A program made the translations under genes and the position numbers. A DNA stretch of 64,000 nucleotides, from assembly GCA_037481875.1 (NCBI GenBank), contig JBBFKY010000007.1, forward strand, positions 1-64,000, written 5' to 3'. This document shows, one piece after another, positions 1-64,000 of this stretch. A model generated the notes under the pieces. The model was not told the DNA's origin, made no database searches, and worked only from the letters and a program-made list of their open reading frames with translations. The first letter of the stretch is position 1; every line of letters begins with the position of its first letter. The DNA comes from Desulfosoma sp. GTDB lineage: Bacteria > Desulfobacterota > Syntrophobacteria > Syntrophobacterales > DSM-9756.

Positions 1-587
1 TTGCACAGAAACCCCACAAATCCGTTCTGGGAATGCTGAGACCCCGGGCGAAGCTTCATGCCCAGACACCATCGCTTTCGGCCGAGGTAGGCCGCAATGG
101 GAGCGTATCCCTCATCGTTCTGGGACGTCCGCGACACCCCTTGTTTCTTTGTGTCGGAATTGTCCAGGCAAAACACATCCAGGTCCAAAGCCACATCCCC
201 TGTGGAAAGAGGCGTTACAGGAACCTGGGCCCTCTCAAGCAGTTCAACGCTGGCGGCGCCGGCAAGACGTTCGAAAACTCTCGCGTGCTTGTCGAAGCGC
301 TGTCGCAAGGTTTCCTGCGAAGGAACCTTTTCGATGTCCAGAGCCTCTTTGAACCAGTCATCGCAGACAACCCCCTCGGCGGCTTCAAAGTCGCTTTTCC
401 CCAGACACAAAAGCCCCACATAGGTCTTGACCACATCGGCATGAGAGATCACCGGCCGTCCCGGAACTTCCTTTTCCAAGCGTTGGCAGAGGTCCGTGCT
501 GCCGTTGATCAAATGGCCCACAAGAACCAGGCCCGAGTGCCCGCTGTAAAAGGCCTTGGAAGATTGTTCAATCTCGATTTTTTTCAT
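1..587 (-). CDS. IS1380-family transposase, N-terminal part (cut by window edge)
   Basis: An open frame starts at an ATG at 587 and runs off the left edge, giving about 195 residues. The reading has the character of IS1380 DDE transposases: an opening ending in SGLVLVGHLINGSTDL, then LDLDVFCLDNSDTKK, DGYAPIAAYLGRK and RPGSQHSQNGF. In this family the aspartate in the LDLDV/DNS block belongs to the catalytic triad. The remaining catalytic residues and the C-terminus would lie left of base 1. The element end should be right of 587, but I could not fix an inverted repeat or target duplication, because only one end is visible. A 203-residue frame on the other strand (33-644) is its shadow. The family call rests on motifs only; integrity outside the window is unknown. 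Confidence 0.85.
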   Translation of the reverse strand, partial: MKKIEIEQSSKAFYSGHSGLVLVGHLINGSTDLCQRLEKEVPGRPVISHADVVKTYVGLLCLGKSDFEAAEGVVCDDWFKEALDIEKVPSQETLRQRFDKHARVFERLAGAASVELLERAQVPVTPLSTGDVALDLDVFCLDNSDTKKQGVSRTSQNDEGYAPIAAYLGRKRWCLGMKLRPGSQHSQNGFVGFLC

Positions 588-710
588 CAGCGCACCTGCC
601 GGGTGAAATTGTGTCAGGAGACCCTAGAGCACAAAAGCGAATGAAATTCCATAGGATACATGAGGAATGATACTTTTATGTATAGACACAATCTCACGGA
701 TTAAGATTAA

Positions 711-750
711 TGACTCAGTGACTCAATGACTTAATGACTCAATGACTCAT
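711..750. repeat. Five tandem 8-base units, TGACTCAA type
   Basis: Five head-to-tail octamers are readable: TGACTCAG, TGACTCAA, TGACTTAA, TGACTCAA, TGACTCAT. They lie in the AT-rich stretch just outside the transposase start. No gene overlaps them. They could be a slippage product or part of the insertion-sequence flank. Confidence 0.8.
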
Positions 751-1459
751 TTTTCCCCTGGGTAACGCAAAAGGCAGTCGTTGCAAGAGCCTGGACCTAT
801 TCTATGTTCACGTTGAACGGGGGTAAGGTATGCCCGAAAACAGCTCAATGATCCAAGTCATGACCACTTTTCTGCCACCGGAGAGCAGATGATTCGGGCA
901 ATGGCCGAAATAGGGCATCGTCGACTGATCAAAACAGGATCACCATGCCAGCAATTCAGCTCGCTCCACCACACCTCACGCATTCCGGTGAATTTTTGAC
1001 CCTTGCAACCCGTGTTTTTAATGACTTAGAGGGCCAAAACCGGTCACTCTGGGCCTTTCTGTGCTAATATGTGACCAACTCGGGCCAGGGAAATAAACAG
1101 GATGGCCACCGATGCCATAAGTGGATCTAGATTTCATTTGGGAATCCTCAGGTTTAGGGATTCTCAGAAGGGAAATGCACCCTGACGAGAGGCTTCACTT
1201 GGCAGGAAATATCATGATAAAAACTCTGCGGACCTTTTTGAGCTTGGCAAGGCAGCGAAGCAAGGCCATGAGCCTTGGGCTTTCCAACAGAGGATTATGA
1301 GTTGTTACCCATTTTCGCTCAAAGCGGATTTGGGTAAGAACTGTTTGGTTTCCTGGGAATATTTCCCAGGGGAATTTTGGTTCTTTTTACTGGGCTAAGG
1401 ATTGTTTGATGGACGCCCGCGGTCCCTTGCTGTACAGTTTAGTAGGGAGGTCGCGAACC
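751..1459. other. Gene-free stretch
   Basis: I see no convincing coding sequence here on either strand; the longest frames are short and lack ribosome sites. It holds a small inverted repeat at 1140-1167 (GAATCC/GGATTC) and a hairpin at 1352-1370 (CCTGGGA, five-base loop, TCCCAGG) followed by a T-rich stretch. The hairpin could be a weak terminator or leader structure for the gene at 1460. Confidence 0.5.
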
Positions 1460-1951
1460 ATGAGACGCTTTGGTGCTATGTTAATGATTTTGAGCCTAAT
1501 ACCCCTAGGCGTGACCGGTGCATGGGCTCAAGAGAAAGGTTTCACTCAGGACGACAGAGACAGGCTCATAAGGCTCGAGGCCACCCTCCAGGTTTTCATG
1601 CAGCAGATGGACAAGCGCTTCGAAGAGCTGCGTGAAGATATGAACAAACGCTTCGAGCAGGTAGATAAGCGCTTCGAGCAGGCAGATAAGCGCTTCGAGG
1701 AGGTACGAAGCCGTTTCGAGCAATTAACAGCTTTTCTTTGGATGCTGGTGGGGATATTTACAACCCTGACCGCGGTGGTAATAGGTTTTGCCTATTGGGA
1801 TCGCCGAACCATAATCCGCAAGGCCAAGGAAGAAGCGGTAGAGGCTATAGAAAAAGAGGGTAAAGTGGAAGATCTGGTTCACGCTCTTCGAAGGCTTTCC
1901 ATGGAGGATCAGAAACTGGCCGAGGTGCTTCGCAGTTTCCGGCTGCTTTAG
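1460..1951 (+). CDS. Exported coiled-coil protein with C-terminal membrane segment
   Basis: The product has 163 residues and unknown function. The chosen ATG at 1460 follows GGGAGG by about nine bases and opens directly with a signal peptide (MRRFGAMLMILSLIPLGVTGAWA, probable cleavage before QEKG); an upstream in-frame start at 1406 would bury that signal. Residues of about 25-90 form a heptad coiled coil with repeated DKRFEQ units. A hydrophobic segment (FLWMLVGIFTTLTAVVIGFAYW) then leads to a basic cytoplasmic-looking tail. The architecture is coiled coil plus membrane anchor, as in many small uncharacterised bacterial envelope proteins. The same KRFE heptad style recurs at 54576, but the sequences outside the heptads differ. 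Confidence 0.75.
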   Translation: MRRFGAMLMILSLIPLGVTGAWAQEKGFTQDDRDRLIRLEATLQVFMQQMDKRFEELREDMNKRFEQVDKRFEQADKRFEEVRSRFEQLTAFLWMLVGIFTTLTAVVIGFAYWDRRTIIRKAKEEAVEAIEKEGKVEDLVHALRRLSMEDQKLAEVLRSFRLL

Positions 1952-2223
1952 AGCCGGCTGGCGACCGGAGCTTACCAAAGGTTTACTCGGTTTTTGGTAA
2001 CTCCCTCCTGTGTGCCCTTTTTTCGGCTTTAAGGGTTCTGTCGCTTTTGGTAGCTGTGTGCCCTGTGCTGCTGTAGGCTCTGTGCCCCTTACACGAAACA
2101 CTTTTCAAGACAGCTTCCACGAAAAGGCCTAGTCCCACGGGTCATCCCAGGATCCTTATAAACCCTGATTAGTTTAAAAATATCCAAATCCAATTAAATC
2201 GGGGGAAATTGATGAGCTCTGGT

Positions 2224-3015
2224 TCATGGCGCTCCAAAAATGCGCTTCCAAAGAGAGGGCTTTCGACGTCCGACACCGGAAAGTGGTATTGCCGAGATGA
2301 TTGGTTTTCCCTGAAGAATCCGCCTGGGGACGCCGTCCACCAGAGCCCTGGCCGCTTCTTCACCAATAAGCTCCGCAGCAAGCAAAAGGGCTTCTCGAAG
2401 TTTGGGCGGGCGATATTCCGCATCGTGAGCGTCGGAACCCATGATGTGGACAAGACCCTCTTCCAGCAATTCGGCGGAGAACCTTTGCACTTCTTTTCCC
2501 CATTCTCCCAAAAGACTTTGCGCCGTCATCTGGACAAGCACTCCGCGACGAATCCATTCTTCCAGCTACTCGGGATGATACCTCACGAGCGGGTTCCGTT
2601 CGGGATGCGCCATCACGGGTGTCATCCCCAAGCTTTGCACCTCAAAAAGAAAAGCGTTTAATTTTGCGGCAACAAAGGTGGAAGGAAGTTCCACAAGAAG
2701 ATAACGGCCTCCATCATTTATGGTCATGAGCCGGCCGCAATGAACGCCATGGGGAATCCTCGGGTGAAGCCGCAATTCCGATCCCGGATACACCTCTAAG
2801 GAGATTCCGGAACGATCCAAACGCTTTCGAAGTTCGGCGGTCATGGCAAGGATGCGTTCCCGGCGGTTGTCATAGATTCCTTTGTTCCAGTGCGGCGTAG
2901 CAACGACGACTTTTATGCCATCCTTCACAGCCGCGCTGGCCATGTCCATAGCCTCCCTCCACGAGGAAGCGCCGTCATCCATGCCTGGAAGGATATGAGT
3001 ATGCAGATCTATCAA
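2224..3015 (-). pseudogene. CpsB/YwqE-type PHP tyrosine phosphatase, interrupted by in-frame TAG
   Basis: The first 149 codons (3015-2566) encode a PHP-family phosphatase: MIDLHTHILPGMDDGA carries the metal-binding HxH and Asp, then ATPHWNKG and MAHPERN follow. Codon 150 (2568-2566) is TAG. The same frame then continues from LEEWIRRGVLVQMTAQSL, through GSDAHD, to a normal stop at 2224. With the TAG read through, the protein would have about 263 residues, the usual length for YwqE/CpsB enzymes, which remove phosphate from tyrosine kinases controlling capsule or exopolysaccharide export. No capsule genes lie nearby. TAG also ends ordinary genes here, for example at 1951. I therefore call it a recent nonsense mutation or a base error, not recoding. 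Confidence 0.85.
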
Positions 3016-3095
3016 TGATTTCAGCTCCCAATCCTAGGTATTCAAACCTGGGGTTTCGTCTAGGTACGAAATTACCTTTGAGGTGTTTTTCGTCG

Positions 3096-3171
3096 TGGCG
3101 GGCGACCCGGGGATCGAACCCGGGACCTTTGGTTCCGGAGACCAACGCTCTCTCCACTGAGCTAGTCGCCC
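3096..3171 (-). tRNA. tRNA-Arg (anticodon CCG)
   Basis: Reading the reverse strand from 3171: acceptor GGGCGAC pairs with GTCGCCC; the D arm is GCTC/GAGC; the anticodon stem TTGGT/ACCAA encloses loop CTCCGGA, giving anticodon CCG; the variable loop is five bases; the T arm is CCGGG-TTCGATC-CCCGG. The discriminator is G and the CCA end is encoded. All stems pair fully, so the gene looks functional and should decode CGG. Confidence 0.97.
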
Positions 3172-3493
3172 ACAACGTTACCCGTGCCTTCAATGGCGCT
3201 CTGTCTACCACACGGGCTTATCGGTGTCAACGTCGTCAGGAAACGCGGTGTCAGGCGCTCCTAAAAATGTCTGCGCGTTCTCCTTTTTAAAACCGGCGTT
3301 TTCGGTGGGAGCGCGGACTTCAGATATGTTTCGCATGCGGGAAAGACATACGGATCCCAGAAAACGCAACTTGTGAGGGCGAGGCGCAGCCCCAGCCCTA
3401 TACCCCAAACCCTAACACCCTAACTTGAAATGCCATGAAAGACCTTTGGTATTCCGAGCACTCGCACAAGCTCCCAGAAATCCGCCGTCTTCG

Positions 3494-3522
3494 GTAAGGG
3501 CGAGGCGCCGCTTCGTCCCTAC
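3494..3522. repeat. Family A palindromic intergenic repeat
   Basis: An imperfect palindrome opens with GTAAGGGCGAGGCGCCG and closes with CGTCCCTAC. A more decayed copy (GAGGGCGAGGCGCAGCC) lies at about 3376-3400. It matches the dispersed family seen at 14337, 27753, 50659 and 54126. It sits between the tRNA gene and the gene ending at 3542 and might also form a hairpin in RNA. Confidence 0.7.
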
Positions 3523-3541
3523 GTCGTAGAATCGGTCAAGC

Positions 3542-4396
3542 TCAATCCCACTCGAAACTTTGAATGACTAGGATACCGGCTCCCCGGGCCTTTTCCAGGA
3601 CCTTTGGCTTGGCGTAGTGGGTGACCACGATGGGCATCAGCTCTTCAGCCATGATGGGGGTGATCTTGTCCAGTTTGAGACGCAGGCTTTTGAGCTTAGA
3701 TGTGTCATCCAGCCGCAGCACCGATTCACCGATAAGGATCAAAGACTTCCCATCTTTCTGGGCTCGTGCGAAGAAATTGACCTCCTCATCCGCCACGTCG
3801 GCCCGCACGATTCGGTCCTTGACTTGAATTCCGTAAACGGAAGCCAGATACGCCGGAAGTTTCCGGTAGGCCTCGTTTTCCAAGGCGTAGGCCATGCTCC
3901 GGGAAAGCCCTCCCACCTGCTCTCGAGTGGTCTTGAGGCCCCGGGACAGCCCGACCACTGCTTTTTCTGTACGCTTCTGAGCTTCCGCCAGCTCTTCCAC
4001 TTTGGCTGCAAGGTTATCCAGCCGAGCTTCCGTTTTCCTCTGAGCCTCCGCCAACTCCTCCATGCGAGCTTCTGTACGCCTCTGAGCTTCCGCCAGCTCT
4101 TCCACTTTGGCTGCAAGGCTATCCAGCCGGGCTTCCGTCTTCTTCTGAGCCTCCGCCAGCTCCTCCATACGCGCTTCTGTACGCTTCTGCGCTTCCGCCA
4201 GCTCTTCCACGTGTTTTTCCGTACGCTTCTGCGCTTCGGCCAAATCCCGAACGATGTCCTTGAATTCGTTAAATTCGGGCTTGCTCACCGATTCTTCGCG
4301 GTTTCGTTCCACCTCTTCAAAGAGACTCAAGAGAGCGTCTCGAAGATCCGGCGCCACGCGCTCCAGCTTTCTGTACAGGGCAACACTCATGCCCAT
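3542..4396 (-). CDS. Coiled-coil protein with PD-(D/E)XK-like C-terminal domain
   Basis: The product has 284 residues. The start follows GGGGAG by about ten bases. Residues of about 50-150 are a long coiled coil made of AEAQKRTEARMEEL-type heptads; at DNA level a 105-base (35-residue) unit is repeated. The C-terminal 110 residues (NEAYRKLPAYL, ADEEVNFFARAQKDGKSLILIGES) resemble the nuclease-like tails of widespread coiled-coil proteins related to DUF3782. In a typical PD-(D/E)XK core the strand ends with Glu-x-Lys. Here GESVLRL has no lysine at that place, so catalysis is doubtful. It stands alone, with no toxin, phage or restriction partner in view. The fold call is inference from residue pattern. 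Confidence 0.75.
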   Translation of the reverse strand: MGMSVALYRKLERVAPDLRDALLSLFEEVERNREESVSKPEFNEFKDIVRDLAEAQKRTEKHVEELAEAQKRTEARMEELAEAQKKTEARLDSLAAKVEELAEAQRRTEARMEELAEAQRKTEARLDNLAAKVEELAEAQKRTEKAVVGLSRGLKTTREQVGGLSRSMAYALENEAYRKLPAYLASVYGIQVKDRIVRADVADEEVNFFARAQKDGKSLILIGESVLRLDDTSKLKSLRLKLDKITPIMAEELMPIVVTHYAKPKVLEKARGAGILVIQSFEWD

Positions 4397-4663
4397 AAAA
4401 TTTTCTCCCCTTTGCTTTCCTGACGAGGCTTTACCATAAGGGCCATGAAGCCCCTTTTGTGGGATTGCCTTTCTGAAAAATGCTACAGGACGAAATCCCG
4501 CGAAACAAGAAGAATGACGAATCGCCTAGTCCCGTTTCATTATAATTGGAGATGAGCCTTTGGAGCATCCTCTCGATGGTCACGCATGTGCCCTAGCTTT
4601 CCGTGTCTTTCAACCTTCCGAAGGTTACGGCCTTCTTCTTTTTCCTCAAGCCTTCAGCCCATC

Positions 4664-5080
4664 ATGACGATAAAAACAATGATGCCGATGAGGCAGGTTC
4701 GATTCCACGCCGGCACGGCAATTTGCGGAGACGGATTGTGCGCTATGGCCTACATTCTGGAACAGACATCGTCGGTGACGGCCGAAGCGAAAGGCCGTCG
4801 GTTCTTTTTTTTGACGTTTCGAGGCCGGCTTCAATTGAACCGTCAGGAAGAAATCACCTTTGAAGCGGTCTATGAGCCTTTCGATGGCTGGAAGATTTTG
4901 CGTGCCTCCGATCTGGAAGCTTTTCAAAAGGCCGTGCCCGACGGTTATTTTCAAGCTTTTTGCCTGGATGTGCTCAAGGAATCTCACATGGACTGCCTGG
5001 TTCGATGGCACCTGGAACGTAAGGACGGCAAACTTCTTATCAGTAAACTTCGCGCCCTGGTCTCTCAGAGCGCCTCTTGA
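4664..5080 (+). CDS. Hypothetical protein
   Basis: I do not recognise this 138-residue product. From the ATG at 4664 it reads MTIKTMMPMRQVRFHAG and continues with FFFLTFRGRLQLNRQEEITFEAVYEPFDGWKIL, a soluble alpha/beta-looking protein without membrane segments. The start is uncertain: further in-frame ATGs occur nearby, a longer frame opens at 4586, and no strong ribosome site stands out. Codon use in the second half looks like that of neighbouring genes, which is the main support for it being real. Neighbours give no functional clue. Confidence 0.5.
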   Translation: MTIKTMMPMRQVRFHAGTAICGDGLCAMAYILEQTSSVTAEAKGRRFFFLTFRGRLQLNRQEEITFEAVYEPFDGWKILRASDLEAFQKAVPDGYFQAFCLDVLKESHMDCLVRWHLERKDGKLLISKLRALVSQSAS

Positions 5081-5258
5081 CCTTGTGCATCGGCATCATG
5101 CCTCAACCCCCTCGATTCCATACCATCCATGGTTTTCTTGTGGCCTCTATGGTACATGACGCTGCGGATCCAGACTGCGTCGTCAAGAAAAAAACGTGTT
5201 CAGGAATGAAGGTGCCTAATGCTTTTCCCGGAAGCACAGCACTTGGGTCCGCCGTTTG

Positions 5259-5291
5259 TACGGGCGGAACACCTGCGCTTCCTGGGAAAAA
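5259..5291. repeat. Family B intergenic repeat
   Basis: The segment GTACGGGCGGAACACCTGCG followed by CTTCCTGGGAAAAA matches the pattern seen at 27834 and 54183 (GCGGGCGGGACGCTCGC then CTCCCAGGAAAA). It lies in the 280-base gap before the DUF72 gene, in which I see no other gene. Confidence 0.6.
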
Positions 5292-5361
5292 TCCGTTCCG
5301 GGAGTAAATTCCGGGTCCTCGGAAAAGCCGGTTTTCGCACTAACTTCAAGGAGGCCGCTTC

Positions 5362-6087
5362 ATGGAGGCACCATGTCGCGTAGGCACGTCAGGATGGAAT
5401 TACAGTCACTGGCGGGGCCGATTTTACCCAGACAAACTGCCCACCTCTCAATGGCTGCATTATTACACGAACCATTTCGACACGGTGGAATGCAACGCCA
5501 CCTTTTATCGGCTTCCCTCGGAAAAGACTTTTCTCCTATGGAAGGAGCGAACACCAAAAGGATTCTGCTGGGCCGTGAAAGCCTCTCGGCTTATCACGCA
5601 CAACCGTCGTCTGCGCCAGGTGGAAGAGCCTTTGAAACTCTTCATGTCGCGAGCTCTTCTGCTTGGAGAAAAACTAGGGCCGGTTCTCTTTCAATTGCCA
5701 CCAAGCCTGACTTATGATTCCACTCTCTTTGAAGACTTTGCGGCGCAGCTTTCGCCTTTAAAACGTGTGGCCGTGGAAGTGCGTCATCGTTCCTGGATCA
5801 ACGACCGGTTCTTGGACCAGCTTCGATTCCATGGCCTAGCTTTCTGTGTTTCGGACACGGCTGGTCGATACCCCTACCATGAAGCCGTCACAGCGGATTT
5901 CATGTACATTCGCCTGCATGGTTCCAAAAAGCTCTATGCTTCCAGCTACACCGAAGAAGAAATTCGAACCTGGGCCGATAAAATCCGCTCTTGGAACCGC
6001 GAAACCTTCATTTACTTCGACAATGACTTTGAGGGTTATGCGGTGCAAAACGCCTTGTCCCTGAAGCAGTGCCTTTATTCATCTTGA
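5362..6087 (+). CDS. DUF72 (YecE-like) family protein
   Basis: The product has 241 residues, normal for the family. The N-terminus CRVGTSGWNYSHWRGRFYP, followed by FDTVECNATFYRLPS and later EVRHRSW and YIRLHGS, are signature stretches of DUF72, a TIM-barrel family of unknown function found across bacteria and archaea. The ATG at 5362 is preceded by AAGGAGG at a good distance. It appears to be a single-gene unit ahead of the sensor kinase. The family is clear; any activity would be a guess. Confidence 0.93.
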   Translation: MEAPCRVGTSGWNYSHWRGRFYPDKLPTSQWLHYYTNHFDTVECNATFYRLPSEKTFLLWKERTPKGFCWAVKASRLITHNRRLRQVEEPLKLFMSRALLLGEKLGPVLFQLPPSLTYDSTLFEDFAAQLSPLKRVAVEVRHRSWINDRFLDQLRFHGLAFCVSDTAGRYPYHEAVTADFMYIRLHGSKKLYASSYTEEEIRTWADKIRSWNRETFIYFDNDFEGYAVQNALSLKQCLYSS

Positions 6088-6190
6088 ATAGCAGATCGTG
6101 AAAAATTGTCTCTAGCTCAGCCCTTTTGTTTTGTGGTAACTGTGCGTGGGTCTTTGAGAAGGCTCGATCTCGCAAACCCTGAGGGCGTGC

Positions 6191-8101
6191 ATGAAACCAG
6201 ACTTCACCGAAAACGACCTTCGCCTGCAGAAAGCGTATTTCGAAGCCATTTTTGAACATTCTCCCGACGCCGTCGCCATTCTGGATGCGCACGATCGCGT
6301 GGTCATGATCAACCGGGCCTTTACGAAGCTTTTTCAGTATTCCGCCGAAGAAGCTCGCGGGGCCTTTATTAACGATCTTGTGGCTCCACGCCAAATGCGT
6401 TCGGAGGCCGAAGATCTTTCCACAAAGGCATTAAAAGGGCTTCCTTTCGACGTGGAAACCCGCCGAGAACGCAAAGACGGTAGCCTTGTGGATGTGGCCG
6501 TCACGGCCGCTCCTATTTACATAGACGGCGTGATGGTGGCCATCTATGCCAGCTACAGAGATATTTCAGGCCGAAAGAGGACAGAACGCGCCTTGCGCGA
6601 CATGGACGAAAAATACCGACTTATCGTCGACCATTCCAATGATGCCATCTTTGTTGTTCAAGATGAAAGGTTTCAATTTTGGAATCCCAGGTTTCGACAA
6701 CTATGCGGCTACGAAGACGACGAAATTGCCCGTCTTTCTGTAGCCACACTTCTGCATCCGGAAGATCGCGATTCGGTGCTGAACCTGCATCGAAAACGTC
6801 TTGCTGGCGAATCCGTTCCCAGCTCCTACACCTTTCGTTTTCTGACTAAAGACGGCCGCACGCTGTGGATCAACATTAACGCCATCTTGGTCCAATGGAA
6901 CGAAAAACCGGCCACCATCAATTTCGCCAGAGATTTCACACGAGAAAAGGAACTGGAAGCGCAGCTTGCCCACGCTCAAAAGATGGAAGCCGTGGGCACC
7001 CTAGCCGGCGGAATCGCTCACGATTTTAATAACCTTCTTCAAACCGTTCAGGGATATGCAGAACTCCTGATCAATCGTTCCCAGTGCACGGAAACCGATC
7101 GCCGATGGCTTCAAAAAATTTTTGAGGGGGTTCAACGAGGTCGTGAACTTACGCGGAATCTTCTCACCTTCAGCCGTAAGATGGAACCCCATCTTCGCCG
7201 CTTGGACCTCAACCGGGAACTCATCAAAATCAAAGATATGTTGGCTCGTATTTTGCCCAAAATGATCACCATTAAGCTGGAAACCGCTTCCAACATTCCC
7301 GCCGTGCATGCCGATCCGTCCCAAGTGGCTCAAGTGGTCATGAACCTGGCGGTGAACGCCAAGGACGCCATGCCCGACGGAGGCACCCTGACGCTTCGAA
7401 CTCAACGGATCGATCTTTTTGAAGAGCACTCTTCCGGGCTAAGACCGGGCTCTTACGTCTGTCTTAGCGTGGAAGACACAGGAAAAGGCATTCCCCAAGA
7501 CGTGCTGGATCGCATCTTTGAGCCCTTTTTCACCACCAAGCCTCTGGGGTTCGGCACAGGTCTCGGTCTTTCCATGGTTTACGGCATCATGGCCAATCAT
7601 CATGGAGCCGTATTGTGCGACAGTCGCGTCGGTCAAGGGACTCGGTTCGATTGTTTCTTTCCCGCCCTGCGCGAGGCGGCTTCAAACGAGGAGGAGCCTA
7701 TTCCGGACAAAGCCGGTGCCTCAGCTTCCCCTCCGGCCACCATCCTCCTTGTGGACGATGAGGAGTCTCTGAGAGTTTCCGGCAAGGAAATGCTGGAATT
7801 TTTCGGCCATCGTGTGATCACGGCCGCCGACGGTGAAGAAGCTTTGAAGATTTTTGCGCGGGAAGGGAAAAACATTGATGTGGTCCTTTTAGACCTCATC
7901 ATGCCCGGAATGGGGGGCCGCAAATGCCTGGAAAAACTTTTGAGCCTTCGTCCCAATGCCAAAATCATAGTGGCCAGCGGCTTTTCCGCCAATGACTCCA
8001 TTCAGGATATTCTTGTTGCCGGAGCCTTTGATTTTCTGGCCAAGCCCTATTCTGTTGAGGTTCTTATGGAAAAAATCAGCAACGCCCTTAAGGCTCCATG
8101 A
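6191..8101 (+). CDS. Hybrid sensor histidine kinase (PAS-PAS-HisKA-HATPase-REC)
   Basis: This is a 636-residue cytoplasmic-looking kinase without clear membrane segments. PAS domains lie at about 15-125 and 140-250. The HisKA box GTLAGGIAHDFNNLL puts the phosphorylated histidine at 277. The ATPase domain has the N box (NLAVNAKDAMPDGG, about 385-398), VEDTGKGI (427-434) and GTGLGLS (455-461). A C-terminal receiver (about 517-636) has acidic D522/D523, phospho-acceptor D568 in LLDLIMPGMGG and K618. The class passes phosphate from His to its own receiver and usually on to a separate phosphotransfer protein; no output regulator lies nearby. Its last 14 bases overlap the convergent efflux gene. 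The sensed signal is unknown. Confidence 0.95.
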   Translation: MKPDFTENDLRLQKAYFEAIFEHSPDAVAILDAHDRVVMINRAFTKLFQYSAEEARGAFINDLVAPRQMRSEAEDLSTKALKGLPFDVETRRERKDGSLVDVAVTAAPIYIDGVMVAIYASYRDISGRKRTERALRDMDEKYRLIVDHSNDAIFVVQDERFQFWNPRFRQLCGYEDDEIARLSVATLLHPEDRDSVLNLHRKRLAGESVPSSYTFRFLTKDGRTLWININAILVQWNEKPATINFARDFTREKELEAQLAHAQKMEAVGTLAGGIAHDFNNLLQTVQGYAELLINRSQCTETDRRWLQKIFEGVQRGRELTRNLLTFSRKMEPHLRRLDLNRELIKIKDMLARILPKMITIKLETASNIPAVHADPSQVAQVVMNLAVNAKDAMPDGGTLTLRTQRIDLFEEHSSGLRPGSYVCLSVEDTGKGIPQDVLDRIFEPFFTTKPLGFGTGLGLSMVYGIMANHHGAVLCDSRVGQGTRFDCFFPALREAASNEEEPIPDKAGASASPPATILLVDDEESLRVSGKEMLEFFGHRVITAADGEEALKIFAREGKNIDVVLLDLIMPGMGGRKCLEKLLSLRPNAKIIVASGFSANDSIQDILVAGAFDFLAKPYSVEVLMEKISNALKAP

Positions 8102-9641
8102 CCGTGGTCTGGGGCCTTTGAGGACCCCTCATAACGAAGGTGACAGGAACAAGGGCGGCGGTCATCCAGGCAAAGATCCAAAAGGTGTCATTGAAAGCCA
8201 TCATGGCGGCTTGTCGCAGCGTTTCCCCATAAATACCCGCCATGGCAAGTTTACGATCGTAAAACGATGCCGAATCCCCACCCATCACGGTGAGCATTTT
8301 GTCCATGGCACGTCGAAATGGAAGATCAAAAGGCGTGAGGTGGTCCACGAGCATGTTTTGGTGCCATTGAGAGCGTTGGGACAACACGGTGGTGCTCACA
8401 GCCACACCGAAACTGCCTCCAAGATTACGTAACAAATTGAAGATTCCGGTCGCATTTCCCATGTGTTCTCGAGGAATATTCACATAAGTGGCGGCGGAAA
8501 GCGGCACAAAGAAAAGGCCCATTCCCAGGGCTTGAACAATACGGGGCCACGCTGCGGAAAAAAAGTCCGCCTGTAGGTTAAACCGGGACATGAGGGTCAG
8601 CGCCACAGCGGCCAGAATCAGTCCCAGAGCCAGCAAGCGCTTCGGAGGAACACCGCGTTTCATGAGAATTCCCGCGATAGGCATGACCATGAGGCTTGCC
8701 AGACCTCCCGGGCCAAGCACCAAGCCGGCCAACAGGGCCGTATAACCCATGAGATTTTGCAGATATAGAGGTAAAAGAACGATGCTTCCGAAAAGGCAAA
8801 AGTACCCGGTAAACATGATGATGTTTCCGGCGGCAAAGGTCCTGTCCTTAAAAACCCTTAAATTGACCACGGGATGAGAGGCACGAAGCTCCACGAAGAC
8901 GAAAGCTGTCAGCGTCACTACAGCCACGATGGATAAAGTGACGATGAAATTCGAAGCAAACCAGTCTTCCCTTTCACCCTTGTCCAGCACCACCTGAAGA
9001 GAAGCCAACCCCACAGTCAGAAGGGCCAAACCCCAGTGGTCGATACGGACGGTACGCGCTCGAATATATGGGGGATCCTGCACAAAGAGCATGGCCATAA
9101 AAACGGCCAGAACTCCCAAGGGCACATTGATGTAAAAAACCCAACGCCAAGACCAATTGTCCGTGATGAAACCTCCGAGCACAGGACCCAAAATGGGTGC
9201 AAACACCACTCCCATGCCGAAAACCGCCATCGCCACACCGTGTTCCCGAACGGGAAAGGTTTCCAACAAAATAGCCTGGGACAAAGGCTGAAGCCCGCCT
9301 CCTCCCAACCCTTGAAGCACTCGAGCCACCACAAGAACTTCCAGAGACGGTGCCGCACCACACAGCACGGAACTCACTGTGAAAACAACTATGGAAAATA
9401 ACAAATAATTACGCCGTCCAAAAAGACCGGCCAGCCATCCAGTGATAGGAATGATTACGGCGTTGGAAACCAGATAGGACGTCAGCACCCAGGTGACTTC
9501 ATCCAAACCCGCATTCAAGCTGCCCTGAATATGGGGCAAGGACACATTGACCACACTTGTGTCCATCACCTCAATGAAGGTGGGGATGATCACCGTAAGG
9601 GCAATGGCCCATTTGCGCCGATCCGGATTGGACGGGTTCAT
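8088..9641 (-). CDS. emrB: EmrB/QacA-type (DHA2) drug:proton antiporter
   Basis: The 517-residue product has about 14 hydrophobic segments, as expected for the DHA2 branch of the major facilitator superfamily. It opens with IALTVIIPTFIEVMDTSVVNVSLPHIQGSL, the typical first helix with the D(T/S)(S/T)VVNVALP-type motif. VLTSYLVSNAVIIPITGWLAGLFGRR and the GPVLGGFI motif of antiporters follow. Its start overlaps the stop of the fusion-protein gene by four bases (ATGA), so the two are translationally coupled. EmrAB pumps export hydrophobic toxic compounds across both membranes with a TolC-type channel, which is not encoded here. The substrate is unknown. Confidence 0.93.
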   Translation of the reverse strand: MNPSNPDRRKWAIALTVIIPTFIEVMDTSVVNVSLPHIQGSLNAGLDEVTWVLTSYLVSNAVIIPITGWLAGLFGRRNYLLFSIVVFTVSSVLCGAAPSLEVLVVARVLQGLGGGGLQPLSQAILLETFPVREHGVAMAVFGMGVVFAPILGPVLGGFITDNWSWRWVFYINVPLGVLAVFMAMLFVQDPPYIRARTVRIDHWGLALLTVGLASLQVVLDKGEREDWFASNFIVTLSIVAVVTLTAFVFVELRASHPVVNLRVFKDRTFAAGNIIMFTGYFCLFGSIVLLPLYLQNLMGYTALLAGLVLGPGGLASLMVMPIAGILMKRGVPPKRLLALGLILAAVALTLMSRFNLQADFFSAAWPRIVQALGMGLFFVPLSAATYVNIPREHMGNATGIFNLLRNLGGSFGVAVSTTVLSQRSQWHQNMLVDHLTPFDLPFRRAMDKMLTVMGGDSASFYDRKLAMAGIYGETLRQAAMMAFNDTFWIFAWMTAALVPVTFVMRGPQRPQTTVMEP

Positions 9642-10924
9642 CGGGATGCCTTTCGTTCAGGCAACCGCAACCGCGGGCCGTTCTGATCAGAAGTGTCCAC
9701 GGTGACTTTCAAAGAAAAACCAAGCCTTAGAGGATATTCCGGAGAAAAGGGATCGGTGAGTCGAATCTTGACCGGGACACGTTGCGTGATCTTGATCCAG
9801 TTGCCGGTGGCGTTTTCCGGTGGAAAAAGAGAAAAGGCCGCCCCGGTTCCAGCACGAATGCCTTCCACCGTCCCGGAAAATCTACGCCCCGGATAACAAT
9901 CGGCTCGAATGTAAACCGGCTGTCCGATACGAATGTTTTCCACCTGGGTTTCTTTAAAATTGGCTTCCACGTAAGCTTCCTGAAGCGGTACGACAGCGAG
10001 AAGGGGTTGGCCGGGAAGAATACGTTCTCCCAACTGAATCTTTTTCTGGGCCACGAAACCGGCGATAGGAGCGGTGATGCGACAGTAGGAAAGATTCAGT
10101 CGAGCCATGTCCCTTCGAGCTTCCAGTTCTTTGGCGTGGGCCGTCAGGGCTTTGAGACGTTCCTGTTCCACGTGCACCCTCAGGCGGCTTGCCTGAGCTT
10201 CCTGGAGACGGGCTTCCGCCATGGAAGCTTCCTTCTGTGCCGCCTGGAAAGAAGCTTCCACCGACCGAAGCCTCGCCTCCGAAGCTCCCACGGCCGCTTG
10301 AGCTTTGGTCATGGCCGTTTTCATACGGTCACGATCCCGCACCGAAGAGGCTCCTTGAGAAGCCAGGGCTTCATAGCGTTCCCAATCCCGTTTGGCATGC
10401 CGGAATTCGGCGAGCACGGCTTCATGTTCCTGAGTGGCTTCTGAGACCTTTTCTCGTACCGCTTGCACTTGAGCCTGAGCGGCGTTCCAAGTCGCCAGGG
10501 CGGCTGTGACCGCCGCCAGCGTGGTTTTTTCTACATAGTCCACGGTAACGCGCGCTGCTTGAATTTCCGCCTGCACTCGGTGCAAAGCCGCCTCCACTTC
10601 TTCCAATCGTGCCTGTTCATCCGCCGTGTCCAGCTCGATAAGGACCTGGCCCTGAAGGACAGCGTCATCGTTTTCCACGAAAACGGCCCTAATGGTTCCG
10701 GGAATCCGGGAAGAAATCGCGGCCGCATCGGCCATGACATAGGCATTGTCCGTAGTTTCCTTGTCCTTGAAAAAGATCCACCAGGAAAGCCCTCCGACCA
10801 CCAACCCGGCAAGAGCCACGCCGACAAAAGCCCTTTTGAGAGATTGCTTGTTGTTGCGAGGCGGTTTGCTGGACGAAGCCTCCGGAACGCTTTGCACCAC
10901 GTTTTCGGCCATAGCCTTTTCCAT
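9638..10924 (-). CDS. emrA: EmrA/HlyD-family membrane fusion protein
   Basis: This 428-residue product has one N-terminal membrane anchor (AFVGVALAGLVVGGLSWWIFF) and the EmrA-like TTDNAYVMADAAAISSRIPG stretch. A split lipoyl/barrel-sandwich half (VENDDAVLQGQVLIELD), a long periplasmic coiled-coil hairpin (about residues 100-270) and a second half (ITAPIAGFVAQKKIQLGE) follow. The start at 10924 follows GGAGG by seven bases. It should bridge the inner-membrane EmrB to an outer-membrane channel. It is the first gene of the pair; no regulator is adjacent, so control of the operon is not visible. Confidence 0.93.
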   Translation of the reverse strand: MEKAMAENVVQSVPEASSSKPPRNNKQSLKRAFVGVALAGLVVGGLSWWIFFKDKETTDNAYVMADAAAISSRIPGTIRAVFVENDDAVLQGQVLIELDTADEQARLEEVEAALHRVQAEIQAARVTVDYVEKTTLAAVTAALATWNAAQAQVQAVREKVSEATQEHEAVLAEFRHAKRDWERYEALASQGASSVRDRDRMKTAMTKAQAAVGASEARLRSVEASFQAAQKEASMAEARLQEAQASRLRVHVEQERLKALTAHAKELEARRDMARLNLSYCRITAPIAGFVAQKKIQLGERILPGQPLLAVVPLQEAYVEANFKETQVENIRIGQPVYIRADCYPGRRFSGTVEGIRAGTGAAFSLFPPENATGNWIKITQRVPVKIRLTDPFSPEYPLRLGFSLKVTVDTSDQNGPRLRLPERKASR

Positions 10925-11111
10925 GCGCCTCCGTTTTCTTCATGCCTATAACTTCAGGAACAAGTTTTTCAAAAAACCTGTCTTTCTCTTTGTGTATGGC
11001 GTGAGGCCATGGGCAACGTCAACGGTAAAAACCACTCCGCCCGGTCCAATGCCTTCCTCAGCAACGGTGACATCCAGCATAAAGCTCCCCATAAAGCCCC
11101 AAGCTTTTCCC

Positions 11112-11140
11112 TTGACAGAAGTTTCCCTTGCCCATTAGAG
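11112..11140 (+). promoter_or_regulatory. Possible sigma-70 promoter for glyQS
   Basis: A consensus -35 box TTGACA (11112-11117) is followed 16-17 bases later by ATTAGA/TTAGAG as a weak -10. It lies about 105 bases before glyQ. The rest of the 320-base gap between emrA and glyQ shows no gene; I see no T-box structure. Confidence 0.4.
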
Positions 11141-11244
11141 ATCGAAATTTACAGGGTTTTTTTGAATGAAAGATCCCCGGTTTAAGGGGCTTTGGGGGCC
11201 GAGAGTTTTGTCGCAGGGTCATCCTGCACCAAGAAGGAGTCGTC

Positions 11245-12129
11245 ATGACTTTTCAGGAACTCATTCATGCTCTAAACACGTTTTGGTCCGAAAGAGGGTG
11301 TGTCATTCAACAACCTTACGACTTGGAAGTGGGAGCGGGAACCTTCAATCCGGCCACCTTTCTTCGCGTTTTGGGACCGGAACCTTGGAAGGTGGCCTAT
11401 GTGGAACCATCACGACGTCCCACCGACGGTCGTTACGGAGAAAACCCCAACCGATTGCAGCATTATTACCAGTATCAGGTGATTCTCAAGCCATCTCCGC
11501 CCGACAGCCAGGAAATCTATCTGGAAAGCCTGAAAAGCTTCGGCATCGATCCCTTGGACCATGATATTCGTTTCGTGGAAGACGACTGGGAATCTCCTAC
11601 CTTGGGTGCTTCAGGACTGGGTTGGGAAGTCTGGCTGGACGGCATGGAGATCACCCAGTTCACCTATTTTCAACAGGCGGGAGGCATCAGCCTTTCTCCG
11701 GTGTGCGTGGAACTTACCTACGGTCTGGAACGTATCGCCATGTATCTACAGGGTGTGGACAACGTTTACGATCTGCGGTGGGCCGACAATGTGACTTACG
11801 GGGACGTGCATCACAAGGGCGAGGTGGAATGGTCCCATTACAATTTTGAAGAAGCGGATGTCTCCATGCTTCTGGAACTTTTCAACATGTACGAAAAAGA
11901 ATCCTTGCGCCTTTCAGACCGAGGCCTGGTGCTTCCCTGCTACGACTACTGCCTGAAATGTTCCCATGTGTTCAACTTGTTGGACGCGCGAGGGGCCATC
12001 AGCGTGACCGAACGCACCAATTATATCGCCCGCGTGCGCAACCTGGCCCGATTGGCCGCCCACGGTTATGCAGCTCAAAGGGAAGCCATGGGATATCCTT
12101 TGCTCAAAAAGAACGCTTTCAAGGACTGA
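11245..12129 (+). CDS. glyQ: Glycyl-tRNA synthetase alpha subunit
   Basis: The 294-residue product fits the bacterial alpha subunit (about 290-300). [36 protein letters not shown] is the diagnostic opening, followed by [20 protein letters not shown] (class II motif region) and [20 protein letters not shown]. With the beta subunit it forms the alpha2beta2 enzyme that charges tRNA-Gly, the alpha subunit holding the active site for glycine and ATP. The ATG follows AAGGAG. glyS begins 54 bases after the stop, so the two form an operon. Confidence 0.98.
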
Positions 12130-12183
12130 GAGATTCCCGGAAGGCGGCATCGATTTTCATTCCAGGAGAAGATGAGGGACCTT

Positions 12184-14256
12184 ATGGGACAAGAGTTTTA
12201 TTTGGAAATCGGCAGTGAAGAAATTCCGGCTGGTTATATCGTGCCGGCTTTGGAATCCATGGCCCAACAGATGGTGCGCTTTCTGGACGATCATCGTATT
12301 GGGCACGGAGAACCCGTAACCACGGGGACCCCGCGTCGGCTGTGTCTTTGGATTCCTGATGTGGCCGAAAGACAGGAACCCACGGTGGTGGAAATCATCG
12401 GGCCACCCAAATCCGTCGCCTTTGACGAACAAGGACGTCCTACGAAAGCCGCTGAAGGTTTTGCCAAAAATCAAGGGATCGATGTGACGCAATTGACCAT
12501 CAAGGCGACCCCCAAAGGGGAATATGTCACTTTAGTCAAGGAAGAAGCCGGAGGTCCCACAAAGGAACTACTGGAACGTATGCTTCCGGACTTTATCGCC
12601 CACATTCCTTTTCCCAAATCCATGCGTTGGGGCAATCTTTCCGTAACCTTCGCACGGCCGGTGCATTGGATCGTCTGTCTTTTAGGGAACGAAGTCCTGG
12701 ACTTTACGTACGGTGATGTACGGAGCGGACGTCTTTCCTTTGGGCATCGCTTTATGAGCCCCCAATGGCTGGAGGTGAAAAACTTTGCGGATCATCGAGA
12801 AAATCTTCGCCGAAACAAGGTCATATTGGACACGGCCGAACGCAAGCAACTCATCTTGGAAGGCATTCGAGAAAAGGCGGCTTCCATTGGCGGGCGGATT
12901 CTCGAGGATGAAGAGCTTTTGGATGAAGTCGCGCACCTTGTGGAATACCCCTACCCGCTTCTCGGATCCTTTGAAGAAAAATACCTGGCTTTGCCCCCGG
13001 AACTGCTCATTACCGTCATGAAGGAACATCAGCGCTACTTTGCGGTGGTGGATGACTTGGGAAAACTCAAACCGCATTTTGTCACGGTGGCCAACACCAT
13101 CCCTAGAGACGCGGATGTGGTAGCTGCAGGAAACGCCCGGGTGGTGCGGGCTCGACTTGAAGATGCGCGGTTCTATTACGAAGAAGATCAAAAAGTGAAG
13201 CTGGAAGATCGCGCCGAAGCCCTGAAATCGGTCGTGTTTCATGCCAAACTGGGCACCAGCTGGGAAAAGGTGGAACGGTTCACCCAGCTGGCCAAATGGC
13301 TCTGTGAAAGACTCTGCCCCGACTCCATGGATCATGTGCTCCGAGCCGCCTTACTGTGCAAAGCGGATCTGGTCAGCGGCATGGTGGGCGAATTTCCGGA
13401 ACTTCAAGGGGTTATGGGTCGAGCCTATGCTCGGCTACAGGGAGAACCGGAATCGGTGGCTCAGGCTATCTATGAGCATTACCTGCCCATTCGTGCGGGA
13501 GGACCACTGCCGGAAGGCATGGAAGGCACGGTGCTGAGTATTGCCGACAAAATCGACACCATTGTGGGCTGTTTCGGTGTGGGACTGTTGCCGACAGGAA
13601 CCGCCGACCCCTTTGCCCTGCGTCGTCAGACTCTGGGAATTTTACGTATCATCCTGGAAAAACAATTGCGTTTTTCTCTGGAAGAACTCATCGATCAGGC
13701 ACTGCCGCTTCTGCGGCCCAAGATGACTGAACCGGCCGAGACAGTCAAAAAAGGCGTGCTGGACTTTTTCCGCGGCCGTCTGCATCACCACTTGGTGACA
13801 CAGGAAGGCTACGCTTCGGATATCGTCGAAGCCGCCCTGGCCTCAGGGATCGCCTACCCCGTGGATGCGGTGCTTCGAGTCAAGGCCTTGGCGGATTTTA
13901 CACAGCGCGATGATTTCGAGGCTTTGATTTTGGCCTTCAAGCGTGTGGGGAACATCATCAAAGAAGGTGAACCGGAACCCGTACGCCCGGAACTGCTGAG
14001 GCTTCCTGCAGAACAAGCACTCTATGAAGCCTACGGTCGTGTGCAGACGGATGTGTTGGAAAAGATGGCCCGAGGTGACTACGCGGCCGCCCTGGAAAGT
14101 CTCACCGAGCTGCGTTCCCCCGTTGACACCTTTTTTGAAGCCGTCTTGGTCATGGATCCCGATCCAGTCGTGCGCCGCAATCGCTTGGCGCTTTTGACGG
14201 CTGTTCATGAATTGTTCAACCATATCGCCGACTTTAGAAAAATTCAGGCAGGATAA
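12184..14256 (+). CDS. glyS: Glycyl-tRNA synthetase beta subunit
   Basis: This 690-residue beta subunit provides tRNA binding. The N-terminal stretch EFYLEIGSEEIPAGYIVPAL is conserved in GlyS. MRWGNLSVTFARPVHWIVCLLG, KEHQRYFAVVD and the HD-like C-terminal part (ADKIDTIVGCFGVGLLPTGTADPFALRR) also fit. I place the start at 12184, which follows GAGGG at a normal distance and matches the usual N-terminus. An ATG four codons upstream (12172) has its AGGAG too close. Length and motifs are complete. Confidence 0.97.
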   Translation: MGQEFYLEIGSEEIPAGYIVPALESMAQQMVRFLDDHRIGHGEPVTTGTPRRLCLWIPDVAERQEPTVVEIIGPPKSVAFDEQGRPTKAAEGFAKNQGIDVTQLTIKATPKGEYVTLVKEEAGGPTKELLERMLPDFIAHIPFPKSMRWGNLSVTFARPVHWIVCLLGNEVLDFTYGDVRSGRLSFGHRFMSPQWLEVKNFADHRENLRRNKVILDTAERKQLILEGIREKAASIGGRILEDEELLDEVAHLVEYPYPLLGSFEEKYLALPPELLITVMKEHQRYFAVVDDLGKLKPHFVTVANTIPRDADVVAAGNARVVRARLEDARFYYEEDQKVKLEDRAEALKSVVFHAKLGTSWEKVERFTQLAKWLCERLCPDSMDHVLRAALLCKADLVSGMVGEFPELQGVMGRAYARLQGEPESVAQAIYEHYLPIRAGGPLPEGMEGTVLSIADKIDTIVGCFGVGLLPTGTADPFALRRQTLGILRIILEKQLRFSLEELIDQALPLLRPKMTEPAETVKKGVLDFFRGRLHHHLVTQEGYASDIVEAALASGIAYPVDAVLRVKALADFTQRDDFEALILAFKRVGNIIKEGEPEPVRPELLRLPAEQALYEAYGRVQTDVLEKMARGDYAAALESLTELRSPVDTFFEAVLVMDPDPVVRRNRLALLTAVHELFNHIADFRKIQAG

Positions 14257-14336
14257 GTGTATTCATGTCGGGCAACGGGGGGAGTTCTCCTGAAGCCTGT
14301 CCAAGCTCCAAGCATGAACTATTCCCGATGATGCCG

Positions 14337-14364
14337 GTAGGGGCACGGCGCGCCGTGCCCCTAC
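14337..14364. repeat. Family A repeat, perfect 28-base palindrome
   Basis: The two halves GTAGGGGCACGGCG and CGCCGTGCCCCTAC are exact reverse complements with no spacer. It lies between the ends of glyS and the convergent transporter gene, where it could also act as a bidirectional terminator. The closest copy in the window is at 50659. Confidence 0.85.
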
Positions 14365-14450
14365 ATCTGTAAAGTCGAATCATCTGAACGAATTTCTTGT
14401 GGCTTGAAGGAGCCGATGATGACGGCCGACGATATTCCTGCCACAACATT

Positions 14451-15644
14451 TCATGTCGGCGGCTTCCGCATATCCAGGACTTTTCTAATCCAGGGAAGGA
14501 GCAGAAGGCTGGCGACGAGTACCAAAACACCGCTGGCCACAAAGGTGCCTCGGTACCCTACCAGAGGAATCACGAGACCGGCCGCGTAATTGCCGGCGAA
14601 GACCCCCAAGGTTCTGACGGCGTACACGACGGCCGAATGGCCTCCCAGTCTTCCCTGAGGGAAAAAAGCCGCAGTCATGATTCCCATGGCCAAGATCACG
14701 GGAACATCCCCGGTGGTGTGCAACACACGCACGGCAATCATTTGAGGAAGCGTCTGCGCATAGGCGGTAAGCCCCTGAAACACGGATGAAACGACTAACC
14801 CCAGAGCCAAAAGCCGGACCACACTTTGACGCACGTCAAAATCTCGTCCGGTGACCGGAGCCATGGCCGCCATCCATAAACCCACCGCAAGATAGGTCCA
14901 ACCCACCTGGGTGCTGGTAAAGCCCAGATCGTGCCTCATGAGCAATGTATAGGACGTCTGTTCCACGCCGAAATGGGTGGCATAGACAAGCCAAACCACC
15001 AGAAAGGCCAAGGCCCTCGGTTGTTTCAAATCTTCACGGTAATCTCCAAGGTTGAATCGAATGGGGTCGCTGTCCTGTAGGGTGAGCACAAGGACGATGA
15101 GCAAGGCGGCTCCACCCAGGGCAAACCCCAGCATTCGCACATAATTGGCATCGCCCCACAGGCTGCCCGCCAAAAGAGGTCCCACGCCAAAGCCCAAGTA
15201 GCTGCCCATCTGATACAAGGCGATTTTTACGCCACGTTGGGCCGGAGAGACGACTTTGAGAAAGAGCGCCTGGAGCACGGTTTGAAAAATCGCCCAGGAA
15301 AGCCCTCCTAGAACGGCAAGGGTAAGAAACACATACCAGGATTCGGCTACACGAAGTCCAGCCAAATGGACAAAAAGAAGGACGGCTCCGCCCAGCAACA
15401 CCTTTTTGGGACTGACCCTGTCAGACAAAATGCCTAAGGGAATCATCAGAGCCAAGGCGGAGATGGAATAAAAACCCATGATCATGCCCACCATGGCATC
15501 GGAAAGGCCTCGGGACTTAAGATGCACGGGAAGAAAGGAAAACATCATCCAAAGCACCGCCGTGTACAGAAAGCCGCACAGAGGAAAGGTCACGAGACGT
15601 GCCGGAAAGGATAGAGCCATAGCGACCGCGGGGCCGGATTTCAT
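14451..15644 (-). CDS. MFS transporter
   Basis: The product has 397 residues and about 12 hydrophobic segments. It carries the MFS signature between helices 2 and 3 (MIPLGILSDRVSPKKVLLGG) and a central charged loop (LTLQDSDPIRFNLGDYREDLKQP). I use the ATG at 15644, which has AAGGAGG upstream although 12 bases away; a GTG at 15692 would add 16 residues but has no ribosome site. It is a single gene converging on glyS. Nothing in the sequence or its neighbours indicates the substrate. Confidence 0.88.
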   Translation of the reverse strand: MKSGPAVAMALSFPARLVTFPLCGFLYTAVLWMMFSFLPVHLKSRGLSDAMVGMIMGFYSISALALMIPLGILSDRVSPKKVLLGGAVLLFVHLAGLRVAESWYVFLTLAVLGGLSWAIFQTVLQALFLKVVSPAQRGVKIALYQMGSYLGFGVGPLLAGSLWGDANYVRMLGFALGGAALLIVLVLTLQDSDPIRFNLGDYREDLKQPRALAFLVVWLVYATHFGVEQTSYTLLMRHDLGFTSTQVGWTYLAVGLWMAAMAPVTGRDFDVRQSVVRLLALGLVVSSVFQGLTAYAQTLPQMIAVRVLHTTGDVPVILAMGIMTAAFFPQGRLGGHSAVVYAVRTLGVFAGNYAAGLVIPLVGYRGTFVASGVLVLVASLLLLPWIRKVLDMRKPPT

Positions 15645-15855
15645 GAATGCTTTCAGCCTCCTTGGAATCCATTTTTGATTCAGAGGAGGCACTCTACATC
15701 ATTCGCCAAGGGACGCAAGTTTCTTGAACGCTTCTTTGGATCGGGGGAATCAACGCTGGATGTTTTTCAAGGCTTCTGGCTTTGACACTTGGTTTCGATT
15801 CGGTTACGAGAGAGTGGCTTTAGAAAGATAGTTAGAATCTAGTGGAGAGAAAAAA

Positions 15856-16527
15856 ATGACCGAGAAAAGATTTTTCAAGATGTGGATCGCTTTTGGGCTT
15901 GCGGGTGTCCTGGCTTTGACATCCTGCGCGGGACCTCGAAACAGAACGGAACAGGGAGCGCTCATCGGCACAGGAGTGGGGGCCGCTACCGGAGCGGTTC
16001 TAGGCCAGGCCATCGGGAGGAACACAGAATCAACCCTCATAGGGGCCGCGGCCGGGGCCCTTGTGGGTGGGGTTGCGGGAGGCATGATCGGTAACTACAT
16101 GGACCGGCAGGAACAAGAAATGCGTCAGGCCTTGGCCGCTACGGAAGCAGCCAGCGTGCAGCGTTCTCAGGATGTTTTGGCTGTCACCTTTAAATCGGAC
16201 GTGCTCTTTGATTTCAACTCGTCGGTGCTGAAACCGGGGGCTTACAGCGAGATCGAGCGGGTCGCTCAAGTCCTGAATCGTTACCCGGAAACCCGTATTA
16301 TCGTAGAGGGGCATACGGATTCCATCGGATCCCTTCAATACAACCAGCAACTGTCCGAAAGGCGGGCTCAAAGTGTGAAAGACGCCTTAGTGAACCGTGG
16401 GGTGAATCCGGCTCGAATCGACACCATCGGATATGGGGAAACTCGACCGATCGCTTCCAACGAAACGGAAGCAGGCCGACAGTTGAACCGTCGCGTGACT
16501 ATTGTCATCACACCTGTGCAGGGCTGA
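15856..16527 (+). CDS. OmpA-family lipoprotein with glycine-zipper domain (YiaD-like)
   Basis: The 223-residue product starts with a lipoprotein signal; the lipobox LALTSC places the acylated cysteine at 24. Residues of about 35-80 form a glycine-zipper segment (GALIGTGVGAATGAVLGQAI, then GAAAGALVGGVAGGMIG). Residues of about 110-220 are an OmpA peptidoglycan-binding domain, with FDFNSSVLKPGA, VEGHTDSIGSLQYNQQLSERRA and YGETRPIASNETEAGRQLNRRV. It should tether the outer membrane to the cell wall. Its last 20 bases overlap the convergent methyltransferase gene. Confidence 0.95.
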   Translation: MTEKRFFKMWIAFGLAGVLALTSCAGPRNRTEQGALIGTGVGAATGAVLGQAIGRNTESTLIGAAAGALVGGVAGGMIGNYMDRQEQEMRQALAATEAASVQRSQDVLAVTFKSDVLFDFNSSVLKPGAYSEIERVAQVLNRYPETRIIVEGHTDSIGSLQYNQQLSERRAQSVKDALVNRGVNPARIDTIGYGETRPIASNETEAGRQLNRRVTIVITPVQG

Positions 16528-17983
16528 CAGCACGACGACGCCATTCGTATAGAGCGACAGCTGTGGCTGTGGCGGCGTTGAGGGATTCCGTACCCAGGGC
16601 CATGGGGATGGCCATCGCGTGCCGTCTCCATGGTTCCGGCAGTCCCGGACCTTCCAATCCGGCCAATAACCCAAAGGTTTCAGGAAAGCTCACTTCATGC
16701 ACGGGACGACCTTCCTGGGATAAAGCAATGATAGGCAACGTGGTGGGCAAGTCGGCCAGAGCCGGTCCGGAAAACAGCTGAAGACGAAAGACAGCTCCTG
16801 AAGAGGCCCGTATAGCTTTGGGATGGAAGGGATGGGCGCTTTCCTTGAGAAGAACCACCGCGGTGACACCAAAGGCTGCGGCGGAACGTAACACGGCCCC
16901 CACGTTTTCCGGGTCTTGGAACGGCACAAAAAGAGTACAACCCTTGTTCAAACCGTCGGCAGGCGTCCATGAAGGCATAGCCGGCACCCGTACACTCAGC
17001 AAAGGCTGGTCTGTGCCGAACAGATCCAAAACATCGAAAAGGGCCTTATCCAATTCCAACCAGGTCACATGCTCGCCACAGGTCGAAGGAGGGGGAGGGC
17101 CACCCTGGACCGAGATCCAGCCTTCAACCAGGTTCGGTTGAGACCCCAAAACATCCCGAACCACTTTGGGGCCGCTGACCAGGCAGATCCCTTCCTTTCG
17201 AATCCCTTTAGAGGTCAAAGCCCTCTGAAGCTTTTTGAAATCCGCATTGTCGAAACTGGTGATGGTCTTGTGACGTCCCGCAGCGGCCGCCGCCTTGCGA
17301 GCCACCACGGGCCGTTCACTAAGTCTTTTGAAAACCACTAAACGCCTTTGATGGGATGTTCCCGGAAGCACATAAGCCCTGTCTTCCAGCAAGGCGAAAC
17401 GTCCGGTAAAAAGCCTGAGCGCACGTTCCAGTTCTTCGTCGCAATGGGGCCCTTTCATAAAGAGAAGGTGTCCGCCTTGTTCCAGGCATCCTTCAATGCG
17501 CTCCATGGTTTCTTCCATGGATTCCACAGCGCGCGTGATCACGCCGCGCACAGGTCGATCGTAGGAGGGACCGATACGGCGCCCTTCAATCTGAACACCC
17601 TTCAGTTGCAAGGCCTCGCAGACCTCTTGCAAAAAACGCACGCGATGTTGCCGGCTTTCCGCCAACACCACCTGAAGGTCCGGATTGAAAATTTTTAATG
17701 GAATTCCCGGCATTCCCGGCCCTGTTCCCAAGTCCAGCAAAGGGGAAGGAAGGGGTCTTAGGATCCCCGGCAGAATAGAATCCACGTAAAGCTTTCGAAC
17801 CATGTTCTCGAAGTTGTGGACTCGAGTCAAATTGAGCTCCACATTGTGCTTCCTCAACCATTGATGGTATGTCCACAATTGATCAAGCTGTCGCGCGGTG
17901 GCCCGAACGCCGCTTTGTTCAAGAATAGCGGCCAGGCTCTGAGGGCTTGGGCTTAAAACATGCGAAGAAAGTCGTTTTACCAT
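16508..17983 (-). CDS. Fusion: RsmG 16S rRNA methyltransferase + SpoU/TrmH 2'-O-methyltransferase
   Basis: This is one continuous 491-residue frame. The first ~215 residues are RsmG-like: WLRKHNVELNLTRV, then the SAM-binding LLDLGTGPGMPGIPLKI and later ITRAVESMEE; RsmG makes m7G527 in 16S rRNA. The last ~250 residues are a SPOUT domain: an N-terminal RNA-binding part (LQRALTSKGIRKEGICLVSG), motif 1 DPENVGAVLRSAAAFGV, motif 2 LLAGLEGPGLP and motif 3 IPMALGTESLNAATATAVALYEW, including the SLN knot residues. The SpoU target cannot be told from sequence. I start at the ATG at 17983; an upstream GTG at 18013 is possible. No mnmG or parAB, the usual rsmG neighbours, is present. Confidence 0.9.
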   Translation of the reverse strand: MVKRLSSHVLSPSPQSLAAILEQSGVRATARQLDQLWTYHQWLRKHNVELNLTRVHNFENMVRKLYVDSILPGILRPLPSPLLDLGTGPGMPGIPLKIFNPDLQVVLAESRQHRVRFLQEVCEALQLKGVQIEGRRIGPSYDRPVRGVITRAVESMEETMERIEGCLEQGGHLLFMKGPHCDEELERALRLFTGRFALLEDRAYVLPGTSHQRRLVVFKRLSERPVVARKAAAAAGRHKTITSFDNADFKKLQRALTSKGIRKEGICLVSGPKVVRDVLGSQPNLVEGWISVQGGPPPPSTCGEHVTWLELDKALFDVLDLFGTDQPLLSVRVPAMPSWTPADGLNKGCTLFVPFQDPENVGAVLRSAAAFGVTAVVLLKESAHPFHPKAIRASSGAVFRLQLFSGPALADLPTTLPIIALSQEGRPVHEVSFPETFGLLAGLEGPGLPEPWRRHAMAIPMALGTESLNAATATAVALYEWRRRAVSPAQV

Positions 17984-18045
17984 GAAGGGACGATTGTTCC
18001 TTTCTTTATCCACGTCCGTTACGCTTATCCTCGGAGAAAGCCTTC

Positions 18046-18864
18046 ATGAACCGAAACGAAGACATGCATGATGTTTCGATGCTCTCGGGTTACGAGACGG
18101 TCCGAAACCCCATGGCTTTCATGCATCCACATTGGCCTGTGCTCTATGTGGACAATCACCTTCTCGCCGTTTATAAGCCTGCAGGGCTTTTGGTTCAAGG
18201 TGATCCCTCAGGAGACCCATGTCTTTTGGATCTGGCCAAAAGGTGGATCAAGGACCGGTACCAAAAACCGGGCAATGTTTTTGTGGGAATGGTGCATCGG
18301 CTGGATCGGCCGGTTTCCGGACTCGTGCTTCTGACTCGTACTTCCAAGGCGGCATCGCGTGTGAGCGCCGCGTTTCGAGCAAAGCGCATCCAAAAAATCT
18401 ATCTGGCCGTTGTGGAAGGCCGTCCGAAAAACACAACGGAAACCCTCATCCATGGTCTGATAAGACGGGAGACCGGTCCAGTGACTGTGTGTCCTGCAGA
18501 CACTCCCGGTACCCAAAGAGCTGAACTTCATTACCGCACAGTGGCCTGTGCGCAAGATTCCAGCCTTCTCGCCGTGCATCTGAAAACAGGCCGAAAGCAT
18601 CAGATCCGAGCTCAACTGGCCCACATGGGCTGCCCCATTTTAGGTGATGTGCGTTATGGAGCATCCAAGGCTCTGGAACAACGCGCCATCGCCTTGCATG
18701 CCTGGAAGCTGGTTCTGCCTCACCCCACGAAGGGGGAAACGGTTGATCTCAGCTGTCCTATTCCTTTGAACTGGCCTTGGTTCGTAACCATAGACGATCT
18801 GTCTTTGAGCAGCCCTTTTCGGCCCCGATGGCATTGGCACCAATACGCAGCCGAATTGACCTGA
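18046..18864 (+). CDS. RluA-family pseudouridine synthase
   Basis: The product has 272 residues. VLYVDNHLLAVYKPAGLLVQG and the catalytic motif HRLDRPVSG (Asp 87) define the RluA/RluC/RluD family, which converts uridine to pseudouridine in rRNA or tRNA. LKTGRKHQIRAQLAHMGCPILGD is the second conserved block. No S4 domain precedes the catalytic domain, so it resembles the short, single-domain members. The start follows GGAGAAAG. It is divergent from the RNA methyltransferase gene with about 60 bases between, so two RNA-modification genes are paired. The target base is unknown. Confidence 0.93.
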   Translation: MNRNEDMHDVSMLSGYETVRNPMAFMHPHWPVLYVDNHLLAVYKPAGLLVQGDPSGDPCLLDLAKRWIKDRYQKPGNVFVGMVHRLDRPVSGLVLLTRTSKAASRVSAAFRAKRIQKIYLAVVEGRPKNTTETLIHGLIRRETGPVTVCPADTPGTQRAELHYRTVACAQDSSLLAVHLKTGRKHQIRAQLAHMGCPILGDVRYGASKALEQRAIALHAWKLVLPHPTKGETVDLSCPIPLNWPWFVTIDDLSLSSPFRPRWHWHQYAAELT

Positions 18865-18950
18865 AAGGGAATACCGCCGTTGAATCGAAACCCAAGATTT
18901 CGAGGGAATTGAAACATGCGTGGATCTTGGGCTGTCGAGCCCATGGTCCT

Positions 18951-19033
18951 GTAGGGGCGCACCGGCGTGTGCGCCCCAAAAAACCACCGGCACCCGCATG
19001 TTTTCGGGGCGGACACGTCGGTCCGTCCCTACC
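18951..19033. repeat. Composite family A repeat
   Basis: The unit starts GTAGGGGCGCACCGG, passes through GTGCGCCCCAAAAAACC, and ends GGGGCGGACACGTCGG then TCCGTCCCTAC. The same order of blocks occurs at 38473-38575, so this longer form is a real repeat and not a chance hairpin. It fills most of the gap before the nitroreductase gene. Confidence 0.75.
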
Positions 19034-19151
19034 GAACGGCACCGTTCTAACGGCCTAACCCCCGCGCTTGTCTTGGATCAGGTTTTGTGAAAGAATACGT
19101 TTTGTTTGAAAGGCTTGTTTTCTCGCTCTCACATCGAAAGAGGAGGACACC

Positions 19152-19694
19152 ATGGCCGAATTGATGGACGTGATTCGTTCGCGACGCAGTATTCGAAACT
19201 TTGAAGACAAAGACGTTCCAGACGAATTGCTTCAAAAGGTGCTGGATGCTGTCAAATGGTCGCAGTCATGGGCCAACACCCAGTGCTGGGAAGCGATCGT
19301 CGTGCGAAATCCGGAAACAAAAGCCAAACTGCAAGAAACCCTGGCTAAAGGAAACCCCGCCACCAAATCCATCACGGCGGCCCCTGTGGTGGTGGCCCTG
19401 TGCGGCAAGCTTCAAAGCGCCGGTTACTATAAAGGAGAAAAAACCACCAAGTTCGGCGACTGGTTCATGTTTGATCTGGGCATTGCCACCCAGAACTTTT
19501 GCCTCGCCGCCACGGATGCAGGGCTCGGAACCGTCGTGGTGGGCCTCTTTGACCATGACAAAGCCAAGGAAATCTTGGGTGTTCCGGAAGGCTATGAGCT
19601 CGTGGTGCTTCTCCCCTTAGGATATCCTTCCAAAGTGCCCTCGGCTCCTAAAAGAAGAGAAATCGACGAATTTACTCACTACGAAAAGTTCTAA
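19152..19694 (+). CDS. Nitroreductase-family FMN protein
   Basis: The product has 180 residues. MDVIRSRRSIRNFEDKDVP (FMN-phosphate binding arginines), WSQSWANTQCWEAIVV and the C-terminal GLGTVVVGLFDHDKAKEILGVP are typical of nitroreductase-fold flavoproteins, which act as dimers with FMN. The ATG follows AGAGGAGG. It stands alone. In anaerobes such proteins reduce quinones, nitro compounds or flavins; the real substrate here is unknown. Confidence 0.93.
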   Translation: MAELMDVIRSRRSIRNFEDKDVPDELLQKVLDAVKWSQSWANTQCWEAIVVRNPETKAKLQETLAKGNPATKSITAAPVVVALCGKLQSAGYYKGEKTTKFGDWFMFDLGIATQNFCLAATDAGLGTVVVGLFDHDKAKEILGVPEGYELVVLLPLGYPSKVPSAPKRREIDEFTHYEKF

Positions 19695-19706
19695 AACCAC
19701 ACCTGA

Positions 19707-19755
19707 GAAAGCCGGCGACCCGCCCGTAAGAAAGACAGGCGGATCGCCGGCTTTC
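19707..19755. terminator. Strong hairpin after the nitroreductase gene
   Basis: GAAAGCCGGCG pairs with CGCCGGCTTTC and the inner CCCGCC partly pairs with GGCGG, around a short loop. There is no good T-run after it, so it may be a terminator, or an mRNA-end hairpin that works with Rho. Confidence 0.6.
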
Positions 19756-19818
19756 TGAAAAATTTCGAACCCCGGCGGTTTTCCTTTTAAGAACCTATCA
19801 GTCAAGGATACGAGTTCC

Positions 19819-22509
19819 ATGCCTGAAAGACGCTTTCGGTACCAGCGTGAAGATTTTCTTGCGTTTCCTGTCACCATTGAACACATGGACATGTTGATTC
19901 GCTTTTTTGAAGACCGAGTGGAAGCTTCCAACACTCTGTATCTTCGAGCCCTCCAACCTCTTGAAGAACTGGCCTTGGATGCCAGGGACCTGGAAATGCG
20001 CTCGGTCCGCTGGCGCTTTCCCGAGACACCGGGCATCGAAGCTTTCCCCGTCCCCTACCGCCTGGATGCGATAAATCACAAACTCCTGATTCGTCCGCCA
20101 CGCCCTCTTGTCATCGGTGAAAGGTTTATCGTGGTGACGAATTCTGTCTGTTATCCTTCCGATCATCTTTTGGAAGGCATTTACCGAGACGTTACGCCTC
20201 CGGGAGCACCCCAGCAATATATGTCTCAATGCCAACAATGGGGATTTCAAAGAATCATGCCCGTCATTGACGATTGCCGGGCCAAGTGCACCATGACCAC
20301 CACGCTGGAAGGGGACGCTCGATACACTCACATGATCAGCAACGGCAATATCAGCCGCCGCCATAACCCTGATGGAGTTCCCGTGCCCGTGCCGGGCTGC
20401 CCTGACCGTAAACGCATCACGTACCACAATCCCGTGCCCATTGCTCCTTATCTTTTCATCGCCTGCGCCGGCACATGGGATGCTCTGGTGGATTTCGTCA
20501 CCTATCCCAACGGGCGCACCGTGCGTTTGGAATACCTGGTGCCCCCTGGTCGAATGCAAGACGCCCGAATTCCCATGGACATTCTCAAGGACGCCATTTT
20601 GTGGATCTATAACCATCAAGGTTACGAATACCCGGGAGAAACCTACCGCACCATTTGCATGACCAAATCCAACTACGGCGGCATGGAAAACGTCGGGAAT
20701 ACCACCATTGTCACCGATGCCGCCCTGGTAACGGAACACAGCCTGGACAGCCATCTGCTCTATGCGCATGCCGTCATTGTTCACGAATTCGAACATAACC
20801 AGTGCGGCAGCGAAACCACCATGGAAACCCCTTTCGATATGTGGCTCAACGAAGCCTACACCGTGGATGTGGAACGCCGTTACATGGCCGATCGATTCGA
20901 TCCCACCTATGTGCGCTTGCAACAGGTGGACAGTCTTCGCCACCCGCTCCTAGGGCCTTTGGCCATCGAAGACGGAGGCCATGCGGGTGCTATTGTGCGC
21001 CGAGGGTTCAACGACCCCGATGAATTGGTGGATTCGGTCACTTACGTCAAAGCGGCCGAAGTGGTGCGCATGCTCAGGCTCATGCTCGGGTCCGAAGCTT
21101 TTGATGCAGGAACCCGCCTCTATTTTTCACGCTACAAAAACGCCAACGCCAATACGGACCAATTTTTTCAATGTCTTGAAGAAGCTTCGGGGCTTTCGCT
21201 TAAAACTTTCAAGAAAAAGTGGCTGGAACAACCGGGTTATGCTCGAGTCACAGCCCATACGCACCATGACCCGGCGACTCAAAGCTTTACGGTGACGCTC
21301 CGTCAAGACCTCAGAGACGATCAAGAACCTTATCCCATTCCCGTAGCTATGGCCTTGGTGAACGCCCAGGGTCAAGACATGGAGGGAACATCCAAGATTC
21401 TCTTTCTGACTCGGCGGGAACAGAGCTTCACTCTGACCGGGCTTACGGAAACGCCGGCGTTTGCATCCCTGAATCGTGACGCCTCCTTTTACGGCACCTT
21501 TCAGGACACTTCAGCGGACCCTCAGCTTCTCCAACGTCAAGCCCTCCAGGATCCGAACGCTTTCAATCGCGTGGAAGCCTTTCGTCAACTTACGGACCTG
21601 GAACGAGTCAGGCTTATGACCCACCCAACATCTACCGTTTCCGACACTTGGCTGAACGTTTTCGGAAAACTGCTGCAGAATGCCGCCCTCCCCTGGGCTC
21701 TCAAAGCCGCCATGCTCCGTATCGACGAACAACCTTTGGACCGGCGCTACGCCGCCTGGTTTTCGGAACTGGTAAGGGCTCGAGAAGCTCTCATGAAGGC
21801 GGTAAGTTCTCGGTTTCATGAAGATCTCGTTTGCACTTTCCAAGAGGTCCAAAGCATTCTGAATCCTCAGGACCCACTGCCTGTCGGCATACAAAAGAGG
21901 GAACTCTTCGGGGTTCTTGTGGATCTTTTGGCTGTGGCCGACACTCCGGCGGTGCATGACATGCTTTTGGACCATCTCCGTCAGGCTCACACCGCTTCGG
22001 AACGCTTTCGAATTCTTACCGCCATACACCGCAGTTCCTATGAAGGACGCCTGCAACTTCTGGAAGAGACTTACCTTCAATGGCATCGTGATGTCACCGG
22101 TTATGCCAACTATCTCAAGATTGTCGGTCAGGGAATTCATGACGATCTTTGGGACTTGGTGGAAAGGGAAAAAAACCGTCCGGGATTTGACCTAACCCAT
22201 CCGACGTTAAGTCGAGCGCTACTGGTCACTGTGGCCACAAACACCAAGAAAGTTTGGACTGAAGAAGGCATCGACTGGATTCGACGCCACGTTATTGAAA
22301 TGGCACCGATCAATGCCAACATCGCTCGAAGACTTCTTAACACTTTTCAACATGTTCCAGGTCTTCAGCCCCCATGGCGTCTGCGTGTCTGCGCGGCCCT
22401 GGAAGACATCCTGATCCATGTTCCCTACCAAGAAAATCCAAGCATCGCCGGGCAGGCTCAAAGCTATCTGGAAAAGTGTTCAAACAGGACGGAGGCTTCG
22501 TCTTCTTGA
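19819..22509 (+). CDS. pepN: M1-family zinc aminopeptidase (PepN-like)
   Basis: The product has 896 residues, close to E. coli PepN (about 870). The exopeptidase motif GGMEN is at 287-291. The zinc site is HEFEH (H322, E323, H326) with the third ligand E345 in WLNEAYT. The transition-state tyrosine is Y409 in DSVTYVKAAEV. A beta domain and a long helical C-terminal half follow, as in PepN. The enzyme removes N-terminal residues from peptides in the cytoplasm. Many cysteines and a VPVPVPGC insert near 185-195 are minor peculiarities. It is preceded by a CAAGGA ribosome site and forms its own unit. Confidence 0.95.
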   Translation: MPERRFRYQREDFLAFPVTIEHMDMLIRFFEDRVEASNTLYLRALQPLEELALDARDLEMRSVRWRFPETPGIEAFPVPYRLDAINHKLLIRPPRPLVIGERFIVVTNSVCYPSDHLLEGIYRDVTPPGAPQQYMSQCQQWGFQRIMPVIDDCRAKCTMTTTLEGDARYTHMISNGNISRRHNPDGVPVPVPGCPDRKRITYHNPVPIAPYLFIACAGTWDALVDFVTYPNGRTVRLEYLVPPGRMQDARIPMDILKDAILWIYNHQGYEYPGETYRTICMTKSNYGGMENVGNTTIVTDAALVTEHSLDSHLLYAHAVIVHEFEHNQCGSETTMETPFDMWLNEAYTVDVERRYMADRFDPTYVRLQQVDSLRHPLLGPLAIEDGGHAGAIVRRGFNDPDELVDSVTYVKAAEVVRMLRLMLGSEAFDAGTRLYFSRYKNANANTDQFFQCLEEASGLSLKTFKKKWLEQPGYARVTAHTHHDPATQSFTVTLRQDLRDDQEPYPIPVAMALVNAQGQDMEGTSKILFLTRREQSFTLTGLTETPAFASLNRDASFYGTFQDTSADPQLLQRQALQDPNAFNRVEAFRQLTDLERVRLMTHPTSTVSDTWLNVFGKLLQNAALPWALKAAMLRIDEQPLDRRYAAWFSELVRAREALMKAVSSRFHEDLVCTFQEVQSILNPQDPLPVGIQKRELFGVLVDLLAVADTPAVHDMLLDHLRQAHTASERFRILTAIHRSSYEGRLQLLEETYLQWHRDVTGYANYLKIVGQGIHDDLWDLVEREKNRPGFDLTHPTLSRALLVTVATNTKKVWTEEGIDWIRRHVIEMAPINANIARRLLNTFQHVPGLQPPWRLRVCAALEDILIHVPYQENPSIAGQAQSYLEKCSNRTEASSS

Positions 22510-22839
22510 GGCAGAACCATGTCATCGGGGTTCAACCCATGAACTCTCGCCGCCAGGGTCACGCTTCAGGTTCTTGGTGGTAACCAATAAAAACCCTTAA
22601 GAGCCTGAAATCGGCGCTGTTTTCAGGACCGCCGGCGTCTCGTCCTTAGCGCAAGCTGCTCAGAAGCAGAGGCTTTCAAACAGAAATATCGCATGACTGG
22701 ATTCTTTTGGACACCATGGCCCACATGCCCTTCCGACCAAACCTTCGGTTCCTGAAAAGGTATTGTCTCGGCACATTCTTCGCCAAAGTCCCGCCTCGCG
22801 CCGGCGATAGGTCCATAAAAATTTTTTCAGCGCGCACCC
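22510..22839. other. Gene-free stretch before the oxygen-defence genes
   Basis: I see no coding sequence, RNA gene or repeat copy here on either strand. It probably holds only the end of the aminopeptidase transcript and distal promoter elements. Confidence 0.5.
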
Positions 22840-22880
22840 TTGACTTTTGAAAGCGTAATGATTCAGTTAGGAATCGTTAC
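22840..22880 (+). promoter_or_regulatory. Promoter with Fur/PerR-type operator
   Basis: TTGACT at 22840-22845 is a good -35. Just downstream, GTAATGATTC (22855-22864) and GAATCGTTAC (22871-22880) form an inverted repeat with 9 of 10 pairs around six bases. It sits where the -10 region and transcription start should be, 38 bases before the Fur-family gene. The position and dyad suit autorepression; the spacing resembles Fur/PerR boxes, but the sequence is not a textbook match. Confidence 0.6.
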
Positions 22881-22917
22881 TAGATGCATTTGTAGGGTGG
22901 TTGAGGAGTGTCGCAAG

Positions 22918-23307
22918 ATGGTTAGAATGACTCGACAAAGAGAAGCTGTGCTGAATGTGTTGCGCCATTCCTGTGACCATCTCACGGCCGATCAAGTCTA
23001 CGATGCGGTACGCCGAAGCATTCCGCGCATCAGTTTAGGAACCGTGTACCGAAACTTGGAAATTTTAGCTTCAAAGGGTTTGATTCAAAAGATTGCCTCT
23101 TCTTCAGGCCCTATGCGCTTTGATGGCAACCCTCATCGGCACGCTCACATCCGTTGTGAACGATGCGGTGTTCTGGAAGACGTGCCTTTGAAGAAAACTT
23201 TCGATCCCAAGGAATTTGTGGACGAAGGCACGGGCCAGGTGGTTCGTTCCTTTGTCCTGGAATTTACCGGCCTGTGTCGACGGTGTGCTTCAAAAGCACG
23301 ACCTTGA
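22918..23307 (+). CDS. perR: Fur-family repressor, PerR-like
   Basis: The product has 129 residues. The winged-helix part contains MTRQREAVLNVLRHSCDHLTADQVYDAVRRSIPRISLGTVYRNLEIL. The dimer half has RFDGNPHRHAHIRCERCGVLEDV and a C-terminal CRRCASK, giving two CxxC pairs for a structural zinc. Short length, the NPHRHAHIRC metal region and the adjacent rubrerythrin and ROO genes favour a PerR-type peroxide sensor over an iron-uptake Fur. The ATG at 22918 follows GAGGAG by nine bases; a longer frame from 22840 would overlap the promoter. It probably controls itself and the genes downstream. Confidence 0.9.
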   Translation: MVRMTRQREAVLNVLRHSCDHLTADQVYDAVRRSIPRISLGTVYRNLEILASKGLIQKIASSSGPMRFDGNPHRHAHIRCERCGVLEDVPLKKTFDPKEFVDEGTGQVVRSFVLEFTGLCRRCASKARP

Positions 23308-23427
23308 GACAAAAGAAGCGCGGCTGGTTCAAGGTGCGACGCCTAGTCTCATCAGGAGGGTAGGCTCGGGAAAATGTTCTGGTAGGAAATTTTAGAGGCA
23401 AACCTAACCCAAAAGAGGAGGAGAAAG

Positions 23428-24003
23428 ATGGCACGACTGAAAGGTACCCGAACGGAAAAAAACCTTTTGACGGCGTTTGCCGGAGAATCCCAAGCTCGAA
23501 ACCGTTATACCTATTTCGCTTCTAAAGCCCGCGAAGAAGGTTATGTGCAGATTGCGAATATTTTTGAAGAAACTGCCAATCATGAGAAAGAGCACGCCAA
23601 ACGCTTCTTTAACTTTCTAGAAGGCGGAGAAGCGGAAGTGCAAGCGGCTTTTCCCGCGGGAAAAGTGGGATCCACTTTGGAAAACCTTCAAGCCGCAGCC
23701 GCCGGGGAACATTACGAACATACGCAGATGTATCCGGCTTTCGCGGCAGTGGCCAAGGAAGAAGGCTTTGACGATATTGCCGCGGTTTTCATGAACGTGG
23801 CTGTGAGCGAAAAGCAGCACGAAAAAAGGTACCGAGATCTGGCGGAAAACATTGAAAAGGGACGCGTGTTCAAGCGGGAAGCTTCCGTGATGTGGCGTTG
23901 TCTTAACTGCGGCTACATTTACGAAGGGGCCGAAGCACCGAAGCAGTGTCCCGCCTGTGCCCATCCTCAAGCCTATTTTGAGCTCTTGGGAGAAAACTGG
24001 TAA
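23428..24003 (+). CDS. rbr: Rubrerythrin
   Basis: The 191-residue product is the normal length. The N-terminal four-helix diiron domain has the ligand motifs ESQARNRY, EETANHEKEHA, GEHYEHTQMYP and VSEKQHEKRY. A C-terminal rubredoxin-like domain follows, with CLNCGYIYEG and CPACAHPQAYF holding one iron. Rubrerythrin reduces hydrogen peroxide to water with electrons from rubredoxin or NADH-linked donors and is a standard PerR target in anaerobes. AGAGGAGGAG precedes the start. It lies between the repressor and ROO genes. Confidence 0.97.
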   Translation: MARLKGTRTEKNLLTAFAGESQARNRYTYFASKAREEGYVQIANIFEETANHEKEHAKRFFNFLEGGEAEVQAAFPAGKVGSTLENLQAAAAGEHYEHTQMYPAFAAVAKEEGFDDIAAVFMNVAVSEKQHEKRYRDLAENIEKGRVFKREASVMWRCLNCGYIYEGAEAPKQCPACAHPQAYFELLGENW

Positions 24004-24018
24004 CAAGGTCGCAAACGA

Positions 24019-24045
24019 AGCAGGCGGTCCCATGGGCCGCCTGCT
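24019..24045 (+). terminator. Intercistronic hairpin between rbr and the flavoprotein gene
   Basis: AGCAGGCGG and CCGCCTGCT pair perfectly (nine pairs, nine-base loop) 16 bases after rbr. No T-run follows, and a near-ideal ribosome site (AAAGGAGGTGAT) comes next. It is more likely a partial terminator or RNA-processing site that sets the rbr:roo ratio than a full stop. Confidence 0.5.
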
Positions 24046-24073
24046 CCGACTGCCGGAAAGGAGGTGATTTTTC

Positions 24074-25270
24074 ATGGCACCCGTGGCCATTAAGGAAAAC
24101 ATTTTCAATGTGGGTGTCGTGGATTGGAACATTCGCGATTTTCACGGGTATTCCACATACAAGGGCACCACGTACAATGCCTTCTTAGTCTTAGACGAAA
24201 AGATCACTTTGTTCGATACGGTCAAGAAACCCTTCAAGAACGACCTTTTGCATCATATTCGAAAAATCACGGACCCTCAAAAGATCGACTACCTGGTGGT
24301 CAACCATGTGGAAATGGACCATTCAGGCTGTGTTCCTGAAATCATCGAGGCAGTGAAACCTGAAAAGGTTTTTTGTTCCGCCATGGGTAAAAAAGCTCTG
24401 GAAGCCCATTTCGGATCCCACGCCTGGCCTTTGGAAGTGGTGCAAAACGGTCAGGAAATCTCTTTGGGAGAGCGCACGGTGCGTTTTCTGGAAACCCGCA
24501 TGCTCCACTGGCCCGACAGTATGTTCAGCTACATTCCGCAGGACAAGCTTCTCATCTCCAGCGATGCCTTTGGTCAGCATTGGGCCACCAGTGAAACTTT
24601 TGACGATCAGGTGCCCATGTCTGAACTCCTGCGCCATGCCGCAAAATATTACGCCAATATTTTGCTTCCCTATTCCCCGTTGGTGCAAAAGCTTCTGGCG
24701 ACCGTTTCCGAACTTAAACTGGAAATCGACATGATCGCTCCGGATCACGGTATTATCTGGCGAACTCGCCCTGACGTTATTTTGGACGCTTATGACACCT
24801 GGAGTCTTCAAAAGGCGCAACGCAAAGCCTTGGTCATCTACGACACCATGTGGCAATCCACGGAGAAGATGGCGCGTGCTGTGGCTTCGGGCTTGGCTGA
24901 TGAAGGCGTCTCCTACAAACTCCTGAGCCTTAAACACAATCACCGCAGTGACATTCTCACCGAAGTCCTGGACAGCGCCGCCCTCATTTTCGGCTCCCCT
25001 ACCCTCAACAACGGCATGCTTCCCACCATGGCCGATATTCTCTGCTATTTGAAGGGGCTCAGACCCAGCGGCAAGATCGGATCGGCTTTCGGTTCCTATG
25101 GCTGGAGCGGCGAAGCGGTCAAGGACATCGTGCGATGGATGGAAGAAATGAAGATCGAAATCGTGGAGCCGCCCGTTCGGGCGCAATATGTCCCCAACCA
25201 TGAGACACTGGCCCAGTGTGTGGAACTGGGACGCCGAGTGGGTCGTGCCGTTAAGGAACGGGTAGCGTGA
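24074..25270 (+). CDS. roo: FprA/ROO-type diiron flavoprotein (rubredoxin:oxygen oxidoreductase)
   Basis: The product has 398 residues. The metallo-beta-lactamase domain carries the full diiron set: H78, E80, D82 and H83 in NHVEMDHSG, H145 in RMLHWPD, D164 in ISSDAFG, and H225 in APDHG. These are offset by one from the ligands reported for Desulfovibrio gigas ROO. From about residue 255 a flavodoxin domain follows (ALVIYDTMWQSTEKMARAVASG; GSPTLNNGMLPTMADIL). The family reduces O2 to water or NO to N2O with electrons from rubredoxin; the sequence cannot tell which. A strong AAAGGAGGTGAT site precedes the start. Confidence 0.95.
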   Translation: MAPVAIKENIFNVGVVDWNIRDFHGYSTYKGTTYNAFLVLDEKITLFDTVKKPFKNDLLHHIRKITDPQKIDYLVVNHVEMDHSGCVPEIIEAVKPEKVFCSAMGKKALEAHFGSHAWPLEVVQNGQEISLGERTVRFLETRMLHWPDSMFSYIPQDKLLISSDAFGQHWATSETFDDQVPMSELLRHAAKYYANILLPYSPLVQKLLATVSELKLEIDMIAPDHGIIWRTRPDVILDAYDTWSLQKAQRKALVIYDTMWQSTEKMARAVASGLADEGVSYKLLSLKHNHRSDILTEVLDSAALIFGSPTLNNGMLPTMADILCYLKGLRPSGKIGSAFGSYGWSGEAVKDIVRWMEEMKIEIVEPPVRAQYVPNHETLAQCVELGRRVGRAVKERVA

Positions 25271-25322
25271 GCGAAAGAGTTCGGCGCGGTGAACCACCGG
25301 GCCGAACGCCAAGGAGGATTCG

Positions 25323-26639
25323 ATGGATGCCTTGCTTTTGTCACGTTTGCAGTTTGCCGCCGCCACTTATTTTCATTTCCTTTTTGTACCGTTGACTCTT
25401 GGACTGTCCATTTTGATCGCGTTGATGGAAACCAAGTTTGCGCGATCGGGGGACGAAGAGTACCAACGTATGGCCAAGTTTTGGGGTAAGATTTTCCTTA
25501 TCAACTTTGCCATCGGTGTGGTCACGGGAATCACTCTGGAATTTCAGTTCGGCACCAACTGGTCTCGATATTCGCGCTACGTGGGAGATATCTTTGGATC
25601 TTTGCTGGCCATTGAAGCCACGGCGGCTTTTTTTCTGGAATCCACCTTTATCGCCGTCTGGGCGCTCACCTGGAATCGTTTGTCCGCCAAGGCCCATGCG
25701 GTCACCATCTGGCTTGTCGCTTTTGCCTCCAACCTTTCCGCCGTGTGGATTCTCACGGCCAACGCCTGGATGCAGCATCCGGTAGGCTACACCATTCGAG
25801 GAGGCCGAGCGGAACTGACGGACTTTTTTGCCGTGGTGACCCAGCCTTTTGCCTGGCATACGATTCTTCATACACTAAGCGGTGCCTACATTCTTTCGGG
25901 TATGTTTGTCATGGGTGTAAGCGCTTACCATCTGTTGCGACGTCAACAAGTGAGCTTCTTCAGCCGATCGTTTCGTATGGGAACGGTGATGGCGCTAATT
26001 TTTTCCGTGGTCGCCGTGGTCCACGGCCATGTTCAGGGCTCCGAAGTGGCTCGCACCCAGCCCACCAAGTTGGCGGCCATGGAATCTCTGTGGGAAACCA
26101 AGCAAAAGGCGCCGCAATACCTTCTGGTGATTCCGGATGAAAAGGGGGAACGGAACCGGTTGGAACTTGGAGCCATCCCCGGACTGTTGAGTTTGCTCGC
26201 TTACCATGACGTCAATGCCACGGTGAAAGGCTTAAAGGATTTTCCCAAGGAAGACCGTCCTCCCGTAACCCTCACGTTTCTGGCCTTTCGCATCATGATC
26301 GGCCTCGGATTCCTCTTCCCGGTTTTGGCTCTCTGGGCATGGTGGAAACGCCACAGATTGCTGGAAAGTCCTCGCATGCTCAAGGTGATGCTCTACGCTA
26401 TCCCTTTACCTTACATCGCTTGCCAGGCGGGTTGGACCGTCACCGAAGTGGGGCGACAGCCGTGGGTCGTTTACGGCGTCATGCGCACAGCCGATGCCGT
26501 CTCCCCGATTGCCGCTTCTCAGGTAGGCATGTCGTTGACGGCTTTCATCGTGGTCTATTCCCTGCTGGGTCTGACCGCCTTTGCGCTGATTGCCCGGTAT
26601 GCCAAACAAGGACCCGCGATGGAAACGACTCAATCGTGA
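25323..26639 (+). CDS. cydA: Cytochrome bd oxidase subunit I (short Q-loop type)
   Basis: The product has 438 residues. The haem ligands are H18 (TYFHFLFVPLTLG), a histidine in AWHTILHTLSGA (179 or 183) and M325 in FRIM. MQHPVG (150-155), QPTKLAAME and GWTVTEVGRQPW (370-381) are the conserved CydA blocks. It is about 80 residues shorter than E. coli CydA because the quinol loop is short, as in many non-enterobacterial enzymes. With CydB it reduces O2 to water with menaquinol. It starts 52 bases after roo with AAGGAGG ahead of it, so transcription with the defence genes is likely. Confidence 0.97.
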   Translation: MDALLLSRLQFAAATYFHFLFVPLTLGLSILIALMETKFARSGDEEYQRMAKFWGKIFLINFAIGVVTGITLEFQFGTNWSRYSRYVGDIFGSLLAIEATAAFFLESTFIAVWALTWNRLSAKAHAVTIWLVAFASNLSAVWILTANAWMQHPVGYTIRGGRAELTDFFAVVTQPFAWHTILHTLSGAYILSGMFVMGVSAYHLLRRQQVSFFSRSFRMGTVMALIFSVVAVVHGHVQGSEVARTQPTKLAAMESLWETKQKAPQYLLVIPDEKGERNRLELGAIPGLLSLLAYHDVNATVKGLKDFPKEDRPPVTLTFLAFRIMIGLGFLFPVLALWAWWKRHRLLESPRMLKVMLYAIPLPYIACQAGWTVTEVGRQPWVVYGVMRTADAVSPIAASQVGMSLTAFIVVYSLLGLTAFALIARYAKQGPAMETTQS

Positions 26640-26665
26640 CGGGATGTTAGACAGGAGGTTGGTCC

Positions 26666-27709
26666 ATGCTTGCAACCGTATGGTTTCTCCTATGGGGCCT
26701 TTTGTGGGCCGTTTACTTCATGTTGGGAGGTTTTGACCTGGGGCTGGGCGTCGTGCAGCCTTTCGTGGCACGAACGGAAGAGGATCGCCGCTTAATTGGT
26801 CAAGCCATGGGACCTTACTGGAACGGCAACGAAGTTTGGCTCATCGCCGCCGGAGGGGTCACCTTTGCGGCTTTTCCTACCACGTACGCCGTCATGTTCA
26901 GCGGTCTTTATGCAGCTTTGATGCTCATCCTCTTCGGGCTCATCGTGCGCGGTGTCGCCTTGGAATTTCGCCACCTCGGGGGCGGCTCCGGCTGGAAATC
27001 CCTCTGGGATGTCTGCCTCTTTGTAGGAAGTTTTCTTCCCGCGTTTCTCTTGGGGGTGGCTTTCGCCAACATCTTTCAGGGCATTCCCATCGATGAAAAC
27101 GGCGTCTTTCAAGGGACTATCTGGACTCTATTGAACCCTTACGGGCTCTTGGGAGGGTTGCTGTTCCTTTTGCTTTTCGTGGAACACGGCACCCTGTGGC
27201 TGACTCTTAAGACCACCGGAGACCTTCATGAGAGGGCTGGTCGACTGGCCAAGGGCTTGTGGTGGATTTTGGCGGCCGCAGCCGTAGGGTTTCTGGTGGC
27301 CACTTGGTTTGCTACAAGGCTCTACGCCAATTACCTGCAAAACCCCATGCTCTTTTCCGTTCCCATCGCGCTGATTCCGCTCGTGACCGTTGCCGCTCTA
27401 ATAGCTACTCGGTTCTTTGCAGGAAAGAATCAGTGGGGTCGAGCCTGGATCGCTTCGGCGCTGACCATTGTGGGAGCCACTTTTTTCGGCGTGGTGGGGC
27501 TCTACCCCAACATGCTGCCTTCCAGCCTGAACCCCACCTATAGCCTCACCGTCCATAACGCCTCCTCCAGCCCCTTGACCCTAAAGATCATGCTGGTGGT
27601 GGCCGTGATTTTCGTGCCCATCGTCTTGGCTTACCAGGGCTGGGCTTATAAGCTGTTTCACCGCAAAGTGAGCCTTGAAGAGCCGGCTTACGGTTATGAT
27701 GAAGCCTAG
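26666..27709 (+). CDS. cydB: Cytochrome bd oxidase subunit II
   Basis: The product has 347 residues and about eight or nine membrane segments. The opening LWGLLWAVYFMLGGFDLGLGVVQPFV, then GPYWNGNEVWLIAAGGVTFAAFP and EFRHLGGGSGWKSLWD, are typical of CydB. It supports assembly and stability of the CydA haem subunit. It begins 26 bases after cydA with ACAGGAGG upstream. No CydX-like small subunit or cydCD exporter is seen. Confidence 0.97.
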   Translation: MLATVWFLLWGLLWAVYFMLGGFDLGLGVVQPFVARTEEDRRLIGQAMGPYWNGNEVWLIAAGGVTFAAFPTTYAVMFSGLYAALMLILFGLIVRGVALEFRHLGGGSGWKSLWDVCLFVGSFLPAFLLGVAFANIFQGIPIDENGVFQGTIWTLLNPYGLLGGLLFLLLFVEHGTLWLTLKTTGDLHERAGRLAKGLWWILAAAAVGFLVATWFATRLYANYLQNPMLFSVPIALIPLVTVAALIATRFFAGKNQWGRAWIASALTIVGATFFGVVGLYPNMLPSSLNPTYSLTVHNASSSPLTLKIMLVVAVIFVPIVLAYQGWAYKLFHRKVSLEEPAYGYDEA

Positions 27710-27752
27710 GAGCTTGTCCGAAAATTGAGAACGAGCCTTTTAGGCCGGAACA

Positions 27753-27862
27753 TAGGGGCAAGGCGCCGCCTCGCCCCTACGAATGGAAACGGGGCTGAGC
27801 CCTCGTGGCACGAGCCTCGGGGTCGTTCACTTTGCGGGCGGGACGCTCGCGCTCCCAGGAAA
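27753..27862. repeat. Adjacent family A and family B repeats after cydB
   Basis: Family A: 27753-27780, TAGGGGCAAGGCG followed by CCGCCTCGCCCCTA. Family B: 27834-27862, GCGGGCGGGACGCTCGC followed by GCTCCCAGGAAAA. Between them is a separate short dyad, GGGGCTGAGCCC. The two families also stand side by side at 54126-54278. The block divides the cyd genes from the Qrc operon; no gene is seen in the 420-base gap. Confidence 0.75.
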
Positions 27863-27979
27863 ACCACCACGTGTCATGACTCTTGGGAGGTTCCTCGCCA
27901 TAGCCGCAACCCGGATGTCACGGGCCTTCTTCGTTTTTCTTTCCCCTCATCGAGCGATCTTTTTTAACGTTTCCTATTC

Positions 27980-28008
27980 TTGACAAGAAGAAAAAATTAG
28001 AGGTAAAT
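27980..28008 (+). promoter_or_regulatory. Possible promoter of the qrc operon
   Basis: A perfect -35 box TTGACA at 27980-27985 is followed after 17 bases by GTAAAT (28003-28008), a weak -10, in an AT-rich stretch about 120 bases before qrcA. No operator is evident. Confidence 0.35.
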
Positions 28009-28128
28009 GGGTCCTGTTTGTGAAAAAATGCTTTTACCCGAACGCCAGGGCCCTTGGCGAAAAAGTTTTCATTTCGTTTTTTCTTGTGTTTCTTTTCCGT
28101 TAACCCTTGAAAGGCATGGGGCGGAGTC

Positions 28129-28686
28129 ATGAGCGAAGTGAAAAAGAGCGCGTCACAAAGGGGCGTCGGCATGATTTTCTTTCTTGCCGGATTTATTGGA
28201 GCGCTTCTGGTCGGCTGGGTGGTCTTTCCCAATGTGTTGTATTCCACCAAGACGCAGCCGGTCACCTTCCTGCATTCTTCTCACCAGGACAGCGACTGTC
28301 AGGACTGCCATTCTTTTCGAGAAGACGGATCTTTCAGCGGGCTTCCCAAGCTGGAAAAATGTGCGGAATGTCATGCCGAACCTATGGGGGAAAGTCCTGA
28401 GGAAAAGAGGCTGGTGGAGGAATTCATTCAGCAGGAGCGGGAAATTCCGTGGCTGGTTTATGCTTGGCAGCCGGACAATGTGTACTTTTCCCATGCCGCA
28501 CACACTCAGACTCAAGGCATTGAATGTGTTCGGTGTCATCGAGACGTGACCAAGGAAACCAAGAATCCTCCTTTCAAGGAAAACCGTCTGACAGGCTACA
28601 GCGACAAGACCATGAAGATGGTGGAATGTGAAAAGTGCCATGCGGAACGCGGAGCCAGCAATGCCTGTCATGTCTGTCACAAGTAG
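28129..28686 (+). CDS. qrcA: Qrc complex multihaem cytochrome c subunit
   Basis: The product has 185 residues. One N-terminal membrane anchor (MIFFLAGFIGALLVGWVVFPN) keeps the rest in the periplasm. Five CxxCH haem sites are readable: CQDCH, CAECH, CVRCH, CEKCH and CHVCH. The Desulfovibrio QrcA is described as hexahaem, so one site may be absent or non-standard here. Qrc takes electrons from the periplasmic type I cytochrome c3, reduced by hydrogenases and formate dehydrogenases, and gives them to menaquinone. It is the first of four genes in the same order as in known qrc operons. Confidence 0.93.
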   Translation: MSEVKKSASQRGVGMIFFLAGFIGALLVGWVVFPNVLYSTKTQPVTFLHSSHQDSDCQDCHSFREDGSFSGLPKLEKCAECHAEPMGESPEEKRLVEEFIQQEREIPWLVYAWQPDNVYFSHAAHTQTQGIECVRCHRDVTKETKNPPFKENRLTGYSDKTMKMVECEKCHAERGASNACHVCHK

Positions 28687-28761
28687 GCAGGCGCCGTCGC
28701 GCCTTGAAGGTTTGGTTTAGACCCGTGAGGTCCCTAACCGAATGAACGCGAGGGATTTGGA

Positions 28762-31170
28762 ATGAGTCTTGGGCGAAGAGCATTTTTACAGTTTGTGGGC
28801 GGAGCCATCGGGGGCACGCTGCTCACCCCCATTCCATGGAAGTTGGCCGACGATTCCGCCATCTGGACCCAGAACTGGTCATGGCGGCCGTCGCCCGAGC
28901 GGGGGGAGATTTCGCGCGTGCATAGCATCTGCCAAATGTGCCCGGGAGGGTGCGGCATCACGGCGCGTCTTGTTAATGGGCGCCGAGCCGTGGCTGTGAC
29001 GGGAAACGCGGCGCACGCCTTGACCGGGGGAGGCGTTTGTCCGTTGGGAGCGTCCAGCCTGCAGTATCTTTACGCCCCGTATCGAATTGCCAAGCCTTTG
29101 AAACAAATGGGGTCACGCGGTGACGTCAATGGTTTTCGTGAAATTTCCTGGGATCAAGCCCTCAAAGAAGTGGCCTCTCAACTCACCCGGCTGCGTTCTG
29201 AAGGAAAATCCCACACCGTGGCATGCTTGAGCGGTCAGAAGCGTTCCACCATGGCCTCTCTATGGCGACAATTTCTAACAGCCTATGGATCCCCCAATTT
29301 TTATACCATGCCTGATGCCTCAGACAGCGGGCGTTTGGCCGTGGCGCTGACCACGGGAATGGACGCGGATGTGGGATTTCATTGGCAGAAAGCTACCTTT
29401 GTCCTTTCCTTCGGAGCTCCCTTGCTGGAAGGTTGGGGGAGTCCCGTGTATCTTCATCAGGTTTTTGGGCAGTGGCAGGAGGCAAAGCCTGGAGTGCCTA
29501 AAACCATGTGGGTTCATGTGGAGTCACGAGCGAGTCTCACGGCATCCAAGGCCAACCGTTGGATCGCCTGCCAGCCTGGCACTGAGGCCGCTTTGGCCTT
29601 GGGCATCGCCCATGTTCTTGTGCGTGAAAAACTCTACGATGCCGCCTTTGTCGCCGACAAGGTCTTCGGTTTTGAAGATTGGGTGGACCTTACGGGAGCG
29701 CAACGTCAAGGCTTTAAGAGCGTGGTGCTGGCCAAGTACGGCCTGGACGAGGTGTCCAAGATCACTGGAGTGGCTCCCCAAACCATTCAGGAACTGGCCA
29801 GGCAGTTGTCTCAGCAAAAATATTCTCTCGTGGTCTGGGGTCAAGACAAGGGGGACAAACCCAACAATCTCTACCACGATCTGGCTTTCCTCGCCCTCAA
29901 TGCCCTTTTGGGCAATCTTTCTCCTGCCGGAACCTTGGCTTTGGTGCCCCACGACCCGTGGCAGGTCTTTCCCGAACCTATCCTGGATGCGGAAGCCTAC
30001 CGAGGTCTTGGCCGGGCGCCATTAGGACGTCCTACCACGGCTCCTCGAACCCGAGTCCCCGTCAATACGGTCATGCCGTTCCTGGAAGCCGTGGCGTCCG
30101 GATCGGAATATCCTGTTGAGCTTTTGTTCATCCACGAAGCCAATCCGGTTTACACGCTTCAGGAAACAGCCCTGGTGACCCAGGCTTTCCAAAAGGTCGG
30201 CATGGTCGTTTCCTTTTCATCTTACATGGATGAAACCACCCAGTGGGCCGATCTGGTGCTCCCCAACCACAACGCTCTGGAGCGGCTGGACGATGTGGTC
30301 GGTCTTCCAGGGGTCCCTTTCAGCTATTACGCAGTGGCTTCTCCTATTTTGAAGCCTCAACACGACACCAAATCCACCGGGGATGTGGTGCTTTCTTTGG
30401 CGGCGGCCCTGCAAGGCAGTGTGGCGGAAAGTCTACCGTGGAAAACCTATGAAGAGGTGCTGAAGAAAAGGGTTACGGCCATCGCAGAAGCCGGATCAGG
30501 GCTTGTGGCGGCGCGGGCTAGCTTCGATCCCGCCAGGGTATCCGGGGATCGTGGCTTATCGCCCAATTTCAAAGACGCCACGGATCTTTGGAATAAGCTC
30601 AAAGCCGGAGCCTGCTGGGTGGATACGGCGCCGGCACCTCAAAGCTTTTCCACACCTTCACAACGTTATGAATTGGCCTGTCAGGGACTCATGGCCAGTG
30701 TGTCCGCTACGGCGGCCGACGATCTCTTCATGCCGCGGTTTCATCCTCTAAAACCTTCAGGCGATGAGAGCGAGTACCCGCTGCTGATGACCGCGTACAC
30801 TTCCTTGATGGTTTCCGAAGGCTATGTTCCCAACGCGCCGTTTATGAACAAGCTGCTTCCGGATGATCTCCTGCTCGCTCAAGACGTGTTCGTGGATATT
30901 CACCCGGAAACGGCCCGCAAGCTGGGACTCGCCGACAAGGCGGCAGCTGTCCTGAAAACCCCTCGAGGGCAAGCCTCGGTGCGGGTTCGAATCACCACCA
31001 GTGTTCGGCCTGGGGTTGTGGCGGTGCCTCAGGGTTTCGGTCACACTGCCTATGATGCCTATGTGCAAAAGAAAGGTTTCAATGCCAACAGCCTGATCGA
31101 GGTCCAACTGGACCCTGTGACAGGGCTCGGCACCATTTGGGCGACTCGAGCCCAACTGCGGCGGGCTTAG
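28762..31170 (+). CDS. qrcB: Qrc complex molybdopterin-oxidoreductase-like subunit
   Basis: The product has 802 residues. A twin-arginine-like start (GRRAFLQFVGGAIGGTLL) suggests Tat export. The [4Fe-4S] motif C57-x2-C60-x3-C64-x28-C93 and long stretches typical of the DMSO reductase superfamily follow (HEANPVYTLQE; DLVLPNHNALERLDD). From published work on Desulfovibrio, QrcB belongs to this superfamily but is thought not to catalyse a molybdenum reaction, acting as an electron-transfer and structural subunit. The start has GAGGGATTTGG upstream, 75 bases after qrcA. Confidence 0.94.
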   Translation: MSLGRRAFLQFVGGAIGGTLLTPIPWKLADDSAIWTQNWSWRPSPERGEISRVHSICQMCPGGCGITARLVNGRRAVAVTGNAAHALTGGGVCPLGASSLQYLYAPYRIAKPLKQMGSRGDVNGFREISWDQALKEVASQLTRLRSEGKSHTVACLSGQKRSTMASLWRQFLTAYGSPNFYTMPDASDSGRLAVALTTGMDADVGFHWQKATFVLSFGAPLLEGWGSPVYLHQVFGQWQEAKPGVPKTMWVHVESRASLTASKANRWIACQPGTEAALALGIAHVLVREKLYDAAFVADKVFGFEDWVDLTGAQRQGFKSVVLAKYGLDEVSKITGVAPQTIQELARQLSQQKYSLVVWGQDKGDKPNNLYHDLAFLALNALLGNLSPAGTLALVPHDPWQVFPEPILDAEAYRGLGRAPLGRPTTAPRTRVPVNTVMPFLEAVASGSEYPVELLFIHEANPVYTLQETALVTQAFQKVGMVVSFSSYMDETTQWADLVLPNHNALERLDDVVGLPGVPFSYYAVASPILKPQHDTKSTGDVVLSLAAALQGSVAESLPWKTYEEVLKKRVTAIAEAGSGLVAARASFDPARVSGDRGLSPNFKDATDLWNKLKAGACWVDTAPAPQSFSTPSQRYELACQGLMASVSATAADDLFMPRFHPLKPSGDESEYPLLMTAYTSLMVSEGYVPNAPFMNKLLPDDLLLAQDVFVDIHPETARKLGLADKAAAVLKTPRGQASVRVRITTSVRPGVVAVPQGFGHTAYDAYVQKKGFNANSLIEVQLDPVTGLGTIWATRAQLRRA

Positions 31171-31232
31171 GGAATTCAACGCATCGGCCGCGGGAACGTC
31201 TTGGCGGCCTATGGTTGTCAGCCTAACAAAGG

Positions 31233-32003
31233 ATGTCACCCATGAGTGGAAGCGCACATTCGGAGCATGCGGAAAGCAAGGTCCGTTACGGCATGGTCAT
31301 CGATTTGGACAAGTGCACGGGTTGTGGCGCCTGTTCGGTGGCATGCCAGCAGGAAAACAATGTTTCTTTTCGGCCCGATGAAAGCGACAAGCTGCGCACC
31401 TTGTCCTGGATGACCTTGTATCGGTTGGAAAACGGGGCGGATTACCCCGACTATCGCGCGGCCATGCTGCCTCGGCCCTGTATGCACTGTGACTCACCCC
31501 ACCATTCTCCGTGCACCTTTGTGTGCCCGGTGAACGCCACCATTCGTGATGAACACACGGGCATTGTGGACCATGTGGCCGTGCGCTGTATCGGCTGTCG
31601 TTATTGCATGGTGGCCTGCCCTTACCATGCCCGTTCTTTTAATTGGTGGGATCCTACATGGCCCAAATCCATGGAAGCCATGCTCACACCTGAAGTGAGC
31701 CCGCGCATGCGCGGTGTGGTGGAAAAGTGTACCTTCTGCCACCACCGCCTCAATCTGGCTCGAGACCGAGCTCGACTCAACGGAGAAGACCCCGACACGG
31801 TCCTCTACACACCGGCATGTGTGGAGGCGTGCCCCGCTCGTGCCATCACCTTTGGCAATCTCAAGGATCCCAACAGTGAGGTGGCCAAACTGGCTAAGGA
31901 TTCTCGAGCCTTTCGTATTTTGGAAAAACTCCACACGGAACCCAAGGTTTATTACCTGAGTTCCGCGCAGTGGATACGGCGTCAGTCGGACAATGGTCTG
32001 TGA
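31233..32003 (+). CDS. qrcC: Qrc complex iron-sulfur subunit
   Basis: The product has 256 residues. Four cysteine clusters can be read: CTGCGACSVAC, CMHCDSPHHSPCTFVC, CIGCRYCMVACPYHARSFN, and CTFC paired with CVEACPARAITFG. This is the pattern of periplasmic ferredoxin-like subunits of the complex iron-sulfur molybdoenzyme family. It should wire QrcA/B to the quinone-binding QrcD. It has no signal of its own, so it may be co-exported with QrcB. RIGHT order and spacing (62 bases after qrcB, 38 before qrcD) support one operon. Confidence 0.94.
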   Translation: MSPMSGSAHSEHAESKVRYGMVIDLDKCTGCGACSVACQQENNVSFRPDESDKLRTLSWMTLYRLENGADYPDYRAAMLPRPCMHCDSPHHSPCTFVCPVNATIRDEHTGIVDHVAVRCIGCRYCMVACPYHARSFNWWDPTWPKSMEAMLTPEVSPRMRGVVEKCTFCHHRLNLARDRARLNGEDPDTVLYTPACVEACPARAITFGNLKDPNSEVAKLAKDSRAFRILEKLHTEPKVYYLSSAQWIRRQSDNGL

Positions 32004-32041
32004 TGTCCTGAGTCCCCTTAGACTTTTTTCAGGAGTCCGTC

Positions 32042-33283
32042 ATGGATAAGGCATTGATTCCGGAAGGTGTGAAGCGTTGCCCTCTACCGGTCTTTGGCCT
32101 GTGGATGCTCTTTTTGTCGGCCGTCATCGCCTGGGGCATCTACGCCGGTTACACCGTGCTCTTCAAGGGTTTAAACGTCACCGGTCTCAACAACTACTTC
32201 GGGTTTGGGCTCTACATTACGGTCGACCTCGGCATCATCGCCCTAGGTGCGGGAGCCTTCTTTTCGGGTTTTATGTATTACGGGCTGTCTCGATTCTTTC
32301 CTCGGCTCAAGGAGCTCCATAAGATCATCAATTTGGCGGTCATCGTAGGCTTTTGTTGTTACACAGGCGCCTTGTTGGTGCTTTTGTTGGAAATCGGGCA
32401 GCCGTTGCGAGGTTGGTTCGGGTATTGGCATGCCAATGTGCATTCCATGCTTACAGAAGTCATCTTCTGCATTTCTTGTTACGCCATTGTGCTTGTCATC
32501 GAATTTGTGCCCATCATTTTGGAAAACCGCAAGCTGGACGCTATCAAGCCCCTTCACATTTTCGGACATAACCTGCATGAAATCATGGCCGTCTTCGCCA
32601 TGACGGGCACCTTTTTGAGCTTTTTCCATCAAGGATCTCTAGGTGGTGTGCCCGGTGTGATGTTCGGTCGGCCTTTTGCGTACCGCACCGGCTTTTTTAT
32701 CTGGCCTTGGACCTTCTTTCTGTTCACTCTCTCGGCCATGGCGTGCGGACCTGCTTTTACGGCCATCATTTGCCGTATCATAGAAAAGGTGAGCCGTAAG
32801 ACACTGGTAGATCGCAGTGTCTATGAACTTATCGCCAAGATCACAGGGAGTCTGCTTTTGATCTACCTCATCTTCAAGAGCCTGGACACGCTGTATTGGG
32901 CTCTGGATACGGCCCCTGGTTTCGGCTTGAAGCTCAGCGACTTCTACCGAGCTCCCTATGGCATGTGGCTCCTTTTTGCGGAACTTGGGGTGTGTGGTGT
33001 CCTACCCATCATCCTATTGCTCACGCCTCAGACTCGAAATTCCAACGGGCTGCTCTTTCTAGGCTTTTTCCTCAACTGTGCAGGCATTGTCATCAACCGT
33101 TTTGCCATGACCGTGGAAGCCTTAGCCATTCCCGTGATGCCTTTTGATCAGTGGGCCGTCTATATTCCCACGTGGGCCGAATGGGCTCCGTGCATCGCCA
33201 TGCTGGCCTACGGGGCTGTGATCGTGTCCTTGTCGTATCGGTACCTGCCCATTTTCCCAAGAGAAAAGGAGTTAAACCCCTAG
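32042..33283 (+). CDS. qrcD: Qrc complex NrfD-like membrane subunit
   Basis: The product has 413 residues with about ten hydrophobic helices, as in the NrfD/PsrC family. Helix 1 is LWMLFLSAVIAWGIYAGYTVLF. The stretch KLDAIKPLHIFGHNLHEIMAVFAMTGTFLSFFHQGSLGG holds conserved histidines, and a late helix contains LLFLGFFLNCAGIVINRFAMTVEA. QrcD carries the menaquinone site and anchors the complex in the membrane. It is the last gene before a strong terminator at 33386. Confidence 0.94.
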   Translation: MDKALIPEGVKRCPLPVFGLWMLFLSAVIAWGIYAGYTVLFKGLNVTGLNNYFGFGLYITVDLGIIALGAGAFFSGFMYYGLSRFFPRLKELHKIINLAVIVGFCCYTGALLVLLLEIGQPLRGWFGYWHANVHSMLTEVIFCISCYAIVLVIEFVPIILENRKLDAIKPLHIFGHNLHEIMAVFAMTGTFLSFFHQGSLGGVPGVMFGRPFAYRTGFFIWPWTFFLFTLSAMACGPAFTAIICRIIEKVSRKTLVDRSVYELIAKITGSLLLIYLIFKSLDTLYWALDTAPGFGLKLSDFYRAPYGMWLLFAELGVCGVLPIILLLTPQTRNSNGLLFLGFFLNCAGIVINRFAMTVEALAIPVMPFDQWAVYIPTWAEWAPCIAMLAYGAVIVSLSYRYLPIFPREKELNP

Positions 33284-33385
33284 AATTCAAAGCCGATCTA
33301 AGAGGCTATCGCCGAACAGGACGGGTGGATGTGGAGGACTGCCGCGTGTAGGTAACTCCGACAGCATGAAACGGAAAGGACACCA

Positions 33386-33433
33386 AGCAGGGAGCGGACG
33401 GCGTTGGCAAGCCTCGCTCCCTGATGCTTTTTT
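33386..33433 (+). terminator. Rho-independent terminator after qrcD
   Basis: AGCAGGGAGCG pairs with CGCTCCCTGATGCT (one bulge) and is followed directly by six T residues. It lies about 100 bases after qrcD and closes the operon. Confidence 0.88.
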
Positions 33434-33523
33434 GGTCGGGCCTTTGGGTTTGACACAGCTTGCCCCGAATGTTACCTTTCGGCGTTCGAAATGACTCTAT
33501 GAAGGCTGAGGCGATTGTCTTCC

Positions 33524-34312
33524 ATGCGTACTGAGAAACCCCGGCTTCTGGATTTCTTTGAAAGCCATCATCATCTGAAGTTGGTTCTTTCCTTGACGGT
33601 GCTGTTCTTGCTCATTCTGGAGACCCTCATTTACCTAACCGCAGCAAGCCAGGCGGGCCAAAGGACACGGTTGATCATCACCAACACGGAAGGGCAAAAA
33701 GTTTACGAGACCACGGGAAGCACCCTTTCCAGTTATGAAAAGATGGTGTTTGAAAGCACCTTCGGGCCTCTGGATCGTTACCGCATGCAACTGCACAGTG
33801 AGGAACGGCCGTTCCCGTTTCGAGCTTGGCTCTCCGCCGCCGTGGGGATTCCCATCGGGCTTATTTTGATCATCGCTTTTGCCATCAAGGCTTTTTTGAA
33901 CCTCCTCTATGGAGAGACCGAATCACCCCCTACGGCTGCCAGCCAAACAGGATCCACGGAAGGACGTTTTGGGTCCCTGTTTGACTTTTTCAGGGGAATT
34001 TCCGTGTTTCATGTAGGTGTTTTGGTGGTGGTGGGGGTTGTTCTGTTCTGGATGGTTCCCAATTTGCTCGGTGATTTTGGTCGAGTGGCCTGGGCGTTTC
34101 TCAAGGAATACAAGATCCTGGTTTTTGGAGGTGCCTTATTCCTGGCCGGTGTCTTGATCTGGATCATCTATCTGCGCTATCAGCTGTCGAAACAGGTTCT
34201 TAAAAATCAAGTGGAAATTGAAAGACTTCGGCTTGAATACCATCGCACGGGCGACGACAGACCCATGGAACTGCTGACGGCTTCGCCCTCCGAACCCCGC
34301 TCCGACGGATAA
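33524..34312 (+). CDS. Membrane protein of unknown function, four helices
   Basis: I do not recognise this 262-residue product. Helices are visible near residues 20-40 (LKLVLSLTVLFLLILETLIYL), 105-125 (LSAAVGIPIGLILIIAFAIKAFLNLL), 170-190 (FHVGVLVVVGVVLFWMVPNLL) and 205-225 (KILVFGGALFLAGVLIWIIYL). Between the first two is an 60-residue exported loop with IITNTEGQKVYETTGSTLSSYE; a charged helical tail (EIERLRLEYHRTGDDRP) closes it. The ATG at 33524 is chosen over a TTG three codons upstream. The next gene, 24 bases on, is also a membrane protein, so the two likely form a unit. Confidence 0.8.
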   Translation: MRTEKPRLLDFFESHHHLKLVLSLTVLFLLILETLIYLTAASQAGQRTRLIITNTEGQKVYETTGSTLSSYEKMVFESTFGPLDRYRMQLHSEERPFPFRAWLSAAVGIPIGLILIIAFAIKAFLNLLYGETESPPTAASQTGSTEGRFGSLFDFFRGISVFHVGVLVVVGVVLFWMVPNLLGDFGRVAWAFLKEYKILVFGGALFLAGVLIWIIYLRYQLSKQVLKNQVEIERLRLEYHRTGDDRPMELLTASPSEPRSDG

Positions 34313-34336
34313 TGGACTCCGGGAAAGGATCCGCCC

Positions 34337-34786
34337 ATGTTCTTCAGCCGGCTTTTCAAGAAAAAGAAGCAGGAACCCGAGGAAAAAAAGCCTGATATCA
34401 ACCAGGGCATTTTCTATCTCTATCTGATCATCGGCTTGCAGGTCCTCTTTGTTTTCGGCCTCATGGCCGTCATTATCACTTTAGGCAAAGTCTTGGCGAC
34501 TCCACTCTGGGTCTTTCTTTTCAGCCTGGCTGTAGGAGCCACAGCCTGTTACTACATCTACAAAAAGGCTCAGCGCCAATTCCGTAAGATGCGTGAAGCC
34601 TTGAAACATGTGGATCTGTCGGATCGAAACTACGAGATCAGTTTCATGGGCGGCATGCTGACCATGAGAGTGGAACACAACCCACGTAAACTTCTGGAAG
34701 ACCATTCCAGCGCTGTGGTGGACACGGAAACGCTGGATGCCGCCGCGGCCGCAATTCCTCCTAAGATCGCCGGCTTATCCCGTTAA
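34337..34786 (+). CDS. Small membrane protein, two helices
   Basis: The product has 149 residues. A lysine-rich cytoplasmic start (MFFSRLFKKKKQEPEEKKPD) is followed by two helices (FYLYLIIGLQVLFVFGLMAVIITLG and PLWVFLFSLAVGATACYYIY). A polar tail with ISFMGGMLTMRVEHNPRKLLED, which looks like beta structure, comes last. No family is recognised. It follows the four-helix protein by 24 bases and probably works with it. The next 220 bases to the end of nadB show no further gene. Confidence 0.78.
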   Translation: MFFSRLFKKKKQEPEEKKPDINQGIFYLYLIIGLQVLFVFGLMAVIITLGKVLATPLWVFLFSLAVGATACYYIYKKAQRQFRKMREALKHVDLSDRNYEISFMGGMLTMRVEHNPRKLLEDHSSAVVDTETLDAAAAAIPPKIAGLSR

Positions 34787-35008
34787 TGGACGGCCGAGAG
34801 GCCTTTCCCGAACCTGTGATTCATCCCCGAAAGGCTTCTCGCCACCCGTGCATGACTGATCGAAAGCTGTCCAAGCCTGTGCAAGAATGCGCCTTTTGCC
34901 CGAAGAGGATCGATTTCCGAGCCGCTCTTTATCCGGGCGAAACCTCCACGTTCCCAGAAAAAACGCCGACCTCAGTCAAGGAGGACCATGGTGCGCCAGC
35001 ATCCCTTG

Positions 35009-36688
35009 TCACGGCACGTCTGGATCCAGGCGTGTCAGGTTCATGGCCGGCAAGGTGGGTTCTTTCCAACGGGTAAGCACCGTATCCTTTCGCCAACGCA
35101 GATCGTCCTTTTGAGGATGATCGACATTGTAATGCAGACCGCGGCTCTCCTTGCGCGTGATGGCACAACGAACGATGAGTTCCGCCACCAGGGCTAAGTT
35201 TTGCAGTTCCACGAGGTCGGGGTGCAGAGGAATATGAGGGAGATGTTCTTTGATTTCCATGCGCACCTGCGCGATATGAAGACCCGCCAGATGCAGCCTC
35301 TTATCGGTACGCACAATGCCTACGTAATTCCACATGAGTCGGCGGATCACATCCCAGTTGTGTGAAATGAGAATCATTTCGCTTTGGGATCCGTCTCCGG
35401 CAGAGGTTTCGATGGTCACTTCAGGCACATGAGGGTAAGATCTTTTTTGCCAACGAGGCAGGTTTTCACTGCAGTGAACAGCGGCACGGTGCGAAAACAC
35501 GGCCGCTTCCAGCAGGGAATTGCTGGCAAGGCGGTTGGCGCCGTGCAAGCCCGTGCAGGCGCATTCTCCGATGGCGTAAAGATTTTCAATGGATGTTCGG
35601 CCCCAAATATCCGTGACGATGCCTCCGCACATGTAGTGCGCCGCCGGAACCACGGGAATGGGATCCTTGGTGATATCGATGCCTAAGCTGAGGCATTTCT
35701 TGTAAATGTTGGGAAACCTCTGTTTCAGAAAGTCGGCGTCCCGATGCGTGATGTCCAGATACACGCAATCGTCTCCGGTCCTTTTCATTTCCGTATCGAT
35801 GGCTCGAGCCACCACATCTCGAAAAGCCAAATCTTTAAGCGGATGATACTTTTCCATGAAGGCTCGGCCGCGTTTATCGATGAGGCGCCCGCCTTCACCG
35901 CGCACGGCTTCCGAGATAAGAAAATTTTTCGCATGGGGATGATACAGGCATGTGGGATGAAATTGGACGAATTCCAGGTTCGCCAGAGCCGCTCCGGCCC
36001 GATACGCCATGGCCAAACCATCTCCCGTGGCCACATCGGGATTGCTCGTGTAGAGGTACACCTTCCCCGCCCCCCCCGTGCACAGCAAGGTGGCATGGGC
36101 CGTAAATATATGAATCTCGCCGCTCATGGCATCCAGAACGAAAGCCCCCCAACAACACTGCTTCTGCTGCACCGTGACGGATCCCGCTCGAATGGCTTGA
36201 TGATCGATGATTAGATCCAGGGCCAGATGATTTTCAAAGATGGACACATTGGGGTGCGACTCCACCGCCTCCACCAGAACCCGTTCAATGGCCTGCCCGG
36301 TCATGTCTTCGGCATGAACGATTCGGTTTCGGCTGTGTCCCCCTTCCCTTCCCAAGTCAAAGAGGCCGTTGGGGCTTTGACCACGTGTAAAAGGCACACC
36401 CATGGAGGCCAGTTCCTGAATACGTTCCGGAGCCGACCGCACCACCAGTTCCACCACCTCGGGCTTGCTCAAACCGTCTCCGGACTTCAACGTATCTTCG
36501 ATGTGCAACTGAAAGGAATCATCAGGACCTAGAGCGGAAGCGATGCCTCCCTGAGCGTAATTGGTGCTGGTCTCCAGCTTGTCTTTCTTGGTGACGATGG
36601 CCACCGTGGCCTTTTGAGCCACCTTCAGAGCGAAAGTCAGACCCGCAATCCCGCTTCCGATGACAAGAAAATCGAAACGATGTTCCAT
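35009..36688 (-). CDS. nadB: L-aspartate oxidase
   Basis: The product has 559 residues. The FAD motif is FLVIGSGIAGLTFALKVA; KLETSTNYAQGGIASALG, GEGGRLIDKRGRAFMEKYHPLKDLAFRDVVARAI and GLHGANRLASNSLLEAAVFSHRAA are typical of NadB. It oxidises aspartate to iminoaspartate for NAD synthesis; in anaerobes fumarate serves as electron acceptor. I start at 36688, which follows AAAGGA by seven bases and gives the usual N-terminus; 27 more upstream codons in frame are not needed. nadA and nadC are not in the window. Confidence 0.95.
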   Translation of the reverse strand: MEHRFDFLVIGSGIAGLTFALKVAQKATVAIVTKKDKLETSTNYAQGGIASALGPDDSFQLHIEDTLKSGDGLSKPEVVELVVRSAPERIQELASMGVPFTRGQSPNGLFDLGREGGHSRNRIVHAEDMTGQAIERVLVEAVESHPNVSIFENHLALDLIIDHQAIRAGSVTVQQKQCCWGAFVLDAMSGEIHIFTAHATLLCTGGAGKVYLYTSNPDVATGDGLAMAYRAGAALANLEFVQFHPTCLYHPHAKNFLISEAVRGEGGRLIDKRGRAFMEKYHPLKDLAFRDVVARAIDTEMKRTGDDCVYLDITHRDADFLKQRFPNIYKKCLSLGIDITKDPIPVVPAAHYMCGGIVTDIWGRTSIENLYAIGECACTGLHGANRLASNSLLEAAVFSHRAAVHCSENLPRWQKRSYPHVPEVTIETSAGDGSQSEMILISHNWDVIRRLMWNYVGIVRTDKRLHLAGLHIAQVRMEIKEHLPHIPLHPDLVELQNLALVAELIVRCAITRKESRGLHYNVDHPQKDDLRWRKDTVLTRWKEPTLPAMNLTRLDPDVP

Positions 36689-36775
36689 GAACCCGTCCTT
36701 TCCTGAAAGCCTCAGATCTGATGCGACCTTTCCAAGGCGCTTCCATAAAGGTGCGCTTTTGTCTGGCAACCCTGC

Positions 36776-36806
36776 TTGACAGAGGCGACTCTAGTGCATT
36801 AGGAAT
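36776..36806 (+). promoter_or_regulatory. Possible promoter for the HAD/TraB-like pair
   Basis: TTGACA at 36776-36781 is a perfect -35 box. TAGGAA begins 18 bases later. It lies in the 150-base divergent gap between nadB and the HAD gene and faces the latter. Confidence 0.4.
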
Positions 36807-36841
36807 GATGTGTAAAGTATTGGAAGATCAAAAACTTTTAA

Positions 36842-37582
36842 ATGATCGAGTCCCCCATGCAGACCTTTGCGCCGAATATCGTGGACACGAAGAAGCTTAC
36901 GACCCGTGAGGCCTTGTTTCCCGCAGGGCTGCCTTCCGCCGTGGTTTTTGATTGTGATGGAGTGCTTTTTGACTCTCGAGAAGCAAACATCCGGTTTTAC
37001 AACTTCGTCATGGAACGGTTTGGGCGGCCGCCTCTGAGGCCCGACCAAGTTGACTATATCCATATGCATTCTGCACGGGAATCCCTGGAATACCTTTTAG
37101 GGTCCGGATCGGATCTGGAAGCGGCTTGGGCCTTTTGTCAGAGTTTGGATTTTCGCATGTTCAATAGGTATCTGAAAAAAGAACCCGGGCTCGATGATCT
37201 GCTCCAGTACCTGAAACCTCGATGCCTCCTAGCCATGGCCACCAACCGCACGGTTTCCACGCTGGACCTTTTGGCATCTTTTCACCTGGACAAGGCCTTT
37301 GACCTGGTAGTGACCGCCGCCGATGTGACCCATCCCAAGCCGCATCCGGAAAGTATGGAAAAGATCCTTACGGCCTTTCGGGCTCTTCCGGACCATGTCC
37401 TTTTCATCGGGGACTCTCAAGTGGACGCTCTTTTGGCTCAAAGGACCGGGGTGATCTTTGCCGCCTACAAGAATCCATCCCTTTCGGCTCATATTCATGT
37501 GCCGTCCTTTGCAGAGCTTAAAGCCCTTTTGGCCTTGTCTTTGGACGGTGTGCTCTCAAAGCCTCTGCCCGCACCTTTATGA
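36842..37582 (+). CDS. HAD-superfamily phosphatase (phosphoglycolate phosphatase-like)
   Basis: The product has 246 residues. Catalytic motif I is VVFDCDGVLFDS (D37 and D39), motif II lies in LLAMATNRT, and motif III/IV are THPKPHPE (lysine) and FIGDSQVDALLA (aspartates). The cap between motifs I and II is helical, as in subfamily IA enzymes such as Gph. Such phosphatases act on small phosphate esters in the cytoplasm. The exact start is uncertain (36842 or an ATG at 36857; no strong ribosome site). The stop overlaps the next gene by four bases, so the two are coupled. Confidence 0.88.
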   Translation: MIESPMQTFAPNIVDTKKLTTREALFPAGLPSAVVFDCDGVLFDSREANIRFYNFVMERFGRPPLRPDQVDYIHMHSARESLEYLLGSGSDLEAAWAFCQSLDFRMFNRYLKKEPGLDDLLQYLKPRCLLAMATNRTVSTLDLLASFHLDKAFDLVVTAADVTHPKPHPESMEKILTAFRALPDHVLFIGDSQVDALLAQRTGVIFAAYKNPSLSAHIHVPSFAELKALLALSLDGVLSKPLPAPL

Positions 37583-38337
37583 ACCGTGATTCTAAGCCAG
37601 GTCCAACTGTCTTTCTTGTGGGGACATGCCATCGAGACCCACAGGGTTTTGGTCGCTGCCGTGCGCTTTTAAAAAAGCTTAACCCCGATGTGATCTTGGT
37701 GGAAGTGAGCCCTTTCGCTGTGCGGCTTCGGCGGGACCACGGCAGATTTTTTTTAAAGCTTTTTTTGAAAAACCTCAAAAAGGCTTCCGCAGCAACCCAC
37801 ATGCCCTTTGCCTCCGCTCTACGCTCCCCTCTTATCAAACCCATCCCTCGACAATGTGCTTTGCCCTTTGAATTTCGAGCGGCTCGGCAAAGGTTTCGGG
37901 AAACGGGCTCATCTTTTTTTTGTGTGGACGCTGTAGACGCAAGCCGCCTATTTATGGCCGACTGGCCCGAGCTCTTGTCTTCGGCGAACCTGGAGCGATT
38001 ACTCAAAGGAGGCTTGCCGCTCCCTCCCTCGGCTTCGGAACAGTATGCTCGAGCCCGATGGATCTTGGCGCATGGAAATCGTGCTTTACGGAATCGACGA
38101 TGGAATGGGGATTCTTTTGGATGGGGATGGCACCAAAGGGAACAATGGATGGAAAAAACGGTGCGTGCCACCTTGGAAAGGCTGCGGCCTCATCGATTGG
38201 TCTATCTAGGGGGATGGCACCATGTCGTCCCAGGCGATGCCCTGAACCTCTACCATCGCCTGCACGATCTGGCACCGCAGACGGTCCTCCTCGATGAGGC
38301 CGACAATCCAACTGTCGCGACATTCCAGCTGCCATGA
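37579..38337 (+). CDS. Possible TraB/Tiki-superfamily protein
   Basis: The product has 252 residues. The start TVFLVGTCHRDPQGF (GTCH), followed about 25 residues later by ILVEVSP and near the end by GGWHHVVPG, is the spacing of conserved residues in TraB/Tiki-like proteins, a group that includes predicted metalloproteases and pheromone-processing factors. The middle part is basic and not recognisable. There is no membrane segment. It overlaps the phosphatase gene (ATGA), so the two are co-translated. The family call is tentative. Confidence 0.6.
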   Translation: MNRDSKPGPTVFLVGTCHRDPQGFGRCRALLKKLNPDVILVEVSPFAVRLRRDHGRFFLKLFLKNLKKASAATHMPFASALRSPLIKPIPRQCALPFEFRAARQRFRETGSSFFCVDAVDASRLFMADWPELLSSANLERLLKGGLPLPPSASEQYARARWILAHGNRALRNRRWNGDSFGWGWHQREQWMEKTVRATLERLRPHRLVYLGGWHHVVPGDALNLYHRLHDLAPQTVLLDEADNPTVATFQLP

Positions 38338-38472
38338 AACCCCTGTGGGGGCGGCCCCTTGTGTCCCCATTCAAACCAACAATTCAGCATTCCGCCATAA
38401 ACCCCCTGTAACCGCGGACCGATGCTCTATGTCCGCATTCAAATTAACCACAGCACACGCCAATCCCTTGTG

Positions 38473-38893
38473 TAGGGGCGAAGCCATGTGTCCGCCCCAA
38501 AAAACATCCCCCTGTAAAATCCTTCGGGGGCCACCCACATGGGGCGGACACGCAGGTCCGCCCTTACAAACCACACCGGCACCCAACGCACTTCCCCTTC
38601 ATGGAGAATTGGGCTCATTGCGCCAGGAAAATGCTACGGAAAAGCAAACTTTCTTGAAGCCCCAAGGGTCCCCCTGGTTGCACGTTGCCATTCGGTGTCG
38701 ATTCTGGTATGAAATATTGTTGGCTCAAAACCGAAGGCCGAGAGCATGGCAAGATCGCTTGATAAAGAGAAACGACCAAGCGTCTTCAAACGGCCTTGTG
38801 GGAACTTAACCGAGAATGAATTTGGCGTCGGGAGATCAAGCTTTTGGTCTGCTGATTTTTACGGGTGGCACCCCCGCGCTCCCGGCAAGAAAC
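38473..38893. repeat. Composite family A repeat and a decayed family B copy
   Basis: 38473-38575 repeats the block order seen at 18951: GTAGGGGCGAAGCC, GTGTCCGCCCCAAAAAAC, GGGGCGGACACGCAGG, TCCGCCCTTAC. A relic (GGGGGCGGCCCCTTGTGTCC) lies at 38346-38365. At 38861-38893, ACGGGTGGCACCCCCGCGCT plus CCCGGCAAGAAAC is a decayed family B copy. I see no gene in the 660 bases between 38338 and the SRP RNA; a frame of 80 codons at 38746 runs through the repeat and looks spurious. Confidence 0.7.
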
Positions 38894-39003
38894 TCGATTT
38901 CAGTTTTGTGGGGTTGGGGTGCGGTACGCCCCTAAGTTGTAAAAACATTCGTTGCAATGGCTGTTGGGAATTCTCGGGAAGTCTTTAGGTTTAAACGGGT
39001 TTA

Positions 39004-39281
39004 GCCCTTGGTCGTGCTAGGTGGGGAGCTAGCGGTTCCCTGTACCCGAAATCCGCTTAGCGGGGCTGAATCCCCTTTCGAGGGATCGGTCGGCGTGATC
39101 CGAACGGAACTGTTTCACCGGTCGGACACCTCGCAACAGACGGATGTGAACCCCGTCAGGTCCGGAAGGAAGCAGCGGTAAGCATTGCGGTCTGTGTCGG
39201 GGTCTATTCTGACTAGGTGCGGCAGGGAAGCCGGGTCGGCGCCGAGCGACTCGACAAAGGGTGCACGGCCAAGGGTCTTTT
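39004..39281 (+). ncRNA. ffs: Signal recognition particle RNA, large type with Alu domain
   Basis: The universal helix 8 core is exact: GTCAGGTCCGGAAGGAAGC at about 39155-39173, flanked by CCCC/GCGG. Unlike the ~114-base E. coli RNA, this one has a 5' Alu-like domain: GTGCTAGGTGGGGAGCTAGC, CCCTGTACCC and GGGGCTGAATCCCC. The ends close by 13 pairs, 39005-39017 (CCCTTGGTCGTGC) with 39263-39275 (GCACGGCCAAGGG). A T-rich tail (39276-39282) ends transcription. The length is about 275 bases, like the Bacillus scRNA. It binds Ffh and targets ribosomes to the membrane. Confidence 0.95.
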
Positions 39282-39310
39282 TGTCTTTCAGCTTCGGCGC
39301 CCTGGCGGCC

Positions 39311-39763
39311 TCATTCATCCAGCGTGTGGGTCACAATGTTATAGTGTTCGGCAAATACAGGTCCTCGCCCTTTAAACATACTCACATGGGTGAGGACCCA
39401 TTCGGCTACTTCAAGCCGCTTGGATTCCGAAAGCGCATTAAAACAGGCAAACATGGCCTCTTCCGTCGGGGCTTGTTCCATCTGTCGCCAAATATCCGAT
39501 GGACTCATGCGTTTCTCCTCATCCCTTTCCTGTTGTTCTCGTATCTTGACTACGGCCTCTTCGGCTTGGCGCATCATGTTTTCCAAGTTTTCTCTCAGGC
39601 CCTGCACCACCTGGTGTAGCTCTTCCAACGAGCCGCAACGCAGAAGGCTCTTCGAGGATGTTTCCTGCCCGATCCAGTTGATGACAAAGGTAGAGCGTGA
39701 CGGCTCAGTTTTGTTAGGGACCACTTCCAAGTCCAGGCGCATCCCTGACATCGAAGGCTTCAT
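39311..39763 (-). CDS. Hypothetical protein
   Basis: I do not recognise this 150-residue product. The first 40 residues look like beta strands (RLDLEVVPNKTEPSRSTFVINWIG). The middle is a coiled coil rich in Glu, Gln and Arg (LENMMRQAEEAVVKIREQQERDEEKR). The end is helical (APTEEAMFACFNALSESKRLEVAEWVLTHV). The ATG at 39763 has GGAAAGG six bases before it; an ATG two codons upstream is too close to that site. It ends 30 bases from the SRP RNA terminator, facing it. No membrane or signal segment. Confidence 0.7.
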   Translation of the reverse strand: MKPSMSGMRLDLEVVPNKTEPSRSTFVINWIGQETSSKSLLRCGSLEELHQVVQGLRENLENMMRQAEEAVVKIREQQERDEEKRMSPSDIWRQMEQAPTEEAMFACFNALSESKRLEVAEWVLTHVSMFKGRGPVFAEHYNIVTHTLDE

Positions 39764-40004
39764 GCCCATCCTTTCCTCATTGTAAAAAAGTTTGCTGTCC
39801 TGATAGCATCAAGCTAACGCCTTCCTGAGCTTATGACAAGCGGCTACGCGCACTTTGATGAAAACGCCCTTTTACGACAAAAAAATCTTGATCCCACAGG
39901 CAACTTTACTGAAGCTTTTGAAGCCCGTGCGTCTATCATCGAACAGGGAATTTTTCGGACTTGTCTTTTTGTTCGAAAGGAAATGGTGAACAAAGAGGTC
40001 AAAC

Positions 40005-41363
40005 ATGACACCCGACATGGATCGCGCCGACAGCGCCCAAGAAAAAGCTTCATGGACCGGACCCCCTGTGGCCGTTTTGTGGGACCAGTCCCTGGTTTGG
40101 GGGCTTCTGCTGGTGGAAGCTCTTGAGGCCATGAATGTGCCTTATCGCCTTTTGACGTCCGCTCACATCCGTTCCCAGACTTTGGGGAACTATGGGGTTG
40201 TTCTCGTTCCCGGAGGCTGGGCATCTCATAAGGCGCGGCTTCTAGGTGTCGAAGGTTTGGATCGGATTCGAGCTTTCGTCATGGAAGGAGGAGCCTATGT
40301 AGGGTTTTGCGGAGGGGCGGGACTTGCTCTTGCGGGCTCTTCGTCCCTTAATCTTGTGCCCATTCAGAGAAAACCCCTCGCCCAACGCCTACCTAACGCC
40401 AGCGGTGAAGTATGGATCGAGGGTCGTTTGGAACATCCCTTCTGGAAAGGTCTGCCAGAGAGGATTCCCGTTTCCATCTGGTGGCCTTCCCAGTTTGCTT
40501 GGAACGAGGGCCCTGGCGTGGAAGCCGTGGCCCGCTACCGAGGTTATGGAGAAGATTTTTGGGTGGCGGATCTATGCGTCAAGGATGTGGCACGTTGCGG
40601 TGGATCCTGGAAGGATTGGGAAAAAAGCTACGGAATCAACCTGAATCCCGAACTGCTTAATGGTCAGGCGGCCATTTTGTGCTGTCATGTCGGCAAGGGA
40701 ATCGCCGTCCTTTCCTACCCTCACCTGGAAACTCCCGAAGGCTGGGGAAGACGCCTTTTTTTGAACATACTGCATTGTCTTCGAGATGCGAGAAGTTCGG
40801 CTTTGAAGACCCAGCTCGAGTGTTCTGGTGCATGCCCCCAAGATTCGATCCCGAAACCTCCTAGTGTTTCCGCCTACCGTGCTCTGCAGGAAGCTTTGGA
40901 AGAGGCTCGCTCTCTCATCGCCTTTGGAGAGAGACATCTTTTGTGGCGCTGGCGTCGTCCATGGCTGCTTCAATGGCAGCGAGGGGTTCGAGGGCTTGAA
41001 TATGGTTTCTTGTTTGTGTGTTTGCGTTTCGTGGTCTCCCAGTGTGCTCGACTCACCCTGAAGGTCGAACCCTCACACCCCTGGGATGAACTTGCTCAAA
41101 GCCTTTTGAACGACACGCGTTTGTTTTGCCTAGAAGCTCGAAAGCTTCTCTTGCAGGAAAAGGCGGCAAGCCAACAGGGTCCGGTAAGCAAACTGCAGCC
41201 GGTCAACGCTAAGGTGGATCATCTGCGGGAAACCCTTTTCGGGCACGGCATGAGCCACTCCGGGCTTGCCCAGGACATCTTTGACACTTTGGATGCCTTG
41301 GTTTACTGGACTTTGGAACTCCGTTGTCGCAGAAGGCTTTCTTCGGGGAATTTTTGGACATGA
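40005..41363 (+). CDS. BPL_N-domain (GATase-like) protein with unknown C-terminal half
   Basis: The product has 452 residues. Residues of about 20-260 match the BPL_N group, class I glutamine-amidotransferase-like domains named after the N-terminus of fungal biotin-protein ligase: LVPGGWASHKARLLG, then FVMEGGAYVGFCGGAGLALAG with C102 at the nucleophile elbow, and HVGKGIAVLSYPHLET. Residues of about 270-452 are helical and not recognised. No biotin gene is near. The ATG at 40005 follows AAAGAGG. Substrate and activity are unknown. Confidence 0.82.
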   Translation: MTPDMDRADSAQEKASWTGPPVAVLWDQSLVWGLLLVEALEAMNVPYRLLTSAHIRSQTLGNYGVVLVPGGWASHKARLLGVEGLDRIRAFVMEGGAYVGFCGGAGLALAGSSSLNLVPIQRKPLAQRLPNASGEVWIEGRLEHPFWKGLPERIPVSIWWPSQFAWNEGPGVEAVARYRGYGEDFWVADLCVKDVARCGGSWKDWEKSYGINLNPELLNGQAAILCCHVGKGIAVLSYPHLETPEGWGRRLFLNILHCLRDARSSALKTQLECSGACPQDSIPKPPSVSAYRALQEALEEARSLIAFGERHLLWRWRRPWLLQWQRGVRGLEYGFLFVCLRFVVSQCARLTLKVEPSHPWDELAQSLLNDTRLFCLEARKLLLQEKAASQQGPVSKLQPVNAKVDHLRETLFGHGMSHSGLAQDIFDTLDALVYWTLELRCRRRLSSGNFWT

Positions 41364-41539
41364 AAGAGCGAAACTTTCGTCCTGCAAGGGTGTCGGCTTC
41401 AGGAAAAAGTTTCCTCAAGATCACCAGATCGTTTGAAAAGTTAGGCACACGGCGTTTTCTTAAGGCCGGGGGCTTCGGTTCTGTCTTTGGTCGTACGGAA
41501 CGCATACACCTCCAGGAAAAAGGCACGGCTGCACCCTTT

Positions 41540-41566
41540 TAGGACGAGGCGGCTCCTCGCCCCTGT
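41540..41566. repeat. Family A repeat copy, decayed
   Basis: TAGGACGAGGCGG followed by CTCCTCGCCCCTGTA is an imperfect palindrome of the family A type. A weak family B-like trace (GTTTGTGCGGGCGGAAAACC) follows at about 41617. Confidence 0.6.
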
Positions 41567-41703
41567 AAGCCCAAAAGTGAGCCATTCCCTGGGAGTGCGA
41601 GCCTATGGTTCACCGTTTGTGCGGGCGGAAAACCCTCGATTACAGCAAGAAATTGGTTTTCAGACATGTTCGTAGAGCGGCTGTTTGAAGAAAGTGCACA
41701 TTT

Positions 41704-41910
41704 TGGGGCGGGCACATTGGTCCGCCCCTACAGGGGTGATGGACAAGGGGGAGGAAACGTAGGTCCGCCCCTACAGGGTGCTGCGCGAAGGGCACAGACT
41801 AAACTGCGCGGAGATATTGGTCCGTCCCTATAGGGGTGACGGGCATGAGGGAAGGACACATTGGTCCGCCTCTACAGGGGTGTTGCGGGTGGGGAGGACG
41901 TCTTGGTTCG
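41704..41910. repeat. Degenerate tandem array, about 43-base period, before glnE
   Basis: The core GGTCCGCCCCTACAGGGGTG or a close variant begins at 41719, 41762, 41819, 41863 and (decayed, GGTTCG) 41905, giving spacings of 43, 57, 44 and 42. The cores are related to one arm of family A. Spacers differ, so it is not a CRISPR array. It ends about 45 bases before the glnE start. No gene is seen in the 590 bases between 41363 and 41956. Confidence 0.75.
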
Positions 41911-41955
41911 TTGGAATGTCTAAGGACCAAGAGGAAAGGATAAACGGGAATATTT

Positions 41956-44718
41956 ATGTCGGATGAGCTTGAGAGAATCAATCGGTCTTCCACGTACCTG
42001 GCGACACTTCTACGCCGTTCCGAGGAAAATGTGCAATGGCTCTGGCATCAGAAGAACCTTCTTCGGCGTTATGCGGTCACAGACCTTTACGACGACCTTT
42101 CACGCACGCTGGTCACGGCTACATCATGGCTTGAGGCGCAAAAGGTTTTTCGGCGTTTTAAACAAAAGCATTTTTTACGAATCGGAGGTCGCGATCTTTT
42201 AGGACTTTCCGATCTTTCGGAAACGACGGCTCAGCTGAGCGATCTGGCTCAGGTGGCTTTGGAGGCGGGCCTACGATGGCTTCACAATCATCCGTATCTT
42301 TGGGCATCCCCCGCCATGGCCTCACGGGTCCATAAGGTCTTCGACCGATACACATTGACTGTGCTGGGTTTGGGAAAGCTTGGCGGTCGAGAACTCAACT
42401 ATGTCTCGGACATCGATCTCCTGTTTCTACGGCAACATAAGCCGTCTTTGAAACTTCCTAATGATGATGAAGGTCTTTACGAAGTTCTGTGCTTGATATG
42501 CCAGAAGCTGGTCAGCCTGCTGGCGGATTCCGTGGAAGGTGACCGCGTGTTTCACGTTGACCTCCGGCTGAGGCCTCAAGGAAAAGACGGGGAGCTAGTG
42601 CCGCATCTCGCCGGCGCCGCATCCCATTATTTGCTTCACGGCAGAGCATGGGAACGCCAGATGCTTTTGAAAGCGCGACCCGTAGCGGGAGATCGCGCCC
42701 TGGGCATGGCTTTTCTTGTGGAAGTGCGTCCGTTTGTTTTTCGACGCTTCTTGGATTTTCAAGCCTTGGATGAACTCAAAGGGATGCGCGATCGCATCTT
42801 ACATGAACTGCGTTGCCAACAACCGGACACTCCCTTTGACGTTAAGCTGGGTGTGGGCGGCATTCGTGAAGTGGAATTTCTTGTGCAATCATTTCAGCTC
42901 ATTTACGGCGGCCGTATGCCGCAGTTGGACGAACCCAACACCCTAGCGGCTCTTCATAAATTGAAAACCTTGCAGCTTCTTCCGCCGGATGTCGCCCAGG
43001 AACTTCACGAGGCCTATGTATTTTTGCGTCGTGTGGAGCACTGGATTCAACTGGACCAAAACCGCCAAACCCAAAAGATCCCGTCTTCTCCAGATGCTCG
43101 TCAAAGGCTCTCGGAAGCCCTGGGTTTTAATGGCAACTGGTCTTTATTCCAGGAAGCCCTTACTTCTCATACGCAGGCGGTGCACCGGCATTTCACGGCC
43201 CTTTTTCAAGCAAGTTCGTGTGAAAGAACTGAGGAAAATGAAGATTTTCCGGTCGAAACCGTCAAAGCTCTGGGCGAACCCTTGACGGAATCAACCCTGG
43301 AACGCCTCATTCCGTCCATCAAGGCTCTGGCCAAGCCGCTTAGAACCTCTCTTTTCAAGGCTGTGGAAGCCTATGCCGAGGATATGGACGGGGAAATCTT
43401 AAAGGCCACAGCCTCCCGCCTCGACAGATACATAGCTCAAGTACGACGACGTCCCGGCTTGCTGCATTTTCTCGGAACCCATCGATCCCTAGCAGATGTC
43501 ATTTTTCCCGCGCTGGCACGCTGCGATCTGGTGGCCGATCTTTTAAGCCGCCAGCCCAGTTTGGTCGAAGCCCTCAGTACTTGGCATGTAACACAAGTGT
43601 CTCACGCACAATGGCAACCTTCGGCTGAAAGCATTTTGGCCAAGGCTTCTTCTTACGAAGAACGCCTGGAATGGTTGCGACGCCTCAAAAACGAAAGGTT
43701 TTTGCTTCTCGCTTTGGCGGATCTTCAGGGTGCCCTGACCCAAGAGGCTCTAGAAAACGCCCTTTCTGATCTGGCCGATTTCGTGGTCCGCCACACCCTG
43801 CTGACAGTGATGAACGCCGTGGGCTTGGACCCTCAAACACCCCTGGCCGTCATGGCTTTGGGCTCTCTGGGGAGCCGTGAACTGGATTATCTTTCCGACC
43901 TGGACCTGATGTTTGTCTATGATCCCCGTCCAGGGGAAAAACCCGATGAGATTCCTTTGCCGGTCATTCGCATGCTGCAGCGATTCATGCGTATGTTAAG
44001 CACCCCTCTGCAAGAAGGTCCCGGTTACAATGTGGATGCCCGCCTGCGTCCTACGGGATCTTACGGCCCTCTGGTGGTGACGCGAACCACCTGGAAAGAC
44101 TACTACAGCCACAAGGCGGACATTTGGGAAATTCAAGCCTTGCTGCGGTTTCGGTTTGTGGCCGGAGATTCCAATCTTGGAGCGGTTTTGGTAAGCACCG
44201 CCCATGATCTTTGTTTTCAAGAACGGGCACCCTGCATGGTCTGGCCTCGTTTGTGCCACTTGCGCAGGCGCATGGAGGAGGAACGTGCCACGGAAAGGGA
44301 TGATGCCGTGGATATCAAACTCGGTCTAGGAGGTCTCACGGATTTGGAGTTTCTCACACAAGGTATCCAGCTGATTCATGGTCACGCCAACCGTGCCCTT
44401 CAAAAAGGAACGACTTCGACCCTGCTGACGGAAGCGCTGGCTCACCTTCCCGAAGGACGGCGATCATCAGCGGATATGCTTGAGGCCTTTCACTGTCTTC
44501 GCAGTCTGGATCATCGATTCCATCTCATGACCAACCGTTCAGGTTCGCTCTTGACCAAAAACCAATTTCAGCACATGAATCGCCTAGGTCTGTGGCCTTC
44601 ATCCGCCGAAACCCGCCGGATCGAAACCTGGGAAGATCTTTTGGCCATGCGCCGTCGTGTTCGCCGCCTTTTTCAGTCGGTGTGCACTGAAGCCCAGGTC
44701 GCCATGTCCACGTCGTGA
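41956..44718 (+). CDS. glnE: Glutamine synthetase adenylyltransferase/adenylyl-removing enzyme
   Basis: The product has 920 residues, full length for GlnE. Two nucleotidyltransferase domains are evident: the adenylyl-removing one with GLGKLGGRELNYVSDIDLLF (about 138-157), and the adenylylating one with MALGSLGSRELDYLSDLDLMF in the second half. VKLGVGGIREVEFLVQ and IKLGLGGLTDLEFLTQG are the matching second motifs. It adds AMP to or removes it from glutamine synthetase in response to PII and glutamine. It lies directly before the glutamate synthase genes, so nitrogen assimilation functions are clustered. glnA itself is not in the window. Confidence 0.97.
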   Translation: MSDELERINRSSTYLATLLRRSEENVQWLWHQKNLLRRYAVTDLYDDLSRTLVTATSWLEAQKVFRRFKQKHFLRIGGRDLLGLSDLSETTAQLSDLAQVALEAGLRWLHNHPYLWASPAMASRVHKVFDRYTLTVLGLGKLGGRELNYVSDIDLLFLRQHKPSLKLPNDDEGLYEVLCLICQKLVSLLADSVEGDRVFHVDLRLRPQGKDGELVPHLAGAASHYLLHGRAWERQMLLKARPVAGDRALGMAFLVEVRPFVFRRFLDFQALDELKGMRDRILHELRCQQPDTPFDVKLGVGGIREVEFLVQSFQLIYGGRMPQLDEPNTLAALHKLKTLQLLPPDVAQELHEAYVFLRRVEHWIQLDQNRQTQKIPSSPDARQRLSEALGFNGNWSLFQEALTSHTQAVHRHFTALFQASSCERTEENEDFPVETVKALGEPLTESTLERLIPSIKALAKPLRTSLFKAVEAYAEDMDGEILKATASRLDRYIAQVRRRPGLLHFLGTHRSLADVIFPALARCDLVADLLSRQPSLVEALSTWHVTQVSHAQWQPSAESILAKASSYEERLEWLRRLKNERFLLLALADLQGALTQEALENALSDLADFVVRHTLLTVMNAVGLDPQTPLAVMALGSLGSRELDYLSDLDLMFVYDPRPGEKPDEIPLPVIRMLQRFMRMLSTPLQEGPGYNVDARLRPTGSYGPLVVTRTTWKDYYSHKADIWEIQALLRFRFVAGDSNLGAVLVSTAHDLCFQERAPCMVWPRLCHLRRRMEEERATERDDAVDIKLGLGGLTDLEFLTQGIQLIHGHANRALQKGTTSTLLTEALAHLPEGRRSSADMLEAFHCLRSLDHRFHLMTNRSGSLLTKNQFQHMNRLGLWPSSAETRRIETWEDLLAMRRRVRRLFQSVCTEAQVAMSTS

Positions 44719-44812
44719 TTTTTTGACGTTGGGCTTTTCCACGGGGCCCAAGGCTCCTTCGAAAGTCGTGTGGCAAGTTGAGGCGCCGGATTGTCCAGGA
44801 GAGTTTGGGGCG

Positions 44813-44840
44813 GGCACATCGGTCTGCCCCTACTTGGGCA
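44813..44840. repeat. Family A-related half repeat after glnE
   Basis: GGGCGGGCACATCGG followed by TCTGCCCCTACTTGG resembles the array units at 41704-41910. A partial second unit (GGGCGGACATATTTTTTCCGCC) follows at about 44844. Confidence 0.55.
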
Positions 44841-44980
44841 TGACGGGCGGACATATTTTTTCCGCCACTGCAAAACTCCTGTTCGTTTTTTGTTTGACAC
44901 AATTTCTCATTCTTGTCATCTTGCAACCCCCTCCAAACAAAGCCGTTTGGATTCCACCCTCGAACACCGCAGTTCGAAAA

Positions 44981-45009
44981 GGCCCTTGAGCTTATGCAAG
45001 GGCCTTTCT
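44981..45009 (+). terminator. Hairpin between glnE and the glutamate synthase genes
   Basis: AAGGCCCTTG and CAAGGGCCTT pair perfectly around an eight-base loop and are followed by TCTTG. It lies 60 bases before the first glutamate synthase gene. It could end the glnE transcript, or act as a leader attenuator for the following operon. Confidence 0.65.
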
Positions 45010-45069
45010 TGCCTCGATTCTCGGACAACGTCGTCCTCTGAAAACAACCAGGAAGGAGAAGTACCGGCC

Positions 45070-46185
45070 ATGTGTCGATTATGTGCCTTGACCAGCACGG
45101 AACCTTTGTCCCCGATGAGGGCTGTGGAAGCTTTGGATGTCATGCGCGAAGGTCACGACGGCTCAGGGGTGGGGCTGTTTCTAAGCGACCTTGGAGGGCC
45201 ATGGGAGGAGCTTGAAGGGGCTCCCATTCTTTCCGGAACTTTTACCAACGACGGTCTGAAGCGTCTGGACCGCTTCATGATGGAAATCGGCTTCATGACC
45301 AAGTACAAGCTGTCCATCAAGACCCCCAAGACGCCACCGCCCGGCGTTCCAAAACGAGATGTGTATCTCATTCGAGCCTACGAGCTACCCGAAGAATGGG
45401 ACCATCTTCCTGAAAAGGAAATCGGTCATCGCCTGATGCAGGTTCGGCTGCAGCTGCGTCAAATGGGTTCGGAAAAAGAGGACATGATGGTCTTCAGTTT
45501 TTGGCCGAACTGCATCATGATTAAAGAAATCGGAGATCCCATGACTGTGGCGGAATACCTTCAGCTGGACCGGAAGGAACTTCATGCCCGCATCATTCTG
45601 GCTCAAGGACGCCAAAACACCAACTACGCTATCAACCTCTACGCCTGCCATCCCTTTTTCATTCAGGGCATCGCCACCATGACCAACGGTGAAAACACGG
45701 CTTTTGTGCCGATTCGTGAATTTCTTTCTTCACGAGGTTTTCCGGGCTACATGGGCTATCAATCGGATTCAGAACTGTTCACGCATATTATGCATTACAT
45801 GCTCTATTTCTTAAAACTGGATCTGCACTACTACAAACAGATCATCACGCCGCTTCAAGACGAGGTTTTGGACACACATCCCAACGGCCCCTTTTTGAAA
45901 CATCTCAAGCGGTCCTGCCGGCGTCTTATCATCGACGGGCCCAATTGCGTCATCGGCTGCCTTCCCGATAAGAGGGTATTTATGGTGCAGGATCGAAAGA
46001 AACTCCGCCCCGGCGTTGTGGGTGGAAAGCCAGGCTTATATGCCTTTTCTTCGGAAATGTGCGGCCTAGATGTCTTGATTCCAGATCGGGATAAATCCAA
46101 GGATATGCAACCCATGCACCTGGACACGGTGATCGTGGGTCCGGATCGCCAGGAGGTTCGGCTATGCTCTCAGATGGATTCCTAA
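45070..46185 (+). CDS. Glutamate synthase, glutamine amidotransferase subunit
   Basis: The product has 371 residues. With the ATG at 45070 the protein begins MCRLCALTS, placing the N-terminal nucleophile Cys2 required in class II amidotransferases. The frame is open further upstream but that would bury the cysteine. REGHDGSGVGLFL, QGRQNTNYAINLYACHPFF and NGENTAFVP are typical of the GltB glutaminase domain. It hydrolyses glutamine and passes ammonia to the synthase. Glutamate synthase is split over three genes here; this stop overlaps the next start by 22 bases. Confidence 0.9.
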   Translation: MCRLCALTSTEPLSPMRAVEALDVMREGHDGSGVGLFLSDLGGPWEELEGAPILSGTFTNDGLKRLDRFMMEIGFMTKYKLSIKTPKTPPPGVPKRDVYLIRAYELPEEWDHLPEKEIGHRLMQVRLQLRQMGSEKEDMMVFSFWPNCIMIKEIGDPMTVAEYLQLDRKELHARIILAQGRQNTNYAINLYACHPFFIQGIATMTNGENTAFVPIREFLSSRGFPGYMGYQSDSELFTHIMHYMLYFLKLDLHYYKQIITPLQDEVLDTHPNGPFLKHLKRSCRRLIIDGPNCVIGCLPDKRVFMVQDRKKLRPGVVGGKPGLYAFSSEMCGLDVLIPDRDKSKDMQPMHLDTVIVGPDRQEVRLCSQMDS

Positions 46186-47798
46186 GCCCCACTTCATTGA
46201 GTCTTCGAGATTTGCCTTGGCAGGTGCACTGGAGCCTTGCGAAATGCACTCTATGCGGCCGCTGTACCACGGTATGTCCCGTGCACGCCATTGAGTTGGG
46301 TGTGTTTCGGAAACGGACCGTCGAAACGGGCTTCGGGGTTCTGCAGGCTCCGTCCAATGTCTATAAAGTTTTTTACGGCATTCGTCAGAAAAACGATCCG
46401 GCTTATGCGTGTATCGGCTGTGGCATGTGTTCCATGGTCTGCCCCAATGACGCCATCATGGCTTACCGATCCGAAGAAGCGGACAAATTACGGTTTCATA
46501 TCAACCGAGGCGGGCAGCCCAGGCGTCGAGGCGGGCGCCGAAACGTTCCGGGAGGTCTTCTGGACCGGATCAAATTCATTCGTATCTCCATGCTCACCGA
46601 CCCGGCCTTGGATGCTGGCCGTCACGAATTTGAACTGCGCACCCTTTTGGGCCGTGTGTTGGCACCCGAGGAAAACCTAAGGATCCTTAAGGAAAACGGT
46701 TGGATTCCTCCCGTTCGCGAAATTTACCCGCTAATTATCGGCGGCATGTCCTTCGGCGCGCTGTCCCCGACCATGTGGGAAGGCTTGCAAATGGGTGTCG
46801 CCTATCTCAACGAAGAACTAGGCATGCCTGTTCGCGTGTGTACGGGGGAAGGCGGATGTCCACCGCGCTTGCTGCGATCCCGGTTCCTGAAGTATGTCAT
46901 CCTTCAGATTGCCAGCGGCTATTTCGGCTGGGATGAAATCATTCATGCCATTCCGGAAATGAGGGAAGACCCTTGCGCCGTAGAAATCAAGTACGGCCAA
47001 GGTGCCAAACCCGGGGACGGTGGTCTGCTCATGTGGTATAAGGTCAACAAGCTTATCGCCGCCATTCGCGGTGTGCCACCGGGAGTGAGTCTTCCCAGTC
47101 CGCCGACCCATCAGACCAAGTATTCCATTGAAGAAGCTGTGGCTAAGATGATTCAGTCCATGTCCATGGCCTGGGGCTTTCGTGTTCCCGTTTACCCCAA
47201 GATTTCAGGAACATCCACAGCCCTCGCCGTCCTGAACAATCTCACTCGAAACCCCTACGCGGCGGGATTGGCCATTGACGGGGAAGACGGTGGCACCGGC
47301 GCCGCCTACAATGTTTCCATGGACCACATGGGACATCCCATCGCATCCAATATTCGGGACAGCTACCTTACCCTGGTTCGACTCGGGAAACAAAACGAGC
47401 TTCCCTTGTTTGCCGGAGGAGGCATCGGCAAAAACGGCAATCTGGCCGCCAACGCCGCCGCTCTGATCATGTTGGGAGCCAGCGGTGTGCAGACGGGAAA
47501 ATACATCATGCAGGCAACGGCCGGATGTTTGGGTTCCGAGTCTGACCGCTGCAATGTGTGCAATATCGGCGTCTGTCCCAAGGGCATTACCTCCCAGGAT
47601 CCACGCCTCTATCGGCGTCTGGATCCCGAAAAAGTTGCGGAACGCCTCGTGGACGTTTTTCTCGCCTTTGATACGGAACTGAAGAAAATCATCGCCCCTC
47701 TGGGTCGATCCACTTCCCTTCCTATCGGTATGTCGGACGCTTTGGGAATCGATGACGCGGCGGCGGCTCAGCGGCTACAAATATCTTATGTGGTCTAG
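46164..47798 (+). CDS. gltB: Glutamate synthase FMN-domain subunit with two ferredoxin clusters
   Basis: The product has 544 residues. Two N-terminal [4Fe-4S] sites come first: C28/C31/C34/C38 (CTLCGRCTTVCPVHAI) and C83/C86/C89/C93 (CIGCGMCSMVCPNDAI). The synthase barrel follows from about 140, with MSFGALSPTMWEGLQMG, GEGGCPPRLL, KYGQGAKPGDGGLLM and IDGEDGGTGAAYN. A cysteine group, CNVCNIGVCPKGI, lies near the end. It binds FMN and converts 2-oxoglutarate plus ammonia to glutamate. AGGAGG precedes the start by seven bases inside the previous gene. The fused ferredoxin part resembles archaeal-type enzymes. Confidence 0.93.
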   Translation: MLSDGFLSPTSLSLRDLPWQVHWSLAKCTLCGRCTTVCPVHAIELGVFRKRTVETGFGVLQAPSNVYKVFYGIRQKNDPAYACIGCGMCSMVCPNDAIMAYRSEEADKLRFHINRGGQPRRRGGRRNVPGGLLDRIKFIRISMLTDPALDAGRHEFELRTLLGRVLAPEENLRILKENGWIPPVREIYPLIIGGMSFGALSPTMWEGLQMGVAYLNEELGMPVRVCTGEGGCPPRLLRSRFLKYVILQIASGYFGWDEIIHAIPEMREDPCAVEIKYGQGAKPGDGGLLMWYKVNKLIAAIRGVPPGVSLPSPPTHQTKYSIEEAVAKMIQSMSMAWGFRVPVYPKISGTSTALAVLNNLTRNPYAAGLAIDGEDGGTGAAYNVSMDHMGHPIASNIRDSYLTLVRLGKQNELPLFAGGGIGKNGNLAANAAALIMLGASGVQTGKYIMQATAGCLGSESDRCNVCNIGVCPKGITSQDPRLYRRLDPEKVAERLVDVFLAFDTELKKIIAPLGRSTSLPIGMSDALGIDDAAAAQRLQISYVV

Positions 47799-47826
47799 AA
47801 AAGACCGACCTAGAGGTGAAGGAGCG

Positions 47827-50166
47827 ATGCAACAGAGCTTATCGCAAGATGCCTATTGGATTTCTGGGCGCGAACAAGGCCGACGCCTGGAATCGAGAAT
47901 ATTGGAAGAACGTCTGCAACAGGCCGTGGCCCAAGGTCATCGTCGCCTGGAAGTGGAAGCCTTCGGCCAACACGGCATCGGAGGCCGCCTGTGGCGTTCT
48001 GGAAGTGAACCCATTCATGTGATCGTCCACGGCGCTTCGGGACAGCGCTTGGGATCCATGGGTTTTCCCAACACCACCATCGAAGCTCTCGGACCGGCTT
48101 CCGATGATGTGGGCTGGCTGAATGCCGGCGCCGAAATCATCGTGCACGGTCATGCCGCCAACGGTGTGGCCAACGCCATGGCTCAAGGCAAGATCTTTAT
48201 CGCCGGCAATATCGGAGCCCGTGGCATGACCATGACCAAACACAATCCTCGGTTCGCTCCACCGGAACTGTGGGTTCTGGGATCTGTGGGCGATTATTTT
48301 GCCGAATTTATGGCCGGAGGTATCGCTGTGGTTTGCGGGCACGAATCCGCCAGTCCCGGCAATGTGCTTGGGTATCGACCCTGTGTGGGCATGGTGGGTG
48401 GAAAAATCTTCTTTCGAGGCCCCCACGGCGGATATAGCCAAGCGGACGCCAAGCTTGTGCCCTTAAGTGACGACGATTGGCATTGGCTGGTCAAGAATCT
48501 GCAGCATTTTCTGGAAAAAATCCGCAAAACCGAACTGTTCCCTCTTTTTGCTCAACGCAGTCAATGGCAGCTTCTGGAGGCGCGAAGCCCACAAGAAAAG
48601 GCAGCCGTGCCCAGGAAATCCATGAGCGATTTTCATCGGAACATGTGGGACCGTGAGCTGGGACCCGGAGGTCTCATTGGAGATCTGACAAACCTGGAAC
48701 GAAGCTTGATTCCGGTCATCGTTACAGGAAATCTTCGTCGCCATGTGCCTGTTTATGAGAACAAGAAATATGCAGCACCCTGTGAGGCATCTTGTCCGAC
48801 GGGGATTCCGGTTCACGAACGATGGCGGCTTATTCGAGAAGGCCGGGTGGATGAAGCCGTGGACATGGCCTTGGCTTACACACCGTTTCCGGCTACGGTC
48901 TGCGGGTACCTGTGTCCCAATCTTTGCATGCAATCATGCACACGCCGAGGGCTGCGCATGGCCCCTGTGGATGTGACGCAACTGGGCAAAGCGAGTCTCG
49001 AGGCCAAGCTGCCGGATCTGCCGCCGCTTACCGGCAAAAAAGTGGCCGTGATCGGTGCGGGACCCGCAGGGCTTTCAGTGGCCTGGCAACTGCGCCGCTT
49101 AGGCCATGAAGCGGTCCTGTATGATCGTAGCAGGGAACTAGGGGGGAAAATCACCGCCGCGGTCCCTAAGAATCGTGTTCCCAACGAAGTGGTCCAAACG
49201 GAGCTGCAACGTATTCGGTCCGTTCTGCCCCACATGTATCTTCAACAGGAACTGACCAAGGAAGAAATGGAGCGGCTCAAGGCGGATTTCGACATGATCG
49301 TGATCGCCGTTGGAGCTCAAAAACCACGCCTGTTGCCTGTACCCGGCGAGGAACGACTCCTTCCTTCCCTGGAGTTTCTTCAAAAATCACGTCAGGATGC
49401 CATTCAGGTAGGACGCCGTGTGGTGATCATCGGGGCCGGTAATGTGGGATGCGATGCCGCCACGGAAGCTTATCGGCTCGGTGCCGAAAAGGTGACGTTG
49501 ATCGACATTCAGGAACCCTCTTCCTTTGGCAAAGAACGGCAAGCGGCTCAAGCGGCTGGAGCCGAATTTCGGTGGCCGTGTTTCACCAAGGCCGTGACGG
49601 AACAGGGCGTGGAACTGACCACAGGAGAAATCCTTCCGGCCGATACCGTGATCGTCGCCATCGGGGATCAGCCGGATTTGGAATTCTTACCGGAAACGGT
49701 AGAAACAGAACGCGGCTTTATCAAGGTGGACGACTCCTACCAGACCACGGACCCTCAGATTTTCGCCATCGGTGATGCCGTCCGTCTGGGGCTTCTGACC
49801 GACGCCATTGGGGCTGGAAGAAAGGCGGCTCAAACCATTGACAATATTTTCAAAGGACGTCGTCCGAAACGGTCTGTGCGTCCCATGATCGATCCTCGGC
49901 GTGTCAAGCTGGAATACTTTGATCCTCGACGCCTGGGCTTTGATGGGCTGGACCAATGCGCCGGCGAGTGTGCCTCTTGTGGTTCGTGCAGGGACTGCGG
50001 CATCTGTGTCTCCATGTGCCCTCAGGCCGCCATCAGCCGCGTGAGTGGAAACAACGGCGATTTTGAATTGGTGGTCAATCCCGATCGGTGCATCGGTTGC
50101 GGTTTCTGCGTCGGGGCATGCCCTTGCGGCATCTGGAACCTGGTGGAAAACGATCCGCTCGAATAA
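47827..50166 (+). CDS. Glutamate synthase GXGXG domain fused to GltD-like flavoprotein and ferredoxin
   Basis: The product has 779 residues in four parts. Residues 40-240 are the GXGXG beta-helix domain of glutamate synthase (EVEAFGQHGIGGRLW; GGKIFFRGPHGGY). Residues 315-380 hold the cysteines of the small-subunit N-terminus (CEASCPTGIPVH; CGYLCPNLCMQSC). Residues 405-680 are FAD/NAD(P) domains (VAVIGAGPAGLSVAW; VVIIGAGNVGCDAA; IFAIGDAVR). The tail has two further clusters, C718-C731 and C755-C765. It should bring electrons from NAD(P)H or ferredoxin to the FMN subunit. The ATG at 47827 follows GAGGTGA by eight bases. Confidence 0.93.
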   Translation: MQQSLSQDAYWISGREQGRRLESRILEERLQQAVAQGHRRLEVEAFGQHGIGGRLWRSGSEPIHVIVHGASGQRLGSMGFPNTTIEALGPASDDVGWLNAGAEIIVHGHAANGVANAMAQGKIFIAGNIGARGMTMTKHNPRFAPPELWVLGSVGDYFAEFMAGGIAVVCGHESASPGNVLGYRPCVGMVGGKIFFRGPHGGYSQADAKLVPLSDDDWHWLVKNLQHFLEKIRKTELFPLFAQRSQWQLLEARSPQEKAAVPRKSMSDFHRNMWDRELGPGGLIGDLTNLERSLIPVIVTGNLRRHVPVYENKKYAAPCEASCPTGIPVHERWRLIREGRVDEAVDMALAYTPFPATVCGYLCPNLCMQSCTRRGLRMAPVDVTQLGKASLEAKLPDLPPLTGKKVAVIGAGPAGLSVAWQLRRLGHEAVLYDRSRELGGKITAAVPKNRVPNEVVQTELQRIRSVLPHMYLQQELTKEEMERLKADFDMIVIAVGAQKPRLLPVPGEERLLPSLEFLQKSRQDAIQVGRRVVIIGAGNVGCDAATEAYRLGAEKVTLIDIQEPSSFGKERQAAQAAGAEFRWPCFTKAVTEQGVELTTGEILPADTVIVAIGDQPDLEFLPETVETERGFIKVDDSYQTTDPQIFAIGDAVRLGLLTDAIGAGRKAAQTIDNIFKGRRPKRSVRPMIDPRRVKLEYFDPRRLGFDGLDQCAGECASCGSCRDCGICVSMCPQAAISRVSGNNGDFELVVNPDRCIGCGFCVGACPCGIWNLVENDPLE

Positions 50167-50190
50167 TCCGTACTGGACATAGCATTGGAC

Positions 50191-50227
50191 GGCGCGGCTT
50201 TTGCCGGACTTCTGCGGGAGCCGCGCC
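50191..50227 (+). terminator. Hairpin after the glutamate synthase operon
   Basis: GGCGCGGCT and AGCCGCGCC pair perfectly (nine pairs) 25 bases after the stop. No clear T-run follows, so termination strength is uncertain. Confidence 0.6.
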
Positions 50228-50860
50228 ATCCTCATGATTCGGTTTTCAAAAATACCGGCGGATGGATGCACGCCTTTTCTGCCTTTAACGTCACCGGTCG
50301 GCCAGAGGCACGGGCAAGCGCCGCGGCATGTAGTATTCCCCAACGACGCCAGATCAACCTGTACAACAACGGATTCGCTCAGGTGCGCCAGGCATGTTCG
50401 GGTTGCGGTTGTGCAGCTTCGGAATTCTCGCGGTCGATCTCCCAATGTTTCGGGTTCTCAGCGATTTACTCTCGAGTCCGATCCAGTGCCCCCTCATGAC
50501 GAATGACATGTTCGTCATAAAACGTTGCCAGACAGGTGACCAGACGTGCCTCGCACACAGTTGATCCGCCGCGTCGTCAAGACTTTGAAAGCACGTGTGA
50601 TAGTTGGATGGAACCTGAAACGGGTTTGCCGAATTGTTCAGACTCAATGGCAGAGTCTGTAGGGGCACGGCGGCGCCGTGCCCCTACAAGATTTGTCGTG
50701 AGGAATGAACCTCAAAAACACCGGGATTTGCGGCGAACACAAAACTTGGTTCACGATGGCTGCTCTACAGCCCGCCGCATTGGGGTTGATGAAGACCAGC
50801 TATACCTCTACTTCACTCGACGGCTTTGAGGGAAAACGAGAATTCGCTGTCCAAAGTGGA
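50228..50860. other. Gene-free stretch between glt and murI
   Basis: I find no gene on either strand that I can support; several frames of about 100 codons overlap one another and have unusual composition. Apart from the family A palindrome at 50659, nothing is recognisable. It may hold decayed coding remains. Confidence 0.5.
50659..50687. repeat. Family A repeat, near-perfect palindrome
   Basis: GTAGGGGCACGGC and GCCGTGCCCCTAC are exact reverse complements around the three bases GGC. It is almost identical to the copy at 14337, over 36 kb away, which points to recent copying or strong conservation. Confidence 0.85.
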
Positions 50861-51673
50861 TCACCACTTGACGACACGCACATCGAAAAGACTTCGTCCC
50901 AGAAAACGTTCTCCGATGGTTTGAAAGCGAAAGGGCACATCGGTCACATAGAAAACGTATTCGGGCAGTCTTTCTTCCGTAGCCCCCAATTCCGAAGCGA
51001 GAAGCATTTCGGCGGTCTGATCCGCCATAGCTTCGGCCGAATCCACCAACTGCACGCCAGGGCCGGCCACTTCCTGTAACAGAGGTTTTAAAAGGGGATA
51101 ATGGGTACAGCCGAGGACTAAAGTGTCGATCGGATGGCAGAGCACAGGCTTGAAGTATTCCTGGGCAGTCAGGCGGGTCACCGGATGATCCAGCCATCCT
51201 TCCTCCACAAGAGGCACAAAAAGAGGGCACGCCTGTGAAAAGATGCGTACGGAAGGGTCATAGTGATGAATGGCCCGAGCATAGGCATTGCTGTTGATGG
51301 TCGCCGGAGTGCCGATGACTCCCACGTACCGAGCCCGTGTCACATTCACAGCGCATCGAGCTCCAGCGTCGATGACGTCCAACACGGGCACATGGGATCT
51401 TTCTTCCACCACATGTCGAGCCACAGCCGCCATAGTGTTGCATGCGATGATGAGAAGCTTGACCCCTCTTTGGAGTAAAAAGTCGGTGATTTCCCGAGCG
51501 AATCCACATATGGTCTCCACCGATTTCACTCCGTAAGGAACCCGGGCCGTATCCCCGAAATAAAGGATGCTTTCAAAAGGCAGCCGTTCCATGAGCGCTC
51601 GAACGACGGTGAGGCCTCCCACCCCCGAATCGAAAACCCCGATGGGCAAGTGCCGTGCCGAATCTCTTGTCAC
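50861..51673 (-). CDS. murI: Glutamate racemase
   Basis: The product has 270 residues. IGVFDSGVGGLTVVRAL carries the first catalytic aspartate; LLIIACNTMAAVA and TLVLGCTHYPLLKPLL hold the two catalytic cysteines that swap protons. It makes D-glutamate for peptidoglycan. I use a GTG at 51673, which follows AAAGGA and gives the family's usual length. In-frame ATGs at 51745 and 51817 would add 24-48 residues without homology-like features. Confidence 0.93.
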   Translation of the reverse strand: MTRDSARHLPIGVFDSGVGGLTVVRALMERLPFESILYFGDTARVPYGVKSVETICGFAREITDFLLQRGVKLLIIACNTMAAVARHVVEERSHVPVLDVIDAGARCAVNVTRARYVGVIGTPATINSNAYARAIHHYDPSVRIFSQACPLFVPLVEEGWLDHPVTRLTAQEYFKPVLCHPIDTLVLGCTHYPLLKPLLQEVAGPGVQLVDSAEAMADQTAEMLLASELGATEERLPEYVFYVTDVPFRFQTIGERFLGRSLFDVRVVKW

Positions 51674-51870
51674 CTCTTGTCGTTCCTTTCTGCCTGCTTT
51701 CTTGTGTGCGGGAAACCTTCCATGAGCCTCCCTGCTTTCAGACATGCCGGTTGAAACAGCGAAGGGCAGGAGCACGTAGAGCGCTTGGTTTCTTGCCCGT
51801 TCCTGTGCGTCCATCACGGCCGCCGATGCGTAGATCCGTCCAAACCTTGGAGCACCTTGGATTCTTAGGA

Positions 51871-52620
51871 TTATAGGGTCTCACCGTTAACTTCCCAGAG
51901 CACGCGCCAGACTTTTTCCACCGCCGGTGCCAGGTGCCATTCTTCGGGACGGGTGACATAGGCCTCGGCGCCTTTCGCAAACCGATAAAAATGCACGGTG
52001 CAGCCCCGATACTCCTGATCGCCTCCGTTCCATCGGACAAAATTACCCGGAAAAACACCGGCGATTTTCCAGCCTCCCTTCAAGCACCAACCCTGCGTAA
52101 TATCATGCCATGTTTCACAAAAGGTCGTAAAGTATTCGGCTCCACTGCCGGCGGCAACCCTTCTTACAAACTGACGCAGTTGCGCCGTGAGCCTCTTTTG
52201 CCGAAATTCGGGAAGTGTGGTCACAAGCGAAAATTCCACCTGAAGATTCTTGTCATACTTGGTAAGGACAGATCCGCTCACCACACAACCTGCCTGCATA
52301 TCTTCCAAAACAGCCATGCAGTAAACCTTGGAGACGGCATCCTGCGGCCATCGTTCCCATAAGGCCACCCAGCGATCGTATTCACCGGAATCCAGAAGGA
52401 ACTCATGCGGTGAACCGTACAGTTCGGGATATCCCAAACGCCACAAGCGTGCCGCTGATTCCACCAGATCCTCACGCAGGAGAGTGACCCGATATTTTCC
52501 CGGGTCCACATCCACAGGGTCCAGCTTAGGCCACACGATCCTCTTTTCCCTTAACGGACGCGTTTGACAGGTGGTGGCCATGCGCCGATAGGGTTGTATG
52601 CCTTCCATGGAAACCGCCAT
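51871..52620 (-). CDS. GNAT-like acetyltransferase
   Basis: The product has 249 residues. After a variable start, the segment YRVTLLREDLVESAARLWRLGYPELYGS, followed by EFSLVTTLPEFRQKRLTAQLRQFVRRVA, has the layout of a GNAT N-acyltransferase with an acetyl-CoA loop (RQKRLTAQL in place of the common Q/RxxGxG/A). The later FCETWHDITQGWCLKGGWKIAGVFPGNF is distinctive but its family is unknown to me. The start at 52620 has a GGGAGAGAAGG stretch upstream; the longer frame to 52845 passes through a repeat and is unlikely. The acceptor is unknown. Confidence 0.7.
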   Translation of the reverse strand: MAVSMEGIQPYRRMATTCQTRPLREKRIVWPKLDPVDVDPGKYRVTLLREDLVESAARLWRLGYPELYGSPHEFLLDSGEYDRWVALWERWPQDAVSKVYCMAVLEDMQAGCVVSGSVLTKYDKNLQVEFSLVTTLPEFRQKRLTAQLRQFVRRVAAGSGAEYFTTFCETWHDITQGWCLKGGWKIAGVFPGNFVRWNGGDQEYRGCTVHFYRFAKGAEAYVTRPEEWHLAPAVEKVWRVLWEVNGETL

Positions 52621-52722
52621 GAGCCTTCTCTCCCTTTCCCCTTGTCTCACCTTGCACCCACAGGTCAAAAAGTCTATCCAAAAATTGGCAAAACCATTGC
52701 TCAGAATGACAATTGAAGGCGA

Positions 52723-52747
52723 AGGAGCACGGTGCACCGTGCCCCTA
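52723..52747. repeat. Family A repeat copy, partly decayed
   Basis: GGAGCACGGTGC followed by ACCGTGCCCCTAC keeps one intact arm of the palindrome. It lies in the gap between the GNAT-like gene and the alcohol dehydrogenase gene. Confidence 0.65.
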
Positions 52748-52863
52748 CATCTGAAACCGTTTGTTTTTCCGAAAGCGTGTTCTTGCCGCCCGTTTCTCAT
52801 GCGGGCCGAACGCCAGACCTCCAAGAAAAAGCCGTTTTCGGGCAAGCTCTTTGGGGCGTAGGT

Positions 52864-54033
52864 TCAGAGCGCGGCCCTGAGAACACGTTCCAGGTCCGAT
52901 GCCGTCGCCCGCCGAGGATTGGTCCAAACCGTAGGATCTTCCATGGCCTGACGGGCAATCACGGGCACATCTTCCTCCTTGACACCGATCATGCCGAGGC
53001 GTTCGGGCACATGGAGCTGACGCCCAAGGTTCCGAACAACCTCAACAGCCTTTTGAACCGCTTCATCGACCGATCGCACACTTCGATGCCCGGCCAGGGT
53101 TTCTGCGATAGGCATAAGCCGTTCCGCACATGCTTCAGCATTATACTCGAGAATCCACGGCAGCAACACGGCGTTGCACAAACCATGAGGCATGTTGTAG
53201 AAGCCGCCGAGTTGATGCGCAATGGCATGGACGGCGCCGGCTCCCGCATTGTTGGTGGCCATGCCTGCAAGGTATTGAGCATAAGCCATAGCGGCTCGGG
53301 CTTGCATGTCTGTCCCCTGGGTATAGGCCCTGGGAAGATGTTCCCGAATCAGTTCCATAGCCTTCAGGGCACAGGCGTCGGTTAAAGGTGTGGCTATGCG
53401 GGAGAGATAAGCTTCCACAGCGTGTGTCAAAGCGTCCAAACCCGTGTACGCCGTAAGCTCGGGTGGAAGGCCGACCATGAGTTCCGGGTCGTTTACGGCG
53501 ATATGCGGGGTGATTCGAGGATCCACTATGGTGAGTTTTGTCTTTTTTTTCACATGGGTGATGACTGCAAAACGCGTGACCTCACTGCCCGTTCCCGCCG
53601 TCGTGTTGACAGCCACAAGAGGCGGCACGGGGTTTTTGAGCTTGTTTATCCCTACAAAATCCCAAAGGACACCGTCGTGGGAGGCCATGACCGCAATGGC
53701 TTTGGCGCTGTCATGAGCACTTCCACCGCCAAGGGAAAGAATCATGTTGCAACGGTGCTCTTTGTAGTAGGCCACTCCCTGGTTCACACACTCTTCCGTG
53801 GGATTGGGAACGACACCGTCAAAAACCACCACATCTATGGTGGAAGCCATTTCCCGAAAGATCTTCAGGACCTCGTCGGCGAGACCCGCCGCCACAACAC
53901 CTGGATCGGTACAGATCATTACTCGTTGAGGAGAAAAACCTTGAAGATAATTGATCAGTTTTCGCCGAGCCCCCACTCCGAAAAGACTTAGGGGCTGCCC
54001 GAAAAATTCTGCATATCGCTCCATGTTCACCAT
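52864..54033 (-). CDS. Iron-containing alcohol dehydrogenase
   Basis: The product has 389 residues, normal for the family. The NAD-binding GGGSAHDSAKAIAV, the adenosine-pocket TTAGTGSEVTRFAVI and the metal site DALTHAVEAYLS (Asp and His), with later HAIAHQLGGFYNMPHGLCNAVLLP (two His), are all present. It should interconvert alcohols and aldehydes with NAD(H) in the cytoplasm. ATGs at 54033 and 54024 are both possible starts. It stands alone, next to the GNAT-like gene and facing the same way. In a sulfate reducer it may serve ethanol or aldehyde metabolism, but the substrate is not readable. Confidence 0.94.
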   Translation of the reverse strand: MVNMERYAEFFGQPLSLFGVGARRKLINYLQGFSPQRVMICTDPGVVAAGLADEVLKIFREMASTIDVVVFDGVVPNPTEECVNQGVAYYKEHRCNMILSLGGGSAHDSAKAIAVMASHDGVLWDFVGINKLKNPVPPLVAVNTTAGTGSEVTRFAVITHVKKKTKLTIVDPRITPHIAVNDPELMVGLPPELTAYTGLDALTHAVEAYLSRIATPLTDACALKAMELIREHLPRAYTQGTDMQARAAMAYAQYLAGMATNNAGAGAVHAIAHQLGGFYNMPHGLCNAVLLPWILEYNAEACAERLMPIAETLAGHRSVRSVDEAVQKAVEVVRNLGRQLHVPERLGMIGVKEEDVPVIARQAMEDPTVWTNPRRATASDLERVLRAAL

Positions 54034-54125
54034 TGCCTCATCCCGAAAGTCTGTCTGACAATGCCCCCCACACCAGGAGCCCGTCCGAGAAGTCGCAATA
54101 CAAAGTTGTTTAATGGCATTTCAAG

Positions 54126-54278
54126 GTAGGGGCGATGCGGCGCCTCACCCCTACAAACCCGAAACCGTGTCTTTTCCAAGGAGCGGGCGTCCCGCTGGCA
54201 TAAATGGCGGGTCAGAGGCCCGAGCTCCCAGGAAAACAAAAGGTTTGAGTCGTAGAGGCACGGCGCGCGATGCCCTAC
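54126..54278. repeat. Cluster of family A, B, A repeats
   Basis: Family A at 54126-54154 (GTAGGGGCGATGCGG ... GCCTCACCCCTAC), family B at about 54183-54237 (GCGGGCGTCCCGC, then CGAGCTCCCAGGAAAACA) and family A at 54252-54278 (GTAGAGGCACGGC ... GATGCCCTAC). The A-B side-by-side order repeats that at 27753-27862. No gene is seen in the 540 bases between 54034 and 54576. Confidence 0.75.
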
Positions 54279-54575
54279 GTCTTGGCCCGAAATGGCCCAT
54301 TTTAAATGTTCGGACAAGTTCCTTGGCCGTGAGTTACAATCCGAAACGGGTCTTTTTCCACGCTCCCGTGGATGTCGTCTGTTCGTTTTGCCCCCATGCT
54401 TTCCTTCGACAAACTGCTAAAACGTGCCATGACTCCATTTCGAATGTATAAAGGTTTCTACAACAACCGGTGCCAGATCATAAGATCTTTTTGTGGTAGA
54501 ATTTTGCCCTGATGCCGCTTGCCTGCGCGCCCGTTGCCGTGCTAGAGTTTCCGTAATCTTTGAGGAGTCGAAGTG

Positions 54576-55241
54576 ATGACCGAAAAAGCCGGAATAATGG
54601 ACACCGAACAAATCAAAGCCTTCGTCGAAACGCTTGTTCGCGGACAACTTAGCGCCCTTGTAGCCGAGCATGTGGCGGCTTTCGTGCAGCAAAACGAACT
54701 GAAGGCACGTGAGCTGTCGCTCGTGGAGCGCATTATCCGCGTGGAGGAAGAGCTCAAAGCACTTCGTGAAGTGCAGGCTGCCCAATTTAGCGCTGCAGAG
54801 AAACGCTTCGAAGCGATGGACAAACGCTTTGAAGCGATGGACAAACGCTTCGAAGCTCTCCAGCGTGAAATGAACGCCCGCTTCGAGGCCATGGACAAAC
54901 GCTTCGAAGCGATGGACAAACGCTTTGAAGCTCTCCAGCGTGAAATGAACGCCCGCTTCGAGGCCATGGACAAACGCTTTGAAGCGATGGACAAACGCTT
55001 CGAAGCTCTCCAGCGCGAAATGAACGCCCGCTTCGAGGCCATGGACAAACGCTTTGAAGCTCTCCAGCGCGAAATGATCGCCCGCTTCGAGGCGATGGAC
55101 AAACGCTTTGAAGCTCTCCAGTGCGAAATGATCGCCCGCTTCGAGGCCATGGATAAACGCTTTACGCAGCTGCAATGGACCATGGGCATTGGTTTTATGC
55201 TGATTGTTTCATTTATGAGCGCCCTGAAGTTTCTCGGGTAA
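54576..55241 (+). CDS. Highly repetitive coiled-coil protein with C-terminal membrane anchor
   Basis: The product has 221 residues and unknown function. After an N-terminal helix region (TEQIKAFVETLVRGQLSALVAEHVAAF), residues of about 75-195 are built from MDKRFEA heptads and ALQREMNARFE segments. The DNA shows nearly identical units: three of 75 bases (25 residues), then two of 54. The end is one membrane helix (WTMGIGFMLIVSFMSALKFLG). The ATG at 54576 follows GAGGAG by eight bases. The near-identity of the DNA units implies recent expansion or homogenisation. An equally long frame on the other strand is a by-product of the repeats. Confidence 0.85.
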   Translation: MTEKAGIMDTEQIKAFVETLVRGQLSALVAEHVAAFVQQNELKARELSLVERIIRVEEELKALREVQAAQFSAAEKRFEAMDKRFEAMDKRFEALQREMNARFEAMDKRFEAMDKRFEALQREMNARFEAMDKRFEAMDKRFEALQREMNARFEAMDKRFEALQREMIARFEAMDKRFEALQCEMIARFEAMDKRFTQLQWTMGIGFMLIVSFMSALKFLG

Positions 55242-55297
55242 TTTCGTCTTCGATTGAATCTTCTTCCCAGTCTTCCTGAGAATGTCCGGCTTTATTA

Positions 55298-56125
55298 TCA
55301 AGGTTTTTCAGGGTCAAAGAGGCGCAAGCGAGCCGCTGTTTCTTTGTAGGGAGCGGGGAATTCCGGTTCGAAATTCTGGTAGAAAGTCACGGGATAACGG
55401 GCACCGATGACTTTACCGGCTTCCTTAAGCCCCGTGGCCACGCTAGGCAGGAGCCCTCCAGGAAAAGCCACCACAAGCTCATCGTCCTGAGTCATGGAAA
55501 AAATGCGGTCCCCCATACCTGGAATGGCCAGCCGAGGTGCCTTTAAAGCGTAAGGGGCATACAGGGTCTGCAGGCATTCCACTTTGCCGCCGAAGGATCC
55601 GGTGACCGAGGCGCACGGCGCCTGACCTTCTGAACCGCCGTGACCGCAATAGGTCAAAGCCTGCACCAGACGCATGGCCTGAGCCGGATTACAGTAGACA
55701 GCAACGGTGTGCGGTTCCTCAGGCGCTTTGGCCAGGGGCGTAAGCAGAATCCCATGAACGGCACCTTCCGGAACACAAGTCATGGCTTGCCGTTGAACCT
55801 CAGCCACCTCAGAGTTGGAAGCAAAACCGACCGCCTGCATGAGCTGCTTCATTTCTTCATCACGGTTTGAAGCCCCGCTCATGCCCCACCCCAAAAGCGC
55901 CGGAACACAAATGATGTCTTCCTTTTTGAGGCCCACGGTCCAGCCGTAGAGGCGCGCCATGGTGATACCCTGGCAAATGGTCACCCTTTTCTTCAAGAAA
56001 ATCCTAGGGCGACGCGTCTTTTCCGGAAAATCGTCACCCTCGGCGAGAAAGAAGACCGCCAGGGGCAAGCTTCTGGGCTTCAAAGCTTCTTGAATCATGG
56101 CCTGCAACGCCGCGTAATCCAGCAT
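55298..56125 (-). CDS. DUF169-family protein
   Basis: The product has 275 residues. LPLAVFFLAEGDD, CQGITMARLYGWTVGLKKEDIICVPALLGWG, and PEEPHTVAVYCNPAQAMRLVQALTYCGHGG with later CASVTGSFGGKVEC are hallmark blocks of DUF169, an uncharacterised group common in anaerobic bacteria and archaea. Several conserved cysteines suggest a metal or redox centre. AAGGAGGG precedes the start by seven bases. Convergent with the coiled-coil gene; the next gene upstream lies 40 bases away on the same strand. No function is established. Confidence 0.92.
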   Translation of the reverse strand: MLDYAALQAMIQEALKPRSLPLAVFFLAEGDDFPEKTRRPRIFLKKRVTICQGITMARLYGWTVGLKKEDIICVPALLGWGMSGASNRDEEMKQLMQAVGFASNSEVAEVQRQAMTCVPEGAVHGILLTPLAKAPEEPHTVAVYCNPAQAMRLVQALTYCGHGGSEGQAPCASVTGSFGGKVECLQTLYAPYALKAPRLAIPGMGDRIFSMTQDDELVVAFPGGLLPSVATGLKEAGKVIGARYPVTFYQNFEPEFPAPYKETAARLRLFDPEKP

Positions 56126-56164
56126 CCTGTGCCCTCCTTCTGGTTAAGGTTAGGTGAACATGGC

Positions 56165-56974
56165 TCACCAGTGAGACCATCGCGCTGGAAAGATTTCCTT
56201 GGGCGCCGTGGGAAACCGCTTCATTAACTTTTGATAGTACCTCTTGGGATCGTCACAATCCGGATCATCGGCGCAATCACCGCAACAGGGACGTACCTCG
56301 CGGACAACCCACTCCCCTTGAACCTTCTGCAGCAGAGCATCTATAGGTTCAAAACCGCTCGTGCCATCCTTACTGCGCGGCTCGGTTTCAATCCAGACCC
56401 AGTCGTTTTGATGGCCGAAGTGGGTGACCCAAAAGACGAGGTCACAACAGTATGGTGGAACACCCACTAGGGTTCGAAGTACAGCGAGCTGTTCTTTGGA
56501 AACCTCGGGGAAAATCGCTGGGGAAGCATCGGGAAACTTGAGCCGCATTCGGGCGTAAAGCCAATTTCGAAGATCGAGACACTGTGCCGGCTTTTCGTCA
56601 CAGACCACGCCATCCGGCTGAATGATGGCTAACAATTTCCACGAGCCGTCTTCGTTGTGCAGAAGCCCGCAGAATCGCCGCCCATACTTCTGGTCCCGGG
56701 CCTCGACCCAAGCCCAGGCGTTTTGTATCCTGATCCAATCCACCAAAAACCGGACCGGCTCGTCATAGTGAATCCCCACATTATTCCGAAGGTATTGAAA
56801 GCCGGCATGGTGGTTTTGAGGAAAGTTCTGCAGGCCCAATCTGAAAGCATTGAGGACGGCTCGACGTTCCGTACTTCCAGGACCGGGGGTGTAAGGCTTC
56901 TCGGCGGCAGACCACTCCGACAAAATCCCAAGAAGCATCCACAAACACAGTGCCGGAATACCGATGGGTCTCAT
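56165..56974 (-). CDS. Secreted protein of unknown function
   Basis: The product has 269 residues. From the ATG at 56974 the protein opens with a signal peptide (MRPIGIPALCLWMLLGILS, cleavage near EWSAAEK), preceded by GGAGGGGG. The mature part looks like two related halves of about 100 residues, each with an aromatic strand pattern (RFLVDWIRIQNAWAWVEARD; LVFWVTHFGHQNDWVWIETE) and each ending in a similar YxxLMxRFPxAxxxIFP-type helix. Cysteines occur as CC and CCGDC. I recognise no family. The upstream YbaK gene is 40 bases away, so the two may share a transcript. Confidence 0.78.
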   Translation of the reverse strand: MRPIGIPALCLWMLLGILSEWSAAEKPYTPGPGSTERRAVLNAFRLGLQNFPQNHHAGFQYLRNNVGIHYDEPVRFLVDWIRIQNAWAWVEARDQKYGRRFCGLLHNEDGSWKLLAIIQPDGVVCDEKPAQCLDLRNWLYARMRLKFPDASPAIFPEVSKEQLAVLRTLVGVPPYCCDLVFWVTHFGHQNDWVWIETEPRSKDGTSGFEPIDALLQKVQGEWVVREVRPCCGDCADDPDCDDPKRYYQKLMKRFPTAPKEIFPARWSHW

Positions 56975-57014
56975 GAGCCCCCTCCAGCGTGGAGTCACGC
57001 AAAAGGGACCATTC

Positions 57015-57506
57015 TTAGCCGGAATTTTCCCCGTTTTGCTCGAAGGCATCGGAAACGGCCACTTCCGTGCCGCCGGTGATGGTCAAAAGCTGATCCACAG
57101 TGATGGGCACCGCCGAACGGTCATTACCCGCCGCCGCATAGACGCAAGGAAATTGGCGCATGGAGGCATCGATGAGAATTTTGACCGATTTCGGCAAGAG
57201 AAAGGGACAGACCCCACCAGGAGCGTAGCCCGTGTAGTGTAAAACCTCATCCTGTCCCGGAAGACGCACCTTGCCCTTGAGACCTGTGACTTGTTTGAGT
57301 CGAGATCCCTTGATGCGACGGTCTCCACACGTGACCACCACCACGGGTTGATCTCCCACGAGAAAGAGTATACTTTTGGCGATTTCCGCCACGGAGCATC
57401 CTACGGCTTTGGCCGCCGTTTCCGATGTGGGAGTCAATTCCTGAAATTCCCAGACCTCAATGCCGTGCTGTTTCAAAAAAGCCTTCACGTCCGAAATGGT
57501 GGGCAT
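57015..57506 (-). CDS. YbaK/EbsC-family tRNA deacylase
   Basis: The product has 163 residues. TAAKAVGCSVAEIAKSILFLV, VVVVTCGDRRI, the HYTGYAPGGVCPF loop and KILIDASMRQFPCVYAAAGN are the conserved blocks of the INS/YbaK superfamily, whose members clear mischarged aminoacyl-tRNA such as Cys-tRNA-Pro. The lysine of AKSI is the usual catalytic residue. I start at 57506, with AAGGA upstream; the 29 extra codons to 57593 pass through repeat-like sequence. Exact amino-acid specificity is unknown. Confidence 0.93.
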   Translation of the reverse strand: MPTISDVKAFLKQHGIEVWEFQELTPTSETAAKAVGCSVAEIAKSILFLVGDQPVVVVTCGDRRIKGSRLKQVTGLKGKVRLPGQDEVLHYTGYAPGGVCPFLLPKSVKILIDASMRQFPCVYAAAGNDRSAVPITVDQLLTITGGTEVAVSDAFEQNGENSG

Positions 57507-57529
57507 GGATGTCACTTCCTTCTCAAAAA

Positions 57530-57640
57530 ATGTGTCCGCCCCAAAAATGTCCCGGGGGCCTTTTACGGGCGCACAGACCGTTGCCCCGTCCAATCCAAAA
57601 CATGCATCGGTGCGCCTTTACGGAACATGTATCCGTGACC
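57530..57640. repeat. Decayed composite family A repeat
   Basis: TGTGTCCGCCCCAAAAATGTC and later GGGCGCACAGACC, GGTGCGCCTTTACGG keep the block order of the composite form at 18951 and 38473, but with many changes. Confidence 0.45.
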
Positions 57641-57720
57641 TCAACAACACATGGATCGGTGTGGCTCGACACGAGGCAGCCCATGTGTCACGCTTCCCGC
57701 ATAAAAGAACGCCTCTCGTA

Positions 57721-58431
57721 TCAAACGGACGCCCGTTCCTGTAATCCTCTTTCGATCTGATCGAAAATCTGCTTCACCAGTCCTTCGGGGTCGGCGGCAT
57801 CCCGAATAGGACGGCCCACCACAATGTGATCCGCTCCCGAGGCAAAAGCCTCTCGAGCATCCACGGTTCTTTTTTGATCGTCCACATTGGCGACCGGGCG
57901 AATGCCGGGAGCCACCAACAAGAGGCGGTCTTTCACTTCGCGACGTAGCCGCGGGATTTCCAGTCCTGAAGAAATCAGCCCATCGCAGCCCAGAGCCAAC
58001 GCCCTTCGGGCTCGAGACAACACGAGATCTTCCACGGAACAGGCAAAACCCAGGTCCTGGAGGTCTCCCTGATCCAAACTGGTCAGGGCGGTCACAGCCA
58101 AAATTTTCACATCACCCTTGGCTTCCACAGCGGCTCGAAGCATGGCGTCGTTGCCATGCACCGTGGTAAAGCTCACACTTCTCTTGGCAATCTGGACCAT
58201 GGCTCGCCGAACCGTCTCCGGCACATCAAACAGCTTCAGATCCAAAAAGACCTTGGCGCCTCGGTTTTGAATCCATTCCACAATGGGAAAGCCGCCTGCA
58301 AGGAACAGTTCAAACCCCACCTTGAAAAAGCCGACCAACCCATTGAGCCGCTCCACCCACGCTTTGGCGTTTTCAGGCGACGGCACATCCAGAGCAAAAA
58401 TCAACCTTTCACGCAAAGGAACGGTTTTCAC
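57721..58431 (-). CDS. pyrF: Orotidine 5'-phosphate decarboxylase
   Basis: The product has 236 residues. LIFALDVPSPENA, the catalytic DLKLFDVPET (D64, K66, D69) and VAPGIRP with GADHIVVGRPI are all present. It makes UMP in the last step of pyrimidine synthesis. The start is GTG at 58431, directly after the stop of the upstream glycosyltransferase (TAG-GTG), with GGAGGTG as ribosome site inside that gene's end. The tight coupling suggests co-expression of UMP supply with sugar-nucleotide use, although this may be coincidence. Confidence 0.96.
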   Translation of the reverse strand: MKTVPLRERLIFALDVPSPENAKAWVERLNGLVGFFKVGFELFLAGGFPIVEWIQNRGAKVFLDLKLFDVPETVRRAMVQIAKRSVSFTTVHGNDAMLRAAVEAKGDVKILAVTALTSLDQGDLQDLGFACSVEDLVLSRARRALALGCDGLISSGLEIPRLRREVKDRLLLVAPGIRPVANVDDQKRTVDAREAFASGADHIVVGRPIRDAADPEGLVKQIFDQIERGLQERASV

Positions 58432-59694
58432 CTACACCTCCATGCCAAAGAAGTTCATAAGCAGAAAATTCAATCGTCGTCGTAGCACCCCATAGGAAAA
58501 ATGCCTTTTGGCCAAAAGGTAATTGTGTTCCACCATGGACTGTCTACGTTCGTCTGACTTCAAAACATCGCGAATCTTCGAAATGAGCCGGCGACCAACA
58601 TAACCGTCCATAATCAAAAGATCAAAGCCCAAGGGTTCAATATCGCGCACAAATGTAGCGTAGCGGTTCACCACGAGAGGCTTACGGAAATAGATGGCTT
58701 CCAAAAACGCGTTCCCAAATCCTTCGTAGAGGCTTGGGTATGTGATAAGGTCTGCATGAGGATAAATGTCCCACAGTGTGATTCGGTCCGTGGGCGATGC
58801 CACTTCCACCCAGGGATCCACCACATGGGTGCCCATAAAGTGGAGAGACACTCCATGCTCGCGGGCATGGCTCTGCAACCAGGAAGCATATTCCGGATCC
58901 CCTTCTTCTGCGTGATGCGTGATCAGCAACCGGTAATGCAGGTCTTTGAGCGCCGCGGCAATTTCAATCGCGTATTCGATGCCCTTGCGTCGAATGATGC
59001 GCGTGGGTTGCACGATGAGCTTATCCTCGGCACCGAGCCCGATCATGCAGCGTAACGTCTCACCCATTTGCGGGTTTGGCTGCGGCGGATGATCGAAATC
59101 CAAAACGTTCGGAATGACAAAAGAAGACACCCCTCTTCGATGGGCCAGGTCTTCATGGGCCGCCGAACTGATAACCACGTGCTGGATGGTGGGTAACACG
59201 GGAGGAAAAGCCATCAGGAGAAAATCCTGCACGCAGTTGACGGCGCAACGGCTTTGTTCCCAGTAGAATTCATGGTGATGCGCAATGGTTGGGATTTTTC
59301 TTTCCGCAATAAGCTCCGTAAGGGCCAGCCCCAAAGGGATGTGTAGCGGGCTGGCTAAAGCGTTTTCCACGATGAGAAGCTGAATATCAAAATTTCGAAG
59401 AAAATAGGCCAGTTTTTCCTTGAGCACGGCCCGGTAATCGTGAATCCTTTGCGTCAGCTCCTGAGAACGCATCTCACGACCAAAGGCTTCCGCCTGAATC
59501 CTTTGGTTTTCCGGATGAAGAAAATGGGCTTCCGACACCACCATGGCACGCGAAGGATCCTTGTGCACTTCACCTGCGCACCAAAAACACTCGTGTCCGG
59601 ATTCTTTAAAGATTTCAGCCCACTTACCTGCTTCCATGGTGACGCCGTCGGCGCCTGTAAACCGAGTGGAGACAAAACCGATATGAAGGGCCAT
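58432..59694 (-). CDS. GT4-type glycosyltransferase
   Basis: The product has 420 residues with a GT-B layout. The N-terminal domain opens LHIGFVSTRFTGADGVTMEAGKWA. The C-terminal domain has PTRIIRRKGIEYAIEIAAAL and the EX7E-type donor motif EGFGNAFLEAIYFRKPLVV. This is a retaining GT4-like enzyme using a nucleotide sugar. The start at 59694 follows AGGAG by eight bases. It is divergent from a second GT-B enzyme, 84 bases away, which is followed by a phosphatase and a GT-A enzyme. That context suggests a common glycoside product, possibly a compatible solute; see findings. Confidence 0.9.
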   Translation of the reverse strand: MALHIGFVSTRFTGADGVTMEAGKWAEIFKESGHECFWCAGEVHKDPSRAMVVSEAHFLHPENQRIQAEAFGREMRSQELTQRIHDYRAVLKEKLAYFLRNFDIQLLIVENALASPLHIPLGLALTELIAERKIPTIAHHHEFYWEQSRCAVNCVQDFLLMAFPPVLPTIQHVVISSAAHEDLAHRRGVSSFVIPNVLDFDHPPQPNPQMGETLRCMIGLGAEDKLIVQPTRIIRRKGIEYAIEIAAALKDLHYRLLITHHAEEGDPEYASWLQSHAREHGVSLHFMGTHVVDPWVEVASPTDRITLWDIYPHADLITYPSLYEGFGNAFLEAIYFRKPLVVNRYATFVRDIEPLGFDLLIMDGYVGRRLISKIRDVLKSDERRQSMVEHNYLLAKRHFSYGVLRRRLNFLLMNFFGMEV

Positions 59695-59777
59695 GAAAAA
59701 GCTCCTGATCGAATGAGAGGTTGAACCGAAAGCAAAATTGTGCACATACTTGACAGAAAAGGCAAGGACGGTTCATC

Positions 59778-61451
59778 ATGACGCATCCACAAAACCTGGT
59801 GCTCTTTCATTACCATCTCCTGCGCGGCGGGGTGCGTACAGCCTTAATGCGAAGCCTGCAATGCCTGGCTCAGGAGGGATGGCTTGCTCATCGCAAGCTG
59901 ATCCTTGCCGTAGGCCGTATCGATGGGGTTCGAAGTTTTGCCCATTCCCTGAAAACCTTGGTCGCCGACGTGGAAGTTATCGTGGACGAACGGCTGGACT
60001 ATCGAGACGCCCCATGGCCTGATGAAAAATCTTTTCGAAAGGAAGTGCTCGCTCTACGGGATGCCATGCTGGCATGGGGTGGTGAATCGGCGATCTTTTG
60101 GTTACACAACCCCACCCTAGGAAAGAATCCCGCGGTCACCGCCGCATGGAAGGAAGCGGCTGAAAAAGCCTGGACCGACGGGCTTGATCACCGTTTTCTT
60201 TACCACATTCATGATTTTCCCGAATGCGGACGCGTGGAAAACATGGTGCGGCTCCACCGGTGCTGGAAACACGGCGGCCTGCAAGATTTTTATCCTCAGG
60301 TGCCCAACACAGCCTATGCCGTACTCAACTCCACGGACGGATCCAGGCTTCTTTCTTGCGGCCTTTCTTCCTCTCGCGTGTTCTGGCTTCCCAATGTGCT
60401 CCTTCCTCCCACGGATCCTCGCCCTGTTCTAACCCCTTCCAGAAGGCGGGCGGTGGCCACCGCTTTGAGCCGCTACGCCATGGAAAATCATTACGTCTTT
60501 GACCCTGATCGACCTCAATGGCTTCTTCCCATTCGGCTAATCCGACGAAAAAACGTGCTGGAAGCCTTGTTTTTGGCCTCCCTACAGCCCCTGGCGCCTC
60601 AAGTCCTTATCACTTTGGATGCCACATCAGCTCAGGAAAAACCTTACGCGGACCAGGTCAAAAGATGTGTCCGTGAAAACCGGCTTCTGTGCGTCATTGG
60701 TTTTGGGAGCGACCTGGTGGGGACGGCTTTTTCTTTTGAAGAGCTTATGGCTTGGAGCGACACCGTGGTCACCACATCTCTGATGGAAGGCTTCGGCTTT
60801 GCTTTTCTGGAAGGGCCCCTTTTGGGACGCCCTCTTCTTGGACGCAATCTCGCCGAAGTTACTACGGATTTCGCCGAAGCCGGGTTTCCCGTAAAGCCTC
60901 TCTATGAAGAACTTCCCGTGGAACTGGAACCATCGCATCGATCACGTTTGCAAATGCATGGAAGTCGTTTCGCCGAATTTTATCGGCGCACGATTCCCAC
61001 ACTTACCAAGGAAGACACGGACCGATTCCTTGCACGCCTGGACACGGTGTATGGAAACAGTAAGGTAGATTTCGGTATGTTGGACTTTGCCGCACAAAAA
61101 GACCTGCTCAAAAGGGCGCTACAAGGGGAACTCAAGAAGGATTTTCAAAAGATTTTGGGGACGGTACTGCTTAATGAAGCCACGCTGACATCCTTTTTCG
61201 TTGAATTTGGTCCCACGGCCCATGCCCGTCGGCTGATAGAAGCCTTTGAGGCGCTCTGGAAACAGCCCTTCGAAAAGGCGGTATCACAACAGAACGAAAA
61301 ACCTTGGGAAAAGGATGAATCGCAAGCCTTGGTTTTGCAAAAAGCTTCCCAAAAGACAACTTTTATAGGTCCACGGCGTGGGCTGGGGTCATGCCTGACG
61401 GCACTCTTTTTTGACCCCGTCTACCAAAGGCCTTTGTTCGGAGGTTGGTAA
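59778..61451 (+). CDS. GT-B glycosyltransferase with C-terminal extension
   Basis: The product has 557 residues. The N-terminus VLFHYHLLRGGVRTALMRSL and HNPTLGKNP, FLYHIHDFPECGR contain a histidine-rich acceptor side. The donor side has LLPIRLIRRKNVLEALFLASL and EGFGFAFLEGPLLGRPLLGRN (EX7E). About 150 residues beyond the GT fold are helical and unrecognised. The ATG follows AAGGA by nine bases. Its stop overlaps the start of the HAD phosphatase gene (TAATG). Sucrose- or glucosylglycerol-type synthases share this GT-B plus HAD pairing, but the donor and acceptor are not readable. Confidence 0.88.
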   Translation: MTHPQNLVLFHYHLLRGGVRTALMRSLQCLAQEGWLAHRKLILAVGRIDGVRSFAHSLKTLVADVEVIVDERLDYRDAPWPDEKSFRKEVLALRDAMLAWGGESAIFWLHNPTLGKNPAVTAAWKEAAEKAWTDGLDHRFLYHIHDFPECGRVENMVRLHRCWKHGGLQDFYPQVPNTAYAVLNSTDGSRLLSCGLSSSRVFWLPNVLLPPTDPRPVLTPSRRRAVATALSRYAMENHYVFDPDRPQWLLPIRLIRRKNVLEALFLASLQPLAPQVLITLDATSAQEKPYADQVKRCVRENRLLCVIGFGSDLVGTAFSFEELMAWSDTVVTTSLMEGFGFAFLEGPLLGRPLLGRNLAEVTTDFAEAGFPVKPLYEELPVELEPSHRSRLQMHGSRFAEFYRRTIPTLTKEDTDRFLARLDTVYGNSKVDFGMLDFAAQKDLLKRALQGELKKDFQKILGTVLLNEATLTSFFVEFGPTAHARRLIEAFEALWKQPFEKAVSQQNEKPWEKDESQALVLQKASQKTTFIGPRRGLGSCLTALFFDPVYQRPLFGGW

Positions 61452-62299
61452 TGGAGCGATGGCGGGCTTGGATGGAAGCTCACGTGAGTCGTATCCCGAT
61501 CCCCACGCCGAAATCGGGTCCGGTGCCGCATTTCCATCCCAAACCTCAAGTCATCTTGTTTGATGTGTACGGCACTCTTGTGGCGGCTCGTTATGGAGAT
61601 TTGGAGGAACAGATGCGCCGAAACCTGGCGCAGGAAAGCTTCATGAAAACAGCTCGGTTTTTCGGCTTTTCAGAAAAGTCCGGGTTCTTGTGGGCGGACC
61701 TTTTTTGCCGAGCCGTCATGGAAGAACATGAACACGCTCGGGCGATTGGAATCTCAAGACCCGAAATCTTGGTGGAAGAAATCTGGAAGAAACTGATGCA
61801 CAGCGTCCCTGAGGCGCCAAACCCGGAGCCTCATCCCATGGATGTGGCCATGTATCGAGAACTGGTGGCTAACCCTGTGGCTCCCTATGAAGGGGTGGCC
61901 GAAATGCTCAAAGCTTTGCGGCGTCGAGGCTACCTTTTAGGCTTGGCATCCAACGCTCAGTTTTACACACGGGCCATTTTGGAATATATTCTTGAATCCC
62001 CGTTGGATGCGGTTTTTGATGCGCGCTGGACTTTCTTTTCCTATGAATTAGGTTTTGCCAAACCGGATCCTCATTTTTTTCGTATTATCGCGACACGCGC
62101 TCGCCGCTTCAGCCTGGAGCCTCAGGCCGTGCTCATGGTGGGAAATGATCCCTTCAATGACATGGAAGCCGCTACAGTCCACGGCCTGCAAGCGGTGCTG
62201 TTTCTTCCCGTGACGGCGGCATCCCCACAAAGTTCCCGCTGGGGAGGGCCGTGCCTGCACCGGTTCGACACCTTGGTGCAGGCCTTGGCAAACGGCTGA
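61451..62299 (+). CDS. HAD-superfamily phosphatase
   Basis: The product has 282 residues. Motif I ILFDVYGTLVAARYGD places the nucleophile at D38. LGLASNAQFYTRAI is motif II, FAKPDPHFF motif III (lysine), and LMVGNDPFNDMEAA motif IV. A long helical cap lies between I and II. I start at 61451, coupled to the stop of the preceding gene, with GGAGG upstream. In this position it is a good candidate to remove the phosphate from a phosphorylated glycoside made by its neighbours, as GpgP-like phosphatases do. Confidence 0.9.
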   Translation: MERWRAWMEAHVSRIPIPTPKSGPVPHFHPKPQVILFDVYGTLVAARYGDLEEQMRRNLAQESFMKTARFFGFSEKSGFLWADLFCRAVMEEHEHARAIGISRPEILVEEIWKKLMHSVPEAPNPEPHPMDVAMYRELVANPVAPYEGVAEMLKALRRRGYLLGLASNAQFYTRAILEYILESPLDAVFDARWTFFSYELGFAKPDPHFFRIIATRARRFSLEPQAVLMVGNDPFNDMEAATVHGLQAVLFLPVTAASPQSSRWGGPCLHRFDTLVQALANG

Positions 62300-62320
62300 T
62301 ATGCTTCAAAGGAGCCTCTT

Positions 62321-63688
62321 ATGTCCAACTTTGCGCAAAAGCATACAAAAATCGCGACCTTTTATCTCCTGACTTCCGACAATCCCCGAATGAAGGAGGA
62401 ACTCATTCAGCATTCCCGGTGGAAGAAAACGGTTCTGGTCATTCCTTTGCTGGCAACCGAATTCACCGACCCGGAAAACCGACCGGTTTTTGAAAACATT
62501 TTGGATGAACTTCAAGGGGCTCCGTACATTTCCCGCATTCTCTTCGGGTTGGATGCCGCGACGGAAGAAGAAGCCCGTGAGCTGTGGAGTATGGTTCGTA
62601 GCCGTAAGCTCCATAACAGCCTGATCGTGCATAACGATGGGCCGGGTTTTCGAGGCATTTACAATCAGCTGTCCCAAGCCGGCTTTGCGCTGGATGTGCG
62701 AGGCAAAGGCCGAAACATGTTCTTGTCTTTCGGCATCGCCCTGGCTTTGGGCGCTCAAACCGTGGCTTTGTTGGACGCGGATATCCGCACCTTTAACTGC
62801 GACCAGCTGGACCGGCTCATCTATCCTGTGCAGGTCCTTAACTACCAATTCTCCAAAGCCTTCTATGCTCGACTTAAGAACGGCGAACTTTACGGCCGTG
62901 TCAAACGGCTTCTTCTGGACCCTCTGCTCATCGCCCTCAAACGCAAATTCACTGAAAGCCAGGAAGAAAAGGTTCTACGCCTTGTGGACTTTCTGCTTAC
63001 CTTTAACTACCAGCTTTCGGGTGAAGTGGTCTTTGACATGAGCCTTCTCAAGCGCATGCATTTCGCCATGAACTGGGGTGTGGAAATCTTTACGCTTATT
63101 GAAGTTTACCGCAAGGCCAACAACATCGCGCAGGTGGAAATTTCACATGAACCCTTTGACCACAAACATCAGCCCGTTTCGCCCGATGACAAGGATCGAG
63201 GCCTGCATAAGATGGCCATCGACATTGTGACCACCCTGTTGAGCGCTCTCGTAATCGAAGAAGGCTTGGAAATTTCCGATCATTTCATTCGGGATCTGAC
63301 CTTGACCTACCTCAACGTGGCCGACAACCTTATCAAGATGTATTCGGACAACGCCGCGTTTTGCGGCCTGGACTACGACCCGGATCGCGAAGAAGAAATG
63401 GTTCACGGTGTCTTTAAAAACGCCATTCTGTATGCCGGAGACCTGCTGTTGGCTCCGTATCGGTTGGCCGATCGTTTCGTTTCCTTTGTGGGAAGCCAAC
63501 CTGCGTTTCAACCTTACGTGGCTTCAGGCCTCATACAAACCATTCATGAGTGCGCTCAGAACGCCCGCACCCAACTCTTTGAAACCCCGCAAACCATGTC
63601 CTGGGATCGGGTTCTTCGCAAGATTCCTGGCATCATTTACGACATCATCAACGTGGTGGAGGATGAAAAGCAGAAGTACGCCGATTAA
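62321..63688 (+). CDS. GT-A glycosyltransferase, GpgS/GT81-like
   Basis: The product has 455 residues. LVIPLLATEF, the RGKGRNMFLSFGIALAL stretch, the metal-binding LLDADI (D152, D154) and a downstream HKH in EPFDHKHQPVSP resemble the layout of glucosyl-3-phosphoglycerate and mannosyl-3-phosphoglycerate synthase-type enzymes. The last ~150 residues are helical. It begins 22 bases after the HAD gene with AAAGGAG upstream. If the likeness holds it would transfer a sugar to 3-phosphoglycerate, and the HAD enzyme would dephosphorylate the product. The convergent gene on the right overlaps its end by 41 bases. Confidence 0.8.
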   Translation: MSNFAQKHTKIATFYLLTSDNPRMKEELIQHSRWKKTVLVIPLLATEFTDPENRPVFENILDELQGAPYISRILFGLDAATEEEARELWSMVRSRKLHNSLIVHNDGPGFRGIYNQLSQAGFALDVRGKGRNMFLSFGIALALGAQTVALLDADIRTFNCDQLDRLIYPVQVLNYQFSKAFYARLKNGELYGRVKRLLLDPLLIALKRKFTESQEEKVLRLVDFLLTFNYQLSGEVVFDMSLLKRMHFAMNWGVEIFTLIEVYRKANNIAQVEISHEPFDHKHQPVSPDDKDRGLHKMAIDIVTTLLSALVIEEGLEISDHFIRDLTLTYLNVADNLIKMYSDNAAFCGLDYDPDREEEMVHGVFKNAILYAGDLLLAPYRLADRFVSFVGSQPAFQPYVASGLIQTIHECAQNARTQLFETPQTMSWDRVLRKIPGIIYDIINVVEDEKQKYAD

Positions 63689-64000
63689 TCTCATCCAGAA
63701 TGGCCCGTCTTCCTCGGTAAAAGGAGAGAGCCATGGATTCCACCACCGCGTCTACTTCTTCTCGGTAAAACCTTTCGGCTTCTTCTGGGGGGACACCAAG
63801 CTTTTTTTGCAAGGCACGCACTGCTCCGTAAGTGTTTGCCCCTAGGCGTTCGAGCTTTTCCCGGCAAAATTCCAAAAAAGCTGCGGTATAGAGGTAGCTA
63901 AGGCAGTCCTTGACAGCACCCACGTCTCGAACGGCCAGTAGATGGCCTAGACATTCATAGAGTAGCCGTATCCAAAAGTCCCGAGTCACCCCCAGAAACA
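63648..64000 (-). CDS. Hypothetical protein, cut by right window edge
   Basis: An open frame enters from the right edge and ends at 63648, with at least 113 residues visible. It reads LLYECLGHLLAVRDVGAVKDCL, FCREKLERLGANTYGAVRALQKKLGVPPEEAERFYREEVDAVVESMALSF, an all-helical soluble protein. A GTG at 63989 could be a start, but no clear ribosome site is visible and the frame stays open to the edge. The 3' end overlaps the glycosyltransferase gene by 41 bases, tail to tail. I do not recognise a family. Confidence 0.6.
   Translation of the reverse strand, partial: FLGVTRDFWIRLLYECLGHLLAVRDVGAVKDCLSYLYTAAFLEFCREKLERLGANTYGAVRALQKKLGVPPEEAERFYREEVDAVVESMALSFYRGRRAILDEINRRTSAFHPPPR

Follow-up and report, generated by a model that had tools for sequence, protein, structure and literature searches.

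The window analysed here is a stretch of 64,000 nucleotides from a Desulfosoma sp. genome (contig JBBFKY010000007.1), and its plus strand carries, at 39004-39281, a complete and ordinary large bacterial SRP RNA with an Alu domain, a member of a known family. Upstream of this RNA, at 31233-33283, the window encodes the subunits QrcC and QrcD of the menaquinone reductase found in sulfate reducers. Just downstream there is a 152-aa ORF on the minus strand (39311-39769), whose DNA is conserved in relatives of the same genus and family and for which no Pfam or NCBIfam match was obtained.

Identity, anatomy and extent of the RNA

In an Rfam covariance search, the Bacteria_large_SRP model (RF01854) matches 39012-39268 (+) with 144.6 bits (E 6.6e-23) from model position 1 to 256, that is, over the full length of the model and above its gathering cut-off of 60 bits. 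A search of the whole 3.4 Mb genome returned this locus as the sole RF01854 match. The small SRP model (RF00169) covers only the S domain (39120-39217) and reaches 66.2 bits, 78 fewer than the large one. Since the small model does not score better, the original prediction, which had announced a large SRP RNA with an Alu domain in a Desulfobacterota genome and had proposed this very comparison of models, is borne out; hairpins H3 and H4 and the pairing of their loops are all present. The Bacteria_small_SRP class is defined by an S domain without the Alu domain, and the window RNA has one. The predicted fold has an energy of -136.3 kcal/mol, against a shuffle mean of -112.2 (z -4.7), a value equalled by 0 of 200 shuffles. 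The genome contains a single Ffh gene (G000:C4:92690-93967, 610 bits).

The elements of the RNA are ordered as terminal helix, short H2, H3, H4, long helix 5 and helix 8 (Table 1). The ends had been described as paired by 13 base pairs, and these are found between 39005-39017 and 39263-39275; one further G-U brings the terminal helix to 14 contiguous pairs. The linker between H3 and H4 reads UGUAC, differing from the strict UGUNR motif. TGT stands at this position in 98 of 165 relatives, and the UGUNR motif is variable in archaea too (PMC2905702). The tertiary contact between the H3 and H4 loops has been described for archaeal and mammalian SRP RNA (PMC2905702, PMC4605306).

Table 1. Coordinates of the large SRP RNA gene and its elements in the window
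Feature	Position	Strand	Basis
Large SRP RNA gene (body and start of the T-rich 3' tract)	39004..39281	+	RF01854 144.6 bits, model 1-256; conserved block in family
Terminal helix, 5' strand (helix 1 and extension), GCCCTTGGTCGTGC	39004..39017	+	Pairs with 39263-39276; covaries in 167 relatives
Alu hairpin H3 (GGGGA...TTCCC), loop GCTAGCGG	39023..39040	+	RF01854 alignment
H3 loop bases AGCGG, tertiary partner of the H4 loop	39031..39035	+	Five pairs possible in 166/166 scored relatives
H3-H4 linker TGTA, U-turn position	39041..39044	+	RF01854 alignment; relatives compared
Alu hairpin H4 (CCCG...CGGG), loop with ATCCGCTT	39045..39064	+	RF01854 alignment
H4 loop bases CCGCT, partner of 39031-39035	39053..39057	+	Loop-loop pairing in relatives
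Helix 8 core GTCAGGTCCGGAAGGAAGCAGC, GGAA tetraloop, predicted Ffh-binding site	39155..39176	+	Exact match to SRP core search string
Terminal helix, 3' strand, GCACGGCCAAGGGT	39263..39276	+	Pairs with 39004-39017; covariation
T-rich tract right after the terminal helix, TCTTTTTGTCT	39276..39286	+	T enrichment in relatives

The coordinates given originally (39004-39281) are good to a few bases, as judged from the conserved block in relatives. This block starts at 39000-39006 when relatives of the genus and family are compared, with scant alignable DNA immediately upstream, and its end falls at 39280-39283 in five of the seven relatives examined (L011, L029, L208, L209 and L211). In the same-genus relatives L008 and L212 conservation extends past the RNA into the downstream gene. 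Among 167 relatives, the mean T fraction is 0.46 in the 6-10 bases past the terminal helix and 0.30 in the 5' flank. A sigma-70 promoter scan of the window revealed no convincing promoter; by eye, a TTGAA-type -35 and a weak -10 are common to the family relatives, the window copy being unconvincing.

Both the terminal helix and the loop-loop pairing covary among relatives. In 167 unique relatives, the strands of the terminal helix form a mean of 11.3 contiguous pairs with their own partners and 7.3 when matched with strands from other species. For instance, position 4 of this helix is C-G in 102 relatives, T-A in 62 and T-G in 3. The five pairs between the H3 and H4 loops can be formed in all 166 scored relatives, being fully Watson-Crick in 162 and including one G-U in the other 4. 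The Alu motif is present in 188 loci. Those that came from the pattern scan were picked by a sequence that included the H4 loop, and for this reason the invariance of this loop among them is partly an artefact of selection; the fully compensated variants GGCGG/CCGCC (L015) and GACGG/CCGTC (L033) come from outside that scan.

These data bear on the idea that the large transcript is processed to a 4.5S-like product of about 100 bases, the Alu part being a discarded precursor end. The match of RF00169 to the S domain (66 bits) fits such a product, and the long terminal helix could serve as an RNase III substrate. However, the terminal helix and the loop-loop pairing are maintained by compensatory change across the phylum, and a discarded end would have no need of a tertiary contact, so that processing of this kind is very improbable.

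Distribution of the large form

The window RNA is the normal SRP RNA of its order, taken to be Syntrophobacterales, and no oddity of one genome. The full Alu form is found in 34 of the 39 genomes of the order, each with at least 129 bits, and, as a correction to the original prediction, it is not unusual within its group. Of the other five genomes, G073 scores 67 bits and G307 85 bits, and three have no match. The 85-bit SRP RNA of G307, a MAG, has ends that resemble a possibly eroded Alu domain (L320). Another genome of the order, the single-contig G323, has two equal-score Ffh matches about 45 kb apart (C1:3700519-3701796 and C1:3745271-3746548).

At the phylum level, 258 of the 297 genomes sampled have some RF01854 match, and 46 of them, belonging to 20 of 95 families, exceed 115 bits. 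Direct reading confirmed the Alu motif in all 46, and the other matches that were read lack the Alu domain or have it in reduced form. Weak matches that nominally span model positions 1-256 (about 75-102 bits) were considered as intermediates and rejected, since most of them turned out on reading to be S-domain-only RNAs, many with a tRNA-Ser-like sequence immediately upstream. A pattern scan of named genomes, in whose taxonomy the NCBI Myxococcota label on 'Deltaproteobacteria bacterium' names was not used, returned mostly Desulfobacterales and other Thermodesulfobacteriota, with scattered matches elsewhere; the Alu pattern also occurs in Thermotogota, WOR-3, LCP-89, Zixibacteria and one Clostridia record.

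The large bacterial SRP RNA has been reviewed as restricted to some Firmicutes and a few Thermotogae (PMC11431127), and Gram-negatives have been described as typically devoid of it (PMC4359368). The large form is much commoner in Desulfobacterota than these two reports suggest. Literature searches joining SRP RNA and Alu with delta-proteobacteria, Proteobacteria or Desulfo found nothing relevant; Rosenblad et al. (2009) stands outside this comparison, and first notice is not claimed.

Several individual records deserve mention. In L176, from a record titled candidate division WOR-3, the Alu domain is full, and about 16 additional bases separate its H3 from its H4. Records of one MAG (WB1_Bin_16) contain two distinct large SRP RNA loci, L102 and L158, whose 3' flanks closely resemble each other; either there is a second copy or the bin is mixed. 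L122, a large SRP RNA, comes from a scaffold with the label Olavius algarvensis Gamma 3 endosymbiont, which possibly belongs to a sulfate-reducing symbiont and was mis-binned. In G106, a 95% complete genome of family f2 and sister of G073, Ffh is present and neither the large nor the small model detected an SRP RNA, which may mean that the locus fell into an assembly gap or that the RNA has diverged strongly. Small-type SRP RNAs of the phylum are often located, by eye, just downstream of a tRNA-Ser-like sequence (L048, L050-L053, L056, L058, L061, L062, L066, L069 and L071).

Loss and reduction of the Alu domain

On an Ffh tree of 78 genomes, in which losses were counted among rows not of the small type and with the full form taken as ancestral, 10 losses of the Alu domain are needed (8-11 over 1000 bootstrap trees). 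They are nested inside Alu-bearing clades, and one of them falls within a genus, at the same locus. Change counts alone cannot separate loss from gain, a choice between ancestry followed by loss and separate gains that has also been left open in the literature (PMC2905702). Two considerations favour loss: the S domain of the Alu-bearing relatives is still present in the reduced RNAs, and many rebuilds of a canonical Alu domain are implausible. The 'retention' of the Alu domain spoken of in the original prediction is supported by the many nested losses. Such repeated loss in relatives also means that the domain is not essential in the phylum.

The within-genus case is formed by two species, one with a full Alu domain (G325, L228) and one with a reduced form called mini-Alu (G036, L059), whose flank segments are 75-83% identical on both sides. 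G036 lacks about 35 bases that in G325 hold H3 and most of H4. Mini-Alu RNAs were also found in G327 (L231) and in genus g198 of another family (L067, L234-L237). In all of them helix 1 and the junction are kept, and in predicted folds a single hairpin replaces H3 and H4. The sequence of this hairpin varies by species and the fold persists, which in the few sequences compared is suggestive of selection on it.

This orthologous pair with alignable flanks is relevant to the origin of the large form, which could have been acquired by horizontal transfer from Firmicutes and not retained. The Alu pattern does occur in the other groups listed above, one Clostridia record among them. However, the full forms track the Ffh tree at the family level in 20 families, and the reduced forms share the S domain, as well as the locus in the within-genus pair, with the full ones; transfer is thus hardly credible.

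Direct repeats of at least 4 bases are common to the H3 5' strand and the H4 3' strand in 179 of the 188 loci, because both strands pair with C-runs. Mostly they read GCGGGG and lie about 41 bases apart; the window copy is only GGGG, 39 bases apart. A one-step deletion between these repeats would yield a mini-Alu, although no deletion junction proves this route. A broader scenario is that Desulfobacterota lose the Alu domain repeatedly and in part by one route, in which repeat deletion would give a mini-Alu (helix 1 and one hairpin in a three-way junction, selected for a role other than arrest) and the whole end domain would be lost later. The chances for and against this scenario appear evenly balanced. 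If true, the large form would be ancestral in the phylum, and natural comparisons of SRP with and without Alu hairpins would be available within genera.

Because the Alu domain is bound in Bacillus by the HU protein HBsu, the HU neighbourhood was checked against the presence of the domain. In many families of Desulfobacterota, the SRP RNA is immediately preceded by an HU/IHF-like gene (for instance L005, 1214-1489, and also L006, L013, L015, L016, L018, L020-L022, L028 and L030). In the window, no HU gene is present upstream of the SRP RNA. The possibility that this gene tracks the Alu domain was rejected, since the Alu-less L072, L073, L076, L077, L079 and L081 have the same HU-like C-terminus upstream.

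Proposed function and comparison with known systems

The best reading, with a probability of roughly 0.85, is that this RNA is the only SRP RNA of the genome, of the large (6S, Bacillus-like) type, combining targeting by the S domain with elongation slowing by the Alu domain. Distal helix 5 and helix 8 make up the S domain, which would bind the single Ffh and recognise signal sequences, as well as first transmembrane segments, on translating ribosomes. The pairing of the H3 and H4 loops would compact the Alu domain, composed of the terminal helix, H2, H3 and H4. Extending along helix 5, this domain would reach the elongation-factor site and slow elongation up to the encounter of the ribosome with FtsY and the translocon. 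Ribosome docking and elongation slowing are proposed by analogy with Bacillus and eukaryotes. The B. subtilis Alu domain has been placed at the ribosomal GTPase centre (PMC8881573), and ribosome profiling is consistent with Alu-dependent pausing, as inferred in PMC4359368.

It is also conceivable, if unlikely, that the Alu domain is intact and no longer slows elongation, its retention serving the stability or maturation of the RNA or some other partner. The losses in the phylum (at least 8, one of them within a genus) show it to be dispensable, and the mini-Alu, which keeps helix 1 and loses H3 and H4, suggests that a constraint of its own, for example stability, may act on the end helix. However, H3, H4 and the loop contact are near-invariant wherever present, a degree of conservation that stability alone would not call for, and elongation slowing remains the preferred function.

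Greater interest attaches to the repeated erosion seen in related families than to the window RNA, which is one more representative of a known family. Full, partly eroded and Alu-less SRP RNAs coexist in a Gram-negative phylum, even in one genus, so that close relatives can be compared directly for the role of the Alu domain in membrane-protein targeting and for its replacement.

The window RNA resembles the reference RNAs of RF01854 (B. subtilis scRNA or 6S SRP RNA) in having helices 1-5 and 8, no helix 6, H3-H4 loop pairing, a GGAA helix 8 core and about 270 bases; the difference lies in the host, a sulfate reducer of a Gram-negative phylum. With E. coli 4.5S RNA (RF00169) it has helix 8 and distal helix 5 in common, but 4.5S RNA has no Alu domain. 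The mini-Alu forms of G036, G327 and g198 are comparable to the eroded SRP RNAs of archaea (Desulfurococcales, Nitrosopumilus; PMC2905702) and to dikaryan fungal SRP RNAs devoid of H3 and H4 (PMC4605306). However, those eroded RNAs belong to other domains of life, and the Desulfobacterota mini-Alu retains helix 1 and a single hairpin. Unlike its mini-Alu relatives, the window RNA itself is not eroded.
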